Assembly (NCBI RefSeq): GCF_010882175.1
Contig: NZ_WKLH01000001.1
Location: forward strand, 823,464 to 887,463
Direction of reading: 5' to 3'
DNA: 64,000 bases
DNA from: Mangrovibacterium lignilyticum
GTDB taxonomy: Bacteria; Bacteroidota; Bacteroidia; Bacteroidales; Prolixibacteraceae
The position numbers were made by a program, and so were the translations under genes. Of the stretch, positions 1 to 64,000 are shown piece after piece. Position 1 is the first letter of the stretch, and the number at the start of each line of letters is the position of its first letter. Below the pieces are notes generated by a model that saw nothing but the letters and a program-made list of their open reading frames with translations, searched no databases and was not told the origin of the DNA.

Positions 1-1669
1 AGATATTTTTGAATCCACCCACATAAGTACGCAAGTCCATCACAATACGCTCCCGGATTGGGTCGATTGGAGGGTTGGTTACCTGGGCGAATAATTGTTT
101 GAAATAGTGTGACAACAACACCGGACGATCGGACAAAACGGCCAATGGGTTATCAGCCCCCATTGATCCAATAGCTTCTTTTCCGGTTTCAGCCATTGGC
201 TGTAGAAGCATTTCCATTTCTTCGTGAGTGAAACCAAATGCCTTTTGACGTCTGAACAGCGTTTTCTGATCCGGTTCCTTCAACTCCAAATCAGGAATTG
301 ATGGCAGATCGTCCAAATAAGTCATATTTTCTTTGACCCATTCGCCGTAAGGTTGTCCCGAAATAATTTCAGCTTTTACTTCTTCATCAGAAATAATGCG
401 TCCTTGTTCCAGATCGGCAACGAACATTTTACCCGGTTGCAAACGACCACGGATTTTCACCTTTGTATGATCAACATCCAAAGCACCAGACTCCGATGCC
501 ATAATCAGCATATCATCATCAGTTACGCAATAGCGAGACGGACGCAGACCATTACGGTCAAGTGTTGCTCCAACTAAAACGCCATCGGTGAAACAAACAG
601 AAGCAGGTCCATCCCACGGCTCCATCATTGCTGAATGGAACTCATAGAATTCTTTCTTCGCCTGCGCCATTTGAGGATCGTTTTGCCATGCTTCCGGAAT
701 CAACATCATCATAACATGCGGCAATGAGCGTCCACTCAAAACCATCATTTCGATAGCCATATCTAAGTTGGCACTATCTGATGCTTTCAGATCACAAATC
801 GGGAAAATCATCTCCAGCTCTTCACGAGTGAAGAGTGTTGATTCAAGCAGGGCTTCACGGGCACGCATCCAGTTTACATTTCCCTTATTGGTGTTGATCT
901 CACCATTGTGAGCAATGTAACGGAAAGGCTGTGCCAGCTTCCAACTGGGGAAGGTATTTGTCGAAAAGCGCGAGTGCACCAACGAAATGGCACTAACAGC
1001 TAACGGATTGGTTAAGTCTTTGAAATAAAGAGAAACCTGCTCTGTTGTCAGCTGTCCTTTATATATAATTGTCTTGTAGGAACAAGAAATGATATTCAAC
1101 CCGTCGTATCCGAGACCGGCAACCGACTCGCGAGCGAGACGTTCTGTATATTTTCTAAATACAAAAAGTTTACGATCAAATTCATCGCCGGTCATATCAT
1201 CGGGTTTACCGATGAACAATTGTTGAACGTACGGTTCAGTCGCACGGGAATCGCGTCCAAGATCCGAGTTATCAACCGGAACTTTACGATATCCCAATAG
1301 GGGCAAACCAAACTTATTGAGGTTTCTGGTAATTATATCTTTACACTCCGAGCGTTTTCGGTCATCCATAGGAAAGAATATCATGGCCACGCCATACTCA
1401 CCGAAAGTAGGAAGTTTAATTCCATCCTTTGGGCATTCTTCCATGAATAGTTCATGAGGAATCTGAAGTAAAATCCCAGCTCCGTCCCCACTCTTAATAT
1501 CATATCCTGTACCGCCCCTATGTTCCATCCTGGCCAACATAGCTAAAGCATCAGAAATAACACGATGTTGTTTCCGACCTTTCAGGTTAGCTACGAATCC
1601 AATCCCACAGCTACCGTGTTCAAATTCAGAGCGATAAAGACCCTGTTGTTTGGGAGTTTCTAACTGCAT
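1..1669 (-). CDS. gltB: Glutamate synthase large subunit, N-terminal part (truncated by window edge)
   Basis: An open frame runs leftward off the window from an ATG at 1669, giving about 556 of the roughly 1500 residues expected. The protein begins MQLETPKQQGLYRSEFEHGS and then Cys21-Gly-Ile-Gly-Phe. Cys21 is the nucleophile of a class II (Ntn-type) glutamine amidotransferase, so the first 20 residues are probably a cleaved propeptide as in other GltB proteins. The motif EHRGGTGYD and a GDGAGIL segment follow, as is normal for this family. The enzyme transfers the glutamine amide to 2-oxoglutarate to form glutamate in the cytoplasm, as a partner of GltD, which is not in the window. Its neighbours P-II and AmtB about 5 kb away fit ammonium assimilation. 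The upstream ATG at 1680 hits a stop within seven codons and was rejected. Confidence is high. Confidence 0.95.
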   Translation of the reverse strand, partial: MQLETPKQQGLYRSEFEHGSCGIGFVANLKGRKQHRVISDALAMLARMEHRGGTGYDIKSGDGAGILLQIPHELFMEECPKDGIKLPTFGEYGVAMIFFPMDDRKRSECKDIITRNLNKFGLPLLGYRKVPVDNSDLGRDSRATEPYVQQLFIGKPDDMTGDEFDRKLFVFRKYTERLARESVAGLGYDGLNIISCSYKTIIYKGQLTTEQVSLYFKDLTNPLAVSAISLVHSRFSTNTFPSWKLAQPFRYIAHNGEINTNKGNVNWMRAREALLESTLFTREELEMIFPICDLKASDSANLDMAIEMMVLSGRSLPHVMMMLIPEAWQNDPQMAQAKKEFYEFHSAMMEPWDGPASVCFTDGVLVGATLDRNGLRPSRYCVTDDDMLIMASESGALDVDHTKVKIRGRLQPGKMFVADLEQGRIISDEEVKAEIISGQPYGEWVKENMTYLDDLPSIPDLELKEPDQKTLFRRQKAFGFTHEEMEMLLQPMAETGKEAIGSMGADNPLAVLSDRPVLLSHYFKQLFAQVTNPPIDPIRERIVMDLRTYVGGFKNI

Positions 1670-1990
1670 CTTTTATACATTTTTATTTTAATCATCTAAG
1701 TCTTGAACTAAGCCTCCAAGACACAACAAAATCACTGAACCTTAAGCAGTGATTTAAAACTATAAGCAAAACCCGCGAAAATCTTACGAAGTGAAAGCGA
1801 AAATAGCCATAAAATGAATATAATCCAACCAACCGTTTCCAAAAAGCATGCTCAAAAACATGCACTGTCCCCTTTACTTTTACAAATCAAATTCATAAAA
1901 AGGTGAAATCGAACAACTTAGAGTTTCGATATTATCCGGCTTAAAAAAACACCCGAAAATGAAAGATAACGATTAATTAACAGAATTACA
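1670..1990. other. Intergenic region between argH stop and gltB start
   Basis: This AT-rich stretch of about 320 bases lies upstream of gltB and downstream of argH, both on the minus strand. It must hold the gltB promoter and any argH-independent leader, but I see no clear TAnnTTTG box, no strong terminator hairpin and no convincing short gene. Nothing further is claimed. Confidence 0.5.
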
Positions 1991-3328
1991 CTATTTCAAC
2001 AACTTAGCAACTGATTCATCAACCTTTTTAAAGTTAAATTGAGCCAGTACAGCTTTCATTTTAGCATCAATTTCAGGCAGACATAAATTACCTAAACTTC
2101 CAGCATGTGTATGCTTAATTTCCTTACTCGGCTCGTAATTGCCAGCCTGAATTTCCATGCCAACTTTCTTGTATGCATCGCGAAATGGAATGCCTTCGAT
2201 CACCATACGATTAACGTCCTCTACACTATAAACGTATTTATAGCGCTCATCGTTCAAAATATCCACTTTTACGGTTATTTCCGAAAGAGCAAAATTGGCA
2301 ATCTCCATACAATTCCGAAGATCCTGAAACGAAGGCAAAAACACCTCTTTCACGATTTGCAAGTCTCTGAAATAGCCACTTGGCAGGTTATTTACCATCA
2401 AGGTAATCTCTGTAGGCATCGCCTGAATTTTGTTGCAATGTGAACGCAACAACTCAAAAACATCGGGATTTTTTTTGTGCGGCATAATGCTGGAACCAGT
2501 CGTCAGTTCATCCGGTAATTTTACAAACCCAAAGTTTTGGCTCATAAACAGACAAACATCGTAGGCCAATTTCGACAAAGTAGCTGCAATCGAAGAAAGT
2601 GCGAAAGCAACGATTTTCTCCATTTTACCACGCCCCATCTGCGCATAAACTACATTGTAATTCATTTGATCAAATCCCAGCAAATCCGTTGTCATTTGAC
2701 GATCTAAAGGGAACGACGAGCCATAACCGGCAGCAGAGCCAAGTGGATTCTGATTGGCAATACGGTATGCTGCCTGCAGCAACAAGAAGTCATCGGCCAA
2801 ACTCTCGGCATAAGCACTAAACCACAAACCAAAGGACGAAGGCATAGCGACCTGCAAATGGGTGTAGCCAGGCATTAATACATCCTTATATTTTTCGGCC
2901 TGAGAAAGCAGTGTTTGAAACAACCTCTCACCCAAACCAACAATTTCGCGAATTTCGTGACGGGTAAATAATTTCAGGTCCAGGAGAACCTGATCATTGC
3001 GGGAGCGGCCGCTGTGGATTTTCTTACCAATGTCGCCCAATTTTCGTGTCAACATGGTTTCGACCTGGGAGTGCACATCTTCAACACCATCCTCAATCCG
3101 GAATTCACTTTTTTGAGTTAGTTCATAAATTGACTTAAGCTCTGCCAAAAGAAGCTTCAACTCATCTTTCGGTAGCAGATTAATTTCGGACAACATGATT
3201 CCATGAGCCATTGAGCCTAACACATCAAAAGGTGCCAGGTATAAATCAAGCTCACGATCTTTTCCTACAGTAAAATCTTCAATCAGTTTATTGACAGAAT
3301 AGCCTTTATCCCAAAGTTTCATTTTCAA
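1991..3328 (-). CDS. argH: Argininosuccinate lyase
   Basis: The 445-residue protein catalyses the last step of arginine synthesis, cleaving argininosuccinate to arginine and fumarate in the cytoplasm. The fumarase/aspartase superfamily signature GSSIMPHKKNPD is present near residue 280; its first serines lie in the mobile catalytic loop. The SGRSRNDQV motif near residue 107 and the GYTHLQVAMP motif near residue 155 are also in place. The length matches the Bacteroidetes-type enzyme, slightly shorter than the 455-460 residues of proteobacterial ArgH. Two start codons are possible, Met1 (3328) and Met3. A TATATTTG box on the minus strand at 3340-3347 would give a very short leader. Other arginine genes (argE-like, argB, argF') are elsewhere in the window, so the pathway is split. 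Confidence 0.95.
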   Translation of the reverse strand: MKMKLWDKGYSVNKLIEDFTVGKDRELDLYLAPFDVLGSMAHGIMLSEINLLPKDELKLLLAELKSIYELTQKSEFRIEDGVEDVHSQVETMLTRKLGDIGKKIHSGRSRNDQVLLDLKLFTRHEIREIVGLGERLFQTLLSQAEKYKDVLMPGYTHLQVAMPSSFGLWFSAYAESLADDFLLLQAAYRIANQNPLGSAAGYGSSFPLDRQMTTDLLGFDQMNYNVVYAQMGRGKMEKIVAFALSSIAATLSKLAYDVCLFMSQNFGFVKLPDELTTGSSIMPHKKNPDVFELLRSHCNKIQAMPTEITLMVNNLPSGYFRDLQIVKEVFLPSFQDLRNCMEIANFALSEITVKVDILNDERYKYVYSVEDVNRMVIEGIPFRDAYKKVGMEIQAGNYEPSKEIKHTHAGSLGNLCLPEIDAKMKAVLAQFNFKKVDESVAKLLK

Positions 3329-3339
3329 AAAATTTTGCC

Positions 3340-3347
3340 CAAATATA
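3340..3347 (-). promoter_or_regulatory. Candidate -7 promoter box of argH
   Basis: The minus strand reads TATATTTG, an exact match to the Bacteroidetes -7 consensus TAnnTTTG, only about 12 bases upstream of the annotated ArgH start. If used, the mRNA would have almost no leader, or translation would begin at Met3. I did not find a well-spaced -33 TTG, so this rests on the -7 box alone. Confidence 0.35.
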
Positions 3348-3451
3348 CTTATTTATATTGTTACAAAACGGTTTATTTTCCTTTACAAAACCAACCAAGG
3401 CCATACTTCCAGTGAGAAAAAAGCACAACTTTACGCAAATTTTCAAATTTA

Positions 3452-5107
3452 ATGTTCAAAATGAAGTTAGGAACACACAATTCGAGACAACTGCTATTGA
3501 CGGGATTTGCCGTGCTGCTTACAGTACTTGCTTACTATTTTGGACTATTCATTGACCTGACCGGAGACGCCGGGAAATATGGCGCTATTGCCCGGCATGT
3601 TTTTGAAAGCGGAGACCTGATTAATCTTAAAATTCACGGTGAAGCATACGATCAAAAACCACCATTGCTTTTCTGGCTGGCGGCACTGGGCTTCAAGCTG
3701 GGTGGATTACAGAACTGGACCTATAAACTGTTCCCTGTCATATATAGTATAGCCGGCATCTATTTTACGGCCAAATTGGGAGAAACCCTCTATAATAAAC
3801 ATACGGGGAAACTTGCTGTCGTATTCCTGGGCACTTCAGAAATCTACTTCCTCTTTACAATGGATGTACATACTGACCTGATCTTACAGGCAAACGTAAC
3901 CCTTGCCATTTGGCAATTGGCCAACTATTTAAAAACAAGGAAAGCTTTAAACTTCATATGGGCCTTCGTTGCTATCGGCCTGGCAATGACGAGCAAAGGT
4001 CCCATTGGAGCGGCTATTCCAGCCTTTGCATTGGGCACACATCTAATTCTGAAAAAAGATTTCAAGCAACTTTTTCATCAGAAATGGCTCCTCGGAATAG
4101 CAATAGCATTTTTGATAGCCACACCAGCCTTCCTGGGTCTAGTAAATCAATTTGGATTGAAAGGATTGAAATTCTTTTTCATCACGAATAATTTAGGCCG
4201 AATTACCGGCGAATATGCAGGCAACAATACCGATCCATTTTTCTACCTACACAGTTTATTATACTTATTTATCCCTTGGAGCACCCTATTGATCTTCGCT
4301 ATCTTCAGGGAATTCCGCCAAATTAAACAAGAGGGAACTAACAAAAGTGAATACTTAACCTTTGGTGGAATCTGGATCTTCTTTATTATAGCATCAATCT
4401 CCAAAGGAAAAGCACCGCACTACATATTCATGCTCATCCCCATGTTTGCCGTCATTTGCTCCAAATGGGTCAATATCCTTATTGAAAACAAAAATGGCAA
4501 AGCGCTCAAAATAGTTCTCTACACACAAAATACACTCTACACACTACTACTAATTTTCTCCTTAATAACGGCAACTTACTTGTTTCCCCCGAAAAAACTC
4601 ATCTTGGTTGTGCCACTCATTGTAGCACTCGCAGGGTATATCCTCACTCTGAAAAGTAACTTCAGCTACAAATACAAATTAATACTACCGGGTGTACTCC
4701 TAATTTCATCCTTGAATATATACATCAACGCAAATGTGCTACCAAAGGCGTTCAGCTACCAAGCATCTACCCGTGCCGCCATACTTTATGACGTAAATGC
4801 AGAAGAGGGCGAAAAACTATATAATTACCTTTACCGACAATATGAACTTTTCTTTTATCCGAAGACGGAAACAATCCAACTCTACAGCATGGAACGTTTA
4901 AAAGAAAACCCGCCTGCTCACAACTTCTGGATATTTACTAATCAGGTAGGGCTGGACAGCATACAAAACAATGCCCAAATTTCAATTATTGAAAACCACC
5001 CCCTAAAAAACAGGGGTATGAACAGCGCAGGGTTACAATTTATATTACCCGACACACGAGAACTGTCTCTAAATACGATGTATCTCATAAAAGCATACCG
5101 CAAGTAG
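3452..5107 (+). CDS. ArnT/GT39-like membrane glycosyltransferase
   Basis: This 551-residue integral membrane protein looks like a dolichyl-/undecaprenyl-phosphate-mannose type glycosyltransferase of the ArnT/PMT fold. After the first membrane helix there is a periplasmic loop with TGDAGKYGAIARHVFESGD, where the Asp stands at the position of the catalytic acidic residue of ArnT. It is followed by DQKPPLLFWLAALG, the usual KPPL(F/L)YWL motif. About ten further hydrophobic segments are spread over residues 85-425, and a short soluble C-terminal tail follows. Such enzymes add a sugar from a lipid carrier to lipid A, glycans or proteins on the outer face of the inner membrane. The acceptor and sugar cannot be told from sequence. 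It is divergent from argH and appears monocistronic. The start was chosen at the ATG at 3452; a second in-frame ATG lies three codons later. Confidence 0.8.
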   Translation: MFKMKLGTHNSRQLLLTGFAVLLTVLAYYFGLFIDLTGDAGKYGAIARHVFESGDLINLKIHGEAYDQKPPLLFWLAALGFKLGGLQNWTYKLFPVIYSIAGIYFTAKLGETLYNKHTGKLAVVFLGTSEIYFLFTMDVHTDLILQANVTLAIWQLANYLKTRKALNFIWAFVAIGLAMTSKGPIGAAIPAFALGTHLILKKDFKQLFHQKWLLGIAIAFLIATPAFLGLVNQFGLKGLKFFFITNNLGRITGEYAGNNTDPFFYLHSLLYLFIPWSTLLIFAIFREFRQIKQEGTNKSEYLTFGGIWIFFIIASISKGKAPHYIFMLIPMFAVICSKWVNILIENKNGKALKIVLYTQNTLYTLLLIFSLITATYLFPPKKLILVVPLIVALAGYILTLKSNFSYKYKLILPGVLLISSLNIYINANVLPKAFSYQASTRAAILYDVNAEEGEKLYNYLYRQYELFFYPKTETIQLYSMERLKENPPAHNFWIFTNQVGLDSIQNNAQISIIENHPLKNRGMNSAGLQFILPDTRELSLNTMYLIKAYRK

Positions 5108-5728
5108 AAAAGCTGACATGCCCTGAATGAAATTGTATTTTTTTTATGTACACTTTTAGGAATAGACCAGAAGTTTAAATCGATTCAAAGAATACAAAAC
5201 AGCTGACTGTAGCAAATAAACAAGAAAACATACTTGGTTCTCCTAACGAAAGCAACTGGCTTTGTCTAAATACTCAAGATCACCAAAACTGCTAATTAAT
5301 CGAACGTTTTATCAGTATTACGCCCTTAAAACGAACGACTAGCTACAATCCAAATAATTTTTCTTAAAAAAGTCTAATTTACCAACAAACCGACAAATTG
5401 AAAAAAAACAAAGGAGCCATTTCTCAAAAAACATTACATTTTATCACAATACCCCCTAAATATAGGGCATATTCTACTAATTTGACATTTTTAGCACGAT
5501 TTTACCTTCTTTTTCAAAGGGCATGAATGTTAATTTTGTATTAATTTGGAAAACACCCCCTATCATTTCGACCCTTCATATGAAAATATCTCTACTTTTG
5601 AACCTGAGACAAAAAAACAGGGGACCCTTTCAAAAAAAACGAGCATTTTAAAAGATCACACGTTAAAGCAAAACCAAACAAAATTTTTACTTAAAAAAGT
5701 TCAGTTAAACCCTTAAATTTTTTACATC
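5108..5728. other. Long AT-rich upstream region of the torF-P-II-amtB cluster
   Basis: These 620 bases contain no plausible gene. Two -7-like boxes matching TAnnTTTG are visible on the plus strand, TAATTTTG at 5531-5538 and TACTTTTG at 5593-5600, so more than one start of transcription is possible. Two CCCCCTA motifs (near 5452 and 5556) precede them; the first lies in a small palindrome CCCTA-AATA-TAGGG. I do not see a good sigma-54 site. The length and the repeated short motifs suggest a regulated promoter region, but this is inference. Confidence 0.4.
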
Positions 5729-6376
5729 ATGAAAAAGACTTTTAGATTATTACTAGTTTTTGGACTTGCGACTATTTTTGCTTTAAACGTTCAGGCACAA
5801 GATGAAGAGTCATCATCTTGGGACATGGGATTAGATTTGACCAGTACGTATGTGTGGCGTGGTGTTGCATACAGCGGACCATCAATTCAACCTTACGTTG
5901 AATACTCATCAGGTATTTTCACAGTTGGTGCATGGGGATCTCAAGGATTCGACGGATTCCAGGAAATGGACACTTATGCATCTTTAGGATTTGACTTCGG
6001 TTTAAGCTTAGGTGTTACAGACTATTATTACCCAGGAACACAGTATGGAGACAAAACTTCACACTCATTCGAACTGAATGGTGGTTATGAAGTTGGTGCT
6101 TTCAGCCTTTCGGGAAACTACATTTTCGCAGGTGAAGGTTCTGTTGGTGATGACCTGTATTTTGAAGCAGGTTTATCTCTTGGTAAAGTAGATTTATTTG
6201 TAGGCGCCGGAGATGGATGGCACTCTACTGACGGAGACTTCAAACTGTGTAACATTGGTATCTCTACTTCTAAAGAAGTTAAAATCACCGATTCTTTCTC
6301 TCTTCCCGTTGCTGGTTCTTGTATTTGGAATCCAGACACAGAGCAATTTTACATTGTAGGGACAATTTCCTTCTAA
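5729..6376 (+). CDS. TorF-family putative porin (outer-membrane beta-barrel)
   Basis: The 215-residue protein has a clear signal peptide ending at FALNVQAQ (residue 23), then DLTSTYVWRGVAYSG, the characteristic start of the Gcw_chp/TorF putative porin family. The rest alternates hydrophobic and polar residues in short strands (for example FTVGAWGSQGF, FSLSGNYIFAGEG, VDLFVGAGDGWH) and ends in Phe (TISF), as expected for an outer-membrane barrel. In Bacteroidetes and other Gram-negatives this family is often found directly upstream of P-II and ammonium transporter genes, as here, so a role in letting small nitrogen compounds cross the outer membrane is a reasonable guess. It has not been shown from sequence. 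The last strand region has two cysteines in KLCNIG and AGSCIWN that could form a disulfide. Confidence 0.75.
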   Translation: MKKTFRLLLVFGLATIFALNVQAQDEESSSWDMGLDLTSTYVWRGVAYSGPSIQPYVEYSSGIFTVGAWGSQGFDGFQEMDTYASLGFDFGLSLGVTDYYYPGTQYGDKTSHSFELNGGYEVGAFSLSGNYIFAGEGSVGDDLYFEAGLSLGKVDLFVGAGDGWHSTDGDFKLCNIGISTSKEVKITDSFSLPVAGSCIWNPDTEQFYIVGTISF

Positions 6377-6399
6377 GAACAATAAACACATTTTAATGA

Positions 6400-6456
6400 A
6401 ACAACCAAGATTGGAAATATACCGATCTGGGGGAACTATTTCCAATCGTGGTTGTT
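6400..6456 (+). other. Large stem-loop between torF and P-II genes
   Basis: A 19-base arm at 6400-6418 (AACAACCAAGATTGGAAAT) is matched by its inverse at 6438-6456 with one mismatch, around a 19-base loop. There is no T-run after the stem, so it is not a classical terminator. It lies 24 bases after the porin stop and about 33 bases before the P-II start. It could stabilise the upstream mRNA, lower expression of P-II and AmtB relative to the porin, or be a regulatory element; which one cannot be decided from sequence. Confidence 0.7.
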
Positions 6457-6489
6457 CCATGTGACACCTAAAATATAAATTAATATCAC

Positions 6490-6846
6490 ATGAAAAAGAT
6501 TGAGGCAATTATTAGAAAAACCAAATTCGATGAGGTAGTTGAAGCGCTACACGAAGTAAATATCGAATTTTTCTCTTACTGGGATGTTCGCGGTGTAGGC
6601 CAGACACGTCAGGAACGTGTTTACCGCGGTGTTGAATATGACACCAGCTCTATTGAAAGAACACTGCTCTCTCTTGTTGTGCGCGACAAAAATGTTGAAA
6701 AAACAGTGTTGGCAATTATGAAAGCCGGTAGAACCGGAGAAATCGGTGACGGTAAAATTTTCATCTCAAGCATGGATGAATCTTATCGCATCCGTACCGG
6801 AGAATTCGGAGACGAGTCATTATTCATTAAAGGTAAAGAAGAATAA
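6490..6846 (+). CDS. glnK: P-II family nitrogen regulatory protein
   Basis: The 118-residue protein is a P-II signal protein that senses ATP/ADP and 2-oxoglutarate and normally docks on the ammonium channel. It starts MKKIEAIIRK and carries the C-terminal nucleotide loop GEIGDGKIFI (residues 83-92). In the T-loop the tyrosine of YRGVEY (Tyr50) aligns with the uridylylated Tyr51 of enterobacterial GlnB. The following T-loop part, DTSSIERT, differs from the usual DFLPKVK, a variation common in Bacteroidetes P-II proteins. It lies 12 bases before amtB and is surely co-transcribed with it, which favours the GlnK type. It may also act on nitrogen enzymes such as the GltB at the left of the window, though this is not shown. 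Confidence 0.9.
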   Translation: MKKIEAIIRKTKFDEVVEALHEVNIEFFSYWDVRGVGQTRQERVYRGVEYDTSSIERTLLSLVVRDKNVEKTVLAIMKAGRTGEIGDGKIFISSMDESYRIRTGEFGDESLFIKGKEE

Positions 6847-6858
6847 AAATATTAGATC

Positions 6859-8091
6859 ATGGAAGATACTTTACAAGGCCTACAAATAGGTATAGACAAT
6901 ATGTGGTTGCTGATTGCGGCATTCTTGGTAATGTTCATGCAACCGGGGTTTGCGATGGTGGAGGCTGGTTTTACCCGCTCCAAGAACACGGCAAACATCT
7001 TGATGAAAAACTTAATGGACTTTTCTATTGGTTCATTACTATACTGGGCAATTGGTTTCACCTTAATGTATGGTGATTCAATTGGCGGATTCGTCGGAAC
7101 TCCTGACCTTTTCTTCATGAGTGACGGCTTCGGAGCTAACTATTCTGACTATGCTGACCTGTTTTTCCAAACCGTATTTGCCGCGACTGCTGCAACGATC
7201 GTTTCGGGAGCCATGGCTGAGCGTACAGAATTTATCTCCTACCTTATTTTCTCTATTGTTATCACCGTTTGTGTTTACCCGATTTCAGGACACTGGACTT
7301 GGGGTGGTGGTTGGTTGAGCGAACTTGGCTTCCACGACTTTGCTGGTTCTTCAATTGTACACTCTGTTGGTGGATGGATCGGTTTAGCCGGTGCTGCAAT
7401 CATTGGACCTCGTATTGGAAAATACAAGAAAGACGGTACTCCCAATGCAATTCCTGGTCACAACCTGGCCTTAGGCGCTTTGGGTGTGTTCATCCTGTGG
7501 TTCGGTTGGTTCGGATTTAACCCTGGTTCTCAATTGGCTGCTGCCGGAACCGACAATGCTGTTGCTATCGGTCACATTGCCGTGACGACTAACTTAGCTG
7601 CTGCTGCCGGTGCTGTAACTGCCATGATTGTTGCCTGGTTCCGTTACAAACGTCCTACCTTGTCACTTACACTGAACGGTGCATTAGCTGGTTTGGTAGC
7701 TATTACTGCTGGTTGCGACGCTGTTAACCCTATTGGTGCGGTATTCATCGGTATTATTGCCGGATTTGTATTGCCATTTGCAGTTGAATTCTTCGATAAA
7801 ATATTGAAAGTCGATGACCCTGTTGGTGCTGTTTCAGTACACGGTGTTTGCGGTGCACTTGGAACACTTTTGGTTGGTGTTTTCTCAACGTCTGAAGGTT
7901 TATTCTACGGACATGGAGCTCACGCTCTGGGAATTCAAGCAATCGGTGTACTTGCATACTTCGCATGGGCGTTCGGCCTTGGATTAATCCTGTTCTTCAT
8001 CTTGAAGAAAGCTGGTATCCTGCGCGTTTCAAGACGTATCGAAGAAGAAGGATTGGATGTTTACGAGCATGGAGAAAGTGCCTACAATTAA
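6859..8091 (+). CDS. amtB: Ammonium transporter
   Basis: The 410-residue protein has about eleven membrane helices and is a member of the Amt/MEP/Rh family. The two pore histidines are recognisable in IVHSVGGW (near residue 169) and VSVHGVCGALGT (near residue 324). Other family marks are GAMAERTEF and GWFGFNPGS. There is no cleavable signal peptide, in contrast to proteobacterial AmtB. It transports ammonium/ammonia across the inner membrane and should be blocked by the P-II protein encoded just upstream when nitrogen is plentiful. A strong terminator follows at 8126-8150, closing the torF-glnK-amtB unit. Confidence 0.95.
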   Translation: MEDTLQGLQIGIDNMWLLIAAFLVMFMQPGFAMVEAGFTRSKNTANILMKNLMDFSIGSLLYWAIGFTLMYGDSIGGFVGTPDLFFMSDGFGANYSDYADLFFQTVFAATAATIVSGAMAERTEFISYLIFSIVITVCVYPISGHWTWGGGWLSELGFHDFAGSSIVHSVGGWIGLAGAAIIGPRIGKYKKDGTPNAIPGHNLALGALGVFILWFGWFGFNPGSQLAAAGTDNAVAIGHIAVTTNLAAAAGAVTAMIVAWFRYKRPTLSLTLNGALAGLVAITAGCDAVNPIGAVFIGIIAGFVLPFAVEFFDKILKVDDPVGAVSVHGVCGALGTLLVGVFSTSEGLFYGHGAHALGIQAIGVLAYFAWAFGLGLILFFILKKAGILRVSRRIEEEGLDVYEHGESAYN

Positions 8092-8125
8092 TAATTTCTT
8101 CAGCCTTTAAGTCTGTAGCTTTCTC

Positions 8126-8150
8126 AAGGGCCTGCCATCGGCAGGCCCTT
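8126..8150 (+). terminator. Intrinsic terminator after amtB
   Basis: A perfect 11-base-pair hairpin with the arm AAGGGCCTGCC and a 3-base loop lies 35 bases after the amtB stop. The downstream arm ends in CTT and is followed by a short T-rich tail. It fits a Rho-independent terminator. Confidence 0.85.
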
Positions 8151-8196
8151 TCTATTATCTGATGAGTATAAAAACTCTTCATTCCGGACTAAAAGC

Positions 8197-8236
8197 AAAA
8201 AAGGATGCCAACCAGCGGGGGTTGACATCCTTTTTT
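8197..8236. terminator. Bidirectional terminator between amtB and argE
   Basis: A 17-base arm (AAAAAAGGATGCCAACC) pairs with its inverse at 8220-8236 with one mismatch, leaving a 6-base loop. The A-run and T-run on either side give a T-tract in both directions, which suits two convergent genes. It ends 22 bases before the stop codon of the argE-like gene. Confidence 0.85.
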
Positions 8237-8258
8237 TACTTAGTAAGTTCGAATATTC

Positions 8259-9305
8259 TCAAATTTTCAACCCCTGCAACAAAGCACAATAGGTTTTAAA
8301 CCCGTGCTCAATTTCAGAGACCAAAATATATTCATCGGCGGTATGCGAACGGGCACTGTCTCCAGGACCAATTTTGATGGACGGAAACGGCATTACTGCC
8401 TGGTCGGAAGTTGTAGGAGAGCCATAATAACTCAATCCTAAGCTGATTCCCCGCTCAACAATCGGGTGAGTCACCGGAATACCCGACGAATTCAAACGGG
8501 TTGAACGAGCTTCAACATCTGACTCAATCAATCCACTAATAATCTCGCAAGCTTCCTGGTTGGAATAAAATTCGTTGGTGCGAACATCCACAACAAAAGT
8601 GCAATTATCAGGCACTACATTGTGCTGATAACCGGCGCTTATTTGAGTGACGGACAACTTCACTTCACCGAGAACTTCTGAAATTTTTTCAAAGCTATAA
8701 TTACGCAGTATCGCAATATCGTCGACTGCTTTGTACAACGCATTTTCTCCTTCATTCCGGGCAGCATGTCCGGCACGACCGTGGGCAGTGCAATCGAGCA
8801 CCATCAATCCCTTTTCGGCAATGGCCATCTGCATTTGCGTGGGCTCACCAACTATCGCCAGGTTAATTTCACCTAACTCATCGACTAAACATTCCATACC
8901 TCCCGATCCGGAAATCTCTTCTTCAGCCGAGGCAGCAAACATCAAATTGAACGGCAGATCTTTCTCTTGATAAAAATGTACAAAAACAGCCAGTAAGGTT
9001 ATTAACGATGCACCGGCATCATTACTTCCCAAACCAATTAACGTGTCACCGTCAAGTTCCGCCGAAAAGGGATCTTTCGTCCAATTTTTCACCGGTTTAA
9101 CCGTATCAATATGCGAGTTCAGTAAAATAACCGGCTTTACATCTTCCCAAAACTCGTTTCGGGCCCAGCTATTAAATCCTTTAACTTGAAAAGGTATATT
9201 TTTCGATTTAAGAAAATCTCGGACAAGAGTAGCCACAGGTCCTTCGTCCCTGCTAAACGAGGGCGTTTGGATCATTGACCGCAGCAGTTGAATATATTCT
9301 TCCAT
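8259..9305 (-). CDS. argE: M20-family ArgE-type deacylase (acetyl-/succinyl-ornithine or citrulline deacylase)
   Basis: The 348-residue enzyme belongs to the M20 metallopeptidase family. Metal-binding residues are visible in NSHIDTVKP, GLGSNDAGAS, the catalytic ASAEEEISG, AIVGEP and a C-terminal SARSHTADE. In Bacteroidetes that use N-succinylornithine transcarbamylase, this enzyme removes the acyl group from N-succinylcitrulline; the ArgF' in this window (60982-61932) is of that type, so this is the likely substrate here, by inference. The start is placed at the ATG at 9305 (MEEYIQLL). A longer reading frame from a TTG at 9326 was rejected because that TTG is part of a perfect TACATTTG promoter box. 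It is convergent with amtB and divergent from the arsenic operon. Confidence 0.8.
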   Translation of the reverse strand: MEEYIQLLRSMIQTPSFSRDEGPVATLVRDFLKSKNIPFQVKGFNSWARNEFWEDVKPVILLNSHIDTVKPVKNWTKDPFSAELDGDTLIGLGSNDAGASLITLLAVFVHFYQEKDLPFNLMFAASAEEEISGSGGMECLVDELGEINLAIVGEPTQMQMAIAEKGLMVLDCTAHGRAGHAARNEGENALYKAVDDIAILRNYSFEKISEVLGEVKLSVTQISAGYQHNVVPDNCTFVVDVRTNEFYSNQEACEIISGLIESDVEARSTRLNSSGIPVTHPIVERGISLGLSYYGSPTTSDQAVMPFPSIKIGPGDSARSHTADEYILVSEIEHGFKTYCALLQGLKI

Positions 9306-9323
9306 TCGATTTAATTGAGGTAA

Positions 9324-9331
9324 CAAATGTA
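9324..9331 (-). promoter_or_regulatory. -7 promoter box of argE
   Basis: The minus strand reads TACATTTG, an exact TAnnTTTG match, 18 bases upstream of the chosen ArgE start. No well-spaced -33 TTG was found. The box decides against the longer TTG start. Confidence 0.5.
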
Positions 9332-9470
9332 ATAATGTTTACGAAAGTAAGGCCTGGATCAAATATCAGGTCTATTGAATCCATTAAATAACCGTCACAT
9401 TTAATAAAAGTTTCACGGCATCGTATATTTAATTTCTCAAAAATATTTCGGCATTTAAATTGAAACGTAT

Positions 9471-9497
9471 TATCTTTGTTCGTAATTTAACGAACAA
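9471..9497 (+). promoter_or_regulatory. Promoter and ArsR1 operator
   Basis: A perfect -7 box TATCTTTG (9471-9478) runs into an inverted repeat with arms TTGTTCG (9476-9482) and CGAACAA (9491-9497) separated by 8 bases. The site ends 12 bases before the arsR start. A repressor bound here would cover the -7 box and the transcription start, the normal mode of ArsR autoregulation. A second copy with the same geometry lies at 9823-9842. Confidence 0.75.
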
Positions 9498-9509
9498 TCA
9501 TTAAAAGTA

Positions 9510-9806
9510 ATGGAAGTCACCATTTTTACCGACGAACAAAAACAAGCCGCGCGTTTTGCCAAAGCGATGGGACATCCGGTACGCATGTACGTATTGGACT
9601 TGCTCAACAAACAAAGTTGTTGCTATAGCGGTGATTTATCAGATATACTGCCAATTGCAAAGTCGACCCTTTCGCAACATTTAAAGGAATTAAAAGATGC
9701 AGGATTGATTCAGGGAGAAATTGAAGCGCCCAAAGTGAAATATTGCATCAACAAAGAGAATTGGGCTAAAGCGCAAAAACTGTTTCAAGCCTTTCTGGAA
9801 TACTAA
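9510..9806 (+). CDS. arsR: ArsR/SmtB-family arsenical-responsive repressor (ArsR1)
   Basis: The 98-residue winged-helix protein should repress the arsenical genes that follow and release DNA on binding trivalent arsenic. A helix-turn-helix is seen in IAKSTLSQHLKELKDAGLI (residues 49-67). Possible metal ligands are the adjacent Cys37-Cys38 in KQSCCYSGDL and Cys79 in VKYCINK; the Cys pair lies in the helix where classical ArsR keeps its CxC motif. It is the first gene of arsR-arsE-arsF-arsG-arsP and lies between two copies of a TGTTCG-N8-CGAACA palindrome, which is its probable operator. The inducer cannot be told exactly: inorganic arsenite or organoarsenicals are both possible. Confidence 0.9.
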   Translation: MEVTIFTDEQKQAARFAKAMGHPVRMYVLDLLNKQSCCYSGDLSDILPIAKSTLSQHLKELKDAGLIQGEIEAPKVKYCINKENWAKAQKLFQAFLEY

Positions 9807-9822
9807 AAAAATTTAAATACCA

Positions 9823-9842
9823 TGTTCGTATTTCTGCGAACA
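9823..9842 (+). promoter_or_regulatory. Second ArsR1 operator, between arsR and arsE
   Basis: TGTTCG (9823-9828) and CGAACA (9837-9842) form an inverted repeat with an 8-base spacer, the same sequence and geometry as the operator upstream of arsR. It may drive or limit a separate transcript of the permease genes. Confidence 0.65.
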
Positions 9843-9863
9843 ACGAATAAAAAATAAAAAAAA

Positions 9864-10097
9864 ATGGAAATCAAAGTATTAGGCACCGGATGTAAAAAGT
9901 GTAAGACACTGGAAGACATCACAAAACAAGCAGTAACCGAAAGTGGAATTGACGCCACAGTAATCAAAGTTGAAGACATGCTTGAGATCATGAAATTAGG
10001 CGTACTAACCACTCCTGCTCTTGTTATTAACGGAAAAGTTCTGGTAAAAGGGCGCGTTCCATCGTTAACTGAAGTGAAAGAACTTATTCAGCAATAA
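9864..10097 (+). CDS. arsE: Small thioredoxin-fold redox protein, ArsE-like
   Basis: The 77-residue protein is a single thioredoxin-like domain with a Cys10-Lys-Lys-Cys13 active site near its N-terminus (GTGCKKCKTLE) and the cis-proline loop TTPALVING. It resembles the redox-active disulfide protein 2 family. In the arsEFG operon described from Shewanella, ArsE and ArsF are reported to act together in reduction of nitroaromatic arsenicals; gene order and types here match that operon, so the name is given by context. It has no signal peptide and should be cytoplasmic. It is preceded by a second ArsR-type operator and followed by arsF after 18 bases. Confidence 0.75.
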   Translation: MEIKVLGTGCKKCKTLEDITKQAVTESGIDATVIKVEDMLEIMKLGVLTTPALVINGKVLVKGRVPSLTEVKELIQQ

Positions 10098-10115
10098 AAC
10101 TAAAAACCACTTACA

Positions 10116-10550
10116 ATGAAAAAAACCATCGTCACCTTAACCATTCTATTCATCGGACATTTTTGGGTCAGTGCGCAATGCTGCGACAAGTCAACAGCAA
10201 AAGTTGAAAAAGACAGTGCATGCTGCACCGATTCAGTAAAAGCAACAACAGACGTGAAAGCTTATTATTTTCATGCGACCAGACGCTGCGAAACCTGCCA
10301 GGCTGTGGAAGAAGTGAGCAAAGAAGCCATTCAGGAATACTACGGTAATCAAGTTGAATTTTTGTCTGTGAATAGCGATGAAGATGCCAGCGAAACCTTG
10401 ATCGAAAAATACAAGGTCAGCGGCCAAACACTGATCATTGTGAAAGGCAACAAAATCATCGACCTAACCACAGATGCCTTTTTAAACGCTCGCACCAACC
10501 CTGAAAAGTTAAAAGCAAAAATTAAAGCCAGCATCGATCCGCTGATCTAA
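10116..10550 (+). CDS. arsF: ArsF-like secreted thioredoxin-fold protein
   Basis: The 144-residue protein has a signal peptide ending near VSAQ (residue 21), so it should act in the periplasm or be membrane-attached. Three cysteine pairs follow: Cys22-Cys23, Cys36-Cys37 and the CxxC Cys58-Glu-Thr-Cys61 in ATRRCETCQAVEE. The rest (YHATRR to VSGQTLIIVKGN) has a thioredoxin-like pattern. Proteins of this kind are annotated as the ArsF family, a proposed subunit for nitrophenylarsenical reduction. The paired N-terminal cysteines could bind metalloid or relay electrons from the DsbD-like ArsG encoded immediately downstream, one base after the stop. The detailed function is inference. Confidence 0.7.
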   Translation: MKKTIVTLTILFIGHFWVSAQCCDKSTAKVEKDSACCTDSVKATTDVKAYYFHATRRCETCQAVEEVSKEAIQEYYGNQVEFLSVNSDEDASETLIEKYKVSGQTLIIVKGNKIIDLTTDAFLNARTNPEKLKAKIKASIDPLI

Positions 10551-10551
10551 A

Positions 10552-11250
10552 ATGGAAACGCTACAAAACATACTGGAAAATTCACAGCTCCCGATTTTAT
10601 CGGCCTTCATTTTGGGTTTAATGACGGCTATCAGCCCTTGTCCGCTGGCAACCAATATCACTGCCATTGGCTATATCAGTAAGGATTTAAACAGCCGGAA
10701 ACGCGTTTTCATGAATGGTCTAATTTACACGGCAGGCCGGGCTGTTTCCTATACTGCAATCGGACTATTGTTTTTCTTCGGAGCAAGTCAATTCGAGTTT
10801 TCTGGTTTTATCCAACAATGGGGCGAAAAACTGCTTGGCCCGCTACTCATCGTAATCGGACTGTTCATGTTAGGCATTTTTTCAATCACCATCCCGGGTT
10901 TAACCAAACTGACCGATAAAGTTGAAACGAAAGCACGAAAAGGTTTTTGGGGCGCTTTACTTCTTGGAATTGTTTTTGCCCTGGCATTTTGCCCCTACAG
11001 TGGAGTTCTCTACTTCGGCATTCTTATACCGATGACGATTAGCAGCAGTCAGGGACTCATTCTCCCTGCCATTTTCGCTTTGGCAACCGGGATTCCGGTA
11101 ATTGTTTTCGCGTGGTTCATCGCCTATAGCATCGGATCAATCGGGACGGTATACAATCGAATAAAGACCTTTGAAACTTGGTTTCGTCGCATCGTTGCCT
11201 TGCTTTTCATTGGTGTGGGCATCTACTATTCAGTCATCTTCTATTTCTAA
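10552..11250 (+). CDS. arsG: ArsG-like DsbD/CcdA-type membrane protein
   Basis: The 232-residue protein has six hydrophobic segments and belongs to the DsbD/CcdA-like superfamily. One cysteine lies in each half, Cys30 in TAISPCPLATNI and Cys147 in LAFCPYSGVLY. This is the arrangement that carries reducing equivalents across the membrane in CcdA. The same family is annotated as ArsG, a proposed efflux permease for aromatic aminoarsenicals. Both ideas, export or electron transfer to the periplasmic ArsF, are compatible with the sequence. The start codon overlaps closely with arsF, and the next gene begins 7 bases after the stop, so the genes are translationally coupled. Confidence 0.75.
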   Translation: METLQNILENSQLPILSAFILGLMTAISPCPLATNITAIGYISKDLNSRKRVFMNGLIYTAGRAVSYTAIGLLFFFGASQFEFSGFIQQWGEKLLGPLLIVIGLFMLGIFSITIPGLTKLTDKVETKARKGFWGALLLGIVFALAFCPYSGVLYFGILIPMTISSSQGLILPAIFALATGIPVIVFAWFIAYSIGSIGTVYNRIKTFETWFRRIVALLFIGVGIYYSVIFYF

Positions 11251-11257
11251 AATCAGT

Positions 11258-12301
11258 ATGAAAATTAATCTTCTCGCACCGGCACAATCGAACAGAAATT
11301 GGTTACTTCCCCTGTTTCTGTTACCGCTATGGTTACTTCTATATTTGAATCTCCACCCGATCTCCGATTTCATGATTGATCGGATCTTCTACCTGAAGCC
11401 CGGGACGCACCTGACTGAATCAATTCGCTTCTTTGTTTTTGAAGTTCCCAAAGTAATGCTCTTGCTGGTACTCATCATCTTTATGGTTGGCATTGTGCGG
11501 AGTTATTTTTCGCCTGAGAAAACCCGAAAACTGTTGGAAGGCAAATCGCTTTTTACCGGCAACATCATGGCGGCCTCGTTAGGAATTGTTACTCCTTTTT
11601 GTTCTTGCTCGGCCATCCCTTTATTCCTGGGCTTTGTGGAAGCTGGAATTCCAATTGGCGTCACTTTTTCATTCTTAATTGCCGCCCCGCTGGTCAATGA
11701 AGTTGCCTTAGTGTTACTAATCGGATTATTTGGCTGGAAAGTAGCACTAATATACGCCTCAACCGGCCTGATCATAGCCATCCTCGCTGGCTGGCTGATC
11801 GGCAAACTAAAGCTCGAAAAATATGTTGAAGCATGGGTTTTCCAGGTAAAAACGAACCAGGAATACGCCGAAGAGGGAAAAGTTCCATTTTCAGAGCGAC
11901 TCAAACAAGGCTACCTAGCGGTAAAAGAGATCGTCGGTAAAATCTGGATTTATATCCTGATCGGTATTGCAGTAGGAGCCGGTGCTCATGGCTATGTTCC
12001 TGAAGATTTTATGAGCTCATTGTTAGGAAGCGAACACTGGTATGGAGTACCACTCGCCATTTTGATTGGTGTTCCGATGTACTCAAACGCTGCCGGAATT
12101 ATCCCCATAGTCAGCGTACTCATCGAAAAAGGCGTATCGCTGGGAACGGCGCTAGCTTTTATGATGTCGGTCATCGCCTTGTCGCTGCCCGAAATAATCA
12201 TTCTGAAAAAAGTCTTAAAATGGCCATTGATCGCCACTTTTATTGCTATTGTTGCCTGCGGCATTTTGATTGTTGGATTTTCCTTCAACCTAATCTTATA
12301 G
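11258..12301 (+). CDS. arsP: ArsP-type organoarsenical/metal permease (DUF318)
   Basis: The 347-residue membrane protein carries the family motif TPFCSCSAIPLFLGF followed by GIPIGVTFSFLIAAPLVNEV, typical of DUF318 permeases such as ArsP, which exports trivalent organoarsenicals. The second half repeats the pattern with GVPMYSNAAGIIPI and SLPEIIILKKV. About eight membrane helices are seen. The start is the ATG at 11258; a longer frame from a TTG at 11171 would overlap arsG by 80 bases and was rejected. A related branch of the same family exports other soft metals, so the substrate is inferred from neighbours. The vicinal Cys in CSC is a likely ligand site. Confidence 0.8.
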   Translation: MKINLLAPAQSNRNWLLPLFLLPLWLLLYLNLHPISDFMIDRIFYLKPGTHLTESIRFFVFEVPKVMLLLVLIIFMVGIVRSYFSPEKTRKLLEGKSLFTGNIMAASLGIVTPFCSCSAIPLFLGFVEAGIPIGVTFSFLIAAPLVNEVALVLLIGLFGWKVALIYASTGLIIAILAGWLIGKLKLEKYVEAWVFQVKTNQEYAEEGKVPFSERLKQGYLAVKEIVGKIWIYILIGIAVGAGAHGYVPEDFMSSLLGSEHWYGVPLAILIGVPMYSNAAGIIPIVSVLIEKGVSLGTALAFMMSVIALSLPEIIILKKVLKWPLIATFIAIVACGILIVGFSFNLIL

Positions 12302-12347
12302 ACAGGTAGAACAGTCCATTTTTTTCAAACCATAAAAACCAAATCAC

Positions 12348-13121
12348 ATGAAATCTGTCTCACTCGGTTTTATCGGCGGAGGGAGAATTACCCGAATTTT
12401 CCTTCAAGCCTTTCGGCACAAAGCAAGTGAATTTGAGAGTATTGTCGTTTGCGACACCGATGAACTTGTTTTACATGAACTGAAAAATCAATTCCCTGAA
12501 ATCGTTACGACTTCCAATCCAACAGCATGTACCCAACAGCAAATCGTTTTCATCGCCTTGCACCCACCCCAAATAATGCCCGTGCTCGAGGAGATTGGAA
12601 ATGAAATTAGCCCCGAAACGAGCGTTATCTCGCTGGCACCAAAGATTAGTCTGGAAAAGTTGGCATCTAAACTGCCGACACTCAACCTGGCCCGCATGAT
12701 CCCCAATGCAACTTCATATATCAACAAAGGCTACAACCCAATTTGTTTTCATCCTGATTTCTCACCGGAGAAAAAGGCGACACTGCTGTTTTTCATTTCG
12801 CAACTGGGCAAAACATTTGAAACAGAAGAACGAAAACTGGAAAGTTATGCTCTGCTCTCGGCCATGCTACCAACCTACTTCTGGTTTCAATGGAAAGAGT
12901 TACAGGAAATCGGTCAGGAATTAGGTTTGAGTGAAGAAGAAACAAATCATTCGATATATGAAACTTTGAAAGCAGCCAACGAGCTGTATTTCAACTCAGA
13001 ATTGAGCAACAAGGAAGTGACTGACCTGATTCCGGTTAAACCAATTGCCGAGCACGAACCGACAATTAAGGCTTGCCTCCATGATACTTTGGTTCCTCTT
13101 TTCGAAAAAATAAAAGCCTAA
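12348..13121 (+). CDS. ProC-like NAD(P)-dependent oxidoreductase in the arsenic operon
   Basis: The 257-residue protein resembles pyrroline-5-carboxylate reductase: a Rossmann fold beginning VSLGFIGGGRITRIFL (dinucleotide-binding GxGGxR) and a helical dimerisation-like domain from about residue 155. True ProC proteins have Asn after GGG and a conserved C-terminal motif with SPGGTT; here Arg replaces Asn and the SPGGTT segment is absent (the matching region reads ELSNKEVTDLIPV). It is therefore likely a paralogue with another substrate. It sits 46 bases after arsP, in the same direction and ahead of the terminator at 13127, so it is probably the last gene of the arsenical operon. It might supply reducing power or act on an arsenical-linked compound; this is not established. 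Confidence 0.6.
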   Translation: MKSVSLGFIGGGRITRIFLQAFRHKASEFESIVVCDTDELVLHELKNQFPEIVTTSNPTACTQQQIVFIALHPPQIMPVLEEIGNEISPETSVISLAPKISLEKLASKLPTLNLARMIPNATSYINKGYNPICFHPDFSPEKKATLLFFISQLGKTFETEERKLESYALLSAMLPTYFWFQWKELQEIGQELGLSEEETNHSIYETLKAANELYFNSELSNKEVTDLIPVKPIAEHEPTIKACLHDTLVPLFEKIKA

Positions 13122-13126
13122 AACAA

Positions 13127-13168
13127 GAAATGTCCGAAAGTTGCGCATGGCAATCTTCCGGACATTTC
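13127..13168. terminator. Terminator-like hairpin after the arsenical operon
   Basis: The arm GAAATGTCCGAAAG (13127-13140) pairs with CTTCCGGACATTTC (13155-13168) with one mismatch around a 14-base loop. It lies between the last gene of the arsR1 operon and the convergent acetate transporter and may serve both. Confidence 0.7.
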
Positions 13169-13195
13169 CGTTAAACGCTATCTTGATAGAATAGC

Positions 13196-13765
13196 TTACT
13201 TCCTGGCAATAAAAGGCTTACCGGTTTTCAGAATTTCTCTTCCGGCTAAATCGTTTAAAATGATAGCAGCCATCATATACCACGCTGCAAAAGCACAAAC
13301 AATCAGAACGATAGCAGCAACCGTATTCATTACAGGAAAACCGAAATGGGCAAGGTCCAGAAAAATAAAACCTGCCGTTAAAGTCGCGAATGTCACAAAC
13401 ATCGCAGTGTGTATAAAGAATGAACCGACCAGGAAAATTGCTGTAATCAGAGTCCAGGCAACTAAAAAGAAGCCTACATCGGTATGTGATGACGGATAAA
13501 CATTCAGATGATTCAAAATCCAAATGATACCTAATCCAATCCAAAAAGACCCGTAGGCTGAAAATGCGGCAAATCCGAAATTATTGCCCATTTTATGTTC
13601 CAAAAATCCGGCGATCAGCTGAGCAGTTCCTCCAAAAATAATACCCATCGCCAAAATCGGACCTAGTCCAACCCATCCCAAATTGTGGAACTGTAGTAGA
13701 AGTGTTGTCAAACCGAAGCCCCCCAGTCCTACTACTGCCGGGTTGCCTAATTTAGAATTTTGCAT
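13196..13765 (-). CDS. satP: GPR1/FUN34/SatP-type acetate uptake transporter
   Basis: The 189-residue protein has six membrane helices and the signature NPAVVGLGGFGLTTLLLQ of the acetate uptake transporter family (AceTr), near the N-terminus. It should import acetate and perhaps succinate by proton symport in the inner membrane. A minus-strand box TACTTTTG lies 33 bases upstream (13798-13805), so it probably has its own promoter. It interrupts the two groups of arsenic genes on the opposite strand; no functional link to arsenic is known to me. The family assignment is firm, the exact substrate less so. Confidence 0.85.
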   Translation of the reverse strand: MQNSKLGNPAVVGLGGFGLTTLLLQFHNLGWVGLGPILAMGIIFGGTAQLIAGFLEHKMGNNFGFAAFSAYGSFWIGLGIIWILNHLNVYPSSHTDVGFFLVAWTLITAIFLVGSFFIHTAMFVTFATLTAGFIFLDLAHFGFPVMNTVAAIVLIVCAFAAWYMMAAIILNDLAGREILKTGKPFIARK

Positions 13766-13797
13766 GTGTTAGCTTGTTAGTGAATAAATTAGTGCCG

Positions 13798-13805
13798 CAA
13801 AAGTA
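13798..13805 (-). promoter_or_regulatory. -7 promoter box of satP
   Basis: The minus strand reads TACTTTTG, matching TAnnTTTG, with a predicted start of transcription about 25 bases before the ATG. The -33 element is not clear. Confidence 0.4.
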
Positions 13806-14035
13806 AACAATATTCCGTGAACGATAACGGGCAGCAAAAAAATAAATCGCAGCTGACCTTAGTGAATTGCAAAAAATTACTGCTAACAGACCAAATTCAT
13901 ACACCAATGTTCCTATCCCAAGCACAAAGAAGACATTTGTTAATTAATCAGCAGATAAAAGAGCATTTTAATCAATTCTATCTCACAACTAATAAATAGT
14001 GTTTACTTTTCGGAGAAATCAAAAAAACCAAAGCA

Positions 14036-14434
14036 ATGACTGACACTGATATTCAACTCGTCCAAAAAACATATCCCAAACTTAAAGTTATGGCTCCCCG
14101 TTTAGCCAAGTATTTTTATAACCGGATTGCCGAGCTTGACTCAACTCTTGAGTCTCTTTTCCAAGCTGACAGTGCAAGTAACGGGGCCGCTTTTGCTGAA
14201 CTTTTGGACCAGGGAGTCGCTTCTATCGAAGATCCGAAATCATTACTTCCGGAAATCAAAAAACTGGAGGCAAAACTGACCTATTATAATATTAAGGCCG
14301 ACTGTTTAAATACGATTGGAGTGGTTTTCGTTGACACATTAGCCTTTGGTTTTGGAAACGAATTCAATGCGCAAATTCAGAATCCGTGGGTGAACGCCTA
14401 CAAAGAATATGCAGCCTTATTTTTCGCCGAATAA
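14036..14434 (+). CDS. Globin-fold protein without any histidine
   Basis: The 132-residue protein follows the pattern of bacterial single-domain globins: an A-helix VQKTYPKLKVMAPRLAKYFYNRIAELDSTLESLF, a later KKLEAKLTYYNIKADCLNTIG, and a C-terminal NPWVNAYKEYAALF. In haem globins of this kind the segment before Tyr-Gly-Val contains the proximal His (RRHxxYGV); the matching residue here is Leu81. The protein has no histidine at all and one cysteine (Cys90), so normal haem binding is unlikely. It could be a haem-free sensor or structural globin, or bind another ligand. It lies just upstream of arsR2-arsC-acr3 but is separated from it by the arsR2 operators, so it is probably its own transcript. 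The globin call is by pattern and moderately sure. Confidence 0.6.
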   Translation: MTDTDIQLVQKTYPKLKVMAPRLAKYFYNRIAELDSTLESLFQADSASNGAAFAELLDQGVASIEDPKSLLPEIKKLEAKLTYYNIKADCLNTIGVVFVDTLAFGFGNEFNAQIQNPWVNAYKEYAALFFAE

Positions 14435-14484
14435 TCCGGAATTACTCGCACTGTCCTGAACTCCTGATTTAATCAAAATTTAAT

Positions 14485-14528
14485 GACGTATTTTTACGTC
14501 GTTTTGTTTTATGACGTATTTTTACGTC
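14485..14528 (+). promoter_or_regulatory. Tandem ArsR2 operators
   Basis: The 16-base palindromic sequence GACGTATTTTTACGTC occurs twice, at 14485-14500 and 14513-14528, 28 bases apart centre to centre. A box TCGTTTTG close to the -7 consensus lies between them. An ATG at 14511 lies at the edge of the second copy, so the ArsR2 start was moved to 14544. The sequence is unrelated to the ArsR1 operator. Confidence 0.75.
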
Positions 14529-14543
14529 CTAAAGCAACGCGAT

Positions 14544-14882
14544 ATGACATCAGCAAAAGTTGAATTATTTGAGGAAAACCTACAGCAGGCAGCCGGCTAT
14601 TTCAAAGCTTTGGCACACCCCGCCCGTTTGGCTATTCTGAAATACCTGGCCGAATCGAAAGTTTGCATCTCCGGCGACATCTCCAACGAGTTACCGCTCA
14701 GCCGGACCACCGTCAATCAACATCTGAAAGAATTAAAAAACACGGGATTGATCAAAGGATCGATCGATGGTGTGAAAGTTAATTATTGCCTCAATCCGGC
14801 AAAAGTTAAAGAGCTGAAACAAATTCTCGGCGATTTCTTAAATACAGTTGAACTACCGGAAAAATTCAACTGCAGAGACTAA
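14544..14882 (+). CDS. arsR: ArsR-family repressor (ArsR2)
   Basis: The 112-residue winged-helix protein (MTSAKVELFEEN start) is a second ArsR/SmtB-type repressor. The recognition helix is in LSRTTVNQHLKELKNTGLI, and the ALAHPARLAILKYLAESKVCISGDIS segment is typical. Cysteines are present at VCISGD, NYCLNP and near the C-terminus (NCRD), compatible with arsenite sensing. It directly precedes arsC and acr3 in the same direction (65 bases before arsC) and is preceded by two copies of GACGTATTTTTACGTC. It is about as long as ArsR1 and similar in outline but has a different operator, so the two circuits should not cross-talk strongly. Confidence 0.9.
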   Translation: MTSAKVELFEENLQQAAGYFKALAHPARLAILKYLAESKVCISGDISNELPLSRTTVNQHLKELKNTGLIKGSIDGVKVNYCLNPAKVKELKQILGDFLNTVELPEKFNCRD

Positions 14883-14947
14883 TCTATCGTAACGTTTAGC
14901 ACAAAATTCATCAATAATCAAGCAAAAAACTATCTAAAAACATCCAT

Positions 14948-15373
14948 ATGAAAGTCTTAATTCTTTGTACTGGCAACAGCTGCCGCAGCCAAATGGCTCA
15001 TGGTTTTTTACAGTCGTTCGATTCTAATCTTACAGTTTGTTCTGCCGGGACCGAAGCTTCAGGCAAACTAAACACCAAAGCTGTTCAGGTGATGAAAGAA
15101 GCCGGCATTGATATCAGTAATCACACTTCTGATTCGGTTCAAACCTATTTGAATGACGAATGGGATTATGTCATCACTGTTTGTGGCGGCGCTAACGAAG
15201 CTTGCCCGGCCTTTATCGGCAAAGTAAAACACCGTCTGCACATTGGATTCGACGATCCATCACACGCTGTTGGAACAGACGAGTTTATTATGAGTGAGTT
15301 TTACCGCGTTCGCGATGAAATCAAAGCCGGATTTTACGATTTCTATTTGAAAAACATTAAAAATGAGCAGTAA
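14948..15373 (+). CDS. arsC: Arsenate reductase, thioredoxin-coupled low-molecular-weight phosphatase type
   Basis: The 141-residue cytoplasmic enzyme reduces arsenate to arsenite. The P-loop is CTGNSCRS with nucleophile Cys7 and Arg13. Cys79 and Cys86 in [13 protein letters not shown] are seven apart, the spacing of the Cys82/Cys89 pair in staphylococcal ArsC, which makes thioredoxin the likely electron donor. It overlaps the next gene acr3 by 11 bases, so the two are translationally coupled and arsenite is passed to efflux. The first Met is right at an ATG with ordinary Bacteroidetes context. Confidence 0.9.
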
Positions 15374-16406
15374 TAAGCGACTCTCTTTTCTTGACCGCTA
15401 TCTGACCTTTTGGATTCTGGCAACTATGTTGGCCGGAGTTATGATTGGCTACCTGTCTCCGGAAATAAGCGACTTCTGGAATCGCTTCCAGAGTGGGTCA
15501 ACGAATGTTCCCCTGGCAATTGGACTGATTCTGATGATGTATCCACCGCTGGCGAAGGTAAAATATGAGGAACTGGGAAGAGTATTCAAAAATGTCAAAC
15601 TATTGGGGATTTCGCTGATACAAAACTGGCTGATTGGGCCGCTGTTGATGTTTGTATTGGCGGTGCTTTTTCTGCGCGATTACCCGGAATACATGGCTGG
15701 TGTCATTCTAATCGGGTTGGCACGTTGTATTGCGATGGTGATTGTTTGGAACGACCTGGCCGAGGGAAACCGCGAATATGCGGCCGGACTGGTAGCTTTC
15801 AACTCCATCTTTCAAATCCTGTTTTTCTCGGTTTATGCCTGGGTTTTTCTCGGAATTCTCCCCGACTTGATTGGGCTGCAAACATTTCAGGTTGACATTA
15901 CCATCGGTCAAATTGCTGAATCTGTTCTCATCTACCTGGGAATTCCATTTGCTGCCGGTTTCCTCACGCGATTCAGCCTGATTCGTCTGAAGGGAGAGGA
16001 ATGGTACAACGAAAAATTCATTCCCCGAATCAGCCCGATTACACTGATCGCCCTGCTATTCACCATTTTTGTGATGTTCTCTTTTAAAGGAGAATACATT
16101 GTGAAAATCCCCATGGATGTGGTGCGCATCGCTATTCCACTGGTGATCTACTTTGTCATCATGTTTGTGGTTTCCTTTTTTATGGGAAAGAAATCGGGCG
16201 CGGATTACGCAAAAACAGCGACCATTTCCTTTACCGCAGCATCCAACAATTTTGAGTTGGCCATTGCTGTGGCCATAGCCGTCTTCGGCATCAACTCGGG
16301 CGAAGCTTTTGCGGCTGTTATTGGCCCGCTGGTCGAAGTTCCGGTACTCATCTCGCTGGTCAACCTGGCCTTTTGGTTCAAGAAGCGGTATTTTTCGATC
16401 GCTTAA
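15363..16406 (+). CDS. acr3: ACR3-type arsenite efflux transporter
   Basis: The 347-residue inner-membrane protein has about ten helices and is the arsenite exporter of the BASS/ACR3 family. The key cysteine of the fourth helix is Cys122 in [20 protein letters not shown], and the C-terminal half has the helix-breaking [18 protein letters not shown] motif. It begins inside the 3' end of arsC. A strong terminator follows at 16421-16458. It exports As(III), and possibly Sb(III), produced by ArsC. Confidence 0.92.
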
Positions 16407-16420
16407 TCGGATTTAAAAAG

Positions 16421-16458
16421 AAAGGATCCGGTTTCGTTGATAAGACCGGATCCTTTTT
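16421..16458 (+). terminator. Intrinsic terminator after acr3
   Basis: The arm AAAGGATCCGGT (16421-16432) pairs with ACCGGATCCTTT (16445-16456), with a T-run after it and an A-run before it, so it could also stop transcription of the TPR gene coming from the right. Confidence 0.85.
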
Positions 16459-16484
16459 GTTCGGATTCACGCAGTCAGCGACTG

Positions 16485-17087
16485 CTAGTTGTCGGAAAAG
16501 TCGGAGCTGGGGAAATCCTCCAGGGGAGGTCTTTCACGTTCTTTATAGATTGCCGCGACAAAAGCCAGTAAGATATCCTGACTGACCGGGTGATTCTGCC
16601 CAATCAGAATGGCCTTATCCAAGACTTTCGATGCCTCTTCATCCCGGCCGGCATCCAGCAATTTCATCGCATAGGCGACCAATATATCAGGCTGATCGGG
16701 TTCTCTATTCACAGCCTCTCTTGCATAATAAAGCGCCTTGTCCAGATCATTCACATCATCCGCAGCCTGCGAAGCTGCCAACGCGATCCCGGCGCTCTGT
16801 GTATCCACCTGACAAGCGCGTTCCATCAAGGCTAACGCTTTAACATTGTCTCCTAATCGTTGATACAAGGTTGCAGCACAAGCCAGGCCCCTGGCATAGT
16901 CGGGCATCAATGTTAAACAGCCCAATTCCAATTCATGTAATATGTCCAGCAACACAGCCTTATCGATGGGTGGCAGGCTTTGTTCGACCTTCGAATCATC
17001 GGGCGCCAATTCGTTTATCCGTTTGGCTACCTTCATATAGGCTTCGTCAACACGCCTTTTTTGTTCTTCAGTGTAATCCGTTTTCAT
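16485..17087 (-). CDS. TPR-repeat protein
   Basis: The 200-residue protein is built of helical pairs that resemble tetratricopeptide repeats: LGCLTLMPDYARGLACAATLYQRLGD, then ALALMERACQVD, then DDVNDLDKALYYAREAVNREPDQP. The start is placed at the ATG at 17087 (MKTDYTEEQK) because the longer frame from 17153 adds residues with no family look and runs close to the next gene. There is no signal peptide. It lies downstream of the DUF6261-like gene in the same direction, in a stretch with higher GC than its neighbours. TPR proteins mediate protein contacts; no partner is suggested. Confidence 0.6.
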   Translation of the reverse strand: MKTDYTEEQKRRVDEAYMKVAKRINELAPDDSKVEQSLPPIDKAVLLDILHELELGCLTLMPDYARGLACAATLYQRLGDNVKALALMERACQVDTQSAGIALAASQAADDVNDLDKALYYAREAVNREPDQPDILVAYAMKLLDAGRDEEASKVLDKAILIGQNHPVSQDILLAFVAAIYKERERPPLEDFPSSDFSDN

Positions 17088-17159
17088 TGGTTTTATTGAG
17101 TTATGATTTAAACAGGATCCGATCGTCGAAAGCAGACCGGATCCTCTGGGCAACTATGG

Positions 17160-17894
17160 CTAAATTCCAGTCTCCGGTTCAACCTCGGCCCGGGTTTCAC
17201 GGGCTTTAATTTCGCTGGCAATGTCGAGGGCAACGGTTTCCAACTGATTGCTGATTTGTTGACATTCAGCATTGGTTTTCCGGCGGCAGTGGTAGTTCAG
17301 ATCGTCGACCATCGTGGTGATCGTTTCGCGCAGCCATTGCTTTTCGGCAACGGGATCGATATTCTTCTGCTTGGTTTCGTAGACATTAAATGCGTTCAGC
17401 ATTTGTTCGAAGTTGTCCTGAGTGGTTTTTATCAGCTCGAATTGCGGGCTGCACGAGCAGCTAAGCAGGTCGGCCTGCAAACCGGCGCTGGCTTCGACCT
17501 CGGCAATCAGACTGCGCACATTTTTCGTTTGTTCCGAGTAGTTGTCCTGCTGCATCGACCAGCCAAAGGTTTGCACCACCGCAATCACCCGGTTGGCCGC
17601 CGCACGAACAGCCTGATCGGGCTGTTTGGTGCAGTATAACAGGTAATACTTAAAAGCATCGAGCGCATCGTCGCGGTTCAGATCGGCATCCGCCACCGGC
17701 AGGGTATACGGATTTTTATTGTTCTTGTCCAGGGCCAGGCTCACCTGCGGCTGTCGCGCCAGCAGCTCCTCGTAGTAAGCGGCCAGGCTGATTGCCTGCA
17801 GGATTTCGATGGTATAAACCTGACAGATTAAAAGGATTTGGGTCAATAAACGAATGTAATCGCTGTTTCGGTAACTGTGAAAAGAAATCTTCAT
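17160..17894 (-). CDS. Probable DUF6261-family protein of unknown function
   Basis: The 244-residue protein is mostly helical, with no signal peptide, membrane helix or catalytic motif. The pattern of a central DALDAFKYYLLYCTKQPDQAVRAAANRVIAVVQTFGW region (residues about 75-112) and a C-terminal helical bundle fits what I know of the DUF6261 family, found mainly in Bacteroidetes and often in several copies per genome. The assignment is from memory of the family pattern and is moderate. A segment SCSCSPQF has two cysteines. Upstream (about 200 bases) lies an array of 42-bp repeats, which occurs near genes of this kind in my impression; this should be checked. Confidence 0.5.
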   Translation of the reverse strand: MKISFHSYRNSDYIRLLTQILLICQVYTIEILQAISLAAYYEELLARQPQVSLALDKNNKNPYTLPVADADLNRDDALDAFKYYLLYCTKQPDQAVRAAANRVIAVVQTFGWSMQQDNYSEQTKNVRSLIAEVEASAGLQADLLSCSCSPQFELIKTTQDNFEQMLNAFNVYETKQKNIDPVAEKQWLRETITTMVDDLNYHCRRKTNAECQQISNQLETVALDIASEIKARETRAEVEPETGI

Positions 17895-18106
17895 AACGGT
17901 TTAAAATTTTAATGATTCAAAAATTAGGTTGACATTATTTGGCGAGCCGGACAAAAACGGGGTGAAGGGCAACCAAGCCAATCTCGTGCCTGAAACCCAA
18001 TGAATATTCCGGGAAACCTGTTTTCGAACGCCTCAAGAAATTTTTCGTTATACAAGTTATGCTAATCAAAAATAAAAACCAATGGTTAACTGCTAGAATA
18101 TCAATA

Positions 18107-18425
18107 ATGAACCATTCCCATCCGGAGCGCTTCACCCAGGGAGGCCGGATGAACCGCTCCCGTCCGGAGACCTTCACCCAGGGAGGTCGGATGAACCATT
18201 CCCGTCCGGAGACCTTCACCCATAGAGGCCGGATGAACCGCTCCCTTCCGGAGACCTTCACCCAAGGAGGTCGGATGAACCATTCCCATCCGGAGACCTT
18301 CACCCAGGGAGGCCGGATGAACCGCTCCCATCCGGAGACCTTCACCCATAGAGGCCGGATGAACTGCTCCCGTCCGGAGACCTTCACCCATAGAGGCCGG
18401 ATGAACCGCTCCCGTCCGGAGACCT
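18107..18425. repeat. Tandem array of 42-bp repeats (about 7.6 copies)
   Basis: Seven complete units begin at 18107, 18149, 18191, 18233, 18275, 18317 and 18359, and a partial unit at 18401. Each starts ATGAACC and contains CCGGAGACCTTCACCC and GAGG(C/T)CGG. Units differ at a few fixed positions, e.g. CATTCCC versus CGCTCCC, GGGAGG versus TAGAGG, so they are not freshly copied. Each unit can fold because GACCT and AGGTC are inverted. Because 42 is divisible by three, frames stay open: a 14-residue repeat (M-N-R/H-S-R/H-P-E-T-F-T) on the plus strand and others on the minus strand. It lies between a terminator and the DUF6261-like gene on the minus strand. Confidence 0.85.
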
Positions 18426-18436
18426 GTCCCAACGAA

Positions 18437-18479
18437 AAAAAGGTGCCTCCCCGTTGCGTTAGCTTGGGAAGGCACCTTT
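18437..18479 (-). terminator. Intrinsic terminator at the end of the PUL
   Basis: On the minus strand a stem with arm AAAGGTGCCTTCCC pairs with GGGGAGGCACCTTT followed by a run of seven T. It lies 26 bases after the stop codon of the GH43 gene, and marks the end of the leftward PUL transcription. Confidence 0.85.
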
Positions 18480-18504
18480 CGGATCATCTAAATCCTCGTT
18501 TCTG

Positions 18505-19479
18505 TTAACGAAGGTCTCTCGTCGAGACCCCTTCGAAGGTAATTTTCACCGGTTTAATCAAGCCATCGGCATCGAATTCCACTTTGTCGATACAAGTTAC
18601 ACGGTGATTGGCATCGGTTTCACCCAACGGCCGGCGGTGATAAACAATGTACCAGTCGTCGGTTCCCGGAACATTAATCATCGAATGATGTCCTGCTCCC
18701 GTTGCCACCTGCAGGTCCTGTTTCAGAATTTTCCCAATCCGTTTAAAAGGACCAAAGGGTGAATCGGCAATCGCATACGCAACGCTGTAATCGGGGCCTC
18801 CCCAGCCACCTTCCGACCACATGAAATAATACTTGCCGTTGCGGATAAACATGAAGGGCCCCTCAACGTAACCTTCAGGCGTAATTTCTTTGAACAGGCT
18901 CCCGTCCGCATAGGCTTCAAAGCCGGTAAAGTCGTCCTTCAACCGGACGATATTACAGTGTTGCCAGCCGCCGTAAATCATGTAATACTGACCGTCTTTA
19001 TCGTGAAAAACGAATTGATCGATCGGCTGTGCCCCGTTGTGAAACTTGTCGAGCAAGGGCTTTCCCAGGTAGTCCTTGTACGGTCCTTCCGGCTGATCGG
19101 CAACACCAATACCAATCCCACCTTCTTCCTGATCACTTTGAATATCGTTGGCAGCGAAGAACAGGAAATACTTGCCGTCCTTCTGCACGATCGCCGGTGC
19201 CCACATCGCTTTACGGGCCCATTTCACGGCTTTGTTATCAATCACATGCGCGTGTTTGGTCCAGTTCACCAGATCGGGCGAAGAGAAGCAGTCCATGAAG
19301 GTTTGCTCACCGTACGGAGCCGAATACGTGGGGAATATCCAGTATTTGCTTTCAAATATTGCTCCTTCGGGATCGGCATACCAGCCTTCGACGACGGGAT
19401 TGCCCGAAGTTTCCGGTTGCTGAGCCTTCACTCCGAAAGCCACTAAAAGAAGCCATATAAAAACGCTGACTCTCACCAT
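18505..19479 (-). CDS. Glycoside hydrolase family 43 enzyme, secreted
   Basis: The 324-residue protein has a signal peptide (LLVAFGVKAQ, cut near residue 19). It is a single five-bladed beta-propeller catalytic domain. The three GH43 acidic residues are seen: Asp in GWYADPEG (catalytic base), Asp in QPIDQFVF (pKa modulator) and Glu in GYVEGPF (general acid). It should hydrolyse a furanosidic linkage (alpha-L-arabinofuranose or similar) with inversion. Its start codon overlaps the stop of the GH92 gene upstream by one base, so the two are co-expressed. It is the last gene of the PUL in this direction and is followed by a terminator. Confidence 0.85.
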   Translation of the reverse strand: MVRVSVFIWLLLVAFGVKAQQPETSGNPVVEGWYADPEGAIFESKYWIFPTYSAPYGEQTFMDCFSSPDLVNWTKHAHVIDNKAVKWARKAMWAPAIVQKDGKYFLFFAANDIQSDQEEGGIGIGVADQPEGPYKDYLGKPLLDKFHNGAQPIDQFVFHDKDGQYYMIYGGWQHCNIVRLKDDFTGFEAYADGSLFKEITPEGYVEGPFMFIRNGKYYFMWSEGGWGGPDYSVAYAIADSPFGPFKRIGKILKQDLQVATGAGHHSMINVPGTDDWYIVYHRRPLGETDANHRVTCIDKVEFDADGLIKPVKITFEGVSTRDLR

Positions 19480-21767
19480 TACTTCTTCAGTTCGTTGGAG
19501 AATGAATACGGGAAATCTTCGTCTTTTGTACCGCGTTGCTTGTTCGGTTCGGCTCCCATCTCGAAGTTTATCGTCGCGCCTTTCATCAGCTCGCCGTACT
19601 TTAGGAAATTCTTGTCGTAGGCTTTTCCGTTGACGGTCATCGACTCCACATAGCGGTTTTCACCGCTGTTAGCGGGTGCGTCGATCTCGATGGTTTTACC
19701 ATTTTCGAGGGTTACCGTAATCTTTTTGAACAACGGCGCGCCCAGTACATACTCGTCCACGGCCGGCGTTACCGGGTAGAAGCCCATGGCCGAGAACACA
19801 TACCAGGCCGAGGTTTGACCATTGTCCTCGTCGCCGCAATAACCGTCAGCCTGGGGGGTGTACAGGCGGTCCATCACCTCGCGCAGCCAATACTGCGTTT
19901 TCCAGGGCTGGCCGGCATAGTTATACAGGTAAATCATATGCTGAATCGGCTGGTTGCCGTGTGCGTAGTTGCCCATATTCATGATCTGCATCTCGCGGAT
20001 TTCGTGAATAACTCCGCCATAGTACGAATCGTCGAAAATTGGGGGAACCACGAATACCGAATCAAGCATGCTTACGAATTCGTGCTTGCCACCCATCAGG
20101 TCGACCAGTCCCTGCACATCGTGGAAAACCGACCAGGTGTAATGCCAGCTGTTTCCTTCGGTAAAGGCATCGCCCCACTTAAACGGACTAAACGGCGACT
20201 GGAAGGTTCCATCTTCGTTTTTACCACGCATCAGCTTGGTTTCCGGGTCGAACACATTCTTGTAATTCATCGCGCGCTTGGCATAAATGGCAATTTCCTT
20301 TTTGGGTTTGCCCAAGGCTTTCCCCAACTCGTAAATACAATAATCGGCAAACGAATACTCCAATGTACGGGCAACGTTTTCGTTAATCCCAACATTATAG
20401 GGAACGTAGCCCAGCTTGTTGTAATAGTCCACACCGTACCGGCCAACAGAATGCAGGGGGCCTTCGTGTGTGGTATTTTTCACCACGGCATCCCAAAGGG
20501 TCTCCATGTCGTACCCGCGTCCGCCTTTTAGGTAGGCATCGGCAACGATCGTCGCCGAGTTCGAACCAATCATGCAATCGCGATGGCCCGGGCTGGCCCA
20601 TTCGGGCAGGAATCCGCTTTCCTTGTAAGCATTGGCCAAGCCTTCCTGTATCTGCTCGTTAAGCGACGGATACATGAGGTTGAAAAAAGGAAATACAGCG
20701 CGCCAGGTGTCCCAAAAACCATTGTCGGTAAACATGTAACCGGGTAAAACCTCGCCATTATAGGGGCTGTAATGAACCACATTTCCGTCAGCGTCATATT
20801 CGTAAAACTTACGCGGGAAAAGCATCACCCGGTACAGACACGAGTAGAATGTTTTTAACTGGTCATCGCTTCCACCCGACACAGCGATACGCTTTAACTC
20901 TTTATTCCAGACCGCTTCACCTTTGTCTTTTACCTGGTCGAACGAGTCGTCGCCCAGTTCTCTCAGGTTACGCTCAGCCTGTTCGTAGCTAATAAACGAC
21001 GATGCGACACGGGCACAAACCTGTTCGCCCTTTTGCGTTTTAAACTGAAGGGCTGCGCCGACATGATCAGCCTGTAATTCGCTGACTCCTTCAACAATTT
21101 TGTCAGTACTCCAAACATCACTCTTCGTGAAAGGCTTGTCGAAAACAATGACAAAGTAGTTTTTGAAATTATCCGGAACCCCTCCGCTGTTTCGGGTGGT
21201 ATAGCCAATAATCTTTTGTTCCGAAGGAATGATCTTCACATACGAACCACGGTCGAATGCATCGACAACAACGCGCGACTCGTCTGTTTCAGGAAAGGTA
21301 AAACGAAACATGGCGGCACGTTCAGTTGGTGTAATTTCGGTCACTACATCATAATCGGCCAAATAAACTTTATAGTAATGAGGTTTGGCAATCTCTGCCT
21401 TGTGCGAAAACCAGCTGCCGCGGTCTTCACCTTTAATCTTCAGATCGCCTGTTTCGGGGAACAGCGAAAACTGGCCGTAATCGTTGATCCAAGGACTGGG
21501 TTGATGGGTCTGTTTGAATCCCTGAATTTTATCGGCATCATAGCCATAAACCCAGCCGTCGCCCATGTTACCGGTTTGCGGTGTCCAGAAATTCATTCCC
21601 CAAGGCAAAGCAATAGCAGGATATGTATTCCCGTTCGACAACTTAAATTCGGAGTCGGTTCCCATCAGTGTGCTCACATAATGGACAGGCGGATAATCCT
21701 GAGCCTGCAGCATGTGTCCGCACACAATTAAATGAAGAAGTAAGAGGTAAAACAATTTTTTGTACAT
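19479..21767 (-). CDS. GH92 alpha-mannosidase, secreted
   Basis: The 762-residue protein is a family 92 exo-acting, calcium-dependent alpha-mannosidase. Marks are an N-terminal YVSTLMGTDSEFKLSNGNTYPAIALPWGMNFWTPQTG, and near the C-terminus AHGNQPIQHMIYLYNY and CGDEDNGQTSAWYVFSAMGFYPV, which contain the acidic residues acting as base. The start is the ATG at 21767 (MYKKLFYLLLLHLIVCGHMLQAQ, a signal peptide); the longer reading from 21851 uses GTG and adds a segment with no signal character. It is directly followed by GH43. Together with a second GH92 and GH125 in the same locus it should trim mannose from the ends of alpha-mannan. Confidence 0.92.
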   Translation of the reverse strand: MYKKLFYLLLLHLIVCGHMLQAQDYPPVHYVSTLMGTDSEFKLSNGNTYPAIALPWGMNFWTPQTGNMGDGWVYGYDADKIQGFKQTHQPSPWINDYGQFSLFPETGDLKIKGEDRGSWFSHKAEIAKPHYYKVYLADYDVVTEITPTERAAMFRFTFPETDESRVVVDAFDRGSYVKIIPSEQKIIGYTTRNSGGVPDNFKNYFVIVFDKPFTKSDVWSTDKIVEGVSELQADHVGAALQFKTQKGEQVCARVASSFISYEQAERNLRELGDDSFDQVKDKGEAVWNKELKRIAVSGGSDDQLKTFYSCLYRVMLFPRKFYEYDADGNVVHYSPYNGEVLPGYMFTDNGFWDTWRAVFPFFNLMYPSLNEQIQEGLANAYKESGFLPEWASPGHRDCMIGSNSATIVADAYLKGGRGYDMETLWDAVVKNTTHEGPLHSVGRYGVDYYNKLGYVPYNVGINENVARTLEYSFADYCIYELGKALGKPKKEIAIYAKRAMNYKNVFDPETKLMRGKNEDGTFQSPFSPFKWGDAFTEGNSWHYTWSVFHDVQGLVDLMGGKHEFVSMLDSVFVVPPIFDDSYYGGVIHEIREMQIMNMGNYAHGNQPIQHMIYLYNYAGQPWKTQYWLREVMDRLYTPQADGYCGDEDNGQTSAWYVFSAMGFYPVTPAVDEYVLGAPLFKKITVTLENGKTIEIDAPANSGENRYVESMTVNGKAYDKNFLKYGELMKGATINFEMGAEPNKQRGTKDEDFPYSFSNELKK

Positions 21768-21903
21768 AACTGAAATGCGTTTAATAAATGTTGATTTAGG
21801 TTGAAGAAACTGATGTCCGGATAAAACAAACAGTATTTGATAGCAGCTCACAATAATAACACATTTAATTTTCTTATAAAAAGGCTGCTGTCAAATTCTA
21901 ATG

Positions 21904-23523
21904 TCAAAGCATAACACCGGCTTCGATCGCCCATTTTTCCCAGGCTGCATTCATGTCAGCAACCCGATTCGGCTCACTGCCAGCCAGATCATTCATTTCT
22001 GTATGATCTTTGGTTATATGATACAATTCCCATGGTTTGTTCGGTAACGAGCTCATTTTCCATTCGCCAATGCGAATTGCACGCCCCCCTTGGTGCTCCC
22101 AATACAGCGTGTCATGAATGGCTTTTCCATCTTCAAGCAAAGGCAGCAGGCTCTTCCCTTCCGGCAGAATTGTTTTCTCGCCGTTGACTGAATCCGGATA
22201 TTGCGCTCCTGCCAATTCGAGGCATGTCGGTAACACGTCGATTACATGTGACACTCCCCGATTAATGGTATTTGCCTTGCCGGCCAGCCCTTTGGGCCAG
22301 TGAACGATGAAAGGTGTTGCCGTTCCCCCTTCGTAAGACTCCATCTTCCAGTAGCGAAAAGGAGTATTTGAAGCGCTCGCCCAGGCTTTTCCAATATAAT
22401 TCCATGTTGTTTCAGCTCCGGGATGATCGGAGTTATATTCAATCATTGTTGAATCACGAGTGAAACCCGGACGGTCGAAGCCTGGTGGATAACCTCGTTC
22501 GTAAGACGCACCATTGTCAGAAAGAACTAGAATGAGCGTATTGTCATACATCCCTTTGTCTTTCAATTTTTGAATGATTTTCCCAACACCCTGATCCACA
22601 TGATCAATCATTGCTGCATGCACAGACATACAAGCGGATTCATACACCTTTTTTTCACAATCATCCCAACTTCTTCCTGATGAATTGTCGGGCAACTTAT
22701 AGGTCGTGCTGTCAATCAAACCCATCTCCACCATTCGTTTGTAGCGACTTTTTTGCAGAGCCTCCCAGCCGTCTTTATACGTATCTTTATACTTTTCAAT
22801 ATCCTCGGGCAGGGCATGCAGCGGCCAGTGTGGAGCATCATGTGCCACATACAGAAAGAATGGCTTATCATCCTGACTATACGAGTCGATCAGGTCGAGG
22901 GATTTTTGAGTGATAAAATCAGTCATGTAGAAATCTTCCGGGACCTCTTTAATTTGCTCTTCATTGTGGACTAAACTGAAGGGATCGAAATAATTAACGA
23001 CACCCCAAATTACGCCCCAATGTTCTTCAAACCCCCGATTACTGGGATAGTTCTCCAAAGGTGAAAAAGGCCCGTGATCCACTTGATGAGCCATCCAGCG
23101 TAACTGCTCCACCGGGTCATCAACCGGCAATGTGGTCGACAAGTGCCACTTTCCTGTCATGCCGGTATGGTATCCGTTTTCTTTCAACACCTCAGCAATC
23201 GTTGCAGTGTTCATCGCCAGGTTTACACCCATGCCGTTAATTCCTGCTAGCTGCGGATATTGTCCGGTCAGCAGCGACGCCCGTGTTGGACAACAACGGG
23301 CGCAATTACGCATTTGGGTGAATCGCACACCGTCAGCAGCCAATTGATCAATGTTGGGGGTTTGAATTTCCCCCCCGTAACAGCCCAAATCCGAATAGCC
23401 CATATCGTCGAGCATAATAAGCAGAATATTGGGTTTCTCCGGTTCTGCGGGCTTCCTTTCAGCACAGCCGAACAGCAATATTCCTCCAAGCATCAACAAC
23501 GATGCAAATCTAAAATTGAACAT
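21904..23523 (-). CDS. Sulfatase, S1 family lipoprotein
   Basis: The 539-residue protein is an arylsulfatase-type (S1) sulfatase. The formylglycine motif is Cys77-Cys-Pro-Thr-Arg81 in ARCCPTRASLLTGQYP, so Cys77 would be oxidised by a maturase that is not in the window. The metal ligands in LIMLDDMGYSDLGCYGG and GKWHLS and the DNGAS segment are present. The N-terminus ends in GGILLFGC, a lipobox with Cys20, so it is likely an outer-membrane or periplasmic lipoprotein. Its sugar sulfate target is unknown. In a PUL with GH92/GH125 it suggests that the substrate carries sulfate esters. Confidence 0.85.
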   Translation of the reverse strand: MFNFRFASLLMLGGILLFGCAERKPAEPEKPNILLIMLDDMGYSDLGCYGGEIQTPNIDQLAADGVRFTQMRNCARCCPTRASLLTGQYPQLAGINGMGVNLAMNTATIAEVLKENGYHTGMTGKWHLSTTLPVDDPVEQLRWMAHQVDHGPFSPLENYPSNRGFEEHWGVIWGVVNYFDPFSLVHNEEQIKEVPEDFYMTDFITQKSLDLIDSYSQDDKPFFLYVAHDAPHWPLHALPEDIEKYKDTYKDGWEALQKSRYKRMVEMGLIDSTTYKLPDNSSGRSWDDCEKKVYESACMSVHAAMIDHVDQGVGKIIQKLKDKGMYDNTLILVLSDNGASYERGYPPGFDRPGFTRDSTMIEYNSDHPGAETTWNYIGKAWASASNTPFRYWKMESYEGGTATPFIVHWPKGLAGKANTINRGVSHVIDVLPTCLELAGAQYPDSVNGEKTILPEGKSLLPLLEDGKAIHDTLYWEHQGGRAIRIGEWKMSSLPNKPWELYHITKDHTEMNDLAGSEPNRVADMNAAWEKWAIEAGVML

Positions 23524-23700
23524 GTTTTATTTTTTATGACCTACTTGATTTATAAGTAATACAAACTACCAGGCCGAAACGCTCATTCTCCCGCTATTTT
23601 TTTTTCCAAAAAATTAACGGACAATTATAAAAACAGGGAATCAAATTACTTCAACTCCCCGTGAAACTTAAACTATGAATGAAAATAAAACGCTTTTAAA

Positions 23701-25134
23701 TCAGTTTAATAAGTCAACTTTTCCTTGGTTAACCAACTTCAAAATCAGCTCGCCAAACAGGGTATTGGCCCAGGCAAACCAGCTTCGCGAGAAATTGGTC
23801 GGATCATCTTTGTGAAATGTCTCATGCATAAACCCAGTGCCGGCATCTGTATCGCGCAAAGTCTTCACACACCAGGCAATTTCCGCATCATCACTGCTGG
23901 TCATTGCCCGCATAATAATGCTCATCGGCCAAACCATATCGTAGCCCACATGCGGACCGCCAATTCCTTCGGCGGCTGTTCCTTTAAAGAAATAGGGATT
24001 GTCTTCGCTCCACACCAGTTTCCGTGTATTTTCATAAATCGAATCATTCCGGGCAACGCAGCCCAGGTATGGTAAAGCCAGCAAACTCGGCACATTAGCA
24101 TCGTCCATAAAAGTCGCATTACCGAAACCGTCCACTTCAAAAGCATACACTTTTCCGTATTTCGGGTGTTTCACAATGGCATATTTCCGGATTGCTGTTT
24201 CAATCTCGTCAGCTAGCGACAAACAATCGCCAGCAAAAGCTTTGTCACCGGTAACCGTGTTGCTGATTTCAGCCAGCTGTCGCAGCGAGGTCACAGCAAA
24301 CAGGTTCGATGGAATCAGGAATCCATAGGTCGCCGCGTCATCCGACGGGCGGAAAGAGGAATTAATCAATCCAACCGGTTTTAAAGGACGACCGTAACCA
24401 TGATTGGAGAGTGTATCGAGCTGGCGGGTTGTTTCGCGTTCGAACTTGTAAGGTCCCAAGCCGTTTTTCCGCTGTTGCACTTTAAATGTATCGACAATAC
24501 TTGCCGCTGCGTTTTGCCAGTCGGCATCGAAAACCGTATCGTCGCCGGTCGTTTTCCAGTAATGGTAGGCCAGACGAACCGTGTAGCAAAGTGAGTCGAT
24601 TTCCCACTTGCGTTCGTGCAAACCTTGTTTCATATCGGTTTGGTCGCTCATCCACTCTACTTTTTCTTCTTTTGTTTTATTGAACGCATTGGCGTAAGGA
24701 TCGAGCAATACGCATTGGGTTTGGCGGTTAATAACACCCGCAAGAAGTGTTTTCAAATCCTCATCTTCATTTGCCAAAGGCAGGTATGGCCAAACCTGTG
24801 CCGATGAATCGCGCAGCCACATGGCATGAATGTCGCCGGTGATGACAAATGTATCGGACTTGCCATTCAGCATTCCGAATTCAACCGTTGTATCCAATGT
24901 ATTTGGAAAGCAATTTTCAAACATCCAGGCCAATTTCGGGTCTTTCAGTTTGGCTTTAGTGGCGCTAATTGCTTCCTCCACAGCTTGCGAACTAAAATTT
25001 CGTTTCCCGACTAGTGGACGTTTGCTTACGAACTCAGCTTTCGAGGCTGACCCCCAAACGCTTCCGGTTCCGGCGACAGCCAGTCCTGCAACAGTTAATC
25101 CGCTGGCTTTCAAAAAATTTCTTCTGCTTATCAT
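23701..25134 (-). CDS. GH125 exo-alpha-1,6-mannosidase, Tat-exported
   Basis: The 477-residue protein matches family 125, inverting exo-alpha-1,6-mannosidases. The conserved core GDIHAMWLRDSSAQVWPY (near residue 100) carries the catalytic Asp region, and FMHETFHKDDPTNFSRSWFAWANTLFGELI is typical of the C-terminal part. The N-terminus has a twin-arginine signal, SRRNFLKASG, followed by a hydrophobic stretch ending in GTGSVWGSA, so it should be folded before export by Tat. It lies 21 bases from the GH92 gene upstream. With the GH92 enzymes it would remove backbone mannose after side chains have been trimmed. Confidence 0.9.
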   Translation of the reverse strand: MISRRNFLKASGLTVAGLAVAGTGSVWGSASKAEFVSKRPLVGKRNFSSQAVEEAISATKAKLKDPKLAWMFENCFPNTLDTTVEFGMLNGKSDTFVITGDIHAMWLRDSSAQVWPYLPLANEDEDLKTLLAGVINRQTQCVLLDPYANAFNKTKEEKVEWMSDQTDMKQGLHERKWEIDSLCYTVRLAYHYWKTTGDDTVFDADWQNAAASIVDTFKVQQRKNGLGPYKFERETTRQLDTLSNHGYGRPLKPVGLINSSFRPSDDAATYGFLIPSNLFAVTSLRQLAEISNTVTGDKAFAGDCLSLADEIETAIRKYAIVKHPKYGKVYAFEVDGFGNATFMDDANVPSLLALPYLGCVARNDSIYENTRKLVWSEDNPYFFKGTAAEGIGGPHVGYDMVWPMSIIMRAMTSSDDAEIAWCVKTLRDTDAGTGFMHETFHKDDPTNFSRSWFAWANTLFGELILKLVNQGKVDLLN

Positions 25135-25155
25135 TCTTTATTGTTTTTCAAGGTA

Positions 25156-27324
25156 CTATTTGTCTACTGTAACTTTCAGAATCTGTCCTTTCTTCAACTC
25201 ATCGTACGAGATGAAATAGCCATCAATCTCTTTCTCACCGTAAGTAATGCGGGTGATTTTTCGTCCTGTCCCTTCTTTCTCAATCGTGCAAACTTTATCG
25301 CCCAATTTCAGCTCTGTATTATCAAACAAGGGTACCGAAATCAGGTAATCCGGGTCAGCAGGCGAATAGCTGTAAATTCCCATCGCAGCGAGGACATACC
25401 ACGCCGACATTTCGCCGGCGTCGTCCATGCCACATAAAGCCAAGCCGTGTTCCCCCATGCCGTAAAAATGGCTCATAATGCTGTCGAGTATTGCCTGCGA
25501 CTTTTCCTGTTTGTCGATGAAATAGTACAGAAACGGGAAACTGTGATCAGGCTGATTGCCATGGCAATATTGCCCGATAAACGACGACACATTTCGGGCT
25601 ATGTAGTTGCCGTTCCAGGGAATCGAGAACAGGGAATCGAGTTTGCTTTCAAAGTCAGCTTTACTGGGATACAAGGCAATCAGTCCGGGCGTATCATGCG
25701 GTGTAAAAAAAGACGACTGCCAGGCATTGGCCTCGCGGTACATGTATTCGTAATACGGGTATTGCGGGTTGAAATTGGGAACCCAATCGCCGTTTTCAAG
25801 TCGGCCGCGCATCAGACCTGCTGAGGGATCAAACAGGTTTTTATAGTTTGAACTACGATTCATCAACATCCGGTAATTAGCCGTATCTCCCAATTCTTTG
25901 GTCAGTAAAGCCACCGCGTAGTCATCATAAGCATATTCGAGTGTTTTGGTGACACCGGCTTTCGCTTTGGTTTCCACATGCGGTTTTTCAACCTCCGGGG
26001 TTGAAATGTATCCTTTTTCCATGTATTCAGTAATGTAGGGGCGGGTTCCGCCTTCGACCGTTGCATTTCGGAGCAGCAGATCATAGGCACTTTTCACATT
26101 GTATCCACGCAATCCACGCAGGTACGAACCTGCAATGAACGCCGCAGCATGGTCGCCGTGAAAGAAGGTGGGCATAAAACCGCGCTTTTCGCCGCGGTCA
26201 ATCATCGATTGAATGACATCGTTAGTCACGCCGGGCTCCAACATACCCAGCAAAACCAATTTATCGCGGTAGGTGTCCCAAATAGAGGGAAGCGTGTAAT
26301 AGCGAAAATCTTTTTGCACGACCTGATGGCTTTCGTCTGTAAACTCACCATTCACATCACTTCGCAAGGCTGGCCATAAAAACGACCGATAGAGACACGA
26401 ATAGAACAACTCCTTCTCCCGTCTGGTGCCGCCTTTCACTTGAATTTTAGACAGCAACTCTTCCCAGGTTCTTGAAGCCACTTGTTTCACAGCATCAAAA
26501 CTCTTCCCGGTAAGCTCAGCATCCAGATTTTCTTTCGCATTTTCAGGGCTGACAAACGACAGACCTATTTTCAATTCCAAGGGTTCGTCCGAATCTTCGA
26601 ACGAAACAACAGAAATCGCCTTTTCTCCGTCTTCCAGCGTTTCAATACTTTTAATCGTACTATTCGTTTCGGCATAAAAGCACACCTTATCACCGGTTTG
26701 CTGAAAGCCCTTGAAAGCATTCGCCCCAGCTTGTACCAAGTGCCAATCGCGAACATGTTCGTTCGAGCGAGCCAAATTCAAAACCAGTTTTTTCGGTTCT
26801 CCTTTCGGATAAGTGTACTTGTGGTACCCACAATGCAAGCTCGAAGTCAATTCAGCATTCACTTTATAACGGTTGAGAAAAACCCGGTAATACCCTGGAT
26901 GCGCCTCTTCATTCTCGTGACTAAAACCGGAACCAAAGTCGGTAGCCGTAAATTTACCTGTAACCGGAAGAACCGGTATGTGACACAGGTTCCAGTGCCC
27001 CTTGTTGGTATGGGTGAAAGCGTAAATAACGGTATCCTCGTACTCGTAACCAGCGCCGCTCCCAAACTCCGTAATCGGACTCAGCTGCACCATGGCATTG
27101 GGCAGAGCAGCCCCCGGATAGGTCAATCCAGCCCAAACACGCCAGTCCTTGGGAGGCTTGTAGCCTACATCCACACTATCCGTTAAAGGAGCAGTCCCCA
27201 AAAACGGATTCACATAATCAGTCAGCCGAGCCGGTGCTTTTGTACCAGCTAACAACGCCAATAAAATGACTAACAAGACTGCGTTAAAGCACCGATCTGT
27301 AAACTTTCGTGGTTGTAACATCAT
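25156..27324 (-). CDS. Second GH92 alpha-mannosidase, secreted
   Basis: The 722-residue protein is another family 92 enzyme: DYVNPFLGTAPLTDSVDVGYKP at the N-terminus, WRVWAGLTYPGAALPNAMVQLSP, CHGNQPDHSFPFLYYFI and CGMDDAGEMSAWYVLAAMGIYS near the C-terminus. In place of the common DEDNGQ it has MDDAGE, so its linkage preference may differ from the first GH92. The start is taken as the ATG at 27324 (MMLQPRKFTDRCFNAVLLVILLALLAGTKA, signal peptide); the longer frame from 27360 begins inside a hairpin (27337-27369) and was rejected. It is followed closely by GH125. Confidence 0.9.
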   Translation of the reverse strand: MMLQPRKFTDRCFNAVLLVILLALLAGTKAPARLTDYVNPFLGTAPLTDSVDVGYKPPKDWRVWAGLTYPGAALPNAMVQLSPITEFGSGAGYEYEDTVIYAFTHTNKGHWNLCHIPVLPVTGKFTATDFGSGFSHENEEAHPGYYRVFLNRYKVNAELTSSLHCGYHKYTYPKGEPKKLVLNLARSNEHVRDWHLVQAGANAFKGFQQTGDKVCFYAETNSTIKSIETLEDGEKAISVVSFEDSDEPLELKIGLSFVSPENAKENLDAELTGKSFDAVKQVASRTWEELLSKIQVKGGTRREKELFYSCLYRSFLWPALRSDVNGEFTDESHQVVQKDFRYYTLPSIWDTYRDKLVLLGMLEPGVTNDVIQSMIDRGEKRGFMPTFFHGDHAAAFIAGSYLRGLRGYNVKSAYDLLLRNATVEGGTRPYITEYMEKGYISTPEVEKPHVETKAKAGVTKTLEYAYDDYAVALLTKELGDTANYRMLMNRSSNYKNLFDPSAGLMRGRLENGDWVPNFNPQYPYYEYMYREANAWQSSFFTPHDTPGLIALYPSKADFESKLDSLFSIPWNGNYIARNVSSFIGQYCHGNQPDHSFPFLYYFIDKQEKSQAILDSIMSHFYGMGEHGLALCGMDDAGEMSAWYVLAAMGIYSYSPADPDYLISVPLFDNTELKLGDKVCTIEKEGTGRKITRITYGEKEIDGYFISYDELKKGQILKVTVDK

Positions 27325-27336
27325 AATAGAAAACTC

Positions 27337-27369
27337 AAAAGAGTATGGTTGTTGAGCCATACTCTTTTT
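27337..27369. terminator. Hairpin in the leader between galM and GH92
   Basis: The arms AAAAGAGTATGG (27337-27348) and CCATACTCTTTT (27357-27368) form a perfect 12-base-pair stem around 8 bases, with A- and T-runs on both sides. It lies between the galM stop and the GH92 start and could terminate or partly attenuate transcription from galM, or act as a leader hairpin for GH92. Confidence 0.75.
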
Positions 27370-27457
27370 TTAGAAATGCTTAATCTCAAGTACAAAATGC
27401 TCCTCGAGCCCTCTGACATGGGGTCTTTGGAACTGATCTAACTATGATCTTTTAGTC

Positions 27458-28600
27458 TTACTCCTTCACTCTGAACCGGTATATTGAAGTCGTTTGGTAT
27501 TGCTCCCCGGGATTCAATATGATTGACGAAAATTGCGGCTGATTTGGAGAATCGGGAAAATGCTGTGTTTCCAAAGCAAAAGATTCCCGGTAATCAAAAT
27601 GCTTACCGTATTTGCCCACATCACTTCCGTCCATAAAGTTACCTCCGTAAAACTGCAAGCCGGGTTCCTCTGTAAAAACCTCCATTTGGCGCCCGCTATA
27701 TGGTTCAACGACTGTTGCGGCCAGTGTCATTTTTCCGGCTTCCTCTTTATTCAAGACAAAGTTATGGTCGTAGCCCAATCCGTTTTGCAATTGCTCATTT
27801 TCATCTTGTTTCACCAGGTCCTGCCCTATGGGCTTTGCCGTTCTAAAATCGAAAGGCGTTCCTTTAACCGGAACATTTTCACCAAGAGGGATCAGTGTTG
27901 AATCCACCGGCGTATAATAATCGCCATAAATGGTTAGCAAATGATTGTTGATGGTCCCATTCGCTTCACCCGTCAGGTTGAAAAAGGCATGATTGGTTAA
28001 ATTAACCGGAGTACTTTTGTCGGTCGTCGCATGGTAGTCAATCCGGACTTCATTTTTCGAAGTCAATGTATAAGTCACATCAACCTGAAGATTTCCGGGA
28101 TAGCCCATTTCTCCATCCGGTGACAGATAGCTCAGGTTCAATGTTGAATCAGTAGCAGCGATAACATCCCACACCACATTGTGAAAACCTCCCGGTCCTC
28201 CATGCAAGTGATTGACACCATTATTTAACGGCAGGGTATATGCTGTTCCGTCGATGCTGAATTTTCCGTTTGCAATTCGGTTTCCCACCCGACCGATTAG
28301 GGCTCCATGAAAAACTTCCCTGGCATCCAGGTAACCATCAATACTGACAAAGCCGAGTACAACGTCGGCCAGCTCCCCGTTTTTACCGGGAACGACCAAA
28401 CTCACAATTCGCCCGCCATAGTTGGTAATAGCGGCATGTAAGTCGCCATTTGCCAGAAAATATAAACCAACTTGTTTGCCGTTAATAGCCTTCTGAAAAT
28501 TTTCAGCTTTCAAATTTGTCCATGGTTTTTCAACCGACTTGTTTGATTGGCAAGCAACAAAGCCAAGCACAACAGCAAACAACAAAAGAGAGAATTTCAT
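27458..28600 (-). CDS. galM: Aldose 1-epimerase (galactose mutarotase), lipoprotein
   Basis: The 380-residue protein is of the GalM family. Active-site residues can be recognised: His in NHLHGGPGGFHN and in PVNLTNHAFFNL, and Glu in EEPGLQFYGG. The N-terminus ends LGFVACQSN, a lipobox with a lipid-anchored Cys. The enzyme interconverts alpha and beta anomers of galactose and other aldoses; outside the cytoplasm it would speed up sugar uptake after glycan hydrolysis. Galactose or galactofuranose in the substrate would be consistent but is not shown. It belongs to the same minus-strand run as the GH5-like gene. Confidence 0.88.
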   Translation of the reverse strand: MKFSLLLFAVVLGFVACQSNKSVEKPWTNLKAENFQKAINGKQVGLYFLANGDLHAAITNYGGRIVSLVVPGKNGELADVVLGFVSIDGYLDAREVFHGALIGRVGNRIANGKFSIDGTAYTLPLNNGVNHLHGGPGGFHNVVWDVIAATDSTLNLSYLSPDGEMGYPGNLQVDVTYTLTSKNEVRIDYHATTDKSTPVNLTNHAFFNLTGEANGTINNHLLTIYGDYYTPVDSTLIPLGENVPVKGTPFDFRTAKPIGQDLVKQDENEQLQNGLGYDHNFVLNKEEAGKMTLAATVVEPYSGRQMEVFTEEPGLQFYGGNFMDGSDVGKYGKHFDYRESFALETQHFPDSPNQPQFSSIILNPGEQYQTTSIYRFRVKE

Positions 28601-28623
28601 TTTTTTATTGAATTTTGTGTCTA

Positions 28624-29706
28624 TTACTCAAGCGTCAGGCTTTTAATCAAATCAACTTCTTCTTGTTTGTAAGGCGTTCCGTCCGGATGGAAAATTTCGT
28701 GGAACCAAAGCGGTGGTTCTGAGCCATCAGGAATCGGTTCATCCCAGGCATATTTGGTATTTGATTTTCCGGCTACCAAACCCCAGTTGATGGCGCCAAT
28801 GTGTTCTTTGTGCAGAATAGGCATGATGTTGGTGAATAAGCTGTTGTTGCGGCGAGCCATATATTCGGTACAAACCATCGGACGACCGTATAATTTCAGT
28901 GTGTCGATTGCTGCCTGGTGTTTTTCCGGCCCTTCATAATTGTGGTAAGTAATCACGTCTGAATTTTCAACCTGAAACTTATTTAAATCAGACAACGACA
29001 GGTTCCAAACGCCTGCAGACATTGGTTGCGACGGACGTACTTCCCATCCCCATTCGAAGACTTTTTTCAGCAAAGGCATTGAGCGGTTCCGGTAGCCTGA
29101 GTTGCCAGGCTCGTTATACAGGTCCCAAATGGCAATGCGTTTGTCATCTTTAAAAGTGGTCAACACATCTTTCACGTAAGCTTCCAGTTCCACAACAAGC
29201 GTCGTATCCTCGTATTGTAATTCTCCCGGATCGCGCACCCATCCGGAGTTGTGGACTCCCGGTTTGGGTTCAGGTTGTTTCCCGGCTTTATAAGTTGGAT
29301 TCCAGCAGTCGTCGAAAAACACGAAAATGGTTTTGATGCCGTGACTGTCGGCAATGTTCAGGTACTTGTTCATCCGCCCTTTGAAACCATCCTTATCAAC
29401 TTCCCAGGCTACATGGTGCAAGTAAACTCGCATGCAATTCAGCCCGATATCTTCAGCCCATCCCAACTCCCGATTGATAGTTGCCGTATCGAATGTTTCA
29501 GCTTGCCATGTTTCCAACTGGTTAATTGCAATGCTTGGGTTGAAGTTACTTCCCCGAAGCCAACCATTTTCCTCCCCCCAGGCCTTCGCTTGTTCAGCTG
29601 TCCACCTATTCTTTTCTACCGCCTTTTTTTCTGTTTTTGACTGACAAGCAATCATCAACATCAAGGCAACCGCGATAACCGTATAAATTTTTCCGTTCAT
29701 TTTCAT
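28624..29706 (-). CDS. GH5-like/cellulase-family glycosidase, lipoprotein
   Basis: The 360-residue protein has a lipobox (LMLMIACQSK). It has a TIM-barrel glycosidase pattern: GWLRGSNFNPSIAINQLETW at the N-terminus, then NCMRVYLHHVAWEVD, then the acid/base Glu in WDLYNEPGN and the nucleophile Glu in PMVCTEYMAR. This matches clan GH-A (cellulase-family glycosylhydrolase, GH5-like), with retaining mechanism. The exact family and substrate are not certain; a beta-mannosidase/mannanase or beta-glycosidase is possible. It is co-directional with galM (23 bases after) and GH43 in the PUL. Confidence 0.75.
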   Translation of the reverse strand: MKMNGKIYTVIAVALMLMIACQSKTEKKAVEKNRWTAEQAKAWGEENGWLRGSNFNPSIAINQLETWQAETFDTATINRELGWAEDIGLNCMRVYLHHVAWEVDKDGFKGRMNKYLNIADSHGIKTIFVFFDDCWNPTYKAGKQPEPKPGVHNSGWVRDPGELQYEDTTLVVELEAYVKDVLTTFKDDKRIAIWDLYNEPGNSGYRNRSMPLLKKVFEWGWEVRPSQPMSAGVWNLSLSDLNKFQVENSDVITYHNYEGPEKHQAAIDTLKLYGRPMVCTEYMARRNNSLFTNIMPILHKEHIGAINWGLVAGKSNTKYAWDEPIPDGSEPPLWFHEIFHPDGTPYKQEEVDLIKSLTLE

Positions 29707-29784
29707 TTCAGATTTATATTTTGCTTTTCACATAGTCATACAGTTAACGCTACTAAAATACTCACGCCTAAACCAGCAAAATTT

Positions 29785-30867
29785 CTAGTCATTTATACTT
29801 TCCTCAAGTTCAAGCTCTCCCGATGGACGAGGAATCTCCTTGCCTCCGGGAACGGCTGTTCCAAAATCGGGTGTTCCATCAGCCTTCCAACCAAAAGGTT
29901 GCATACGTATGTTACGTTCCCACCCGGGAGTCGTACTTTTCTTGGAATGATAGATTATCCAATCCTCTGTATTATCAGGAGACTTCACAAATGAGCAATG
30001 ACCAACTCCGTAAACCTTATCGTTTCCCTCGAAGACAGGTCCGTGTTTTTGCCAGTTTGAAGGATCGAGCAAATTGCCGTTCGGATTGCTCAACTGCAAC
30101 ATTCCCTGGCGATATTCCACTAACCAAGATTCGCGACAGGAATAGATGATGAAGACCTGCCCGTTGTGAAGTAACGCCTCAGGCCCTTCATTCAGATTCA
30201 ACGGACCGCCGGTCTCCCAGCTTTCTTCCGGTGAGGATAGTGACACCCGCGTCCCTTTCAAGGTCCAGGGATTTTCCATCTCCTGAATGAATAAGTGCTG
30301 CGGTGTCGCATCTGTATCCATCTGTTCCAGCCATCCCGACCAAACGGCATACAACTTCCCGTTGTGTTCAAACACAGTCATGTCAATTGCCCAAACGTTT
30401 GATGAAGGATCATCCGGGTTATCGCCGGTATAAAGCATACCCATATCTTCGTAGTTACTAAACGGATCATCGGTCTCGGAGCGCAATACGCCGGTTCGTT
30501 GGTGAATAAACGGAGGACCCGATACGCCCGCAGCGTAATAGACATACCAGTGTCCATCGACAAAATGGACCTCGGGAGCCCATACGCAGTTGCTGTTCCA
30601 TCCCGATGCTGGCGCCCGCCAAATAGCCTTTCGTTCCCCTAATTGAGTCAGGAATTTCGAACGCGAAAGGATGATGCTGTTGCCTTGAGAATAACAATAA
30701 ATGTATTCGTCACCCTGTTTCACCATCCACGGATCGGCGCCATCCCAAACCGGATTGGCAAAGGTTGTTCTTGCTTGCGTGTTTGTTTCACTGTCATCGA
30801 CAGACTCGCTGCTACAAGCGAATGAAAGGGCCATCAATAACAAAACAGTTCCGATATATTTTTTCAT
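29785..30867 (-). CDS. GH43 family glycosidase, lipoprotein
   Basis: The 360-residue protein has a lipobox in LLLMALSFACSSES (Cys18). It is a GH43 beta-propeller: Asp in WDGADPWMVKQGD, Asp in VWAIDMTVF and Glu in LNEGPEALLHNG, all canonical. The propeller is followed by a short C-terminal tail. Predicted to act on arabinofuranosyl or related residues, on the cell surface or in the periplasm. It lies between the GH127-like and GH5-like genes. Confidence 0.85.
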   Translation of the reverse strand: MKKYIGTVLLLMALSFACSSESVDDSETNTQARTTFANPVWDGADPWMVKQGDEYIYCYSQGNSIILSRSKFLTQLGERKAIWRAPASGWNSNCVWAPEVHFVDGHWYVYYAAGVSGPPFIHQRTGVLRSETDDPFSNYEDMGMLYTGDNPDDPSSNVWAIDMTVFEHNGKLYAVWSGWLEQMDTDATPQHLFIQEMENPWTLKGTRVSLSSPEESWETGGPLNLNEGPEALLHNGQVFIIYSCRESWLVEYRQGMLQLSNPNGNLLDPSNWQKHGPVFEGNDKVYGVGHCSFVKSPDNTEDWIIYHSKKSTTPGWERNIRMQPFGWKADGTPDFGTAVPGGKEIPRPSGELELEESIND

Positions 30868-30884
30868 TTTATGCAGGTTTTAAT

Positions 30885-32939
30885 TCAGTTAGTCAAAGCA
30901 GGAAAAGCTGAAATTCGCAGACGGGCAGCCCCCATCGGAACCAGTATGATGTCTTCTTTTCTCTCGTTCGTTCTTACCGGATAAAGCGGCAACACATCCA
31001 CCAATCCATATTGATCGATTCCCCATTGCGGAATTTTCTTCCCTTTCGCCTGAATTTCAATCGGTGTGTTTTCCGCAGAGAACGGGTAATTATCTGCCGG
31101 CCACGCTTTCTTTGCGACTTTCAACGAAGAACTCAAATCGTCATTGTCGAGCAACAAGCCATAGTTCCAGCCCGATTGTGGGTCTATTGTGAAAGCCGGC
31201 CATTTTTCAGGATCAGCATCTTTCTGCCATTTCGAATCGTTGATCGCAGAAGCAGTGCTGCTTATTTTTTCGTAATCCTCGTCAATCTTTAAGGAGAAGG
31301 TCAGTGGACCGTAATTCACAGATACACTGTTCTGATTTGCCTGCCAGGTACGGCTGCTCAGTTCCATCGGCAAGTTCAAAGTCAACTGGTCTCCATCTTT
31401 CCATTCACGATCAATCTTCAGGTACGCACTACCCTGTACTTCAACATCCAGTTTCTTGCCATTCAACTCAACCGATGCATTGTTGCACCAACCGGGAACA
31501 CGCAAGTATAGCGGGAACTGAACCTTCGATTTCATATTCAAACTGAAACGGACTTGTTCTTCGAATGGGTAGTTTGTTTCTTCAGTCAACTTCACTTCTG
31601 TTCCATCGCCGACCTTCGCAGTTGTCTCACACGAATTGTACATCACCGCTGCCAATCCATTATCATTACTTGCCATCACCAGGTTTTGAATGTAATACGG
31701 AATCGCATGCCCGTGGTTGTGCTGGCAACACCGACTGCTAAAAGGATTCATCGTAAGGAAGGGTCCTTCATTGGCAATGCCCGGCGCATGGTTTTGATCG
31801 TCAGCAGTGACGCCATTGGGGCAAGTAATGTAGCGCAATGCTTTCATATCCGGAGTGAAGGCCGCCGGGAAACTGTTGAACAAAACATCCTCGCAGTTAT
31901 CGGCCCACAACGGATCACCAGTTAGACGCATCAAGATTCCATCCGAAGTCATCTGCTCGGCAAAGCCGCAAGTTTCGGTTCCCTGTCGAGGATCGATGTA
32001 GCCCATTCGGGCATTTTCGTCCGAGCCAAACATGCCTCCCGGTACCTGTCCAAAGGTGCGGCGAATCAAATAATAGTCGTTATAGGTTGCCTGCAAATCG
32101 GTCGAATCGGCCGACTGCAAAAACCAGGTAGCGGGCTCGCGGAAGCATTCGGCAATGTTGACATTGTGCCAATTCGGCAAGGTAGACTTCTGCGTCCAGT
32201 CAGCGGTATTCCGGTGAATCTTTTCGGCCAGTTCAAGCAAAAACTGATCGCCCGTGATATTGTACAACCAATAAACACTATAGAGATTGTCGCCGCCACG
32301 GCTATTTTCCCAGTAGCTTGACAAAAATTGATCGTCGGGAACAGCCAATTCGAACTGAAAATACTTTTTCATGAAATCGAGCACACGAGCATCTTCTGTG
32401 TATTCGTAATAATTCTGCAGGGTAAACAAAACGATCATGTTCGACCAAAAATCGAGGTTTCCGTTGCCGGACCGTACTTCAGGTCCGATCCAACCACTTT
32501 CTTTTTGGCTTTTCAGAATAGCCTCAATCCAAACCATAGCTTCTTTTTTCATATCGGCATCGTCCAACATGAAAGCCATATCTGAATATCCGCGCAGCCA
32601 GTATGGAACCTCTTCCCAACCATGATCACCGCCTTCCGACAACCAGGCGTTATTATCTTTTTCAAGCCAAGCGCTAATCTCGCCTAAGTGACCGCACAGA
32701 CCATCCTTTTGGAGTTCCATCATTTTCAATATCCAACCTTTGGGTTGAATATTTCCAAGGGGAAGTTTGATGAAATGTGCAGGTTGAAGAGGGGTCCGGT
32801 TACTCAAATAAAAATCGTTCTGCTGAGTAAGATCCGGTGTGGATACCTTAACATCTGTGCCTTTTTGCAGTGGACTACTCCACGAGAATTGCGCTAAAAA
32901 AATGGCAATTCCGGTTAAAATCAAGTTTATGGTTTTCAT
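30885..32939 (-). CDS. GH127-superfamily enzyme (beta-L-arabinofuranosidase-like)
   Basis: The 684-residue secreted protein (signal peptide ending near FSWSS) fits the beta-L-arabinofuranosidase (GH127/GH146) superfamily. The zinc/catalytic motifs are present: RQGTETCGFAEQM, matching the Glu-x-Cys pair of the zinc site with Glu of the catalytic acid before it, and SSRCCQHNHGHAIPYY, in which the double cysteine contains the catalytic Cys nucleophile. The C-terminal half has jelly-roll-like strands. Substrates in this superfamily are beta-L-arabinofuranosides, but some families act on other sugars, so specificity is open. Confidence 0.8.
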   Translation of the reverse strand: MKTINLILTGIAIFLAQFSWSSPLQKGTDVKVSTPDLTQQNDFYLSNRTPLQPAHFIKLPLGNIQPKGWILKMMELQKDGLCGHLGEISAWLEKDNNAWLSEGGDHGWEEVPYWLRGYSDMAFMLDDADMKKEAMVWIEAILKSQKESGWIGPEVRSGNGNLDFWSNMIVLFTLQNYYEYTEDARVLDFMKKYFQFELAVPDDQFLSSYWENSRGGDNLYSVYWLYNITGDQFLLELAEKIHRNTADWTQKSTLPNWHNVNIAECFREPATWFLQSADSTDLQATYNDYYLIRRTFGQVPGGMFGSDENARMGYIDPRQGTETCGFAEQMTSDGILMRLTGDPLWADNCEDVLFNSFPAAFTPDMKALRYITCPNGVTADDQNHAPGIANEGPFLTMNPFSSRCCQHNHGHAIPYYIQNLVMASNDNGLAAVMYNSCETTAKVGDGTEVKLTEETNYPFEEQVRFSLNMKSKVQFPLYLRVPGWCNNASVELNGKKLDVEVQGSAYLKIDREWKDGDQLTLNLPMELSSRTWQANQNSVSVNYGPLTFSLKIDEDYEKISSTASAINDSKWQKDADPEKWPAFTIDPQSGWNYGLLLDNDDLSSSLKVAKKAWPADNYPFSAENTPIEIQAKGKKIPQWGIDQYGLVDVLPLYPVRTNERKEDIILVPMGAARLRISAFPALTN

Positions 32940-32984
32940 AGCCTAAATAGGTTTACAGATAGTATTACAGCTTTGTGTACCGCT

Positions 32985-33500
32985 TCACATTTGTGGATCC
33001 TGATGATAAATCGTCCATTTCTGAATATTGCTGTTGTTTTCCGGAGAAAGTATTATTGGTGTATTTACACCGCCTTTAGCATCGGATGGCGTTAGATAGA
33101 GATCAGTCCCCTTCAAACGAATCTGGTAGGTATCTTCTTCAACCTGAATGAATTCCCAGTCCTGACTTCTGTCATTTTTGTCAAGAGACTCCTGCTCTAA
33201 ACGGGTGCCCTCACGTTGCTGTCCATCAGTCGGCGCAAACGTTTTGTTGGTGAATAGGTTTCGAAGCCGATAAGTTTCACCCATTACGTGCTGAAACTCC
33301 CAAGTCATACATTTCCAGTTGCGAGCAGGATAAGCAACTAATGGAGTCCCATCTTTGCTATTGGCATCTTTTATCCTCAGCAACAAACCTGTTTCCACAT
33401 TTCTTATCGCCAGGGTGCCTTTTATATCCTGGCCATAGCCAGAAAGCATACACCCCATTAAAGCAACAATTATACAAACGGAACTAAACACTCGTCTCAT
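32985..33500 (-). CDS. Small secreted ricin-type (RICIN) lectin domain protein
   Basis: The 171-residue protein starts MRRVFSSVCIIVALMGCMLSGYGQ, a signal peptide (ATG at 33500; the longer frame from 33542 lacks any signal character at its start). The rest is a single beta-trefoil-like carbohydrate-binding domain with the repeated W/QxW motifs (MTWEFQHV, QDWEFIQV, NIQKWTIY). No catalytic domain is attached. It may hold the glycan near the cell surface or be a secreted binding factor. It is between DUF4965 and GH127-like genes, with an inverted repeat upstream (33606-33665). Confidence 0.7.
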   Translation of the reverse strand: MRRVFSSVCIIVALMGCMLSGYGQDIKGTLAIRNVETGLLLRIKDANSKDGTPLVAYPARNWKCMTWEFQHVMGETYRLRNLFTNKTFAPTDGQQREGTRLEQESLDKNDRSQDWEFIQVEEDTYQIRLKGTDLYLTPSDAKGGVNTPIILSPENNSNIQKWTIYHQDPQM

Positions 33501-33605
33501 ATATTCTTGTCTTTGGATTATTATTCTTATGCGTTTTATCAAACAATCGAATTCTTCTGATTCGATCTTTTATTTTCAGAACAATTTCCACTTGCATGCT
33601 AAAGG

Positions 33606-33665
33606 TGAAATGTGTTCGCAGCACTCATTGCAAAGAACATGACGAATAACTGCAAACACATTTCA
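33606..33665. other. Stem-loop between DUF4965 and the lectin gene
   Basis: A 16-base arm TGAAATGTGTTCGCAG (33606-33621) pairs with CTGCAAACACATTTCA (33650-33665) with one mismatch around a 28-base loop. No T-run is seen on the minus strand, so it is more likely an mRNA processing or stabilising element than a terminator. Confidence 0.6.
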
Positions 33666-33691
33666 TTTTATCTGCCTCTCCTGTCAATAAT

Positions 33692-36199
33692 CTATTCCAG
33701 CAGTTTGATAAAATAGCCGCCAACTACCGAACGAGCCTGGAATCCAACCTGACGGGCATCCGGAGTTTCGTACCAGTCAGTCATTGGGACTCGATTGGGC
33801 GTTTCGGTCATAAACAGGTGCAACGGATCGATAAACTTCTGAAAAGTCTCTTTGTCTTTTGCCAGGGTAGCAGTCCAAATTACCCAATCTGACTTTGTAT
33901 AAGTTCTGCGGTTGTCCAGTGGTAAACCGTACTTGTTTTGTTTGGTCAGGTAATAATCAATTTCGGTTTGTGCAACATCCGCTGGGAAGATTCCCAGGTT
34001 CAGTAATTTATCCCAAACCAGGTTGTATTTCTGGCTCCATGTTCCGGGCTGATCAAATGTCAGACGATAGTGATCTCCATCGTTGGCCATATCCACCCAT
34101 TTGGCAGCCATATCTTTTGCTTCAGAGGTATATTTTTCAGCCACACCGTCTTTGCCGAGCATTTTTGCCAGTTTTCCGTAGCCGGCAATCCCCATAATGG
34201 CTTTCACGGACAAGTTCACGTTGTGTGCAAAGTGACCGGCAAAGTCATCGGTACACAGTTGGTTTTCCGGATCAAGTCCGTTCTCCAACAGGTAGTTTGC
34301 CCAAACAGTCAACACATCCCAATGTTTCGCCGCATAATCTGCATTTCCTTCCATTTCAGCAATTGCAGCAGTCAGGATCACCATGTTCCCGCATTCTTCT
34401 ACAGGCATGTCGCCACCGTAGGTTTGACCGTTTGCCAGCGGGTAAGTTCCCACATCGTGCGCGGCAAAAGGTTTTGCCCACTGGCCACTTTCTGAATAAT
34501 AGAAAATTGGATTAAGCATGCCTTTCAGCAGGTCTGGATTGTATTTCAGGAATAACGGTGCCGAAGGATAGGTGACATCAACGGTACCAATGGAGCCATT
34601 GCTGAAGTTCTCTTTAGAGAGGAACAAAATATTCCCCTCTTTGTCTTTCACCAATTTGTGGGCAGCTATAGACTGGCGATAAGCCAACACGCACAAATCA
34701 GCATAATTTTTTCCGCCTGCAGCGACTGTTTCGTCCCATAGCTGGTTGTCAAAATTCGCGCAACGCTCCAAAATTTGCTCCCGTTCAGCGGACGCGGCCT
34801 GCAAAACATCATTGATATTCTTTGCTCCGTTTTCAGTCCACCAGGCTTTCAGGTTATCGCCAAAATACTGGATCGATTCCAAATCATCGTAAGCAATCAT
34901 CACATAACCATTGGAAGCATCGCCACTGACAGTTCCCATGTTTTCAACACAAACCATGGCCGGCATATTTTGGGTCATTTTTGCAGTCAACTCATTTTGA
35001 GATGATTCAACGATGCCGTTTTGGATAAAAGCCGTTTTGGCATCGAAGTAATTCCCCAATGCCAGGGTTGTATTTTCTGTCTTGTCGGCAGCCAGGTAAA
35101 CATAGCCCCAATCAATCCGAATGTTATCACCTTTCTTTTGAAGGATTGGCTGTTCCGTTGTACCGGCCTTTACAAAACCAATGTTCCCGGTTTTACCTTT
35201 GGTAACCTGCACTTTCTGGCTCACTTCGTTAACGGCCCATTCGGGAGTAGTTTCAAAATAGATTTGCACATCGTGCTTTGCACCGTCATTCGAAGCCACC
35301 TGGTAGTTGATATAATTCACCGGGCGAGAAAGCAGATTCAGATCGTCTGACAACAGAGGCGATACAAACTGAAGATTCAGATTAACGGGTCCGCATGTAA
35401 ATTTGTAACTGGTTTGTGTAGCCGAAAGTGCTACACTGTTTTGAACAGCTGTATCGGCAAAAATGTCTTTCTGATCGCTTTGCTGAAATAAACCAAAATC
35501 AACATAAGCGCCTCCGGTATGGTTGTGGCAATGGGCGGCAATTACATTTGTTCCGCCCTCATTCAATAGGGTGCGATCTATTTTCAGCAACACACTATTA
35601 TGCCATTCGTAACCAGTGTTGACCAGTTCCGTGCCGTTCAGGTATAATTCAAAATTATCATCATGCGAATAAATCAGGTAAATGTCGCTGGCTGGTAAGT
35701 CGGCAGGCAGATCAAACGTTCTGCGTACCCAAATGTCTTTTGTTTCCCAAGGTGTATTCAGAGCTGGCATTCCGTCGGTACCAAAAGCTCCTTCTCCTGT
35801 CTTCCATTTTTTATCGTTAAAAGCAAGTTTCGCCCATCCCTTTAGGGGTTCAGCGAAGGTATATTGACCTTCCCAAGGCTCATAACTGGCCGAAGGTAAA
35901 ACCGGCACCCAAGGCACATCAACTTTCCCCAGGAAACGGTACACTTCTCCATCAACACGGATTGCCCCAATTAACGAATGAGTTTTACCAGTCCAATGGC
36001 GAACAGGCGAGTCATACAAGTTGTCGCTTTCCGACCATGCACTCGTATACGGATCGATGGTAATAAGGGGATAAGCCGGTGCACGAAGTTCGGTCGTTAT
36101 CGTCTGAACAACTGATTTTTGTGCTTTGGTGCACGACAGAGCTGTTGACAAAGCCAACAACAATAGAATGATTAACTGAAATTGTTTTTTTATAATCAT
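33692..36199 (-). CDS. DUF4965/DUF5127/DUF1793 glutaminase-A-like secreted protein
   Basis: The 835-residue lipoprotein (LSTALSCTK lipobox) has an N-terminal sugar-binding-like beta-sandwich (about residues 110-240, with WVRRTFDLPAD and YSHDDNFELYLNG), then regions matching DUF5127, DUF4965 and DUF1793 (the glutaminase A family), including QSIAAHKLVKDKEGNILFLSKENFSNGSIGTVDVTYPSAP and SEAKDMAAKWVDMANDGDHYRLTFDQPGTWSQKYN. Fungal members are called glutaminase A, but the Bacteroidetes proteins are usually in PULs, and their fold is an (alpha/alpha)6 glycosidase-like barrel; a glycosidase role is likely but unproven. It opens the gene set after the SusCD terminator. Confidence 0.75.
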   Translation of the reverse strand: MIIKKQFQLIILLLLALSTALSCTKAQKSVVQTITTELRAPAYPLITIDPYTSAWSESDNLYDSPVRHWTGKTHSLIGAIRVDGEVYRFLGKVDVPWVPVLPSASYEPWEGQYTFAEPLKGWAKLAFNDKKWKTGEGAFGTDGMPALNTPWETKDIWVRRTFDLPADLPASDIYLIYSHDDNFELYLNGTELVNTGYEWHNSVLLKIDRTLLNEGGTNVIAAHCHNHTGGAYVDFGLFQQSDQKDIFADTAVQNSVALSATQTSYKFTCGPVNLNLQFVSPLLSDDLNLLSRPVNYINYQVASNDGAKHDVQIYFETTPEWAVNEVSQKVQVTKGKTGNIGFVKAGTTEQPILQKKGDNIRIDWGYVYLAADKTENTTLALGNYFDAKTAFIQNGIVESSQNELTAKMTQNMPAMVCVENMGTVSGDASNGYVMIAYDDLESIQYFGDNLKAWWTENGAKNINDVLQAASAEREQILERCANFDNQLWDETVAAGGKNYADLCVLAYRQSIAAHKLVKDKEGNILFLSKENFSNGSIGTVDVTYPSAPLFLKYNPDLLKGMLNPIFYYSESGQWAKPFAAHDVGTYPLANGQTYGGDMPVEECGNMVILTAAIAEMEGNADYAAKHWDVLTVWANYLLENGLDPENQLCTDDFAGHFAHNVNLSVKAIMGIAGYGKLAKMLGKDGVAEKYTSEAKDMAAKWVDMANDGDHYRLTFDQPGTWSQKYNLVWDKLLNLGIFPADVAQTEIDYYLTKQNKYGLPLDNRRTYTKSDWVIWTATLAKDKETFQKFIDPLHLFMTETPNRVPMTDWYETPDARQVGFQARSVVGGYFIKLLE

Positions 36200-36249
36200 G
36201 GCAAAATAGAACTGAAGTTGAATATGAATTGCTTTAAATTTTAAATAAA

Positions 36250-36288
36250 AAGGGCTATCCAGAACCTATAGAAGTTCGGATAGCCCTT
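36250..36288 (-). terminator. Terminator after the SusCD-DUF3823 unit
   Basis: On the minus strand AAGGGCTATCCGAAC pairs with GTTCTGGATAGCCCTT (one bulge) and is followed by TTTTTATTT. It lies 16 bases after the stop of the DUF3823 gene, so expression of genes further along is lower or has its own promoter. Confidence 0.8.
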
Positions 36289-36304
36289 CTATGTGTACCC
36301 TGAA

Positions 36305-37009
36305 TTATAGATCTACTTTTTGTACCGGTGAGAAGATCATGTCTTCTACACCACTAATTTTTATACCGATTCGTGCATAAACATAATTTTGAGTTGGTGT
36401 CAGATCCGGGACCGTAACTGTCATGCTGATCGCATTTGGATCGGCTATATCTCCACCACCAATTTCAGCACTCACCACATTGGTTCTAAAATCAACAAAC
36501 TGAGTTTTACCAACATACAAATTTACGCGTTCAATATCACGAGCACCTGCATCCGTAATAATCTTTTCGGCCTGGAAAGTACCAGTCACATTGCGGCCGC
36601 TGGCTGAGAACTGAGGATTACGAACCATATAATAAGGTTCAACTTCGATATCAAAATTGGTTGTACTTCCACTCAGGTTTATTAGGATCGTATCTGAACC
36701 GGTCTCTGAATTGATCAGATTTCGGAAAGGTCCCTGAGCTGCAGGGATGATCAATTTATAGGAAGAATCGAACAACAAGGCTGAGAAGGATCCGTCTTGG
36801 CCAATTGTAACATCAATCGAGTAATTTAATTCCCATCCGGGCTCCCATAGCTGGAAAAACACATCATTATAACTGACGTTGATTGGTTCTCCCTGGTAAA
36901 CAATTCGTCCCTGGAAACTTGATCCGGGTTCATCGTAGTTATCGTAACCACAGGAAAAAAGGAAACCTGCTACGATAACCGATATAATTAGCAATCTTAA
37001 TTTTATCAT
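36305..37009 (-). CDS. DUF3823 SusE/F-position surface lipoprotein
   Basis: The 234-residue protein (FLFSCGYDN lipobox) matches the DUF3823 family: DNYDEPGSSFQGRIVYQGEPINVSYNDV, then VFFQLWEPGWELNYSIDVTIGQDGSFSA. These proteins take the position of SusE/SusF after SusD in many PULs and are thought to be outer-membrane glycan-binding or structural proteins. Two immunoglobulin-like domains are likely. It is 18 bases after the SusD stop and ends the unit with a terminator. Confidence 0.8.
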   Translation of the reverse strand: MIKLRLLIISVIVAGFLFSCGYDNYDEPGSSFQGRIVYQGEPINVSYNDVFFQLWEPGWELNYSIDVTIGQDGSFSALLFDSSYKLIIPAAQGPFRNLINSETGSDTILINLSGSTTNFDIEVEPYYMVRNPQFSASGRNVTGTFQAEKIITDAGARDIERVNLYVGKTQFVDFRTNVVSAEIGGGDIADPNAISMTVTVPDLTPTQNYVYARIGIKISGVEDMIFSPVQKVDL

Positions 37010-37027
37010 CTTCTTTTAGTTTTTTGG

Positions 37028-38902
37028 TTACTGGTTAGGGTTCTTCACAATCTGCGGATTGTTATTCCGGATATCATCGCCAATGTATGAATAGTAGTTA
37101 CCCAAGCGGAAACGATCTGCTCCGGTTACCTCAACAGGCAAAACTTGCTGGAACACATATTTTCCATCGTTCGGACTACCTGGCTCGTAGTACTTGTAAG
37201 GCCACAAACCGTATACACGGGTGCTTACAGCGTCAGCTTTTCCCGGATCGGTTGTCAATGAAACAGCTTCGCCATTCCACACAACATGAGCCAATCTCCA
37301 ACGTTTCATATCCCACAACTCGTGACCTTCAAAAGCCAACTCAACTTTACGTTCGTGAACGATCCGGTCAAAAGTTACATCAGAAGCCGTTAAGTCAATT
37401 GTGAACCCGGCACGACTGCGAACAACATTCAGGTAACCGGCTGCCTTACTGGGTTGTCCCAACTCGAAAGCTGCTTCAGCGGCGTTCAGGTAAACTTCAC
37501 CCAACCGGTAACGTACCCACCAAACTTCACTGTTCAATCCACGCTGACCAGAACCGGTCGCTGGATCCATATACTTCCGGCAGTAAAAACCGCTTTGTGC
37601 CGAGAACTCTAAACTATTGATCGGACCATCCAAACCAACAACCTGTGCAACGGTGCCATCCGGCAATTCTTTACGTGCACCATAGGTATCACCGGTAATA
37701 ATGCTTCCATCAGCAAGCATATACCCAGCCCAAATGTCCAAATCTTTTCCCTTGAACTTTGATCCCGGAATAATAACGGTTCCTTTCAAGCGGGCATCAC
37801 GTCCGTCGAACATGTCAGCGGGGCTGTCAAAGTAAATATGATCTGCACCCGACATGGTTTGAAATGGCTCGAAAGTATTGTCTAGTTTTTCGAAAGATTG
37901 AACCAAATTCAGCGATGGGTTTAAACGTCCGCCCTCCAGGTCTTCAGCACCCGACCATGGTTGATTTTGGACTGTAAATGGCTGAACTTTCCCACTTTGC
38001 AATTTGAAATCTTTCACAAAAATGACTTCCTTATTATTCGCTTTCTTGACGAACAAATCAGCAAAGTTTTGAGACAAATCATCCGGATTTTCCTGGTATA
38101 GAGAATAAGTTCCGCTATTAATTAATTCTTCGGCTGCACTTAAGGCTTTGGTATAGTAAGCATCAGCCAGTGAAGCAGAAATACCAACCTCTCCGCCGGG
38201 TAAGGTTACTGTAGGTGTTGTAGCTCCGTATTTTGCAATGGAGGCCGCATAAAGGGCAACCCGAGACTCCATCGCAAGAACCAATCCGCGTGTTGCGCGT
38301 CCTTTCACGTTAACATCATTCGGAAGGTCATTTTTAATCTCGTCGAGTTCACTTAAAACAAAATCGTAAACTTCAGACTCTTTAGCTCGCGGATATTGCA
38401 GGTAAGTAGCATCACCACTAAAATCGTAGGTTAGTGGCTCCAAAATAAGCGGCACACCTCCCATTCGTTTTACCAACTCGAAGTACAGTGTAGCGCGGAT
38501 AAAACGACCTTCACCTATAAAACGAGCTTTATCTGCGGGCTCCAAACCATCTGTTAGTTCTGACTCCGCCTTTTGAATAAACAGGTTCACCTCACGAATC
38601 AGATCATAGTTCCATAAGCCCCATTCGCCATATCCCCAATCATTGTTTTTATGGCGCCAGTAATCACCACTGGCTGATCCGAAGCCTTCATCAAAATCAA
38701 CATAATTCCACCAGTTCTGGATGGTTTGGTATTCCGGAATCCGGTCATACAGATCTGCTACGATCGACAATATCAAAGCTTTATCATTCCAAACCTGACT
38801 ATCAATCAAGATATTGGTCGGCTCTCTGTCCAAGAATGAGTCATCATTACAGCCCCAGCTCAGGGCAAATAACATGATTAGTATATAACTAAATTTTTTC
38901 AT
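37028..38902 (-). CDS. susD: SusD/RagB-family outer-membrane glycan-binding lipoprotein
   Basis: The 624-residue protein has a lipoprotein signal (FALSWGCNDD, Cys18). It carries the SusD family N-terminal helical repeats (RFIRATLYFELVKRMGGVPLI) and the RagB C-terminal features (WWVRYRLGEVYLNAAEAAFELGQ and HERKVELAFEGHELWDMKRWRLAH). It would bind the polysaccharide on the cell surface and hand it to the SusC pore encoded just upstream. The 21-base gap to susC on the same strand shows co-expression. It is somewhat longer than average, with an insertion around residues 300-400. Confidence 0.95.
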   Translation of the reverse strand: MKKFSYILIMLFALSWGCNDDSFLDREPTNILIDSQVWNDKALILSIVADLYDRIPEYQTIQNWWNYVDFDEGFGSASGDYWRHKNNDWGYGEWGLWNYDLIREVNLFIQKAESELTDGLEPADKARFIGEGRFIRATLYFELVKRMGGVPLILEPLTYDFSGDATYLQYPRAKESEVYDFVLSELDEIKNDLPNDVNVKGRATRGLVLAMESRVALYAASIAKYGATTPTVTLPGGEVGISASLADAYYTKALSAAEELINSGTYSLYQENPDDLSQNFADLFVKKANNKEVIFVKDFKLQSGKVQPFTVQNQPWSGAEDLEGGRLNPSLNLVQSFEKLDNTFEPFQTMSGADHIYFDSPADMFDGRDARLKGTVIIPGSKFKGKDLDIWAGYMLADGSIITGDTYGARKELPDGTVAQVVGLDGPINSLEFSAQSGFYCRKYMDPATGSGQRGLNSEVWWVRYRLGEVYLNAAEAAFELGQPSKAAGYLNVVRSRAGFTIDLTASDVTFDRIVHERKVELAFEGHELWDMKRWRLAHVVWNGEAVSLTTDPGKADAVSTRVYGLWPYKYYEPGSPNDGKYVFQQVLPVEVTGADRFRLGNYYSYIGDDIRNNNPQIVKNPNQ

Positions 38903-38923
38903 ATTTTGTTTTCTCTTTTTTGA

Positions 38924-41900
38924 TTAGAAAGAAAGGTTTACACCGACGTTCACCATCCTGTTTTGCGGATATTGCAAGCCATTTGGTTCCATTACTTCAG
39001 GCTCAACCCCTAACTTTTTCAGATTATCAATGGAGAACAAATTATAAGTATTTACATAGACACGAAGTTTTTCCATTCCGATTTTAGAGATGAGTGAGTT
39101 CGGCAGGGAATAACCAACCTCCAACGTACGCATTCTTAAATAGTAAGCATTCGTCAACCAGAAACTTGAGTTCTTATTGTAGTTACTGTGCCATCCGGTG
39201 TTATATCTCAAAGCAGGATATTTACCAGGAATCCATTCGCTGTTTAAATCAAAAGGATCTTCACGATGCCATCTGTCGTCGTAGAATTGTGCCAACAGGT
39301 TACCGGTATTCTGATAAGGCCAACGCATTTCCCAGTTTTGCGCATAGGAGTAGGCTGAACCACCGGAAAAGTCCGCTTTTAAATCGAAACCTTTGTATTG
39401 TGCGGCAAAGTTGAAACCAAAGTTTACAATTGGATTCTGGTCTCTTGGATAGCCAATCGGTCTGACATCATAACCATTAATCACACCGTCACCGTTGATA
39501 TCTTTATAGATCAAGTCGCCAGGAATCATATCGCGGTTACCGTTACCGTCATTGTTTACCGTCCAACTGTTAATTTGATCAAATGACTCAAACTGACCTA
39601 TGACTTCGTAGCCCCAATAGGTGCCGGTCCACCGGTCTTCTGAAGAGTTGCGGTAATAGTCCCAAGAATTACCAAAACGAGGTTTGTATGATTCAATAAA
39701 TTTGTTGCGAGCCAGCGAGACATTACCTCCAACGGAGTATTGCAGATCGCCGAAATTTCCGTTGTAAGCCAGCGCAAATTCAGCCCCCAAAGTGGCGTCG
39801 CTGTTCACATTTTCGTCTGGTAAGGAGTAGCCCAATTCATTTGGCACCAAAATATCATACTTCCGTCCGCGTAGTCCTTCACGTTTCCTGTGGAAATAAT
39901 CGACTGTTCCACTCAGCTTTCCACCCAGAAAAGAGAAATCAGCACCAACGTCGGTGATCTTACTGGTATACCAACCAATAGAAGTGATTGGCACTCCCCG
40001 GTCACGAGATCCTTTGACAACCGAACCATCAATAATAACGGTCGATGTGGCATAGTTGTACCCTGTCAGATAATCGAAGTTTCCGATACCAACATTATCG
40101 TCCCCAAGTTCACCATACGAAGCACGAATTTTCAAGTCAAAGCTGCTTTCTCCTATAAGCGATTTAGCAAAATTCTCCTCGGTAATTCTCCAACCGACGG
40201 AAGCTGACGGGAAAAATCCCCAACGCTTTTCAGGAGCAAACTTCCACGAAGCATCTTCACGACCGGCTACTTCCAAATAATATTTGTTGGCATAGTTGTA
40301 GTTGATGCGGCCAATATAACCGATACGTGCTGTTTCAACATCCGAATCATTATAGGTATCCATATCGGCAAACTGCAGCAACGGTAAGGCATTTGTTTTT
40401 GGAACCGAATGGACCCAAACATCCAAATCACGTCTTTCGATGCGTTCATTCACAAAAGTTGCAGCAACACTGTGGTCTCCGAATGTTCTGGCATAGTTTG
40501 CCTGAAGTTGAATGACATTTTCCAGCACCTTATGCGTACCGCGTTCCCGCCAGGGGTTTAAGTTGGCGAAAGTAACTTTGTACTCATCGGTTTCAGGATA
40601 GTAGGTATAGGCATCATAGGTATATTCGTGGCCATTCATCAAACGGTCGGCATAGTAGTATGAATACATTCCTTTCAGGCTTAATCCCTTAATCGGTGTT
40701 TCGTATTCACCGGTAAAATTCAACTGCATTACACGCCAGTCTTCAGTCCAATAACCGGAATTTTCCTTCGTCAGCAAGCCCCAGTTTTCTGCCATGTGCC
40801 CGATGTTGTTAATGTAATCGGGATTATCATTGGCAAAAGGACGTTCGGTGGGACGGTTACGAAACAAAGCAAAACGAGGAGCCCAATAGTCATCGCCCCC
40901 GGGGACACCTGGGTTATCGCGGGTTTCAATGCGGCCATTGATAGAAACACCTACTTTCAATCGATCGGTAATTTGTGCATCAACATTGGATTGAATATTT
41001 GTACGACCGAACGTAAACTCGCGCCCCAACATGGAATTCTGATCCAAGCGGGTAAATGACAGGTAATAATTAATTTTTTCAGATCCACCGGTTGTACTAA
41101 CGTTAATTGAAGATTGTGGTGAATTTGGTTTGATGATAAAATCGTACCAATCGAAACTTTGGTAACCCGGTTCGGTTCCTTCTTTCCATTTAGCCAGCTC
41201 TTCTGGAGTAATATTTGTACTACCGCTCAGGTTCATTTCGGCATCAGCTTTACCAACCATCCACTCGTAGGCCCCCACCGTTTCCGGGAAACGGGTCCAG
41301 TTTTGCCAGCCCATGTAAGCATCAACACTAATGCGGTTCTTGGTACCAAGCTTTCCTCTTTTCGTTGTTACCACGACAACACCATTGGCAGCCCGAACAC
41401 CGTAGATCGCTGCCGAGGCATCCTTCAATACTGTAATACTTTCAATATCGTTTGGTGAGATATTGTTAAACTGGCCGGCATCTTTTTGGATCCCGTCGAT
41501 AACATACAGGGGATCACCCATGTTACGAATCTGAATATTTGCGCTGGCACCAGGGCGGCCGTCAGGCATACGGAACGTTACACCTGCAATCTTTCCGGCA
41601 AGCGCACTACTTACAGTTGTTGCATGCACGCGTTCCAAATCGTCAGACGAAATACCGGAAATGGCACCGGTTAATGACTCTTTCTTTTGAACCCCATAAC
41701 CAATTGCGACAACTTCTTCCAGTCCAATGGAACTTTCAACCATCGAAATATTGAAGTCAGTTTGCCCCTCGATCGGTACCTCCATTGTTTCCATACCAAC
41801 AAAGGAAAAAATCAAGACCGTTGCATTCGGTTTTAGTTTTAAATGGAAATATCCATCTGCATCGGTAACAGTCCCAATTGTAGTTCCCTTTACAACCACC

Positions 41901-42349
41901 GTCACACCGGGCAACACATCACCATCTTTATCTGTAACTTTCCCGGAGACAGCATCCACCTGTTGGCTATAACTCGGGTTGTCGTTTGTTGTGAGAACAA
42001 TCAGGTTGTTGTCTAAAATTTTATATTGAATGTCGCTCCCTTCGAATAAATGCTCAAGAATAACCTCAACATTGTCATCTTTCACAGAAAAATCGACTCT
42101 TTTGTCAATATCAATTAAATCGTCATTAAAAAAGAACCGATAGTGACTTTGGTTTTCAATCATCGTAAATACTTCCCGAATACTTTTGCCCCGGTAGTCA
42201 CCGTTGAACTTGGTATTCTGTGAGTAAACCGATGCATTTACCTGAAAAAGCAAAGTCAGAATAAATACGGCAGTTAGTTTCATCACAAGTAAAGTTTTTT
42301 TAAGCTTTCCCCTTGCCGGGAAAACAAATCCATTTAGATTTTTTTTCAT
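38924..42349 (-). CDS. susC: SusC/RagA TonB-dependent transporter with STN signalling domain
   Basis: The 1141-residue outer-membrane protein has a long leader and signal peptide, an STN (secretin/TonB short N-terminal) domain from about residue 48 to 115 (SIREVFTMIENQSHYRFFF), a CarboxypepD-reg-like domain (SGKVTDKDGDVLPGVTVVVKGTT), a TonB-box/plug region with DPLYVIDGIQ and SITVLKDASAAIYG, then a 22-strand barrel ending VGVNLSF. The STN domain indicates that it signals through FecR to the ECF sigma factor encoded just upstream. It is the import channel for the PUL glycan. Confidence 0.95.
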   Translation of the reverse strand: MKKNLNGFVFPARGKLKKTLLVMKLTAVFILTLLFQVNASVYSQNTKFNGDYRGKSIREVFTMIENQSHYRFFFNDDLIDIDKRVDFSVKDDNVEVILEHLFEGSDIQYKILDNNLIVLTTNDNPSYSQQVDAVSGKVTDKDGDVLPGVTVVVKGTTIGTVTDADGYFHLKLKPNATVLIFSFVGMETMEVPIEGQTDFNISMVESSIGLEEVVAIGYGVQKKESLTGAISGISSDDLERVHATTVSSALAGKIAGVTFRMPDGRPGASANIQIRNMGDPLYVIDGIQKDAGQFNNISPNDIESITVLKDASAAIYGVRAANGVVVVTTKRGKLGTKNRISVDAYMGWQNWTRFPETVGAYEWMVGKADAEMNLSGSTNITPEELAKWKEGTEPGYQSFDWYDFIIKPNSPQSSINVSTTGGSEKINYYLSFTRLDQNSMLGREFTFGRTNIQSNVDAQITDRLKVGVSINGRIETRDNPGVPGGDDYWAPRFALFRNRPTERPFANDNPDYINNIGHMAENWGLLTKENSGYWTEDWRVMQLNFTGEYETPIKGLSLKGMYSYYYADRLMNGHEYTYDAYTYYPETDEYKVTFANLNPWRERGTHKVLENVIQLQANYARTFGDHSVAATFVNERIERRDLDVWVHSVPKTNALPLLQFADMDTYNDSDVETARIGYIGRINYNYANKYYLEVAGREDASWKFAPEKRWGFFPSASVGWRITEENFAKSLIGESSFDLKIRASYGELGDDNVGIGNFDYLTGYNYATSTVIIDGSVVKGSRDRGVPITSIGWYTSKITDVGADFSFLGGKLSGTVDYFHRKREGLRGRKYDILVPNELGYSLPDENVNSDATLGAEFALAYNGNFGDLQYSVGGNVSLARNKFIESYKPRFGNSWDYYRNSSEDRWTGTYWGYEVIGQFESFDQINSWTVNNDGNGNRDMIPGDLIYKDINGDGVINGYDVRPIGYPRDQNPIVNFGFNFAAQYKGFDLKADFSGGSAYSYAQNWEMRWPYQNTGNLLAQFYDDRWHREDPFDLNSEWIPGKYPALRYNTGWHSNYNKNSSFWLTNAYYLRMRTLEVGYSLPNSLISKIGMEKLRVYVNTYNLFSIDNLKKLGVEPEVMEPNGLQYPQNRMVNVGVNLSF

Positions 42350-42491
42350 ACATTTGGTTTGTTAAATGATACACAATTAATGCTTGCATTAGTCGTCACA
42401 CCATGCTGCATTGATTAAATTTAACTCGAACATTTATCGATTGAAGGGAGCGGATCGGCCAAATCTGTTCCCTTTTTCTTTTAGCATTTTC

Positions 42492-43580
42492 TTAGTTTCT
42501 CAGTCTTTCAAAATCTTTGTTAATTATTACTTTTTTACCATTTATCTCATAAGTTATCGGTGAGGACATTCTAATAACCTCCATAACCTGTTCTATGCTT
42601 TCATCTTCGAGCGTACCGGTAAACCGATAGCTTTCAATCTCCTTATTTTCAAGTTGAAATGTCACATTATACTTTCGTCCAAGCATCAACATCAAATCTT
42701 TGAAAACAACACTTTTAAAAACAAACCTATCATCTTTCCAGCTGGTATACAGCAGCGGATCATTGTTCGGACTAATGACCAATCGCGGCTGTCCGTTCTC
42801 CATTGCTGTCTTCCTGCTTTTATAAAAAGTGGCTTTAAATTTTGGGTTCAGATAGGTCTCTTTTGCGATATTTACTGTTCGGTGCTCCAACTCAACTTTC
42901 CCTTCAACCAATAGGGTTTCAATCGTTTCTTCGTCAGCATAAGCCTTCACGTTAAATTCGGTACCAACAGCCCGGACCTGAAAGCCAAAAGCATCCACGG
43001 TGAATGGTAATTCCTTATTCTTTGCGACCTCGAAATAACCTTCACCTTCCAACGACAAATCACGGTTTGACACATTAAATTGGGTTGAATATTTGAGCTT
43101 ACTTCCGGCATTCAGCCACACAACTGAACTGTCGGGAAGAGTTACCCGAGAGATTGAGCCCAGTGGAGATACCACTTCACAATACGAAGGTTTTGCTTCA
43201 GGAACAGATCCCCGGGAACTAATGAAGTAGATCGCTGTGCCTCCAAGAACAAACGACACGACCACGGCAGCAGCCATCTGAATCCAATTTAAAGCTAACT
43301 GTCGTGTCTTACCTTTTTTAGCTGTCTCAGCCAATCTACGTTGCTTTTCTTCAATGCGTCGGTTCACTGTCTCGAACAGCTGTCCGCCGTCGAACGAGCC
43401 TGCAACCGGATAATCACCTTGCTCAAGCTCACCGATCATCTTGTCTCGAATAACAGAAGAAAGCTCTTCTCGTTCGAAAAAAGACTGCAAGTCATACAGT
43501 TCTTCCAGTGAGCAGCTCTGATTCCGGAACCGTTCAAGCAGGTCGTTAAATCTCCTTTCTATGTTCTTACTATTCTTCAT
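42492..43580 (-). CDS. FecR-type anti-sigma factor
   Basis: The 362-residue protein has a cytoplasmic N-terminal part (residues 1-100) that would bind the sigma factor, a membrane helix near residues 97-120 (MAAAVVVSFVLGGTAIYFI), a periplasmic FecR domain with VVSPLGSISRVTLPDSSVVWLNAGS and LEGEGYFEVAKN, and a C-terminal STN-like region (DLMLMLGRKYNVTFQLEN). It transmits glycan binding at SusC to release of the sigma factor. It lies 93 bases after the sigma gene and before susC. Confidence 0.93.
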   Translation of the reverse strand: MKNSKNIERRFNDLLERFRNQSCSLEELYDLQSFFEREELSSVIRDKMIGELEQGDYPVAGSFDGGQLFETVNRRIEEKQRRLAETAKKGKTRQLALNWIQMAAAVVVSFVLGGTAIYFISSRGSVPEAKPSYCEVVSPLGSISRVTLPDSSVVWLNAGSKLKYSTQFNVSNRDLSLEGEGYFEVAKNKELPFTVDAFGFQVRAVGTEFNVKAYADEETIETLLVEGKVELEHRTVNIAKETYLNPKFKATFYKSRKTAMENGQPRLVISPNNDPLLYTSWKDDRFVFKSVVFKDLMLMLGRKYNVTFQLENKEIESYRFTGTLEDESIEQVMEVIRMSSPITYEINGKKVIINKDFERLRN

Positions 43581-43673
43581 TCGATCCTAATACAATCTAA
43601 TTTGACTCACTACTCACACAATCTTTAACTTTTTTCAATCAAGCGACAATTGCATCCGATTGCTGTTATCGCA

Positions 43674-44261
43674 TTATAGCAAATGTGCCAATAGCAACAG
43701 GGCGAAGAGATATTCTCCTTTCAGTTGTTCCTTTAGGAATTTTCCCGCCCGATAGATCTGATTTTCCACTGTCCGGATTGAAAGCCCCAGTTTTTCTGAA
43801 ATCTCACTATTCGACAGCCCTTCTTGTCGGCTTAAGCTAAAAATGTTACGTTGTTGTTCCGGTAGTTTATTCATCAAACCCTCAATTCGTTCACCAAGCT
43901 CCTTATAATGGACTTGGGCTTCGGGACTCTCTGAAAAATCGTGATTGAAATTGTTGAGGTATTTTTCGTATTTCTGTCTAACAACCTGATGCTTGAGGTG
44001 ATTCAACACTTTATTGACAGTCATGGTATACAGGAAACTTTTGAATGATTTTTCAAGATCTATTTCCGCTCGTTTTTCCCAGATTCGCAAAAACACATCC
44101 TGAACAATCTCCTCTGCCTCGCCCGTATTTTTGAGATATGAACAGGTAAAATGAAACAGGGTTTCGCTGTAGAAAACAAATATTTTCTGAAAAGCGACCA
44201 TGTCGCCCCCCTTTAGGCGCAATACCATTTGTTGGTCAATATGTTCCGTTTTATTCGTCAA
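43674..44261 (-). CDS. ECF sigma-70 factor of the PUL
   Basis: The 195-residue protein has region 2 (SETLFHFTCSYLKNTGEAEEIVQDVFLRIWEKR) and region 4 (LPEQQRNIFSLSRQEGLSNSEISEKLGLSIRTVENQIYRA) of extracytoplasmic-function sigma factors, the Bacteroidetes SigL-like group that works with FecR and SusC. It has no region 1 or 3. It should recruit RNA polymerase to the PUL promoters when the FecR/SusC signal is on. It is the first gene of the sigma-FecR-SusC-SusD set. Confidence 0.93.
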   Translation of the reverse strand: MTNKTEHIDQQMVLRLKGGDMVAFQKIFVFYSETLFHFTCSYLKNTGEAEEIVQDVFLRIWEKRAEIDLEKSFKSFLYTMTVNKVLNHLKHQVVRQKYEKYLNNFNHDFSESPEAQVHYKELGERIEGLMNKLPEQQRNIFSLSRQEGLSNSEISEKLGLSIRTVENQIYRAGKFLKEQLKGEYLFALLLLAHLL

Positions 44262-44392
44262 GTCAAGTCTATTCGTCAGTTTAGTTTAGCAAGTGTCAGT
44301 TTCAGCTCAAATTACGAAACTTTCAAACGCACAAAAAGAACGCTATTTTAGAAATAGATTCTTTTCCTGGTTCTCCTATTTTACGGTTCTTT

Positions 44393-45979
44393 TCATTCCA
44401 ATTTCGCTAGTTCTTTATGATGTAATTCAACCTTGGAAATATTTACATATTCGCCTTGTTTTCCATGTGATGTCAAGCCCCAGCGAAAACCCATTCCCCA
44501 AGGAACATAGGACGAAGCATTAATTGAATCCGCAATCACATTCCAACGTTCGCCATCGTAAAATGAAAACCGCACCATGCAGCCATGATTAACTTCCATT
44601 TTCAAACTCACCAAGCTATTACCAGGAGGCGTTTGAACAGCATCATAGATGTTATTTTCGTCATCCAGCATTTTCCAAACCTGGATCATATTGTGATCAA
44701 CCGAGATGCCGACTCCAGCTATGGGAGCTCCCATACCATTATTGGACGCTCCAATCAACGCGATCCCTCCTCCGGCATTCAAACCGGTGTCATCTATATC
44801 AACATCAGCAATTATTTCATAGTTATTGGATGTTGAAAACTGAACAAGCAAATTTCCAATGTCGTTATTTTGATTCGATGCCGCCAGCATCAGACCATTT
44901 TCGCTGGTTGAATAAGCCAAATTTTGGGTCGCACGCCATTGCCAAACCGGATTAAGTGCTTCTGAAAAATCGTCTGAGAAATCCAGTTCCTCAACCGGGC
45001 GATTAATCTGTGTATTATTTTTTAACAGAGGCCATCCATCTTCGGTCCAGTCAACTTTTGCAAGAATTCCTTCACGCCCCAGAAAATCTCCCCCATTAGT
45101 TCGAAATGCATGATATAAAAAATAGTAATCTCCCTCGACTTCGATTACTGTTCCGGTACCGGGACACTTCCAAAATTCATTATTTGTCAAAATCGGGTTT
45201 GCATCGTACTTCTCCCATGGCCCCATCAGCTTTTTTGAACGAGCGACCCCAATTTTATAGTCACAATTCATTTCGCAACAATTACCAGCAGAATAAAACA
45301 TGTAAAAATAGTCGCCTTTACGAAACAAAGCGGGCCCATCCAAAGCTACACGTTCCCAATCGCAATCATTTCGAATCAGTTCTTTTCGGGGACCGACCAT
45401 TCTTGTCCGGTTTTCCGAAATTGGCTGTGCAAAGAACACTGTAGGGAGATTCTCCCTAAAAGCTTCCCGCCAAATCAGAAACAAATTTCCATTTTCATCG
45501 CGCATCTCGAAACCATCAACAGAGCCCCTTTCAGACAAGTCCAACGGTCCTAAATCGTTAAACGGACCTTCAGGCGTGTCAGCACTGGCAACAGCCATTG
45601 TCAACATACCGGATTCCTTTTCACTACAGGTATAATAAACAAACAGCTTATCTTGATTTTCATCATACACTAACTCAGGAGCCCAAAAATTATTCTCGGC
45701 CCATTCAGGAGCACCGCTTGGAAAAACATAGGAAATCAGTTCCCAATTCAATAAATCGGCCGACTTATAAATTGGGAATAAGGGCGACCACTCATTACTT
45801 GTAGCAGAGGCGTAATAATAGTTCCCGATTTGCACAACGGTTGGATTGGGACGATCGCCCGGCAACACAGGATTCATTATCGACGACTCCTGAATTTCAG
45901 ACTTGCTCAAATTGCAACTGGCAAGACTCAATAAAATCGTCATCAGAAACAGCATATGATATAGACTGCGCATCTTCAT
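44393..45979 (-). CDS. GH43-like lipoprotein with altered catalytic residues
   Basis: The 528-residue lipoprotein (SLASCNLSK lipobox) has an N-terminal GH43-type five-bladed propeller and a C-terminal beta-sandwich (residues about 340-520). The expected catalytic base Asp in PDP is Asn45 here (PGDRPNPTVV), and the expected general acid Glu in EGP is Asp214 (VALDGPALF). The central Asp155 (GSVDGF) is kept. It may be an inactive sugar-binding relative or use another mechanism. The frame is intact, and it lies just upstream of the ECF sigma gene, with its own promoter region to the right. Confidence 0.65.
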   Translation of the reverse strand: MKMRSLYHMLFLMTILLSLASCNLSKSEIQESSIMNPVLPGDRPNPTVVQIGNYYYASATSNEWSPLFPIYKSADLLNWELISYVFPSGAPEWAENNFWAPELVYDENQDKLFVYYTCSEKESGMLTMAVASADTPEGPFNDLGPLDLSERGSVDGFEMRDENGNLFLIWREAFRENLPTVFFAQPISENRTRMVGPRKELIRNDCDWERVALDGPALFRKGDYFYMFYSAGNCCEMNCDYKIGVARSKKLMGPWEKYDANPILTNNEFWKCPGTGTVIEVEGDYYFLYHAFRTNGGDFLGREGILAKVDWTEDGWPLLKNNTQINRPVEELDFSDDFSEALNPVWQWRATQNLAYSTSENGLMLAASNQNNDIGNLLVQFSTSNNYEIIADVDIDDTGLNAGGGIALIGASNNGMGAPIAGVGISVDHNMIQVWKMLDDENNIYDAVQTPPGNSLVSLKMEVNHGCMVRFSFYDGERWNVIADSINASSYVPWGMGFRWGLTSHGKQGEYVNISKVELHHKELAKLE

Positions 45980-46308
45980 GGGGTAATTTTTGCTCTTTCT
46001 ATCGTTGTTTTATCTGTTATCATTTCATCAAACGCAAAAGACATTTTGCAAGCTAAACATTCTTACCCAAAAGTTCTACATGCTTTATGGTAGGTGCTTG
46101 CTTACTATTCTGCCTGCAGCGCTGAAGACTCTCTTGTCCATAAATACACCATGACGATCCAAATTACTCACAAACCTGGCAACTTTTTTAAACTATCAGT
46201 TTTTACACCCAACCAAATGAGTAATCTGACAGCAAAAATTGTATTAAACAGGCAGGAGGAAATGACCTGTGCAATGATTCTAATTGGTAACAAAAAAACA
46301 GATTAAAC
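45980..46308. other. Divergent intergenic region between GH43-like and GH2 genes
   Basis: These about 330 bases separate two divergent secreted enzyme genes and must contain both promoters. A perfect TAnnTTTG box is not obvious. A short frame at 46094-46306 lacks family similarity or codon bias and was left out. Confidence 0.5.
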
Positions 46309-48123
46309 ATGAAAAGATCAGCATTTGCTTTGTTTCTAAGTTTGATTTCAACAAGTAGTTTTGCCCAATGGCAACCTGCCGGTGAAAAGATCAAAACGAA
46401 ATGGGCTGACGAGATTGATGTAAACAATGTATTGCCGGAATACCCGCGTCCTTTGATTGAGCGAGAAGCCTGGAAGAACCTGAACGGGTTATGGGATTAT
46501 GCCATTTTACCGGTCGGCGAATTCGAACCGACAGCATTTGACGGCCAGATACTTGTTCCGTTCGCCGTTGAATCGAGTCTTTCGGGGGTACAAAAACGAA
46601 TTGATGAAAACCAGGAATTGTGGTACAAACGCAGTTTCACCATTCCTTCAAACTGGAAAGGGGAAAACATCATCATACATTTTGGTGCTGTTGATTGGAA
46701 AACCGAAGTGTTTGTGAATGATATCAAAATCGGTTCGCACCAAGGTGGATTCACGCCATTTTCATTTGACGTGACCGCCTACCTAAATAAATCCGGTGAG
46801 CAAAAGTTGGTTGTCAAAGTTTGGGATCCGTCGGACAAAGGATACCAGCCACGTGGCAAACAAACCAGTAACCCGGAAGGTATTTGGTACACCCCGGTAA
46901 GCGGTATTTGGCAAACTGTTTGGATGGAACCGGTTTCTCAAAAATACATCACAGCGATTCGCCCCACTGCCGACATCGATCATGGCAGATTAACACTGGA
47001 ACTGGGAACTTCGGGAACTTCACAAGGCGATTATTATAAAGTTGACGTTTATGACGGTGGAAAAACAGTCGCTTCGACAAAGGCCGCTGCTGACGAAAAA
47101 GCAACGATAGCGCTTAAAGATGCCAAACTTTGGAGCCCTGATTCTCCCTTCCTCTACGACCTGAAAGTTGCACTAATCAGCAATGGTAAAATTGTCGATG
47201 AAGTAAGCAGCTATGTTGCTATGCGGGAAGTATCAACTAAGCGCGATGAAAACGGCATTGTCCGCCTTCAACTAAACAACCACGATTTATTCCAGTTCGG
47301 CCCGCTAGACCAGGGTTGGTGGCCCGATGGATTGTATACCGCACCAACTGATGAAGCGTTGAAATATGACATTGAGAAAACCAAAGCATGGGGATTTAAC
47401 ATGATCCGAAAACACGTAAAGGTTGAACCGGCACGTTGGTACACACACTGCGACCAACTGGGAATTTTGGTTTGGCAGGACATGCCAAGCGGAGACCGTT
47501 CTCCTCAATGGCAACCACGGAACTATTTCAACGGCAATGAACGAATAAGAAGTGCTGAATCGGAAGCGAATTACAGAGCTGAATGGAAAGGAATTATGGA
47601 CTACTTATACGCCAATCCGTCGGTGGTTTGCTGGGTTCCGTTTAACGAAGCCTGGGGGCAATTCAAAACGAAAGAAATCGTTGAATGGACAAAAAACTAT
47701 GACCCAAGTCGGTTGGTCAATCCGGCCAGCGGCGGGAACCACTATCAAGTTGGCGACATGCTGGATTTACACCACTATCCAGGGCCCAACCTGTTTCTAT
47801 ACGACGCCCAACGAGCGACTGTTTTAGGCGAGTATGGTGGAATCGGCCTGGCGCTGGATAATCATCTTTGGACACCGGATCGTAACTGGGGCTATGTACA
47901 ATTTAAGACCTCTGATGAAGTAACCAACCAATACGTAGAATATGGGGAAAAACTTCTTAAGTTGATTAAATCCGGCTTCTCCGCTGCCGTGTATACACAA
48001 ACAACCGATGTTGAAGTTGAGGTAAACGGATTGATGACTTACGACCGCAAAGTCATCAAAATTGACGAGAAACGGGTTGCTGAAATCAACCGAAAAATCT
48101 GTAAGTCTCTGGATAAAAAATAA
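46309..48123 (+). CDS. GH2 family beta-glycosidase, secreted
   Basis: The 604-residue protein (signal peptide SLISTSSFAQ) is a glycoside hydrolase family 2 enzyme with three domains: an N-terminal sugar-binding jelly roll (residues 50-200, e.g. WYKRSFTIPSNW), an immunoglobulin-like domain, and a TIM barrel from about residue 290. The acid/base Glu is in WVPFNEAWGQ, and the nucleophile Glu is probably in VLGEYGGIG. Substrates in this family are beta-galactosides, -mannosides, -glucuronides or arabinosides; which one applies is open. It is shorter than LacZ and more like the Bacteroidetes 600-residue group. It is the only PUL gene on the plus strand. Confidence 0.88.
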   Translation: MKRSAFALFLSLISTSSFAQWQPAGEKIKTKWADEIDVNNVLPEYPRPLIEREAWKNLNGLWDYAILPVGEFEPTAFDGQILVPFAVESSLSGVQKRIDENQELWYKRSFTIPSNWKGENIIIHFGAVDWKTEVFVNDIKIGSHQGGFTPFSFDVTAYLNKSGEQKLVVKVWDPSDKGYQPRGKQTSNPEGIWYTPVSGIWQTVWMEPVSQKYITAIRPTADIDHGRLTLELGTSGTSQGDYYKVDVYDGGKTVASTKAAADEKATIALKDAKLWSPDSPFLYDLKVALISNGKIVDEVSSYVAMREVSTKRDENGIVRLQLNNHDLFQFGPLDQGWWPDGLYTAPTDEALKYDIEKTKAWGFNMIRKHVKVEPARWYTHCDQLGILVWQDMPSGDRSPQWQPRNYFNGNERIRSAESEANYRAEWKGIMDYLYANPSVVCWVPFNEAWGQFKTKEIVEWTKNYDPSRLVNPASGGNHYQVGDMLDLHHYPGPNLFLYDAQRATVLGEYGGIGLALDNHLWTPDRNWGYVQFKTSDEVTNQYVEYGEKLLKLIKSGFSAAVYTQTTDVEVEVNGLMTYDRKVIKIDEKRVAEINRKICKSLDKK

Positions 48124-48145
48124 AGTCGCAGTTTATCCTATAAAC

Positions 48146-48179
48146 AAAGAAGGATTCAAATTAAATTGAATCCTTCTTT
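48146..48179. terminator. Bidirectional terminator between GH2 and the M16 peptidase
   Basis: A perfect 14-base-pair stem with arms AAAGAAGGATTCAA and TTGAATCCTTCTTT and a 6-base loop (ATTAAA), with A/T runs on both sides, suits convergent genes ending at 48123 and 48199. Confidence 0.9.
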
Positions 48180-48198
48180 TTATGTTGTAACTCGATTT

Positions 48199-51015
48199 TT
48201 AGTTCGATGCCGTATCAGCAGGACTCATCAAAACCTCAACGGTTGTTGGGTTATTCAGAACTTGTTTCGCAAGCTTTGAAACTTTCTCGGGCGTAACACT
48301 TTCGACTAACGCTTTATAAGCTTCTCCGCTGTATATTTTATCTCCTGTTTGCAGATAGTCCATAATATCGCGAAGCCAGAAGCGGTTTGTCTTTGCCCCT
48401 TGCTCACGCAGACTCAGTAGCGAAGCTTTCACTTCGTTAAATTCTTTCATGTCAATCTTACCTTCCTTCAAAGCTTCTATTTCCTGGAAAACAACTTCCA
48501 TGATTCTATCTGACTTTTCCGGGTTTGTATCGAAGCTAATCGTAACTCCGAAACGTTCTTCCGGCAATGTTGAATAACCGGCACTGGCACTAACACCGTA
48601 ACTTCCACCTTCTTGTTCTCGCACAGTTACCAGGTAACGTTTCGATAACAGTTGACCAATATAGTACATGGTCAACTTGGTATCTTCCTGTTTCGCCAAT
48701 TCACCCGAAAGCTTCAGATATACGCTTGTTTTTGGCGTGTTCATTGGGCGAATTACATTTCGCTCGGTTTTGCCTTCTTTGGGATTTAATTGGTGGTCTA
48801 CATAAGATTCCTGTTTCCCGGTACTTGGGATATTACCAATGTATGTTTGAATGGCCGGCAACATGCTTTCATCTACATTTCCAACAAAAACGAATGTAAA
48901 ATCTGATCCATTCGAGAAACGCTCCTTGAAAATCTCACCCGCACGATTCATATCCAAAGCGTCGATGTATGACTGATTCATCAACAAAGTACGTGGATTG
49001 TAGTTTGAAGAAACCAGAGCGATCGTATCGCGCATCGCTTTACTGTTATCTGCAGCTGCATTTTTAAGGTATGCTTCGTATTGATTAATGATGTTGTTGT
49101 AGGCATTCTCATCAACACGAGGCTGGGTAAAATACAAATAGATCAGTTGTGTTAAGGTCTCAAAATCGTTCTGGTTGGTTGATCCGCTAAATCCCTCACT
49201 AAGTGAACTGATTGATGGTTGAATGCTTATTATTTTGCCCGACAATCTCTTGCTCAGATCAGTCGCTTTGAAATCTCCCAAACCAGACGATTCAACCAGG
49301 TCAACTGCCAGATCAGCAGAGGCCAAATCGGCCTGATCAACCAACGATGATCCTCCCCAGCTATAAGCAGACAACAAAATTTCATCTTTCGCCAAATCAG
49401 TTGGGTAAAGAACAACACGTGCACCGTTATTCAACACATATCCGGTAGCTCCTTCCAAGCCTTCAACAGCGAACGTCTCACTCACAGGAGCAGGTTTCAA
49501 ATCTGCAGCCACCAATGGTTTCCCTGCATCCTCCTCCGCGTAAGGATCCAATTCCATCGCGTTTACTTCCGCCATCACTTTTTCAAAATCAGCAATACCC
49601 GGATATACATTTTCTTCTGTTTCAGGTCCGGTTACGGTAATCATCCTGTTCTTCCCTGCCTGAATTTCTTTGATTGCTGCATTGACATCTTCCAAAGTAA
49701 TCCCCTCTAAAAGTGACTTTTGCATTTCAACCTCTGCTTCAGGAGCCATAAACGGATCCGCAGTCAAAAAGTAGCTATATAATTGACTAGCCCAACTGTT
49801 GTTCTCCACCTTATCGATGTTGGCGAGAAAGTTCTCGTACTGGCTTACTGTGTTTTGCTTGGCCCGGTCAAGCTCCGATTTAGTAAAACCAAACCGGTAA
49901 GCACGTTGCCATTCGGTATAAACCTCACGGAACCCGTTCATTTCCTGTCCCGGTTTTGGTGCTAGGAATAGCACAAAATTGCGTTGCAAACGAGTTGCAT
50001 CCGTGTAAAGCGATTGTGCGCCTAAAACATCGGTTTGGTTGTTTTGAATGTATTCATTCAAGCGATTATTCACCATTGAAAACACCAGCGAATTCACTCG
50101 TTGATCTCTCAGATATTTTTCATCCTTTACCAAAGGCTTGTCTGAAGTTTCGTAGTACATAATTCGCACGTACTTCTCTTCTTTGTCGGTTGCCAGACAA
50201 AAGTAGGTATCATCGTGATCAGGGATACGTTCATAATCGCGTTCTGCACGGTCTTTTTTCAATGGTATTTCAGCGAAAATTGCTTTTACTTTTTTCTCCA
50301 TCTCCAAGGGGTCTATATCACCAACGATAACAACCGCCTGTAAGTCGGGACGATACCACTTATTATAATAATCACGCAATTCCTGATATTGGAAGTTGTT
50401 TACAATATCGATGTCGCCTATTGGCATCCGATCGGCATACTTAGACCCTTTAAACGTTGTTTGAGACGTTTGCTCATAAATGCGGGTTGATGCATTTCTG
50501 CGTGTACGCCACTCTTCGCGAATGACACCACGTTCTGCATCAATCTCGTCATCTTCCAATGATAGTGCTCCCGACCAGTCATGCAACACATACAAACATG
50601 AGTCAAGCAACCATGGCTCTTCATTTGTCGGAACGTTACTCAGGTTGTAAACGGTTTCGTCGAATGCGGTATAAGCATTGATATCAGCACCAAAACGAAC
50701 ACCGTACTTTTGAAGCATATCCAAAAATCCTTTACCGGCAAAATGGGCTGTACCGTTAAATGCCATATGTTCCAGAAAGTGTGCCAACCCTTTCTGACTA
50801 TCGTTTTCGAGTATCGATCCTACGTTTTGTGGGAAATAAAAACTTACCCGATCTTTCGGGAATTCATTATGCATGATGTAGTAATGCATTTTATTGGGCA
50901 AAACGCCACTAACGACCTTTTCATTCAACGGAATGGTTGTGCTCATTTGAGCAGACACACCTAAAGTGAATGAAAGTAATAATAGAAAAAGAAAGGTAAA
51001 ACGAGTCAAATTCAT
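48199..51015 (-). CDS. M16 (insulinase/pitrilysin-type) zinc peptidase
   Basis: The 938-residue secreted protein has a signal peptide (FTLGVSAQ) and two M16 homologous halves. The first carries the HxxEH motif in AHFLEHMAFNGT (near residue 80) and the distal Glu in AYTAFDETVYNL, so it is catalytically competent; the second half (from about residue 520) lacks the HxxEH, as usual. It would degrade peptides in the periplasm or outside the cell. It seems to stand alone between the PUL and speA. It is a common Bacteroidetes gene. Confidence 0.9.
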   Translation of the reverse strand: MNLTRFTFLFLLLLSFTLGVSAQMSTTIPLNEKVVSGVLPNKMHYYIMHNEFPKDRVSFYFPQNVGSILENDSQKGLAHFLEHMAFNGTAHFAGKGFLDMLQKYGVRFGADINAYTAFDETVYNLSNVPTNEEPWLLDSCLYVLHDWSGALSLEDDEIDAERGVIREEWRTRRNASTRIYEQTSQTTFKGSKYADRMPIGDIDIVNNFQYQELRDYYNKWYRPDLQAVVIVGDIDPLEMEKKVKAIFAEIPLKKDRAERDYERIPDHDDTYFCLATDKEEKYVRIMYYETSDKPLVKDEKYLRDQRVNSLVFSMVNNRLNEYIQNNQTDVLGAQSLYTDATRLQRNFVLFLAPKPGQEMNGFREVYTEWQRAYRFGFTKSELDRAKQNTVSQYENFLANIDKVENNSWASQLYSYFLTADPFMAPEAEVEMQKSLLEGITLEDVNAAIKEIQAGKNRMITVTGPETEENVYPGIADFEKVMAEVNAMELDPYAEEDAGKPLVAADLKPAPVSETFAVEGLEGATGYVLNNGARVVLYPTDLAKDEILLSAYSWGGSSLVDQADLASADLAVDLVESSGLGDFKATDLSKRLSGKIISIQPSISSLSEGFSGSTNQNDFETLTQLIYLYFTQPRVDENAYNNIINQYEAYLKNAAADNSKAMRDTIALVSSNYNPRTLLMNQSYIDALDMNRAGEIFKERFSNGSDFTFVFVGNVDESMLPAIQTYIGNIPSTGKQESYVDHQLNPKEGKTERNVIRPMNTPKTSVYLKLSGELAKQEDTKLTMYYIGQLLSKRYLVTVREQEGGSYGVSASAGYSTLPEERFGVTISFDTNPEKSDRIMEVVFQEIEALKEGKIDMKEFNEVKASLLSLREQGAKTNRFWLRDIMDYLQTGDKIYSGEAYKALVESVTPEKVSKLAKQVLNNPTTVEVLMSPADTASN

Positions 51016-51381
51016 TTTAAATAATTTATTTTCAACATACTTTAATTACCAAGCTGCGAAACATATTTGTTTCCTACCAAAGATAGGTCTTTCCGGTAAG
51101 GCAATCGTTACACCGGAATATGTAAATAAATCTTAATTCTTTCTTGTTATTCGGTTTCGCACCTGTTTCTCCACTGTTTTTATGGTTTTCCGATCCGGCA
51201 GGAGATCACCCTGAGAATTTAAAATTCTGCCAATGTTTTTTTAAATTGAACAGAATTCGAAAACTAGGATGATTTTGCTTAATTTCAGTTCCTTAAAACC
51301 GCAATCCTTTTCTAAAAAAATTATCTTTGGCACGCACAAAAAAATAACACGATTGACAAATTTTATTGACTAGTTAAAAGA
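51016..51381. other. Intergenic region upstream of speA
   Basis: About 366 bases between divergent genes. A perfect TATCTTTG box is at 51322-51329, giving a leader of about 47 bases to speA. No short gene or riboswitch was recognised. The region probably also has the promoter of the M16 gene. Confidence 0.5.
51322..51329 (+). promoter_or_regulatory. -7 promoter box of speA
   Basis: TATCTTTG, an exact TAnnTTTG match, 53 bases upstream of the speA start. The same octamer is used at arsR1. The -33 element is not obvious. Confidence 0.5.
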
Positions 51382-53274
51382 ATGAGAAAATGGCGAATTG
51401 AGGATACCGAAGAACTCTACAACATTAATGGTTGGGGGATCAATTATTTTTCGATCAACGAAAATGGTAATGTGGTAGTAACACCTCAAAAAGATGGATC
51501 TCAGGTTGATTTGAAAGAATTGATCGATGAATTGCAATTGCGCGATGTAGCGCTGCCGGTCTTAATCCGTTTTCCGGATATTTTGAACAGTCGCATCGAG
51601 AAGATGACCAACTGTTTCAAAATTGCCGCCAAAGAATACGACTACCAGGCCAACAGCTACCTGATTTACCCGATCAAGGTCAACCAGATGCGCCCGGTTG
51701 TTGAAGAAATTGTCAGTCATGGCCAAAAATTTAATATTGGTCTTGAGGCTGGATCTAAACCTGAACTTCATGCTGTTATTGCAATCAATACCGACAGCGA
51801 TTCCTTGATCATTTGTAATGGATACAAAGATGAAGACTATGTTGAGCTGGCTTTGTTGGCTCAAAAAATGGGACGCCGCATTTACATCGTAATTGAGAAG
51901 TTAAACGAACTTAAACTGATTGCTAAAATTGCCAAGCGCTTAAAAATAAAGCCGAATCTTGGCATCCGTATTAAGCTGGCAAGCAGCGGTAGCGGCAAGT
52001 GGGAAAGCTCAGGTGGAGACGGCAGTAAGTTCGGGCTAACTTCGAGCGAGATTCTGGAAGCGTTGGATTTCCTGGAAACCAACAACTTGAAAGATTGCCT
52101 AAAATTGGTTCATTTTCATATTGGCAGCCAAGTCAATAAAATTCGTCGCATTAAAATCGCCCTGCGAGAGGCTTCTCAGTTTTACGTACAATTGGCCAAA
52201 CTCGGTTTTGCTGTTGAGTTTGTAGACATTGGTGGCGGCTTAGGCGTCGATTACGACGGAACGCGTTCTGCCAATCGTGAAAGCAGTGTTAATTACAGCA
52301 TTCAGGAGTACGTGAACGATGCCATATCTTCCATCGTTGATGTTAGCAATAAAAACGGTATTCCGCACCCAAACATTATTACAGAATCAGGGCGTTCATT
52401 AACAGCGCACCATTCCGTTTTAATTTTTGAAGTACTGGAGTCTGCCTCATTGCCAAGTTGGGATGAAGACGCAGAATTAGCAGAAGGAGCCCATGAGTTG
52501 GTGAAGGAATTGCACGAATTATGGGACAACCTGAACCAACCCCGCATGTTGGAAGCCTGGCACGATGCCCAGCAAATCAGAGAAGAATCATTAGACCGCT
52601 TTAGCCTGGGATTACTGGATCTGAAAACCCGCGCCCAGATTGAGCGTCTTTTTTGGTCTGTTGCACGCGACATCAACAAAATGGTGAGCAAAATGCGCCA
52701 TTATCCGGAAGAGCTGAGTTCATTATCGAAACTACTTTCTGATAAGTACTTCTGTAATTTCTCTTTATTCCAGTCGCTACCCGACAGTTGGGCCATCGAT
52801 CAACTGTTCCCGATTATGCCGATTCACCGGTTGGATGAAAAACCAACTTGCTCGGCAACCTTGCAGGATATTACCTGCGACTCGGACGGTAAAATCGATA
52901 ATTTCATCTCAACCCGAAACATATCGTACGCTTTGCCGGTGCATTCACTGAAAGCCAAAGAGCCCTATTACATTGGAGCTTTTCTGGTTGGAGCTTACCA
53001 AGAGATTTTGGGCGACTTGCACAACTTGTTTGGCGACACCAATGCCGTTCACGTTTCGGTGGATGAAAAAGGCTACAACATCGATCAGGTGATTGACGGC
53101 GAAACAGTAGCAGAAGTACTGGACTACGTTCAGTATAATCCGAAAAAGATGGTTCGCATGGTCGAAACCTGGGTGACAACTTCTGTAAAATCCGGCAAAA
53201 TTTCGGCCGAAGAAGGAAAAGAATTCTTGTCGAACTACCGGTCAGGCCTGTACGGATACACTTACCTCGAATAA
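51382..53274 (+). CDS. speA: Biosynthetic arginine decarboxylase
   Basis: The 630-residue enzyme decarboxylates arginine to agmatine with PLP in the polyamine pathway. The PLP lysine lies in SYLIYPIKVNQMRPVVEEI (near residue 95). Other marks are the GLEAGSKPEL, the FHIGSQVNKI and the DIGGGLGVDYDG motifs of the alanine-racemase-like barrel, with an insert of about 100 residues and the C-terminal sheet domain. The length fits the SpeA group of about 630-660 residues. It likely draws on the arginine made by ArgH/ArgF' in this organism. A terminator follows at 53295. Confidence 0.95.
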   Translation: MRKWRIEDTEELYNINGWGINYFSINENGNVVVTPQKDGSQVDLKELIDELQLRDVALPVLIRFPDILNSRIEKMTNCFKIAAKEYDYQANSYLIYPIKVNQMRPVVEEIVSHGQKFNIGLEAGSKPELHAVIAINTDSDSLIICNGYKDEDYVELALLAQKMGRRIYIVIEKLNELKLIAKIAKRLKIKPNLGIRIKLASSGSGKWESSGGDGSKFGLTSSEILEALDFLETNNLKDCLKLVHFHIGSQVNKIRRIKIALREASQFYVQLAKLGFAVEFVDIGGGLGVDYDGTRSANRESSVNYSIQEYVNDAISSIVDVSNKNGIPHPNIITESGRSLTAHHSVLIFEVLESASLPSWDEDAELAEGAHELVKELHELWDNLNQPRMLEAWHDAQQIREESLDRFSLGLLDLKTRAQIERLFWSVARDINKMVSKMRHYPEELSSLSKLLSDKYFCNFSLFQSLPDSWAIDQLFPIMPIHRLDEKPTCSATLQDITCDSDGKIDNFISTRNISYALPVHSLKAKEPYYIGAFLVGAYQEILGDLHNLFGDTNAVHVSVDEKGYNIDQVIDGETVAEVLDYVQYNPKKMVRMVETWVTTSVKSGKISAEEGKEFLSNYRSGLYGYTYLE

Positions 53275-53294
53275 AAGATAAGCTTATATATTGC

Positions 53295-53323
53295 AAAAGG
53301 TCATTCAACTCGAATGGCCTTTT
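53295..53323. terminator. Terminator after speA
   Basis: The arms AAAAGGTCATTC and GAATGGCCTTTT make a 12-base-pair stem with one G-T pair and a 5-base loop, followed by T residues. Confidence 0.85.
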
Positions 53324-53443
53324 TGCGTTTCAGCGGACACCGCTTGTTGTTAAAATTTCGTCAATTTCAACTTTCGGCTAACCAAACTCCTTCACGCTTG
53401 TTGTAACTTTTGACTTTCGAATGCAAACAATTAAACAAGCAGA

Positions 53444-54604
53444 ATGCGAAACGCAATACGAATTCCCCTTTTGTCTCTTTTTTTGATTGGTGCCGGTCAG
53501 GCTATGGGCACCGGACTAAAAACACTTTGTCGTTTACCGGAAAAGGTAGAAGAAACATCCGGAATTGAACTCACAGGTAAAAATGAAATATGGACCTTGA
53601 ACGACAGTGGTGGTCAACCCGAGCTATACCTGTGCGATACCTTGGGAAACCTACTGCGAACCGTTAAAATCGGCGGAGCTGAAAATCATGACTGGGAAGA
53701 TTTGACGCAGGATGACCAAGGCAATTTTTACATCGGAGATATGGGTAACAATAACAACGACCGCGATAACCTGCGAATTTACAAAATACCGAATCCCGGA
53801 TCCACTTCGGCAGAAAGCATTGAAGCTGAAAAGATCAAATTCACCTATGAAGATCAAACGGAGTTTCCACCCGATGATGGCAACATGAATTTCGATTGTG
53901 AAGCGATTATTTGGTCCAACAACTATTTGTACCTGTTTTCGAAAAACCGGAGTTTCCCAATTAAAACCAGTGTCTACCGAATCCCGGATGAACCGGGCGA
54001 ATATGTTGCTGAGAAAATCGGTTCATTCGACACCGGTGGAACGAGCACCGAAGAAACGATGATTTACAGCTACTGGATTACTGCTGCCGATATCAGTCCC
54101 AACGGCAAGCAACTGGCTTTGCTGTCGCACGACCGGGTTTGGGTGTTCTACAACTTCTCGGGCGACAACTTCTTCGGTGGCAATTACAAAGTTTACGAAC
54201 TGGAAAATAGCACCCAAAAAGAATCCATTTGCTTCGTCGACAACGCCACCCTCTACCTGACAGATGAATATTGGAGCACCTTCGATATTGGCCGCAACCT
54301 TTACCAAATCACCATCAGCACCCCCTTCAGCACCAGCACAACTTCGGTGTCGGCACCTGCAAGGGCAAAATTCTCGCTTTCCCCTAATCCCTTTCAAAAT
54401 AAACTGAAGGTCACCGGACGAAATTTAGCCGACTACCAGCTTCAACTATTCGACCAACAAGGCAAGTCGCATCAAACAATATCTCCGGAGGATCAAACCC
54501 TTGTTTTGAACACAAATCAGCTTCCCAACGGGTCGTACTTTCTTCAATTCACCAATCGGTCAACCGGCTATTGCTGGACCGAAAAATTATTGAAAGTCGA
54601 GTAA
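53444..54604 (+). CDS. Secreted beta-propeller protein with type IX secretion domain
   Basis: The 386-residue protein has a short N-terminal signal (LFLIGAGQAMG). Residues about 30-300 show propeller-like repeats (ELTGKNEIWTLNDSGGQPELYLCD, DDQGNFYIGDMGNNNNDR, NYLYLFSKNR) with Asp-rich turns that could bind calcium. The last 75 residues (FSLSPNPFQNKLKVTG ... NGSYFLQFTN) match the type A T9SS C-terminal sorting domain, so it is secreted through the Por/T9SS machine and anchored to the surface. The biological role is unknown. Confidence 0.8.
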   Translation: MRNAIRIPLLSLFLIGAGQAMGTGLKTLCRLPEKVEETSGIELTGKNEIWTLNDSGGQPELYLCDTLGNLLRTVKIGGAENHDWEDLTQDDQGNFYIGDMGNNNNDRDNLRIYKIPNPGSTSAESIEAEKIKFTYEDQTEFPPDDGNMNFDCEAIIWSNNYLYLFSKNRSFPIKTSVYRIPDEPGEYVAEKIGSFDTGGTSTEETMIYSYWITAADISPNGKQLALLSHDRVWVFYNFSGDNFFGGNYKVYELENSTQKESICFVDNATLYLTDEYWSTFDIGRNLYQITISTPFSTSTTSVSAPARAKFSLSPNPFQNKLKVTGRNLADYQLQLFDQQGKSHQTISPEDQTLVLNTNQLPNGSYFLQFTNRSTGYCWTEKLLKVE

Positions 54605-54699
54605 AAAATACAGCTCCATCTGAACAATCAGCACAGAAAATGTCTTTATTTGTCTGAGAACAAACGAATAAGAATTCATACTTAATTCGAAGATAAGTC

Positions 54700-56232
54700 A
54701 TGGAAGACATTGAAAATATTGAGTTAACATTTTTGAGTTTAAATGATTACGAGGACCTGAAACAGGCGATGATTGCGGCCTATGCCCAGATGCCCAATTC
54801 GTACTGGGAGAAAGATCAAATTAAACGGCTGATCGACAAATTTCCGGAAGGACAGGTTGCCATCAAGGTCAATGGGCATTTTGCCGGCTGTGCGCTATCG
54901 ATTATTGTCGACTACAGTAAATTCGAAAATGGTCACACCTACCGTCAAATTACCAACAACCATACCTTCAACACCCACACTCCGGACGGCGATATGCTAT
55001 ACGGAATCGACATTTTCATTCAACCTCAATTCAGGGGATTGCGTTTGGGACGCCGGTTGTACGACTACCGGAAAGAACTGTGCGAGCGGCTAAACCTGAA
55101 AGGCATTGCTTTTGGCGGCCGGATTCCAAACTACCATAAGTACGCCAACGAAATGACCCCGAAACAGTACATCGAGAAAGTTCGCATGAAGGAGATTCAC
55201 GACCCGGTTCTCGACTTCCAAATGTCAAACGATTTTCACCCGGCCCGGATTCTGAAGAATTATTTGGTGGGTGACAAAGAATCGAACGAATATGCTGTAC
55301 TGTTGGAGTGGGACAACATTTATTACGAAACACCCACCACCAAAGCCACAACAATCAAAAAAGTTGTGCGCCTGGGATTGGTGCAATGGCAAATGCGCCC
55401 TTATAAAGATATGGAAGAAGTGATGCAACAGGCGGAATATTTTATTGACGCTGTTTCGGGTTACCGATCCGACTTTGCGCTCTTCCCCGAATTTTTCAAC
55501 GCCCCGTTGATGGCTGAAAACAACCACCTGTCGGAGCCGGAAGCGATCCGCGAGCTGGCGAAATACACCGAAACACTTGTCCAGCGATTCTCGGAACTGG
55601 CGATCTCTTACAACATCAACATTATTACCGGGAGTATGCCCGAGTTAGTCGATGGCACGTTGTTTAACGTGGGGTACTTGTGTAAACGCGACGGTGCGGT
55701 CGAACGATTTGAGAAACTGCATGTCACCCCTGATGAAGCTAAAGTTTGGGGATTACAGGGAGGCACACAGCTCAAAACCTTCGATACCGACTGCGGCAAA
55801 ATAGGCATTCTGATTTGCTACGACGTGGAGTTTCCGGAATTAAGCCGACTGCTGGCGCTCGAAGGAATGGACATTCTGTTTGTACCTTATCTGACCGATA
55901 CACAAAACGGTTATTCCCGGGTTCGGTTTTGTGCGCAAGCCCGAGCCATCGAAAACGAGTGTTATGTTGCCATTACCGGCAGTGTGGGTAACCTGCCCAA
56001 GGTACATAACATGGACATTCAGTATGGCCAGTCGATGGTGTTCACGCCTTGCGACTTCTCCTTTCCAGCTAACGGGATCAAGGCCGAATCGACACCAAAC
56101 ACCGAGATGATTCTGATTGCAGATGTGGATATTGATATGTTGCGCGAACTGAACCAGCTTGGAGCCGTGCGCAACCTGAGAGACCGCCGAACGGATATTT
56201 ACGAGTTAAACATTAAACCAATGAAGAACTAA
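54700..56232 (+). CDS. GNAT acetyltransferase - carbon-nitrogen hydrolase fusion
   Basis: The 510-residue protein joins an N-terminal GNAT-like domain (residues about 8-200; FIQPQFRGLRLGRRLYDYRKELCE has the acetyl-CoA loop) to a nitrilase-superfamily domain (about 225-505). The nitrilase triad is Glu264 (LFPEFFN), Lys339 (RFEKLHV) and Cys373 (LICYDVEFPE). Fused proteins of this type are known in many bacteria (for example Bacillus YhcX) and their substrates are not settled. It is near speA, but the spacing (T9SS gene between) gives no strong functional link. It should be cytoplasmic. Confidence 0.88.
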   Translation: MEDIENIELTFLSLNDYEDLKQAMIAAYAQMPNSYWEKDQIKRLIDKFPEGQVAIKVNGHFAGCALSIIVDYSKFENGHTYRQITNNHTFNTHTPDGDMLYGIDIFIQPQFRGLRLGRRLYDYRKELCERLNLKGIAFGGRIPNYHKYANEMTPKQYIEKVRMKEIHDPVLDFQMSNDFHPARILKNYLVGDKESNEYAVLLEWDNIYYETPTTKATTIKKVVRLGLVQWQMRPYKDMEEVMQQAEYFIDAVSGYRSDFALFPEFFNAPLMAENNHLSEPEAIRELAKYTETLVQRFSELAISYNINIITGSMPELVDGTLFNVGYLCKRDGAVERFEKLHVTPDEAKVWGLQGGTQLKTFDTDCGKIGILICYDVEFPELSRLLALEGMDILFVPYLTDTQNGYSRVRFCAQARAIENECYVAITGSVGNLPKVHNMDIQYGQSMVFTPCDFSFPANGIKAESTPNTEMILIADVDIDMLRELNQLGAVRNLRDRRTDIYELNIKPMKN

Positions 56233-56285
56233 AATATTCTGTTCTATTTTGTATTTTGGATACTCAAATTCCAACTTACAACTTC

Positions 56286-56714
56286 ATGCAACCTCAAATC
56301 GATCACATTCAAATCACCGTTAAAAACCTGAACGAGGCGGAACTGTTCTACGACCGGTTTCTCCCCCTGCTGGGCTTCGACCCGAACAGAAAAGTGAAAG
56401 CGCACATTGCCGAACACGACTTCGACGTTGTCGAATACACTCACCCGAAACTGGCTTTTGCCATAACTTCGCCCAGACTGGCTTTCGCTAACGACGACGT
56501 TAACCGCCGCAAACCGGGATCGTTGCACCACCTGGCTTTTAAAGCCGAATCGCGTGCTCAGGTTGATCAGCTTTACGGGGAACTAAAAAAAATGGAGGCA
56601 ATGATCGTCACCCCGCCAAGGCTATATCCCGAATATAGTCCTGATTATTACGCTGTTTTCCTGAAAGATCCCGATGGAATTAAATTCGAATTGGTTTGTA
56701 CGAAAGCAGAATAA
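56286..56714 (+). CDS. VOC/glyoxalase-fold protein
   Basis: The 142-residue protein begins MQPQIDHIQITVKNL and is a vicinal-oxygen-chelate fold protein with two beta-alpha-beta-beta-beta modules (HHLAFKAESRAQVDQLYGEL and the C-terminal DYYAVFLKDPDGIKFELV). Metal ligands are plausible at His in QIDHIQITV and HHLAF and Glu in KFELV. The start is the ATG at 56286; an upstream TTG at 56256 was rejected. It could be a glyoxalase, resistance or dioxygenase-type enzyme; none is shown. Confidence 0.8.
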   Translation: MQPQIDHIQITVKNLNEAELFYDRFLPLLGFDPNRKVKAHIAEHDFDVVEYTHPKLAFAITSPRLAFANDDVNRRKPGSLHHLAFKAESRAQVDQLYGELKKMEAMIVTPPRLYPEYSPDYYAVFLKDPDGIKFELVCTKAE

Positions 56715-56782
56715 CGCAGGAATAGCCCATAAACGGCAAACTTCTGTAAATTTGCGCTGTTACAAACTGCAAAAATAACAGC

Positions 56783-57340
56783 ATGCGAAAATTGACCGCC
56801 TTTGTGTTTACAACACTCAACGGCTATTATAAAGGAGCTAACGAGAACATCGACTGGCACAGCAACGGCCCGGAGGAAATTGAATTTGCTCAGCAAAAAC
56901 TACAGGAGGGAAACACCCTTTTGTTTGGTCGGAAAACCTACGATATGATGAAGAATTTCTGGGTTAGCCCAATGGCCTACGAGTTGTTTCCGACGATTGC
57001 TTTGCGGATTAACCAGGCTGAAAAAATTGTCTGCAGCACAACGCTGCAATCGAGCGACTGGGCAAACACGACGATCCTGAACGGCGACATCGTTACGCAA
57101 CTAAAAGCGCTGAAGGAAACCGAAGGCGAAGACATTACCCTGATGGGCAGCGGACAGCTGGTTAAGCAACTGGCCCAGGCCGACCTGATTGACGAATACG
57201 AACTGATGATCAACCCGACCATTGTTGGCAAAGGGGAAACACTGTTCGAAGGACTGGAAAAACAGCTCGACCTGCAAATGACGGACGCACGCCTGTTCCG
57301 CGAAAGCGGGGTTCTACTGCTCTATTATAAAAAAGCTTAA
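56783..57340 (+). CDS. Dihydrofolate reductase-like (RibD C-terminal) protein
   Basis: The 185-residue protein resembles the RibD C-terminal/DHFR-like group: MRKLTAFVFTTLNGYYKGANENIDWH, LFGRKTYDMMKNFW, EDITLMGSGQLVKQLAQADLIDEYELMINPTIVGKG, the usual GSG..LVxxLxxxxLIDEYxLxxxPxxLGxG pattern. It is a NADPH-dependent reductase of unknown substrate. It lies 15 bases before the GNAT gene and in the same direction. Confidence 0.88.
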   Translation: MRKLTAFVFTTLNGYYKGANENIDWHSNGPEEIEFAQQKLQEGNTLLFGRKTYDMMKNFWVSPMAYELFPTIALRINQAEKIVCSTTLQSSDWANTTILNGDIVTQLKALKETEGEDITLMGSGQLVKQLAQADLIDEYELMINPTIVGKGETLFEGLEKQLDLQMTDARLFRESGVLLLYYKKA

Positions 57341-57354
57341 GTCGATAGCCCGGC

Positions 57355-57888
57355 ATGAAGAAATACAAAAGCTTTGAAACGGAACGGCTGTTCATTCGAC
57401 CGACAACCGAAGAAGATGCCACCTTGGTGCTGGCTTTACTCAACACACCAAACTGGCTGAAGCACATTGGCGACCGGCAGGTATATACCGTTGATGATGC
57501 CCGGAATTATATCAAAGAGCGAATGCTGCCCCAGCTGGAGCGGCTGGGCTTTGGAACTTACACGATGATCCGGAAATCGGACCAGGCCAAAATCGGAACC
57601 TGTGGCCTCTTCGACCGCGAAGGACTCAACGGTGTTGACATTGGCTATGCCCTGCTGCCCGAATACGAACGTCAGGGCTACGTCATCGAAGCAGCAGAAC
57701 GGATCAAACAGGCTGCTTTCGACGATTTCTCCTTCACCGTATTGTATGCCATTACCACCCACCAAAATGTAGCTTCGCAACGCATACTCGAAAAACTGGG
57801 CATGCATTACGAGACCGTCGTCCGGCTTGAAGGCGACCCCGAAGAGCTGCGCCTGTACGAGCTGACGGCTGAAGAATTCTCGAAATAG
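57355..57888 (+). CDS. GNAT-family N-acetyltransferase (RimJ/RimL-like)
   Basis: The 177-residue protein begins MKKYKSFETERLFIRPTTEEDA and has GLFDREGLNGVDIGYALLPEYERQGYVIEAAERI, containing the acetyl-CoA loop, and ITTHQNVASQRILEKLGM, the typical end of the RimJ/RimL branch. It acetylates an unknown amine, perhaps a protein N-terminus or drug. The start follows the DHFR-like gene by 15 bases, so the two are co-expressed. Confidence 0.88.
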   Translation: MKKYKSFETERLFIRPTTEEDATLVLALLNTPNWLKHIGDRQVYTVDDARNYIKERMLPQLERLGFGTYTMIRKSDQAKIGTCGLFDREGLNGVDIGYALLPEYERQGYVIEAAERIKQAAFDDFSFTVLYAITTHQNVASQRILEKLGMHYETVVRLEGDPEELRLYELTAEEFSK

Positions 57889-57906
57889 GAAAGTCAGCTG
57901 CTCCTC

Positions 57907-58031
57907 CCCCTCGTTTGCAACGAGGGGTTAATTGCCTGTCGTTTGTAACGACATTTGGCGCATATTACACCGATTGAAGTCAAGCTGAGTTACAAACTCA
58001 AAACCACTAGCCCCTCGTTACAAACGAGGGG
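57907..58031. repeat. Cluster of four related short palindromes (REP/BIME-like)
   Basis: Four hairpins share the core GTTTGTAAC or its inverse GTTACAAAC: 57907-57927 (stem CCCCTC), 57938-57952 (stem GTC), 57986-58000 (stem TGA) and 58011-58031 (stem CCCCTC). The stems differ from one hairpin to the next while the pairing is kept. The first two are in one orientation and the last two in the other, so the cluster reads as an inverted pair of doublets. No gene fits here. This resembles repetitive extragenic palindromes (REP/BIME), which are usually mobilised by a RAYT transposase; none is in the window. Confidence 0.75.
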
Positions 58032-58073
58032 TAGAAGAAGTCACCCCGTAAACACGCAATAACGACTACTTAT

Positions 58074-58598
58074 ATGAAACCAGACAAACTTATTTTAGTG
58101 CTTTTATTGGCGATTACAGGCCCAAGCTTTTCTTGCTTCGCGCAAGACAATGCGGTAGCTGATATCTCCGACTATTTGACAAAAAGCAGGATCGACACCA
58201 TTGAATCACCTTTTGATAAGCGACTGATGGATCTTACCGGCTACCTGGCCGCCAACAAATCGCTATTGAATGCCGGTATCCAAAAAGGAATCAATTATCG
58301 CAGTCTGATCTGGGATCAGGGCTATACCTTCACTACCAACGGAACGGAATACATTATCGTTCTTTTCAAAGTACGCCGGGATTCAGTCGGTCAGATGTTA
58401 GTTGCACACCGAACATCTGATGGGTTCTCTGCTGTTATCCGCGAGGGGCATCCCTACTATCAACCCGGTCCTAAAATCCCCAAAGGAAAAGTCATTTACA
58501 GAACACTGGATGGGATTTCGACGCTAATTGAAGAGTATGAACATGGCAAGCGGAAAGCCGTCCGGATCAACACTCAACACGATCCTGACTTTCATTAA
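58074..58598 (+). CDS. Secreted protein of unknown function
   Basis: The 174-residue protein has a signal peptide (LLLAITGPSFSCFAQ, cut near residue 24). The mature part begins DNAVADISDYLTKSRIDTIESPFDKRLMDLTGYLAANKSLLN, a helical region, then a beta-rich C-terminal part (TYIIVLFKV, MLVAHRTSDGFSAVIREG, VIYRTLDGISTLIEEYEHGK). I do not recognise a family. It sits after the palindrome cluster and before the convergent pcm gene, so it is monocistronic. Confidence 0.6.
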   Translation: MKPDKLILVLLLAITGPSFSCFAQDNAVADISDYLTKSRIDTIESPFDKRLMDLTGYLAANKSLLNAGIQKGINYRSLIWDQGYTFTTNGTEYIIVLFKVRRDSVGQMLVAHRTSDGFSAVIREGHPYYQPGPKIPKGKVIYRTLDGISTLIEEYEHGKRKAVRINTQHDPDFH

Positions 58599-58691
58599 AG
58601 CGAGTAGCCCAGTCCCGGTTACGCTTTGCATAAACGAAGGACTTAGCAAGTTCTCCTGTTTAAGCGCGACTTTTAACGAGCCGTTCTCTAT

Positions 58692-59390
58692 TTACCGGAT
58701 AAAAGGGACAAAGCGTACCGGAACGATATCGCGGGAAACAACCCGGTTCTCTTTTTTGACGACTAATCGCAAGTACTGGTAATCGAACCGCCCGCCAACC
58801 GGTATAATCATTCGCCCGCCAACCTTTAGCTGCTCCACCAACGGCGGTGGCACCGAATCGGCAGCTGCCGTAACCACAATGGCATCGTAAGGAGCATGCT
58901 CAGCCCAGCCATCATAGCCATTACCACTTTTCACATGTACCTTGTTGTACTGCATCTTTTCCAAGCGTTCGGCAGCTTGCTGAGCCAGTGCATCGACAAA
59001 CTCAATGGTGTAAACCTCATCAACAATTTCGGCCAATACAGCTGCCTGGTAGCCCGATCCGGTTCCAATTTCGAGCACTTTAAACGAACTCTCGGGCCTG
59101 ATTAGTTCGGTCATATAAGCCACAATGTAGGGCTGCGAAATGGTTTGCCCGTACCCAATAGGCAGCGGCCGGTCCCAATAGGCAACCCCCTCGTATCCTT
59201 CGGCAACAAACAAGTGGCGTGGTACAGTTCTCATCGCATCCAGTACTAACCGATTACTCACCCCGCGAGCTTCAATCTGCCGTTTCACCATCTGCTCGCG
59301 CTGTGATTCATACTGATCCCCTTGCCCTAAAATCCCCGGAACCAACAAGAGCATTCCCCACACAACCATATAATTTAAAACGGAAACCAT
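58692..59390 (-). CDS. pcm: Protein-L-isoaspartate O-methyltransferase with exported N-terminus
   Basis: The 232-residue protein has the Pcm fold: RGVSNRLVLDAMRTVPRHLFV, the PLPIGYGQTISQPYIVAYMTEL motif, and the SAM-binding VLEIGTGSGYQAAVLAEI. It repairs isoaspartate in aged proteins. The N-terminus (VLNYMVVWGMLLLVPGILGQG) looks like a signal peptide, so it may work in the periplasm, unlike the cytoplasmic enterobacterial enzyme. Confidence 0.9.
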   Translation of the reverse strand: MVSVLNYMVVWGMLLLVPGILGQGDQYESQREQMVKRQIEARGVSNRLVLDAMRTVPRHLFVAEGYEGVAYWDRPLPIGYGQTISQPYIVAYMTELIRPESSFKVLEIGTGSGYQAAVLAEIVDEVYTIEFVDALAQQAAERLEKMQYNKVHVKSGNGYDGWAEHAPYDAIVVTAAADSVPPPLVEQLKVGGRMIIPVGGRFDYQYLRLVVKKENRVVSRDIVPVRFVPFIR

Positions 59391-59581
59391 CGCATTGATT
59401 TTTCTTAATCGTTTATCCTAATTCATTTACGTGAAAGCGATTCCGTCAGTTCTCGATTATCCGTTTTTCCCACTAAAAAGTCCGCCACATCAATCATGCC
59501 CCGGGCAACTGCGACAAACGGCCAAATGTTGTTGGTTGAAGCCGTAACTCTATCGGGACGCAAGCAGTAGAATGAAGCTGG

Positions 59582-60028
59582 ATGATAAGCAAATTCGTCA
59601 TACTGGCCGTTTTCGGAATTGCGATGGCTCATGTTGAAGGCGTGGTCGTGGTGTACCTGCGGAAGGCAATGGGCCTGCTGAAGCCGGACGTTGACACCCG
59701 TAAGATCCTGGAGGAGGTTCCCGAACGGCTAATCAAAATTGAGATGACCCGGGAAGCTGCAACCATTGTCATGCTGGTTGCCCTGGCCTTGCTAACCGGT
59801 CGGGGCTGGATTGAACAGCTGATGATTTTCCTCTGGACCTTCGCCTTTTGGGATCTGTTCTATTATGTGTCGTTGTACCTGACCATTCAATGGCCACCCA
59901 GCCTAAAAACCACCGATGTCTTGTTTCTTATTCCGCGCCCGTGGATCGCACCGGTCTGGTTTCCGGTGACCGTTTCGTTGGGCACAATCGTGGCAATCGC
60001 CGTGTTTTACCTTCTTCCCTTCCTTTAA
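59582..60028 (+). CDS. Small membrane protein of unknown function
   Basis: The 148-residue protein has four hydrophobic segments (about 2-25, 60-75, 80-100 and 125-147) and a soluble loop of 25 residues after the first, with KPDVDTRKILEEVPERLIKIEMTREAA. Histidine and glutamate in AMAHVEGV and Trp-Asp in FAFWDLFYYVSLY are in membrane positions and could bind a metal or cofactor, but no known family is recognised. It lies alone between pcm and a terminator shared with argB. Confidence 0.6.
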   Translation: MISKFVILAVFGIAMAHVEGVVVVYLRKAMGLLKPDVDTRKILEEVPERLIKIEMTREAATIVMLVALALLTGRGWIEQLMIFLWTFAFWDLFYYVSLYLTIQWPPSLKTTDVLFLIPRPWIAPVWFPVTVSLGTIVAIAVFYLLPFL

Positions 60029-60060
60029 GTATCGCGGCGAATCTGAAGAAGAGCAATTAA

Positions 60061-60093
60061 AAAAGCTCCGTCTCAAATGAGAACGGAGCCTTT
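60061..60093. terminator. Bidirectional terminator before argB end
   Basis: AAAGCTCCGTCTCA and its inverse TGAGAACGGAGCCTTT form a stem of about 11-13 pairs with one bulge and a 2-base loop. It lies between the plus-strand membrane protein and the convergent argB. Confidence 0.8.
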
Positions 60094-60117
60094 CCAGATT
60101 GTATTAAAATTGCTTAT

Positions 60118-60894
60118 TTATTCGGGTAATAAGGTTGTTCCACCGGACTGCAGACCGGGGATATTGGTGATTCGAATTTGTGACACCCCGCGTTTGATCG
60201 CGTCGAAGCTGTTGTCCAGCTTCGGAATCATTCCGGCATGAATGGCACCGCTTTCCTGCAGGGTTTTAAATTGCGAATGGTTCAGCGAGGCAATCACCGA
60301 GCTATCGTCTTCCGAGTCCTCGAGCACACCCGGTTTCTCGAAACAGAACACCAGCTCCACATCGAAATATTTTGCGAAAGCAACAGCTGCTTCGGCGGCA
60401 ATGGTATCGGCATTCACATTCAACAGGCTGCCCTGCTTATCGTGCGACAGGGGCGCCAGCACCGGAATCACCTGCTTTTCGAGCAGCAGGTTCAGCTCCT
60501 CGACATGTACGCCAACAATATCGCCCACAAAACCGTAATCGATATCTTTTACCGGACGTTTCACCGCCTGCATATAATTCAGGTCAGCTCCGGTAATACC
60601 AATGGCATTCATTCCCAAAGCCTGTAACTGCGCGACAATATTTTTATTCACTAATCCGCCGTAAACCATGGTCACCACTTCCAGCATCGACTGGTCGGTA
60701 ATGCGTCGGCCATCCACCATTTTGGTTTCAATACCCAGGCGCTCGGCCATCGAGGTTGCCGACCGGCCTCCTCCGTGAACCAAGGCTTTTAATCCTTGCA
60801 ACTTCGAAAAACGGTCCAGCAAATCAGCTAAAGAATCTTTCTCTTCAACGACTTTACCGCCAACTTTTACGAGTGTAAGCTTTTGTTTGCTCAT
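60118..60894 (-). CDS. argB: Acetyl-/succinyl-glutamate kinase
   Basis: The 258-residue enzyme is a member of the amino acid kinase family. The phosphate loop is VKVGGKVVEE, and HGGGRSATSMAERL and NVNADTIAAEAAVAF are the substrate- and nucleotide-binding motifs. It phosphorylates the N-acylated glutamate in arginine synthesis. Because ArgF' here is of the succinyl type, N-succinyl-glutamate may be the natural substrate, as proposed for Bacteroides; this is inference. It is in the same direction as argF' and 87 bases away. Confidence 0.92.
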   Translation of the reverse strand: MSKQKLTLVKVGGKVVEEKDSLADLLDRFSKLQGLKALVHGGGRSATSMAERLGIETKMVDGRRITDQSMLEVVTMVYGGLVNKNIVAQLQALGMNAIGITGADLNYMQAVKRPVKDIDYGFVGDIVGVHVEELNLLLEKQVIPVLAPLSHDKQGSLLNVNADTIAAEAAVAFAKYFDVELVFCFEKPGVLEDSEDDSSVIASLNHSQFKTLQESGAIHAGMIPKLDNSFDAIKRGVSQIRITNIPGLQSGGTTLLPE

Positions 60895-60981
60895 ATCTTT
60901 TTATTGGAATGTCATTCGTTGTCACGAATAGTCACTGGGTCATTAATTGGATCAACGTACGACTATTCAATGACGATCTTC

Positions 60982-61932
60982 CTACTTCATCTGGTCCAAC
61001 AACATTTTCAGAACGGTTTGGGCTGAGAAGAGACGATTTTCAGCTTCTGCCACCACAATCGAATTCGGACTGTCGATGACAGAGTCGCTCACGATCATGT
61101 TCCGGCGAACCGGCAAACAGTGCATGAACTTAGCATTGTCGGTCACCGCCATCTGACGATCCGAAACAGTCCAGCTACGATCCTGCGACAGGATTTTGCC
61201 GTAATCGTTATAAGCCGCCCAGTTTTTGGCGTAAATAAAATCGGCTCCTTCGAAAGCTTTCATCTGATCGTATTCCGGCTTCAGGTCGCCCATAAATTCA
61301 GGTGCCAATTCGTATCCTTCAGGGTGAGTCACCACTAATTCGTAATCGGTTTCGCGCATCCATTCCACAAAGGAATTTGGCACGGCCTGCGGCAAAGCAC
61401 GCGGGTGCGGGGCCCAAGTCATCACCACTTTGGGACGTGGTTTTGTTTTGTGTTCTTCAATGGTCAGGTGGTCGGCAAACGACTGTAAGGGGTGGCGCGT
61501 TGCCGCCTCCATACTCACCACCGGCACACCGGCATAGTCGACGAATTGCTGAATAATTTTTTCTTCGTAATCATCTGCTTTATTCTCGAACTTGGCGAAA
61601 GAACGAACACCGATAATATCGCAATACTTGCCAATTACAGGAACCGCCTCGCGAATGTGCTCCGGCTTATCGCCGTCCATAACGACACCCAGTTCGGTCT
61701 CCAGTTTCCAGCCACCTTCGTTAATATCGAAAACAATCACATTCATACCCAAATTCAATCCGGCTTTTTGAGTACTCAAACGAGTCCGCAAACTGGAATT
61801 AAAAAAGACCAGCAAAAGGGTTTTATTTTTTCCCAAGGATTGATATTTGTAAGGATCCTGCTTCAATTCCAAAGCCAGCTTTAAGGCTTCATCCAGGTTG
61901 TCTAAATCGTGGACTGATGTGAAATGTTTCAT
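60982..61932 (-). CDS. argF': N-succinylornithine carbamoyltransferase (ArgF')
   Basis: The 316-residue enzyme (start ATG at 61932, MKHFTSVHDL) transfers the carbamoyl group to N-acylated ornithine. It has the carbamoyl-phosphate motif FFNSSLRTRLST, the second site EAATRHPLQSFAD, and the C-terminal HCLPVRRNMIV. In the literature on these enzymes Pro90 versus Glu92 separates N-succinyl- from N-acetyl-ornithine specificity; here MDGDKPEH has Pro at residue 90, so succinylornithine is the likely substrate. A longer start at 62007 would add 25 residues not seen in the Bacteroides enzyme and was rejected. ArgF' lies between argB and proA in one direction. Confidence 0.93.
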   Translation of the reverse strand: MKHFTSVHDLDNLDEALKLALELKQDPYKYQSLGKNKTLLLVFFNSSLRTRLSTQKAGLNLGMNVIVFDINEGGWKLETELGVVMDGDKPEHIREAVPVIGKYCDIIGVRSFAKFENKADDYEEKIIQQFVDYAGVPVVSMEAATRHPLQSFADHLTIEEHKTKPRPKVVMTWAPHPRALPQAVPNSFVEWMRETDYELVVTHPEGYELAPEFMGDLKPEYDQMKAFEGADFIYAKNWAAYNDYGKILSQDRSWTVSDRQMAVTDNAKFMHCLPVRRNMIVSDSVIDSPNSIVVAEAENRLFSAQTVLKMLLDQMK

Positions 61933-62022
61933 AGTGAAAACTATTTGGGTGTGTTGATTTTTCTTTTTTTGATTATTCGCGCCCATCCCTACACAATAGA
62001 AGGACAAGGCGACTTGAAACGT

Positions 62023-63276
62023 TTAGGGGCGAATTTGTCCGTCGCCGTCAATCAACCATTTATAGCTGGTCAATTCTTCCAGAGCCATTGGCCCGCGGGC
62101 GTGCAGCTTTTGGGTTGAAATGCCAATCTCGGCTCCCAAACCAAACTGAGCACCGTCGGTAAAGGCGGTCGATACGTTGCAATAGACCGATGAAGCATCA
62201 ACAAGCTTGCGGAACAAATCCCGCCGTTGCTCATCTTCCGTTACAATGCACTCGCTGTGTTTCGAGCTGAACGTTGCAATATGATCCAACGCCTCATCGA
62301 AAGATGAAACCGTCTTAATAGCCATTTTATAATCGAGAAACTCGGTTCCAAAACTTTCGTCTGTTGCCCATTCCAACAAGGTTGAAGGATAAGTTCCGTC
62401 CAGTGTGTTGTACGCCAGTTCGTCGGCGTAAACCACCACATTGCTTTTTGGAAGCTCACTGCAGATCTCTGGCAAATCGGCCAAACGACTTTCATGAATG
62501 ACCAAACAGTCGAGTGAATTGCAAACACTGGGGCGGCGGGTTTTCGAGTTATACACGATCTCCTTTCCTTTTGTAGTATCACCAAACTCGTCGAAATAAG
62601 TATGGCAGATCCCCGCACCGGTTTCAATCACCGGGATGGTGGCGTTCTTCCGCACAAACTCGATCAATCCTTGCGAACCACGAGGAATGATCAGGTCTAC
62701 AAAACCACGGGCGTTCAGTATTTGAGCTGTTGCTTCGCGGTCGGCCGGAAGCAAAGCCAAAGTATTTTTGTCGATGCCATGTTTCTCCAGCACCGAATGA
62801 ATCACTTTTACAATAGCTGTGTTCGAGTCAATCGCATCGCTGCCACCTTTCAGGACACAGGCATTTCCCGACTTTAAACAAAGGGAAAACACATCGAATG
62901 TAACGTTGGGGCGCGCTTCGTAAATGATTCCGATTACACCAAAAGCGACAGACACTTTCCGGATGCGCATTCCATTGGGGCGCGTAGTTTCGCTCAACAC
63001 CCGCCCAATCGGCGAAGGCAATCCAACAACATTACGGATATCGGAAGCGATTCCTTCAATACGTTCTGCTGTCAATCTCAAGCGATCGTATTTCGGGTCA
63101 TCCGGTGACATCCGTGCCAAATCTTTTTCATTTTCAGCCAATACTGCGTCTGTATTCGCAACAGCAGCATCGGCAAGATCTGTTAAAATAGCATTGATCT
63201 GATCCATTGTCAGCAGGTTGAGACTTCTGCTGGCCTTTAATGTCAGTTCTAATTGTTGTTGTACCTCCATAGTCAT
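62023..63276 (-). CDS. proA: Glutamate-5-semialdehyde dehydrogenase (gamma-glutamyl phosphate reductase)
   Basis: The 417-residue enzyme reduces gamma-glutamyl phosphate to glutamate semialdehyde for proline. The active Cys lies in [15 protein letters not shown] (near residue 250), and [16 protein letters not shown] is typical. [17 protein letters not shown] marks the NADP-binding region. Start is the ATG at 63276 or 63270 (MTMEV). It is followed after 90 bases by argF', and preceded by a strong hairpin terminator/attenuator at 63293-63320 after proB. Confidence 0.95.
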
Positions 63277-63292
63277 TTTTGTAAAATTAAAA

Positions 63293-63320
63293 GTCCCCTT
63301 CCCTGGGGGAGGAAGGGGAC
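63293..63320 (-). terminator. Terminator or attenuator between proB and proA
   Basis: A perfect 10-base-pair stem with arms GTCCCCTTCC and GGAAGGGGAC and an 8-base loop lies in the proB-proA gap. On the minus strand it is followed by TTTTAATTTT, so it should stop proB transcripts. Because it ends only 17 bases before proA it could also act as a regulatory attenuator in its leader. Confidence 0.8.
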
Positions 63321-63516
63321 AACTCAGAATATCATGAATTTGTTGAAGTCAACAAAAAGGGGTTATTAGAAAAGGGTATATTGAGTTATTCTGAGCTAAA
63401 AGTATCTTTGGATTTCGTTTTTAAAACTTTCCCTGCAAAATTAATCAATGAACGATAAATTGTAACATTTCAAGTCGATTTTATTTGAATAATTAACTTG
63501 AATTGACACAAAACTT
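63321..63516. other. AT-rich gap between proB stop and the terminator
   Basis: About 196 bases with no gene. Together with the terminator it separates proB from proA by 240 bases, unusually wide for these two genes. A promoter for proA is possible here, but no clear TAnnTTTG box was identified. Confidence 0.4.
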
Positions 63517-64000
63517 TCAATCTTCAACCAAATACAAATAATCGTAGTGTACAATAGGCTTCTTATACTTGGTTCCGACCTCGGTTTCTGCTTTATCAGA
63601 GTCAAACTGAGCTTTACCCCACCCGACTAAATTATTTTGTTCGTCTACAATTTTTACAATATCACCTTTTTCAAAGGTTCCTTTAACCTGTTTCACACCA
63701 ATTAATAAAAGGCTGGTGGCCATTTCAGAATAAAGGGCTTCGCGTGCTCCCTGGTTAATCACCAATTCACCTTTCGCGAAACTATCGGAATAAGCAATCC
63801 ACTTTTTTACGTTTGAGGATTTGCGGTCTTCCGCTTTAAAGAGCGTATGTTTTACGTACTTGTCCGTTTTCAGAATATCTGTCAGAACATTATCTTTTAA
63901 TCCGCTGGCGATGTGAACCGCAATACCTTCTTTGGCTACTTTACGGGCAATCGAACTTTTCGTTAGCATTCCGCCACGACCAAAACCGGATTTTTGCATC
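63517..64000 (-). CDS. proB: Glutamate 5-kinase, C-terminal part (truncated by window edge)
   Basis: The frame runs off the right edge; about 161 residues are visible. The first part, GFGRGGMLTKSSIARKVAKEGIAVHIASG, is the conserved GxGGMxTKxxAA motif of the amino acid kinase domain in ProB. The remainder is the C-terminal PUA domain (LVINQGAREALYSEMATSLLLIGVKQVKGTFEKGDIVKIVDEQN). The Met at 63999 is internal, not a start. It makes gamma-glutamyl phosphate for proline and is probably feedback-inhibited by proline. Confidence 0.93.
   Translation of the reverse strand, partial: MQKSGFGRGGMLTKSSIARKVAKEGIAVHIASGLKDNVLTDILKTDKYVKHTLFKAEDRKSSNVKKWIAYSDSFAKGELVINQGAREALYSEMATSLLLIGVKQVKGTFEKGDIVKIVDEQNNLVGWGKAQFDSDKAETEVGTKYKKPIVHYDYLYLVED

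Follow-up and report, generated by a model that had tools for sequence, protein, structure and literature searches.

In haem-binding globins, the proximal histidine at position F8 holds the haem iron. Globins that do without haem are also known, one of them being pXO1-118, a stand-alone sensor-domain protein. RsbR, pXO1-118, MabR and the phycobiliproteins are named as non-haem globins in PMC11617747 and PMC10151467, the latter describing phycobiliproteins and bilin-associated globins as carrying bilin instead of haem and calling photoglobins non-heme binding. RsbR of Bacillus subtilis is described as having Ala74 at F8 and binding no haem, with a globin domain without helices C and D (PMC4476040). 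Eukaryotic globins without the F8 histidine appear as single sequences in the papers that mention them, namely a Guillardia theta globin termed defective (PMC4101818) and a Drosophila pseudoobscura globin noted in a survey that itself required a proximal histidine at F8 (PMC1457004). The haem-binding globins nearest to the protein described here are HGbRL and HGbI of Methylacidiphilum (PDB 3wfw/3wfx and 3s1i), Vitreoscilla haemoglobin and the globin domain of E. coli flavohaemoglobin. PMC4476040 describes HGbRL with a distal site lined by Leu53 and Leu98 and, in its closed form, with Lys52(E10) acting as haem ligand.

The stretch of DNA analysed in the present study (the window, 64,000 nucleotides of Mangrovibacterium lignilyticum) contains a globin gene in which this histidine is replaced:

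14036..14434, plus strand: gene of a 132-aa single-domain globin, F-type, with Leu81 at F8 (proximal position) and without histidine (open reading frame; Pfam, NCBIfam and PDB matches; predicted structure)
14276..14278, plus strand: Leu81 codon, at F8 (by count along the reading frame; alignment)

The globin gene, its family and its predicted fold

Sequence and predicted fold agree that the product of the window gene is a single-domain globin, which by sequence falls in the F (flavohaemoglobin/Vitreoscilla-type) family. Its plus-strand reading frame is intact while the minus strand of the same interval is interrupted by several stops, and a frameshift or a wrong strand was therefore rejected. 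Similarity to globins of the flavohaemoglobin and Vitreoscilla type extends over the full length. The NCBIfam flavohaemoglobin model PRK13289 matches residues 2-130 with an E-value of 8.8e-12 and 44.6 bits, far under the cut-off of 432 bits of this model, which is built for full-length flavohaemoglobins. In phmmer searches of the PDB, the globin domain of HGbRL (3wfw) aligns without gaps over residues 1-129 (E 7.5e-10) and E. coli flavohaemoglobin (1gvh) matches at E 7.5e-7. A profile of the four globins of the genus, introduced below, finds HGbRL at E 8.1e-13 and further matches, to E 1.2e-5, among flavohaemoglobins, bacterial (Vitreoscilla) haemoglobin and 'haemoglobin-like flavoproteins' including 3s1i. 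The Pfam Globin model PF00042 is the sole Pfam match of the window globin at E <= 10 and, at 19.6 bits, stays under its curated cut-off of 22; at the same threshold it matches all four genus globins, with 2e-6 as the best E-value, and two of the four also show a weak spectrin model (best E 0.056).

Two truncated haemoglobins lie above the Pfam cut-off in the window genome (PF01152 search), so haem globins have not generally been lost there. Searching the same genome with PF00042 gave no match and missed the window globin itself, so that this result does not speak for an absence of other globins.

Among 140 genomes of the family the globin is present in four, all of this genus. The three others (G001, G002 and G003), which include Mangrovibacterium marinum DSM 28823 (L014) and the metagenome-assembled Sunxiuqinia sp. 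SZUA-417 (L015), carry orthologues of 53-56% identity; these four genomes are the whole genus sample. A fifth match in the family, at E 0.008, falls within a frame of 1088 residues and was taken as chance. Wider homologues were collected from 393 order, 395 phylum and 395 class genomes, samples that overlap partly, at thresholds of E <= 0.01, 1e-4 and 1e-6, respectively; such thresholds, applied to a sample of genomes, would pass over histidine-less globins elsewhere that are very divergent. The weak matches L006 and L008-L013 (E 6.8e-4 or worse, with nothing found by blastp or with the matching stretch inside an unrelated-looking frame) were left out of the F8 count, as were duplicates (L032/L032b of L023/L023b, and the L073 and L074 copies of the L068 and L069 genes), so that the 28 tree rows with histidine or tyrosine at F8 represent 26 genes. 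In searches of genome contigs, the single window protein found no relatives and an alignment query found two; searches of viral contigs for globin relatives found none. The plasmid search returned 22 records, all below 60% identity, and 13 of the 20 matches listed are annotated hmpA.

In the tree, the four genus globins group together with support 100/99, and the stem of their clade is 1.88 changes per site long. Long branches meet at this point, as the program warned, and the placement of the clade among its relatives is therefore unsure.

The fold was predicted with AlphaFold2. The window globin, modelled from three sequences, reached a mean pLDDT of 67.9 (52.7-67.9 over five models) and a pTM of 0.62, with helices at residues 3-18, 20-34, 36-46, 50-62, 67-83, 88-109 and 112-130; the model of the M. 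marinum orthologue is better (pLDDT 87.4, pTM 0.80). Both predicted models have the 3-on-3 globin fold and share HGbI (Hell's Gate globin I, 3s1i) as top structural match. For the window model, Foldseek gives a TM of 0.87 at a modest E-value of 1.0e-3, no match being counted below 0.001, and VIA gives Z 18.7 with an rmsd of 1.9 over 131 aligned residues; the M. marinum model gives a Foldseek TM of 0.87 at E 2.8e-4, again modest, and a VIA Z of 18.2 with an rmsd of 2.1 over 131 residues. Since helical models without a clear match typically reach a best VIA Z of about 14, and since HGbRL matches by sequence, a non-globin helical bundle was rejected, and the globin fold proposed in the initial annotation is borne out. 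The best 50 matches listed by Foldseek and by VIA for each model are all haem-binding globins by title; RsbR (2bnl) is not among them, which excludes nothing. Residues 81-86 of the window model have pLDDT values below 50, which would fit a loose F helix, three sequences being too few to rely on for this detail.

Residues of the haem site

Leu81 aligns with the proximal histidine of both HGbRL and E. coli flavohaemoglobin in the PDB phmmer alignments, as the initial annotation had placed it, this position being F8 in the literature. The three orthologues have Leu, Leu and Ile here, and no histidine is found on the F helix of any of the four proteins. The loss is thus not peculiar to one gene, and a one-off loss was rejected. 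Absence of histidine from the entire protein, also claimed at first, holds for the window globin and for a single orthologue; the remaining two contain one and two histidines, located off the F helix. Among 26 distinct wider homologues, F8 is histidine in 25 and tyrosine in one (L072). As judged from these alignments, a residue other than histidine at F8 is a fixed trait of the genus as sampled and is rare elsewhere.

The tyrosine-bearing relative (L072:1495-1914, genome G1180 of the same class) is a single-domain globin with histidine at E7. The 3.3 kb around it hold dehydrogenase-like and secreted-protein-like reading frames and, by eye, no ars gene. A tandem globin pair was seen in another genome (G1005; L069/L074), with the F8 histidine in both members, the second of which heads a long frame of repeated segments that look PAS-like by eye.

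Several other haem-site positions differ between the genus and its relatives. All four genus globins have Phe at residue 98 and Phe at residue 106, where all 26 wider homologues have Leu, and Leu at residue 91, where all 26 have Tyr or Phe. At residue 52 (E10), Ala or Gly in the four stands against Lys, Arg or Gln in the 26. Residue 53 is likewise Phe throughout the genus and Leu in 23 of the wider set, with Ile in L019; Phe53 is less telling because two wider relatives (L023 and L072) also have Phe. E7 (residue 49) is Asn in the window globin and His, His and Tyr in the orthologues, and is Gln in 15 of 16 relatives outside the flavohaemoglobin clade.

HGbRL can be compared residue by residue, since it is co-numbered. 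Phe27 and Phe42, two of its lining residues, are retained in the genus globins, Leu31 is replaced by Ile or Ala (Ala in the three orthologues), and Leu53, Leu98 and Tyr91 have become Phe, Phe and Leu in all four, while Lys52 and Gln49 have given way to the E10 and E7 residues just listed. Lys80 and Tyr83 are present in 4/4, and Tyr28 (B10) in three, with Phe in M. marinum. Most pocket-lining positions remain hydrophobic. The changes in volume go both ways, residues 53 and 98 having grown and residue 31 having shrunk, so the pocket is not plainly filled. The protein resembles HGbRL, HGbI, Vitreoscilla haemoglobin and the flavohaemoglobin domain in sequence family, length, a helix pattern without helix D, Phe42 (4/4) and Tyr28 and Tyr84 (3/4 each), and departs from these haem globins in having Leu or Ile for the F8 histidine and in the loss of the E7 Gln, the E10 Lys and Tyr91. 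The window globin also has no reductase or Roadblock domain. Taken together, the pattern at the haem site fits a protein whose haem chemistry was lost and whose core was preserved.

The same residues bear on the possibility that haem or another tetrapyrrole is still bound through a ligand other than F8, for which Tyr28 (B10), Lys80 (F7), Tyr83/84 or the E7 His or Tyr of the orthologues would be candidates. The E7 residues of the orthologues count against a haem-free reading, as either His or Tyr could hold haem from the distal side, and so do the retention of Tyr28 in three and Lys80 in all four proteins, the hydrophobic lining, a pocket not plainly filled and the haem-binding character of all the best structural matches listed. 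Histidine at E7 in the one other F8 variant (L072) points the same way, and HGbRL, the closest solved relative by sequence, is described with Lys52(E10) opposite its histidine in the closed form (PMC4476040). However, E7 is Asn in the window globin itself, E10 is Ala or Gly in all four, Tyr28 is Phe in M. marinum, and of the candidate ligands only Lys80 and Tyr83 occur in 4/4. We therefore regard continued tetrapyrrole binding as rather unlikely, albeit as the foremost alternative.

The arsenic island around the globin gene

The globin gene lies within a group of arsenic resistance genes:

9510..9806, plus strand: first arsR-family regulator of the island (family model matches)
10116..10550, plus strand: ArsF-family thioredoxin-like protein (NF040494 above cut-off)
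10552..11250, plus strand: ArsG-family permease (NF040495 above cut-off)
11171..12301, plus strand: ArsP_1-family permease (PF03773, E 1.1e-72)
12348..13121, plus strand: ProC-like NADP oxidoreductase, between arsP and the globin gene in the window and G003 (family model matches)
13196..13765, minus strand: acetate uptake transporter, divergent from the globin gene (family model matches)
14544..14882, plus strand: arsR, ArsR/SmtB-family repressor (scanned from 14511)
14948..15373, plus strand: arsC, thioredoxin-type arsenate reductase-like (TIGR02691, E 4.6e-39; 133.6 bits, under the cut-off of 174.3)
15363..16406, plus strand: acr3, arsenite efflux transporter (TIGR00832, 458.2 bits, above cut-off)

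The adjacency to an arsenic operon pointed out in the initial annotation is conserved, the globin gene standing directly upstream of arsR-arsC-acr3 in identical order in all four genus genomes. The arsF, arsG and arsP genes are found upstream of it in three of the four; the SZUA-417 contig extends 164 bp upstream of the globin gene. In M. marinum arsP precedes the globin gene, and in the window and G003 the proC-like gene and the acetate transporter gene intervene. In the family, arsR relatives occur widely (128 of the 140 genomes carry one), and no globin was found within up to about 1.5 kb on either side of 26 arsR loci from other genera of the family (L041-L067 without L043, taken among the best-scoring of the 128 genomes, four with shortened flanks). 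Genome G177, from another genus, carries M20 peptidase, arsR, arsF, arsG, arsP and arsR in this order at L079, with arsP directly before arsR and no globin; in L053, also of another genus, the proC-like gene lies between arsP and arsR. The simplest history would be an insertion of the globin gene beside arsR in the ancestor of the genus. Synteny exceeds the ars genes, with amtB and a peptidase gene upstream and GH43- or GH92-type genes downstream, and the conserved linkage is therefore weak evidence of a shared function. Between genes further downstream, window positions 17935-18508 form a repetitive tandem array that is open in several frames, with a counterpart in M. marinum (L014:9836-10549).

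The intervals on either side of the globin gene contain motifs that may relate to regulation:

13930..14035, plus strand: globin upstream region with weakly conserved motifs, candidate promoter of its own (shared 14-mer search)
14485..14500, no strand: dyad GACGTATTTTTACGTC, operator-like, before arsR (motif analysis)
14513..14528, no strand: second GACGTATTTTTACGTC dyad copy, 28 bp on, inside the listed arsR reading frame (motif analysis)

Because the second dyad falls inside the listed arsR frame (ATG at 14511), translation of arsR probably starts at 14544, as in the orthologues. Both window dyads are perfect, and none of 100 window shuffles contained two such sites at up to one mismatch. 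The three other genus members have pairs 28 bp apart at the corresponding position, imperfect ones in G003. The core dyad was also seen in three of the four loci of other genera inspected (L041, L042, L044 and L064); the dyads thus seem to be arsR's own and older than the globin. With similar pairs in other genera of the family, the pair is a good candidate ArsR operator. They lie between the globin gene and arsR, so that the globin gene stands before the operator-like sites and not behind them. Upstream of the globin gene, TGTTAA is found about 98 bp before the start, and TAAATAGTGTTTAC, 43 bp before it, is exact in SZUA-417 and has two mismatches in M. marinum; in G003 it is not at that place, the best copy elsewhere having five mismatches. 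The best shared 14-mer upstream has seven mismatches in total, which none of 100 single-base shuffles equalled (minimum 8). The globin gene may therefore have its own promoter.

This arrangement bears on whether the globin is a dedicated accessory of arsenic resistance, that is, a regulator or protective partner for ArsR, ArsC or Acr3 made together with the ars genes. Its invariable place before arsR-arsC-acr3 in the genus, the arsF, arsG and arsP genes upstream in three of the four and its absence from all 26 arsR loci of other genera, as also at L079, would agree with such a role. However, arsR is present in 128 of 140 family genomes and the globin in four, which means that the ars system works without it, and the operator-like dyads come after the globin gene. 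Arsenite binding by cysteines was rejected, as the window globin has one cysteine and the three orthologues have none; a conserved cysteine for arsenite is thus lacking. We consider a dedicated accessory quite unlikely. More generally, a link between the globin and the arsenic response is a possibility raised by position alone, and is kept at low probability because of the wider synteny, the widespread ars clusters without a globin and the downstream operator-like sites.

Selection on the gene and its possible role

The reading frame is intact in all four genomes. Between the orthologues, globin dN is 0.18-0.36, and dS is saturated and inestimable by NG86 in all but one of the six pairs, for which it is 1.8 (1.15 by YN00); for comparison, dN is 0.02-0.05 in arsC and 0.04-0.07 in acr3. 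Identity to the window's copy is 53-55% for the globin, 73-80% for arsR and 93-96% for arsC, the globin being the fastest of the four genes compared. Invariant columns number 52 of 132 and include Phe98 and Leu91, both new to this lineage. These values indicate that the globin is under purifying selection yet fast-evolving, which agrees with the earlier view of an intact gene unlikely to be decaying; its description as well conserved in outline is limited by the gene's evolving faster than its neighbours. A former haem globin drifting towards death since its ligand was lost, a reading already disfavoured, would explain the fast rate and the long stem but is very improbable in view of the four intact frames, dN well under dS and the invariant columns.

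On balance, the window gene probably encodes an F-family globin whose haem function was lost in the ancestor of the Mangrovibacterium-like genus and which has been kept by selection for another job. As the loss at F8 and the position beside the ars genes are common to the genus relatives, reuse of a globin for a haem-less job seems the probable course. A haem globin would have lost its F8 histidine in the genus ancestor, with other haem-site positions changing in the same lineage, and the protein would now fold without haem, or without histidine-ligated haem. Since RsbR, with Ala at this position, binds no haem, the window globin is by analogy most likely haem-free or else an unusual binder. 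Because the protein has no output domain, its action would depend on contact with a partner protein or on a small hydrophobic ligand held in the remodelled pocket, in the manner of non-haem globins elsewhere.

The initial annotation had likened the protein to the RsbR/RsbN signalling globins. The likeness goes as far as the globin fold and the replaced F8 histidine, and the assignment itself is not supported: no RsbR-type Pfam model matches the window globin or any other genus member at E <= 10, RsbR has a STAS domain for which 132 residues leave no room, and the nearest relatives are F-family globins. Because these relatives by sequence are haem-binding, the loss, while resembling RsbR-type non-haem globins in principle, looks like a separate one within the bacterial F family. 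By description, the Bacillus pXO1-118 protein and the N-domain of MabR, given as non-haem globins in PMC11617747, share with it the proposed lack of haem, and the globins of Guillardia theta and Drosophila pseudoobscura the missing F8 histidine. The genus globins differ from phycobiliproteins, bilin-associated globins and photoglobins in having no Pfam match to such families.

A further, more speculative possibility, which we hold to be unlikely, is that a recruited haem globin lost its ligand within the arsenic island and now serves the arsenic response as a haem-free sensor or chaperone, or that its pocket serves a ligand new to globins. The titles and abstract openings of the open papers searched mention no globin in an ars operon and, as far as this literature shows, an arsenic-response globin would be the first globin role in metalloid resistance.

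By description, the bacterial globins known to lack haem are distant branches; the loss of haem function proposed here would sit within the classical family of bacterial haemoglobins. Among the genomes searched, the F8 loss is confined to one genus, apart from the single relative with tyrosine at F8. A survey such as that of PMC1457004, which is described as demanding the F8 histidine, would have discarded the window globin. With a stand-alone protein under selection and histidine-bearing relatives at hand, the step from a haem globin to a haem-free protein could be studied in this lineage.
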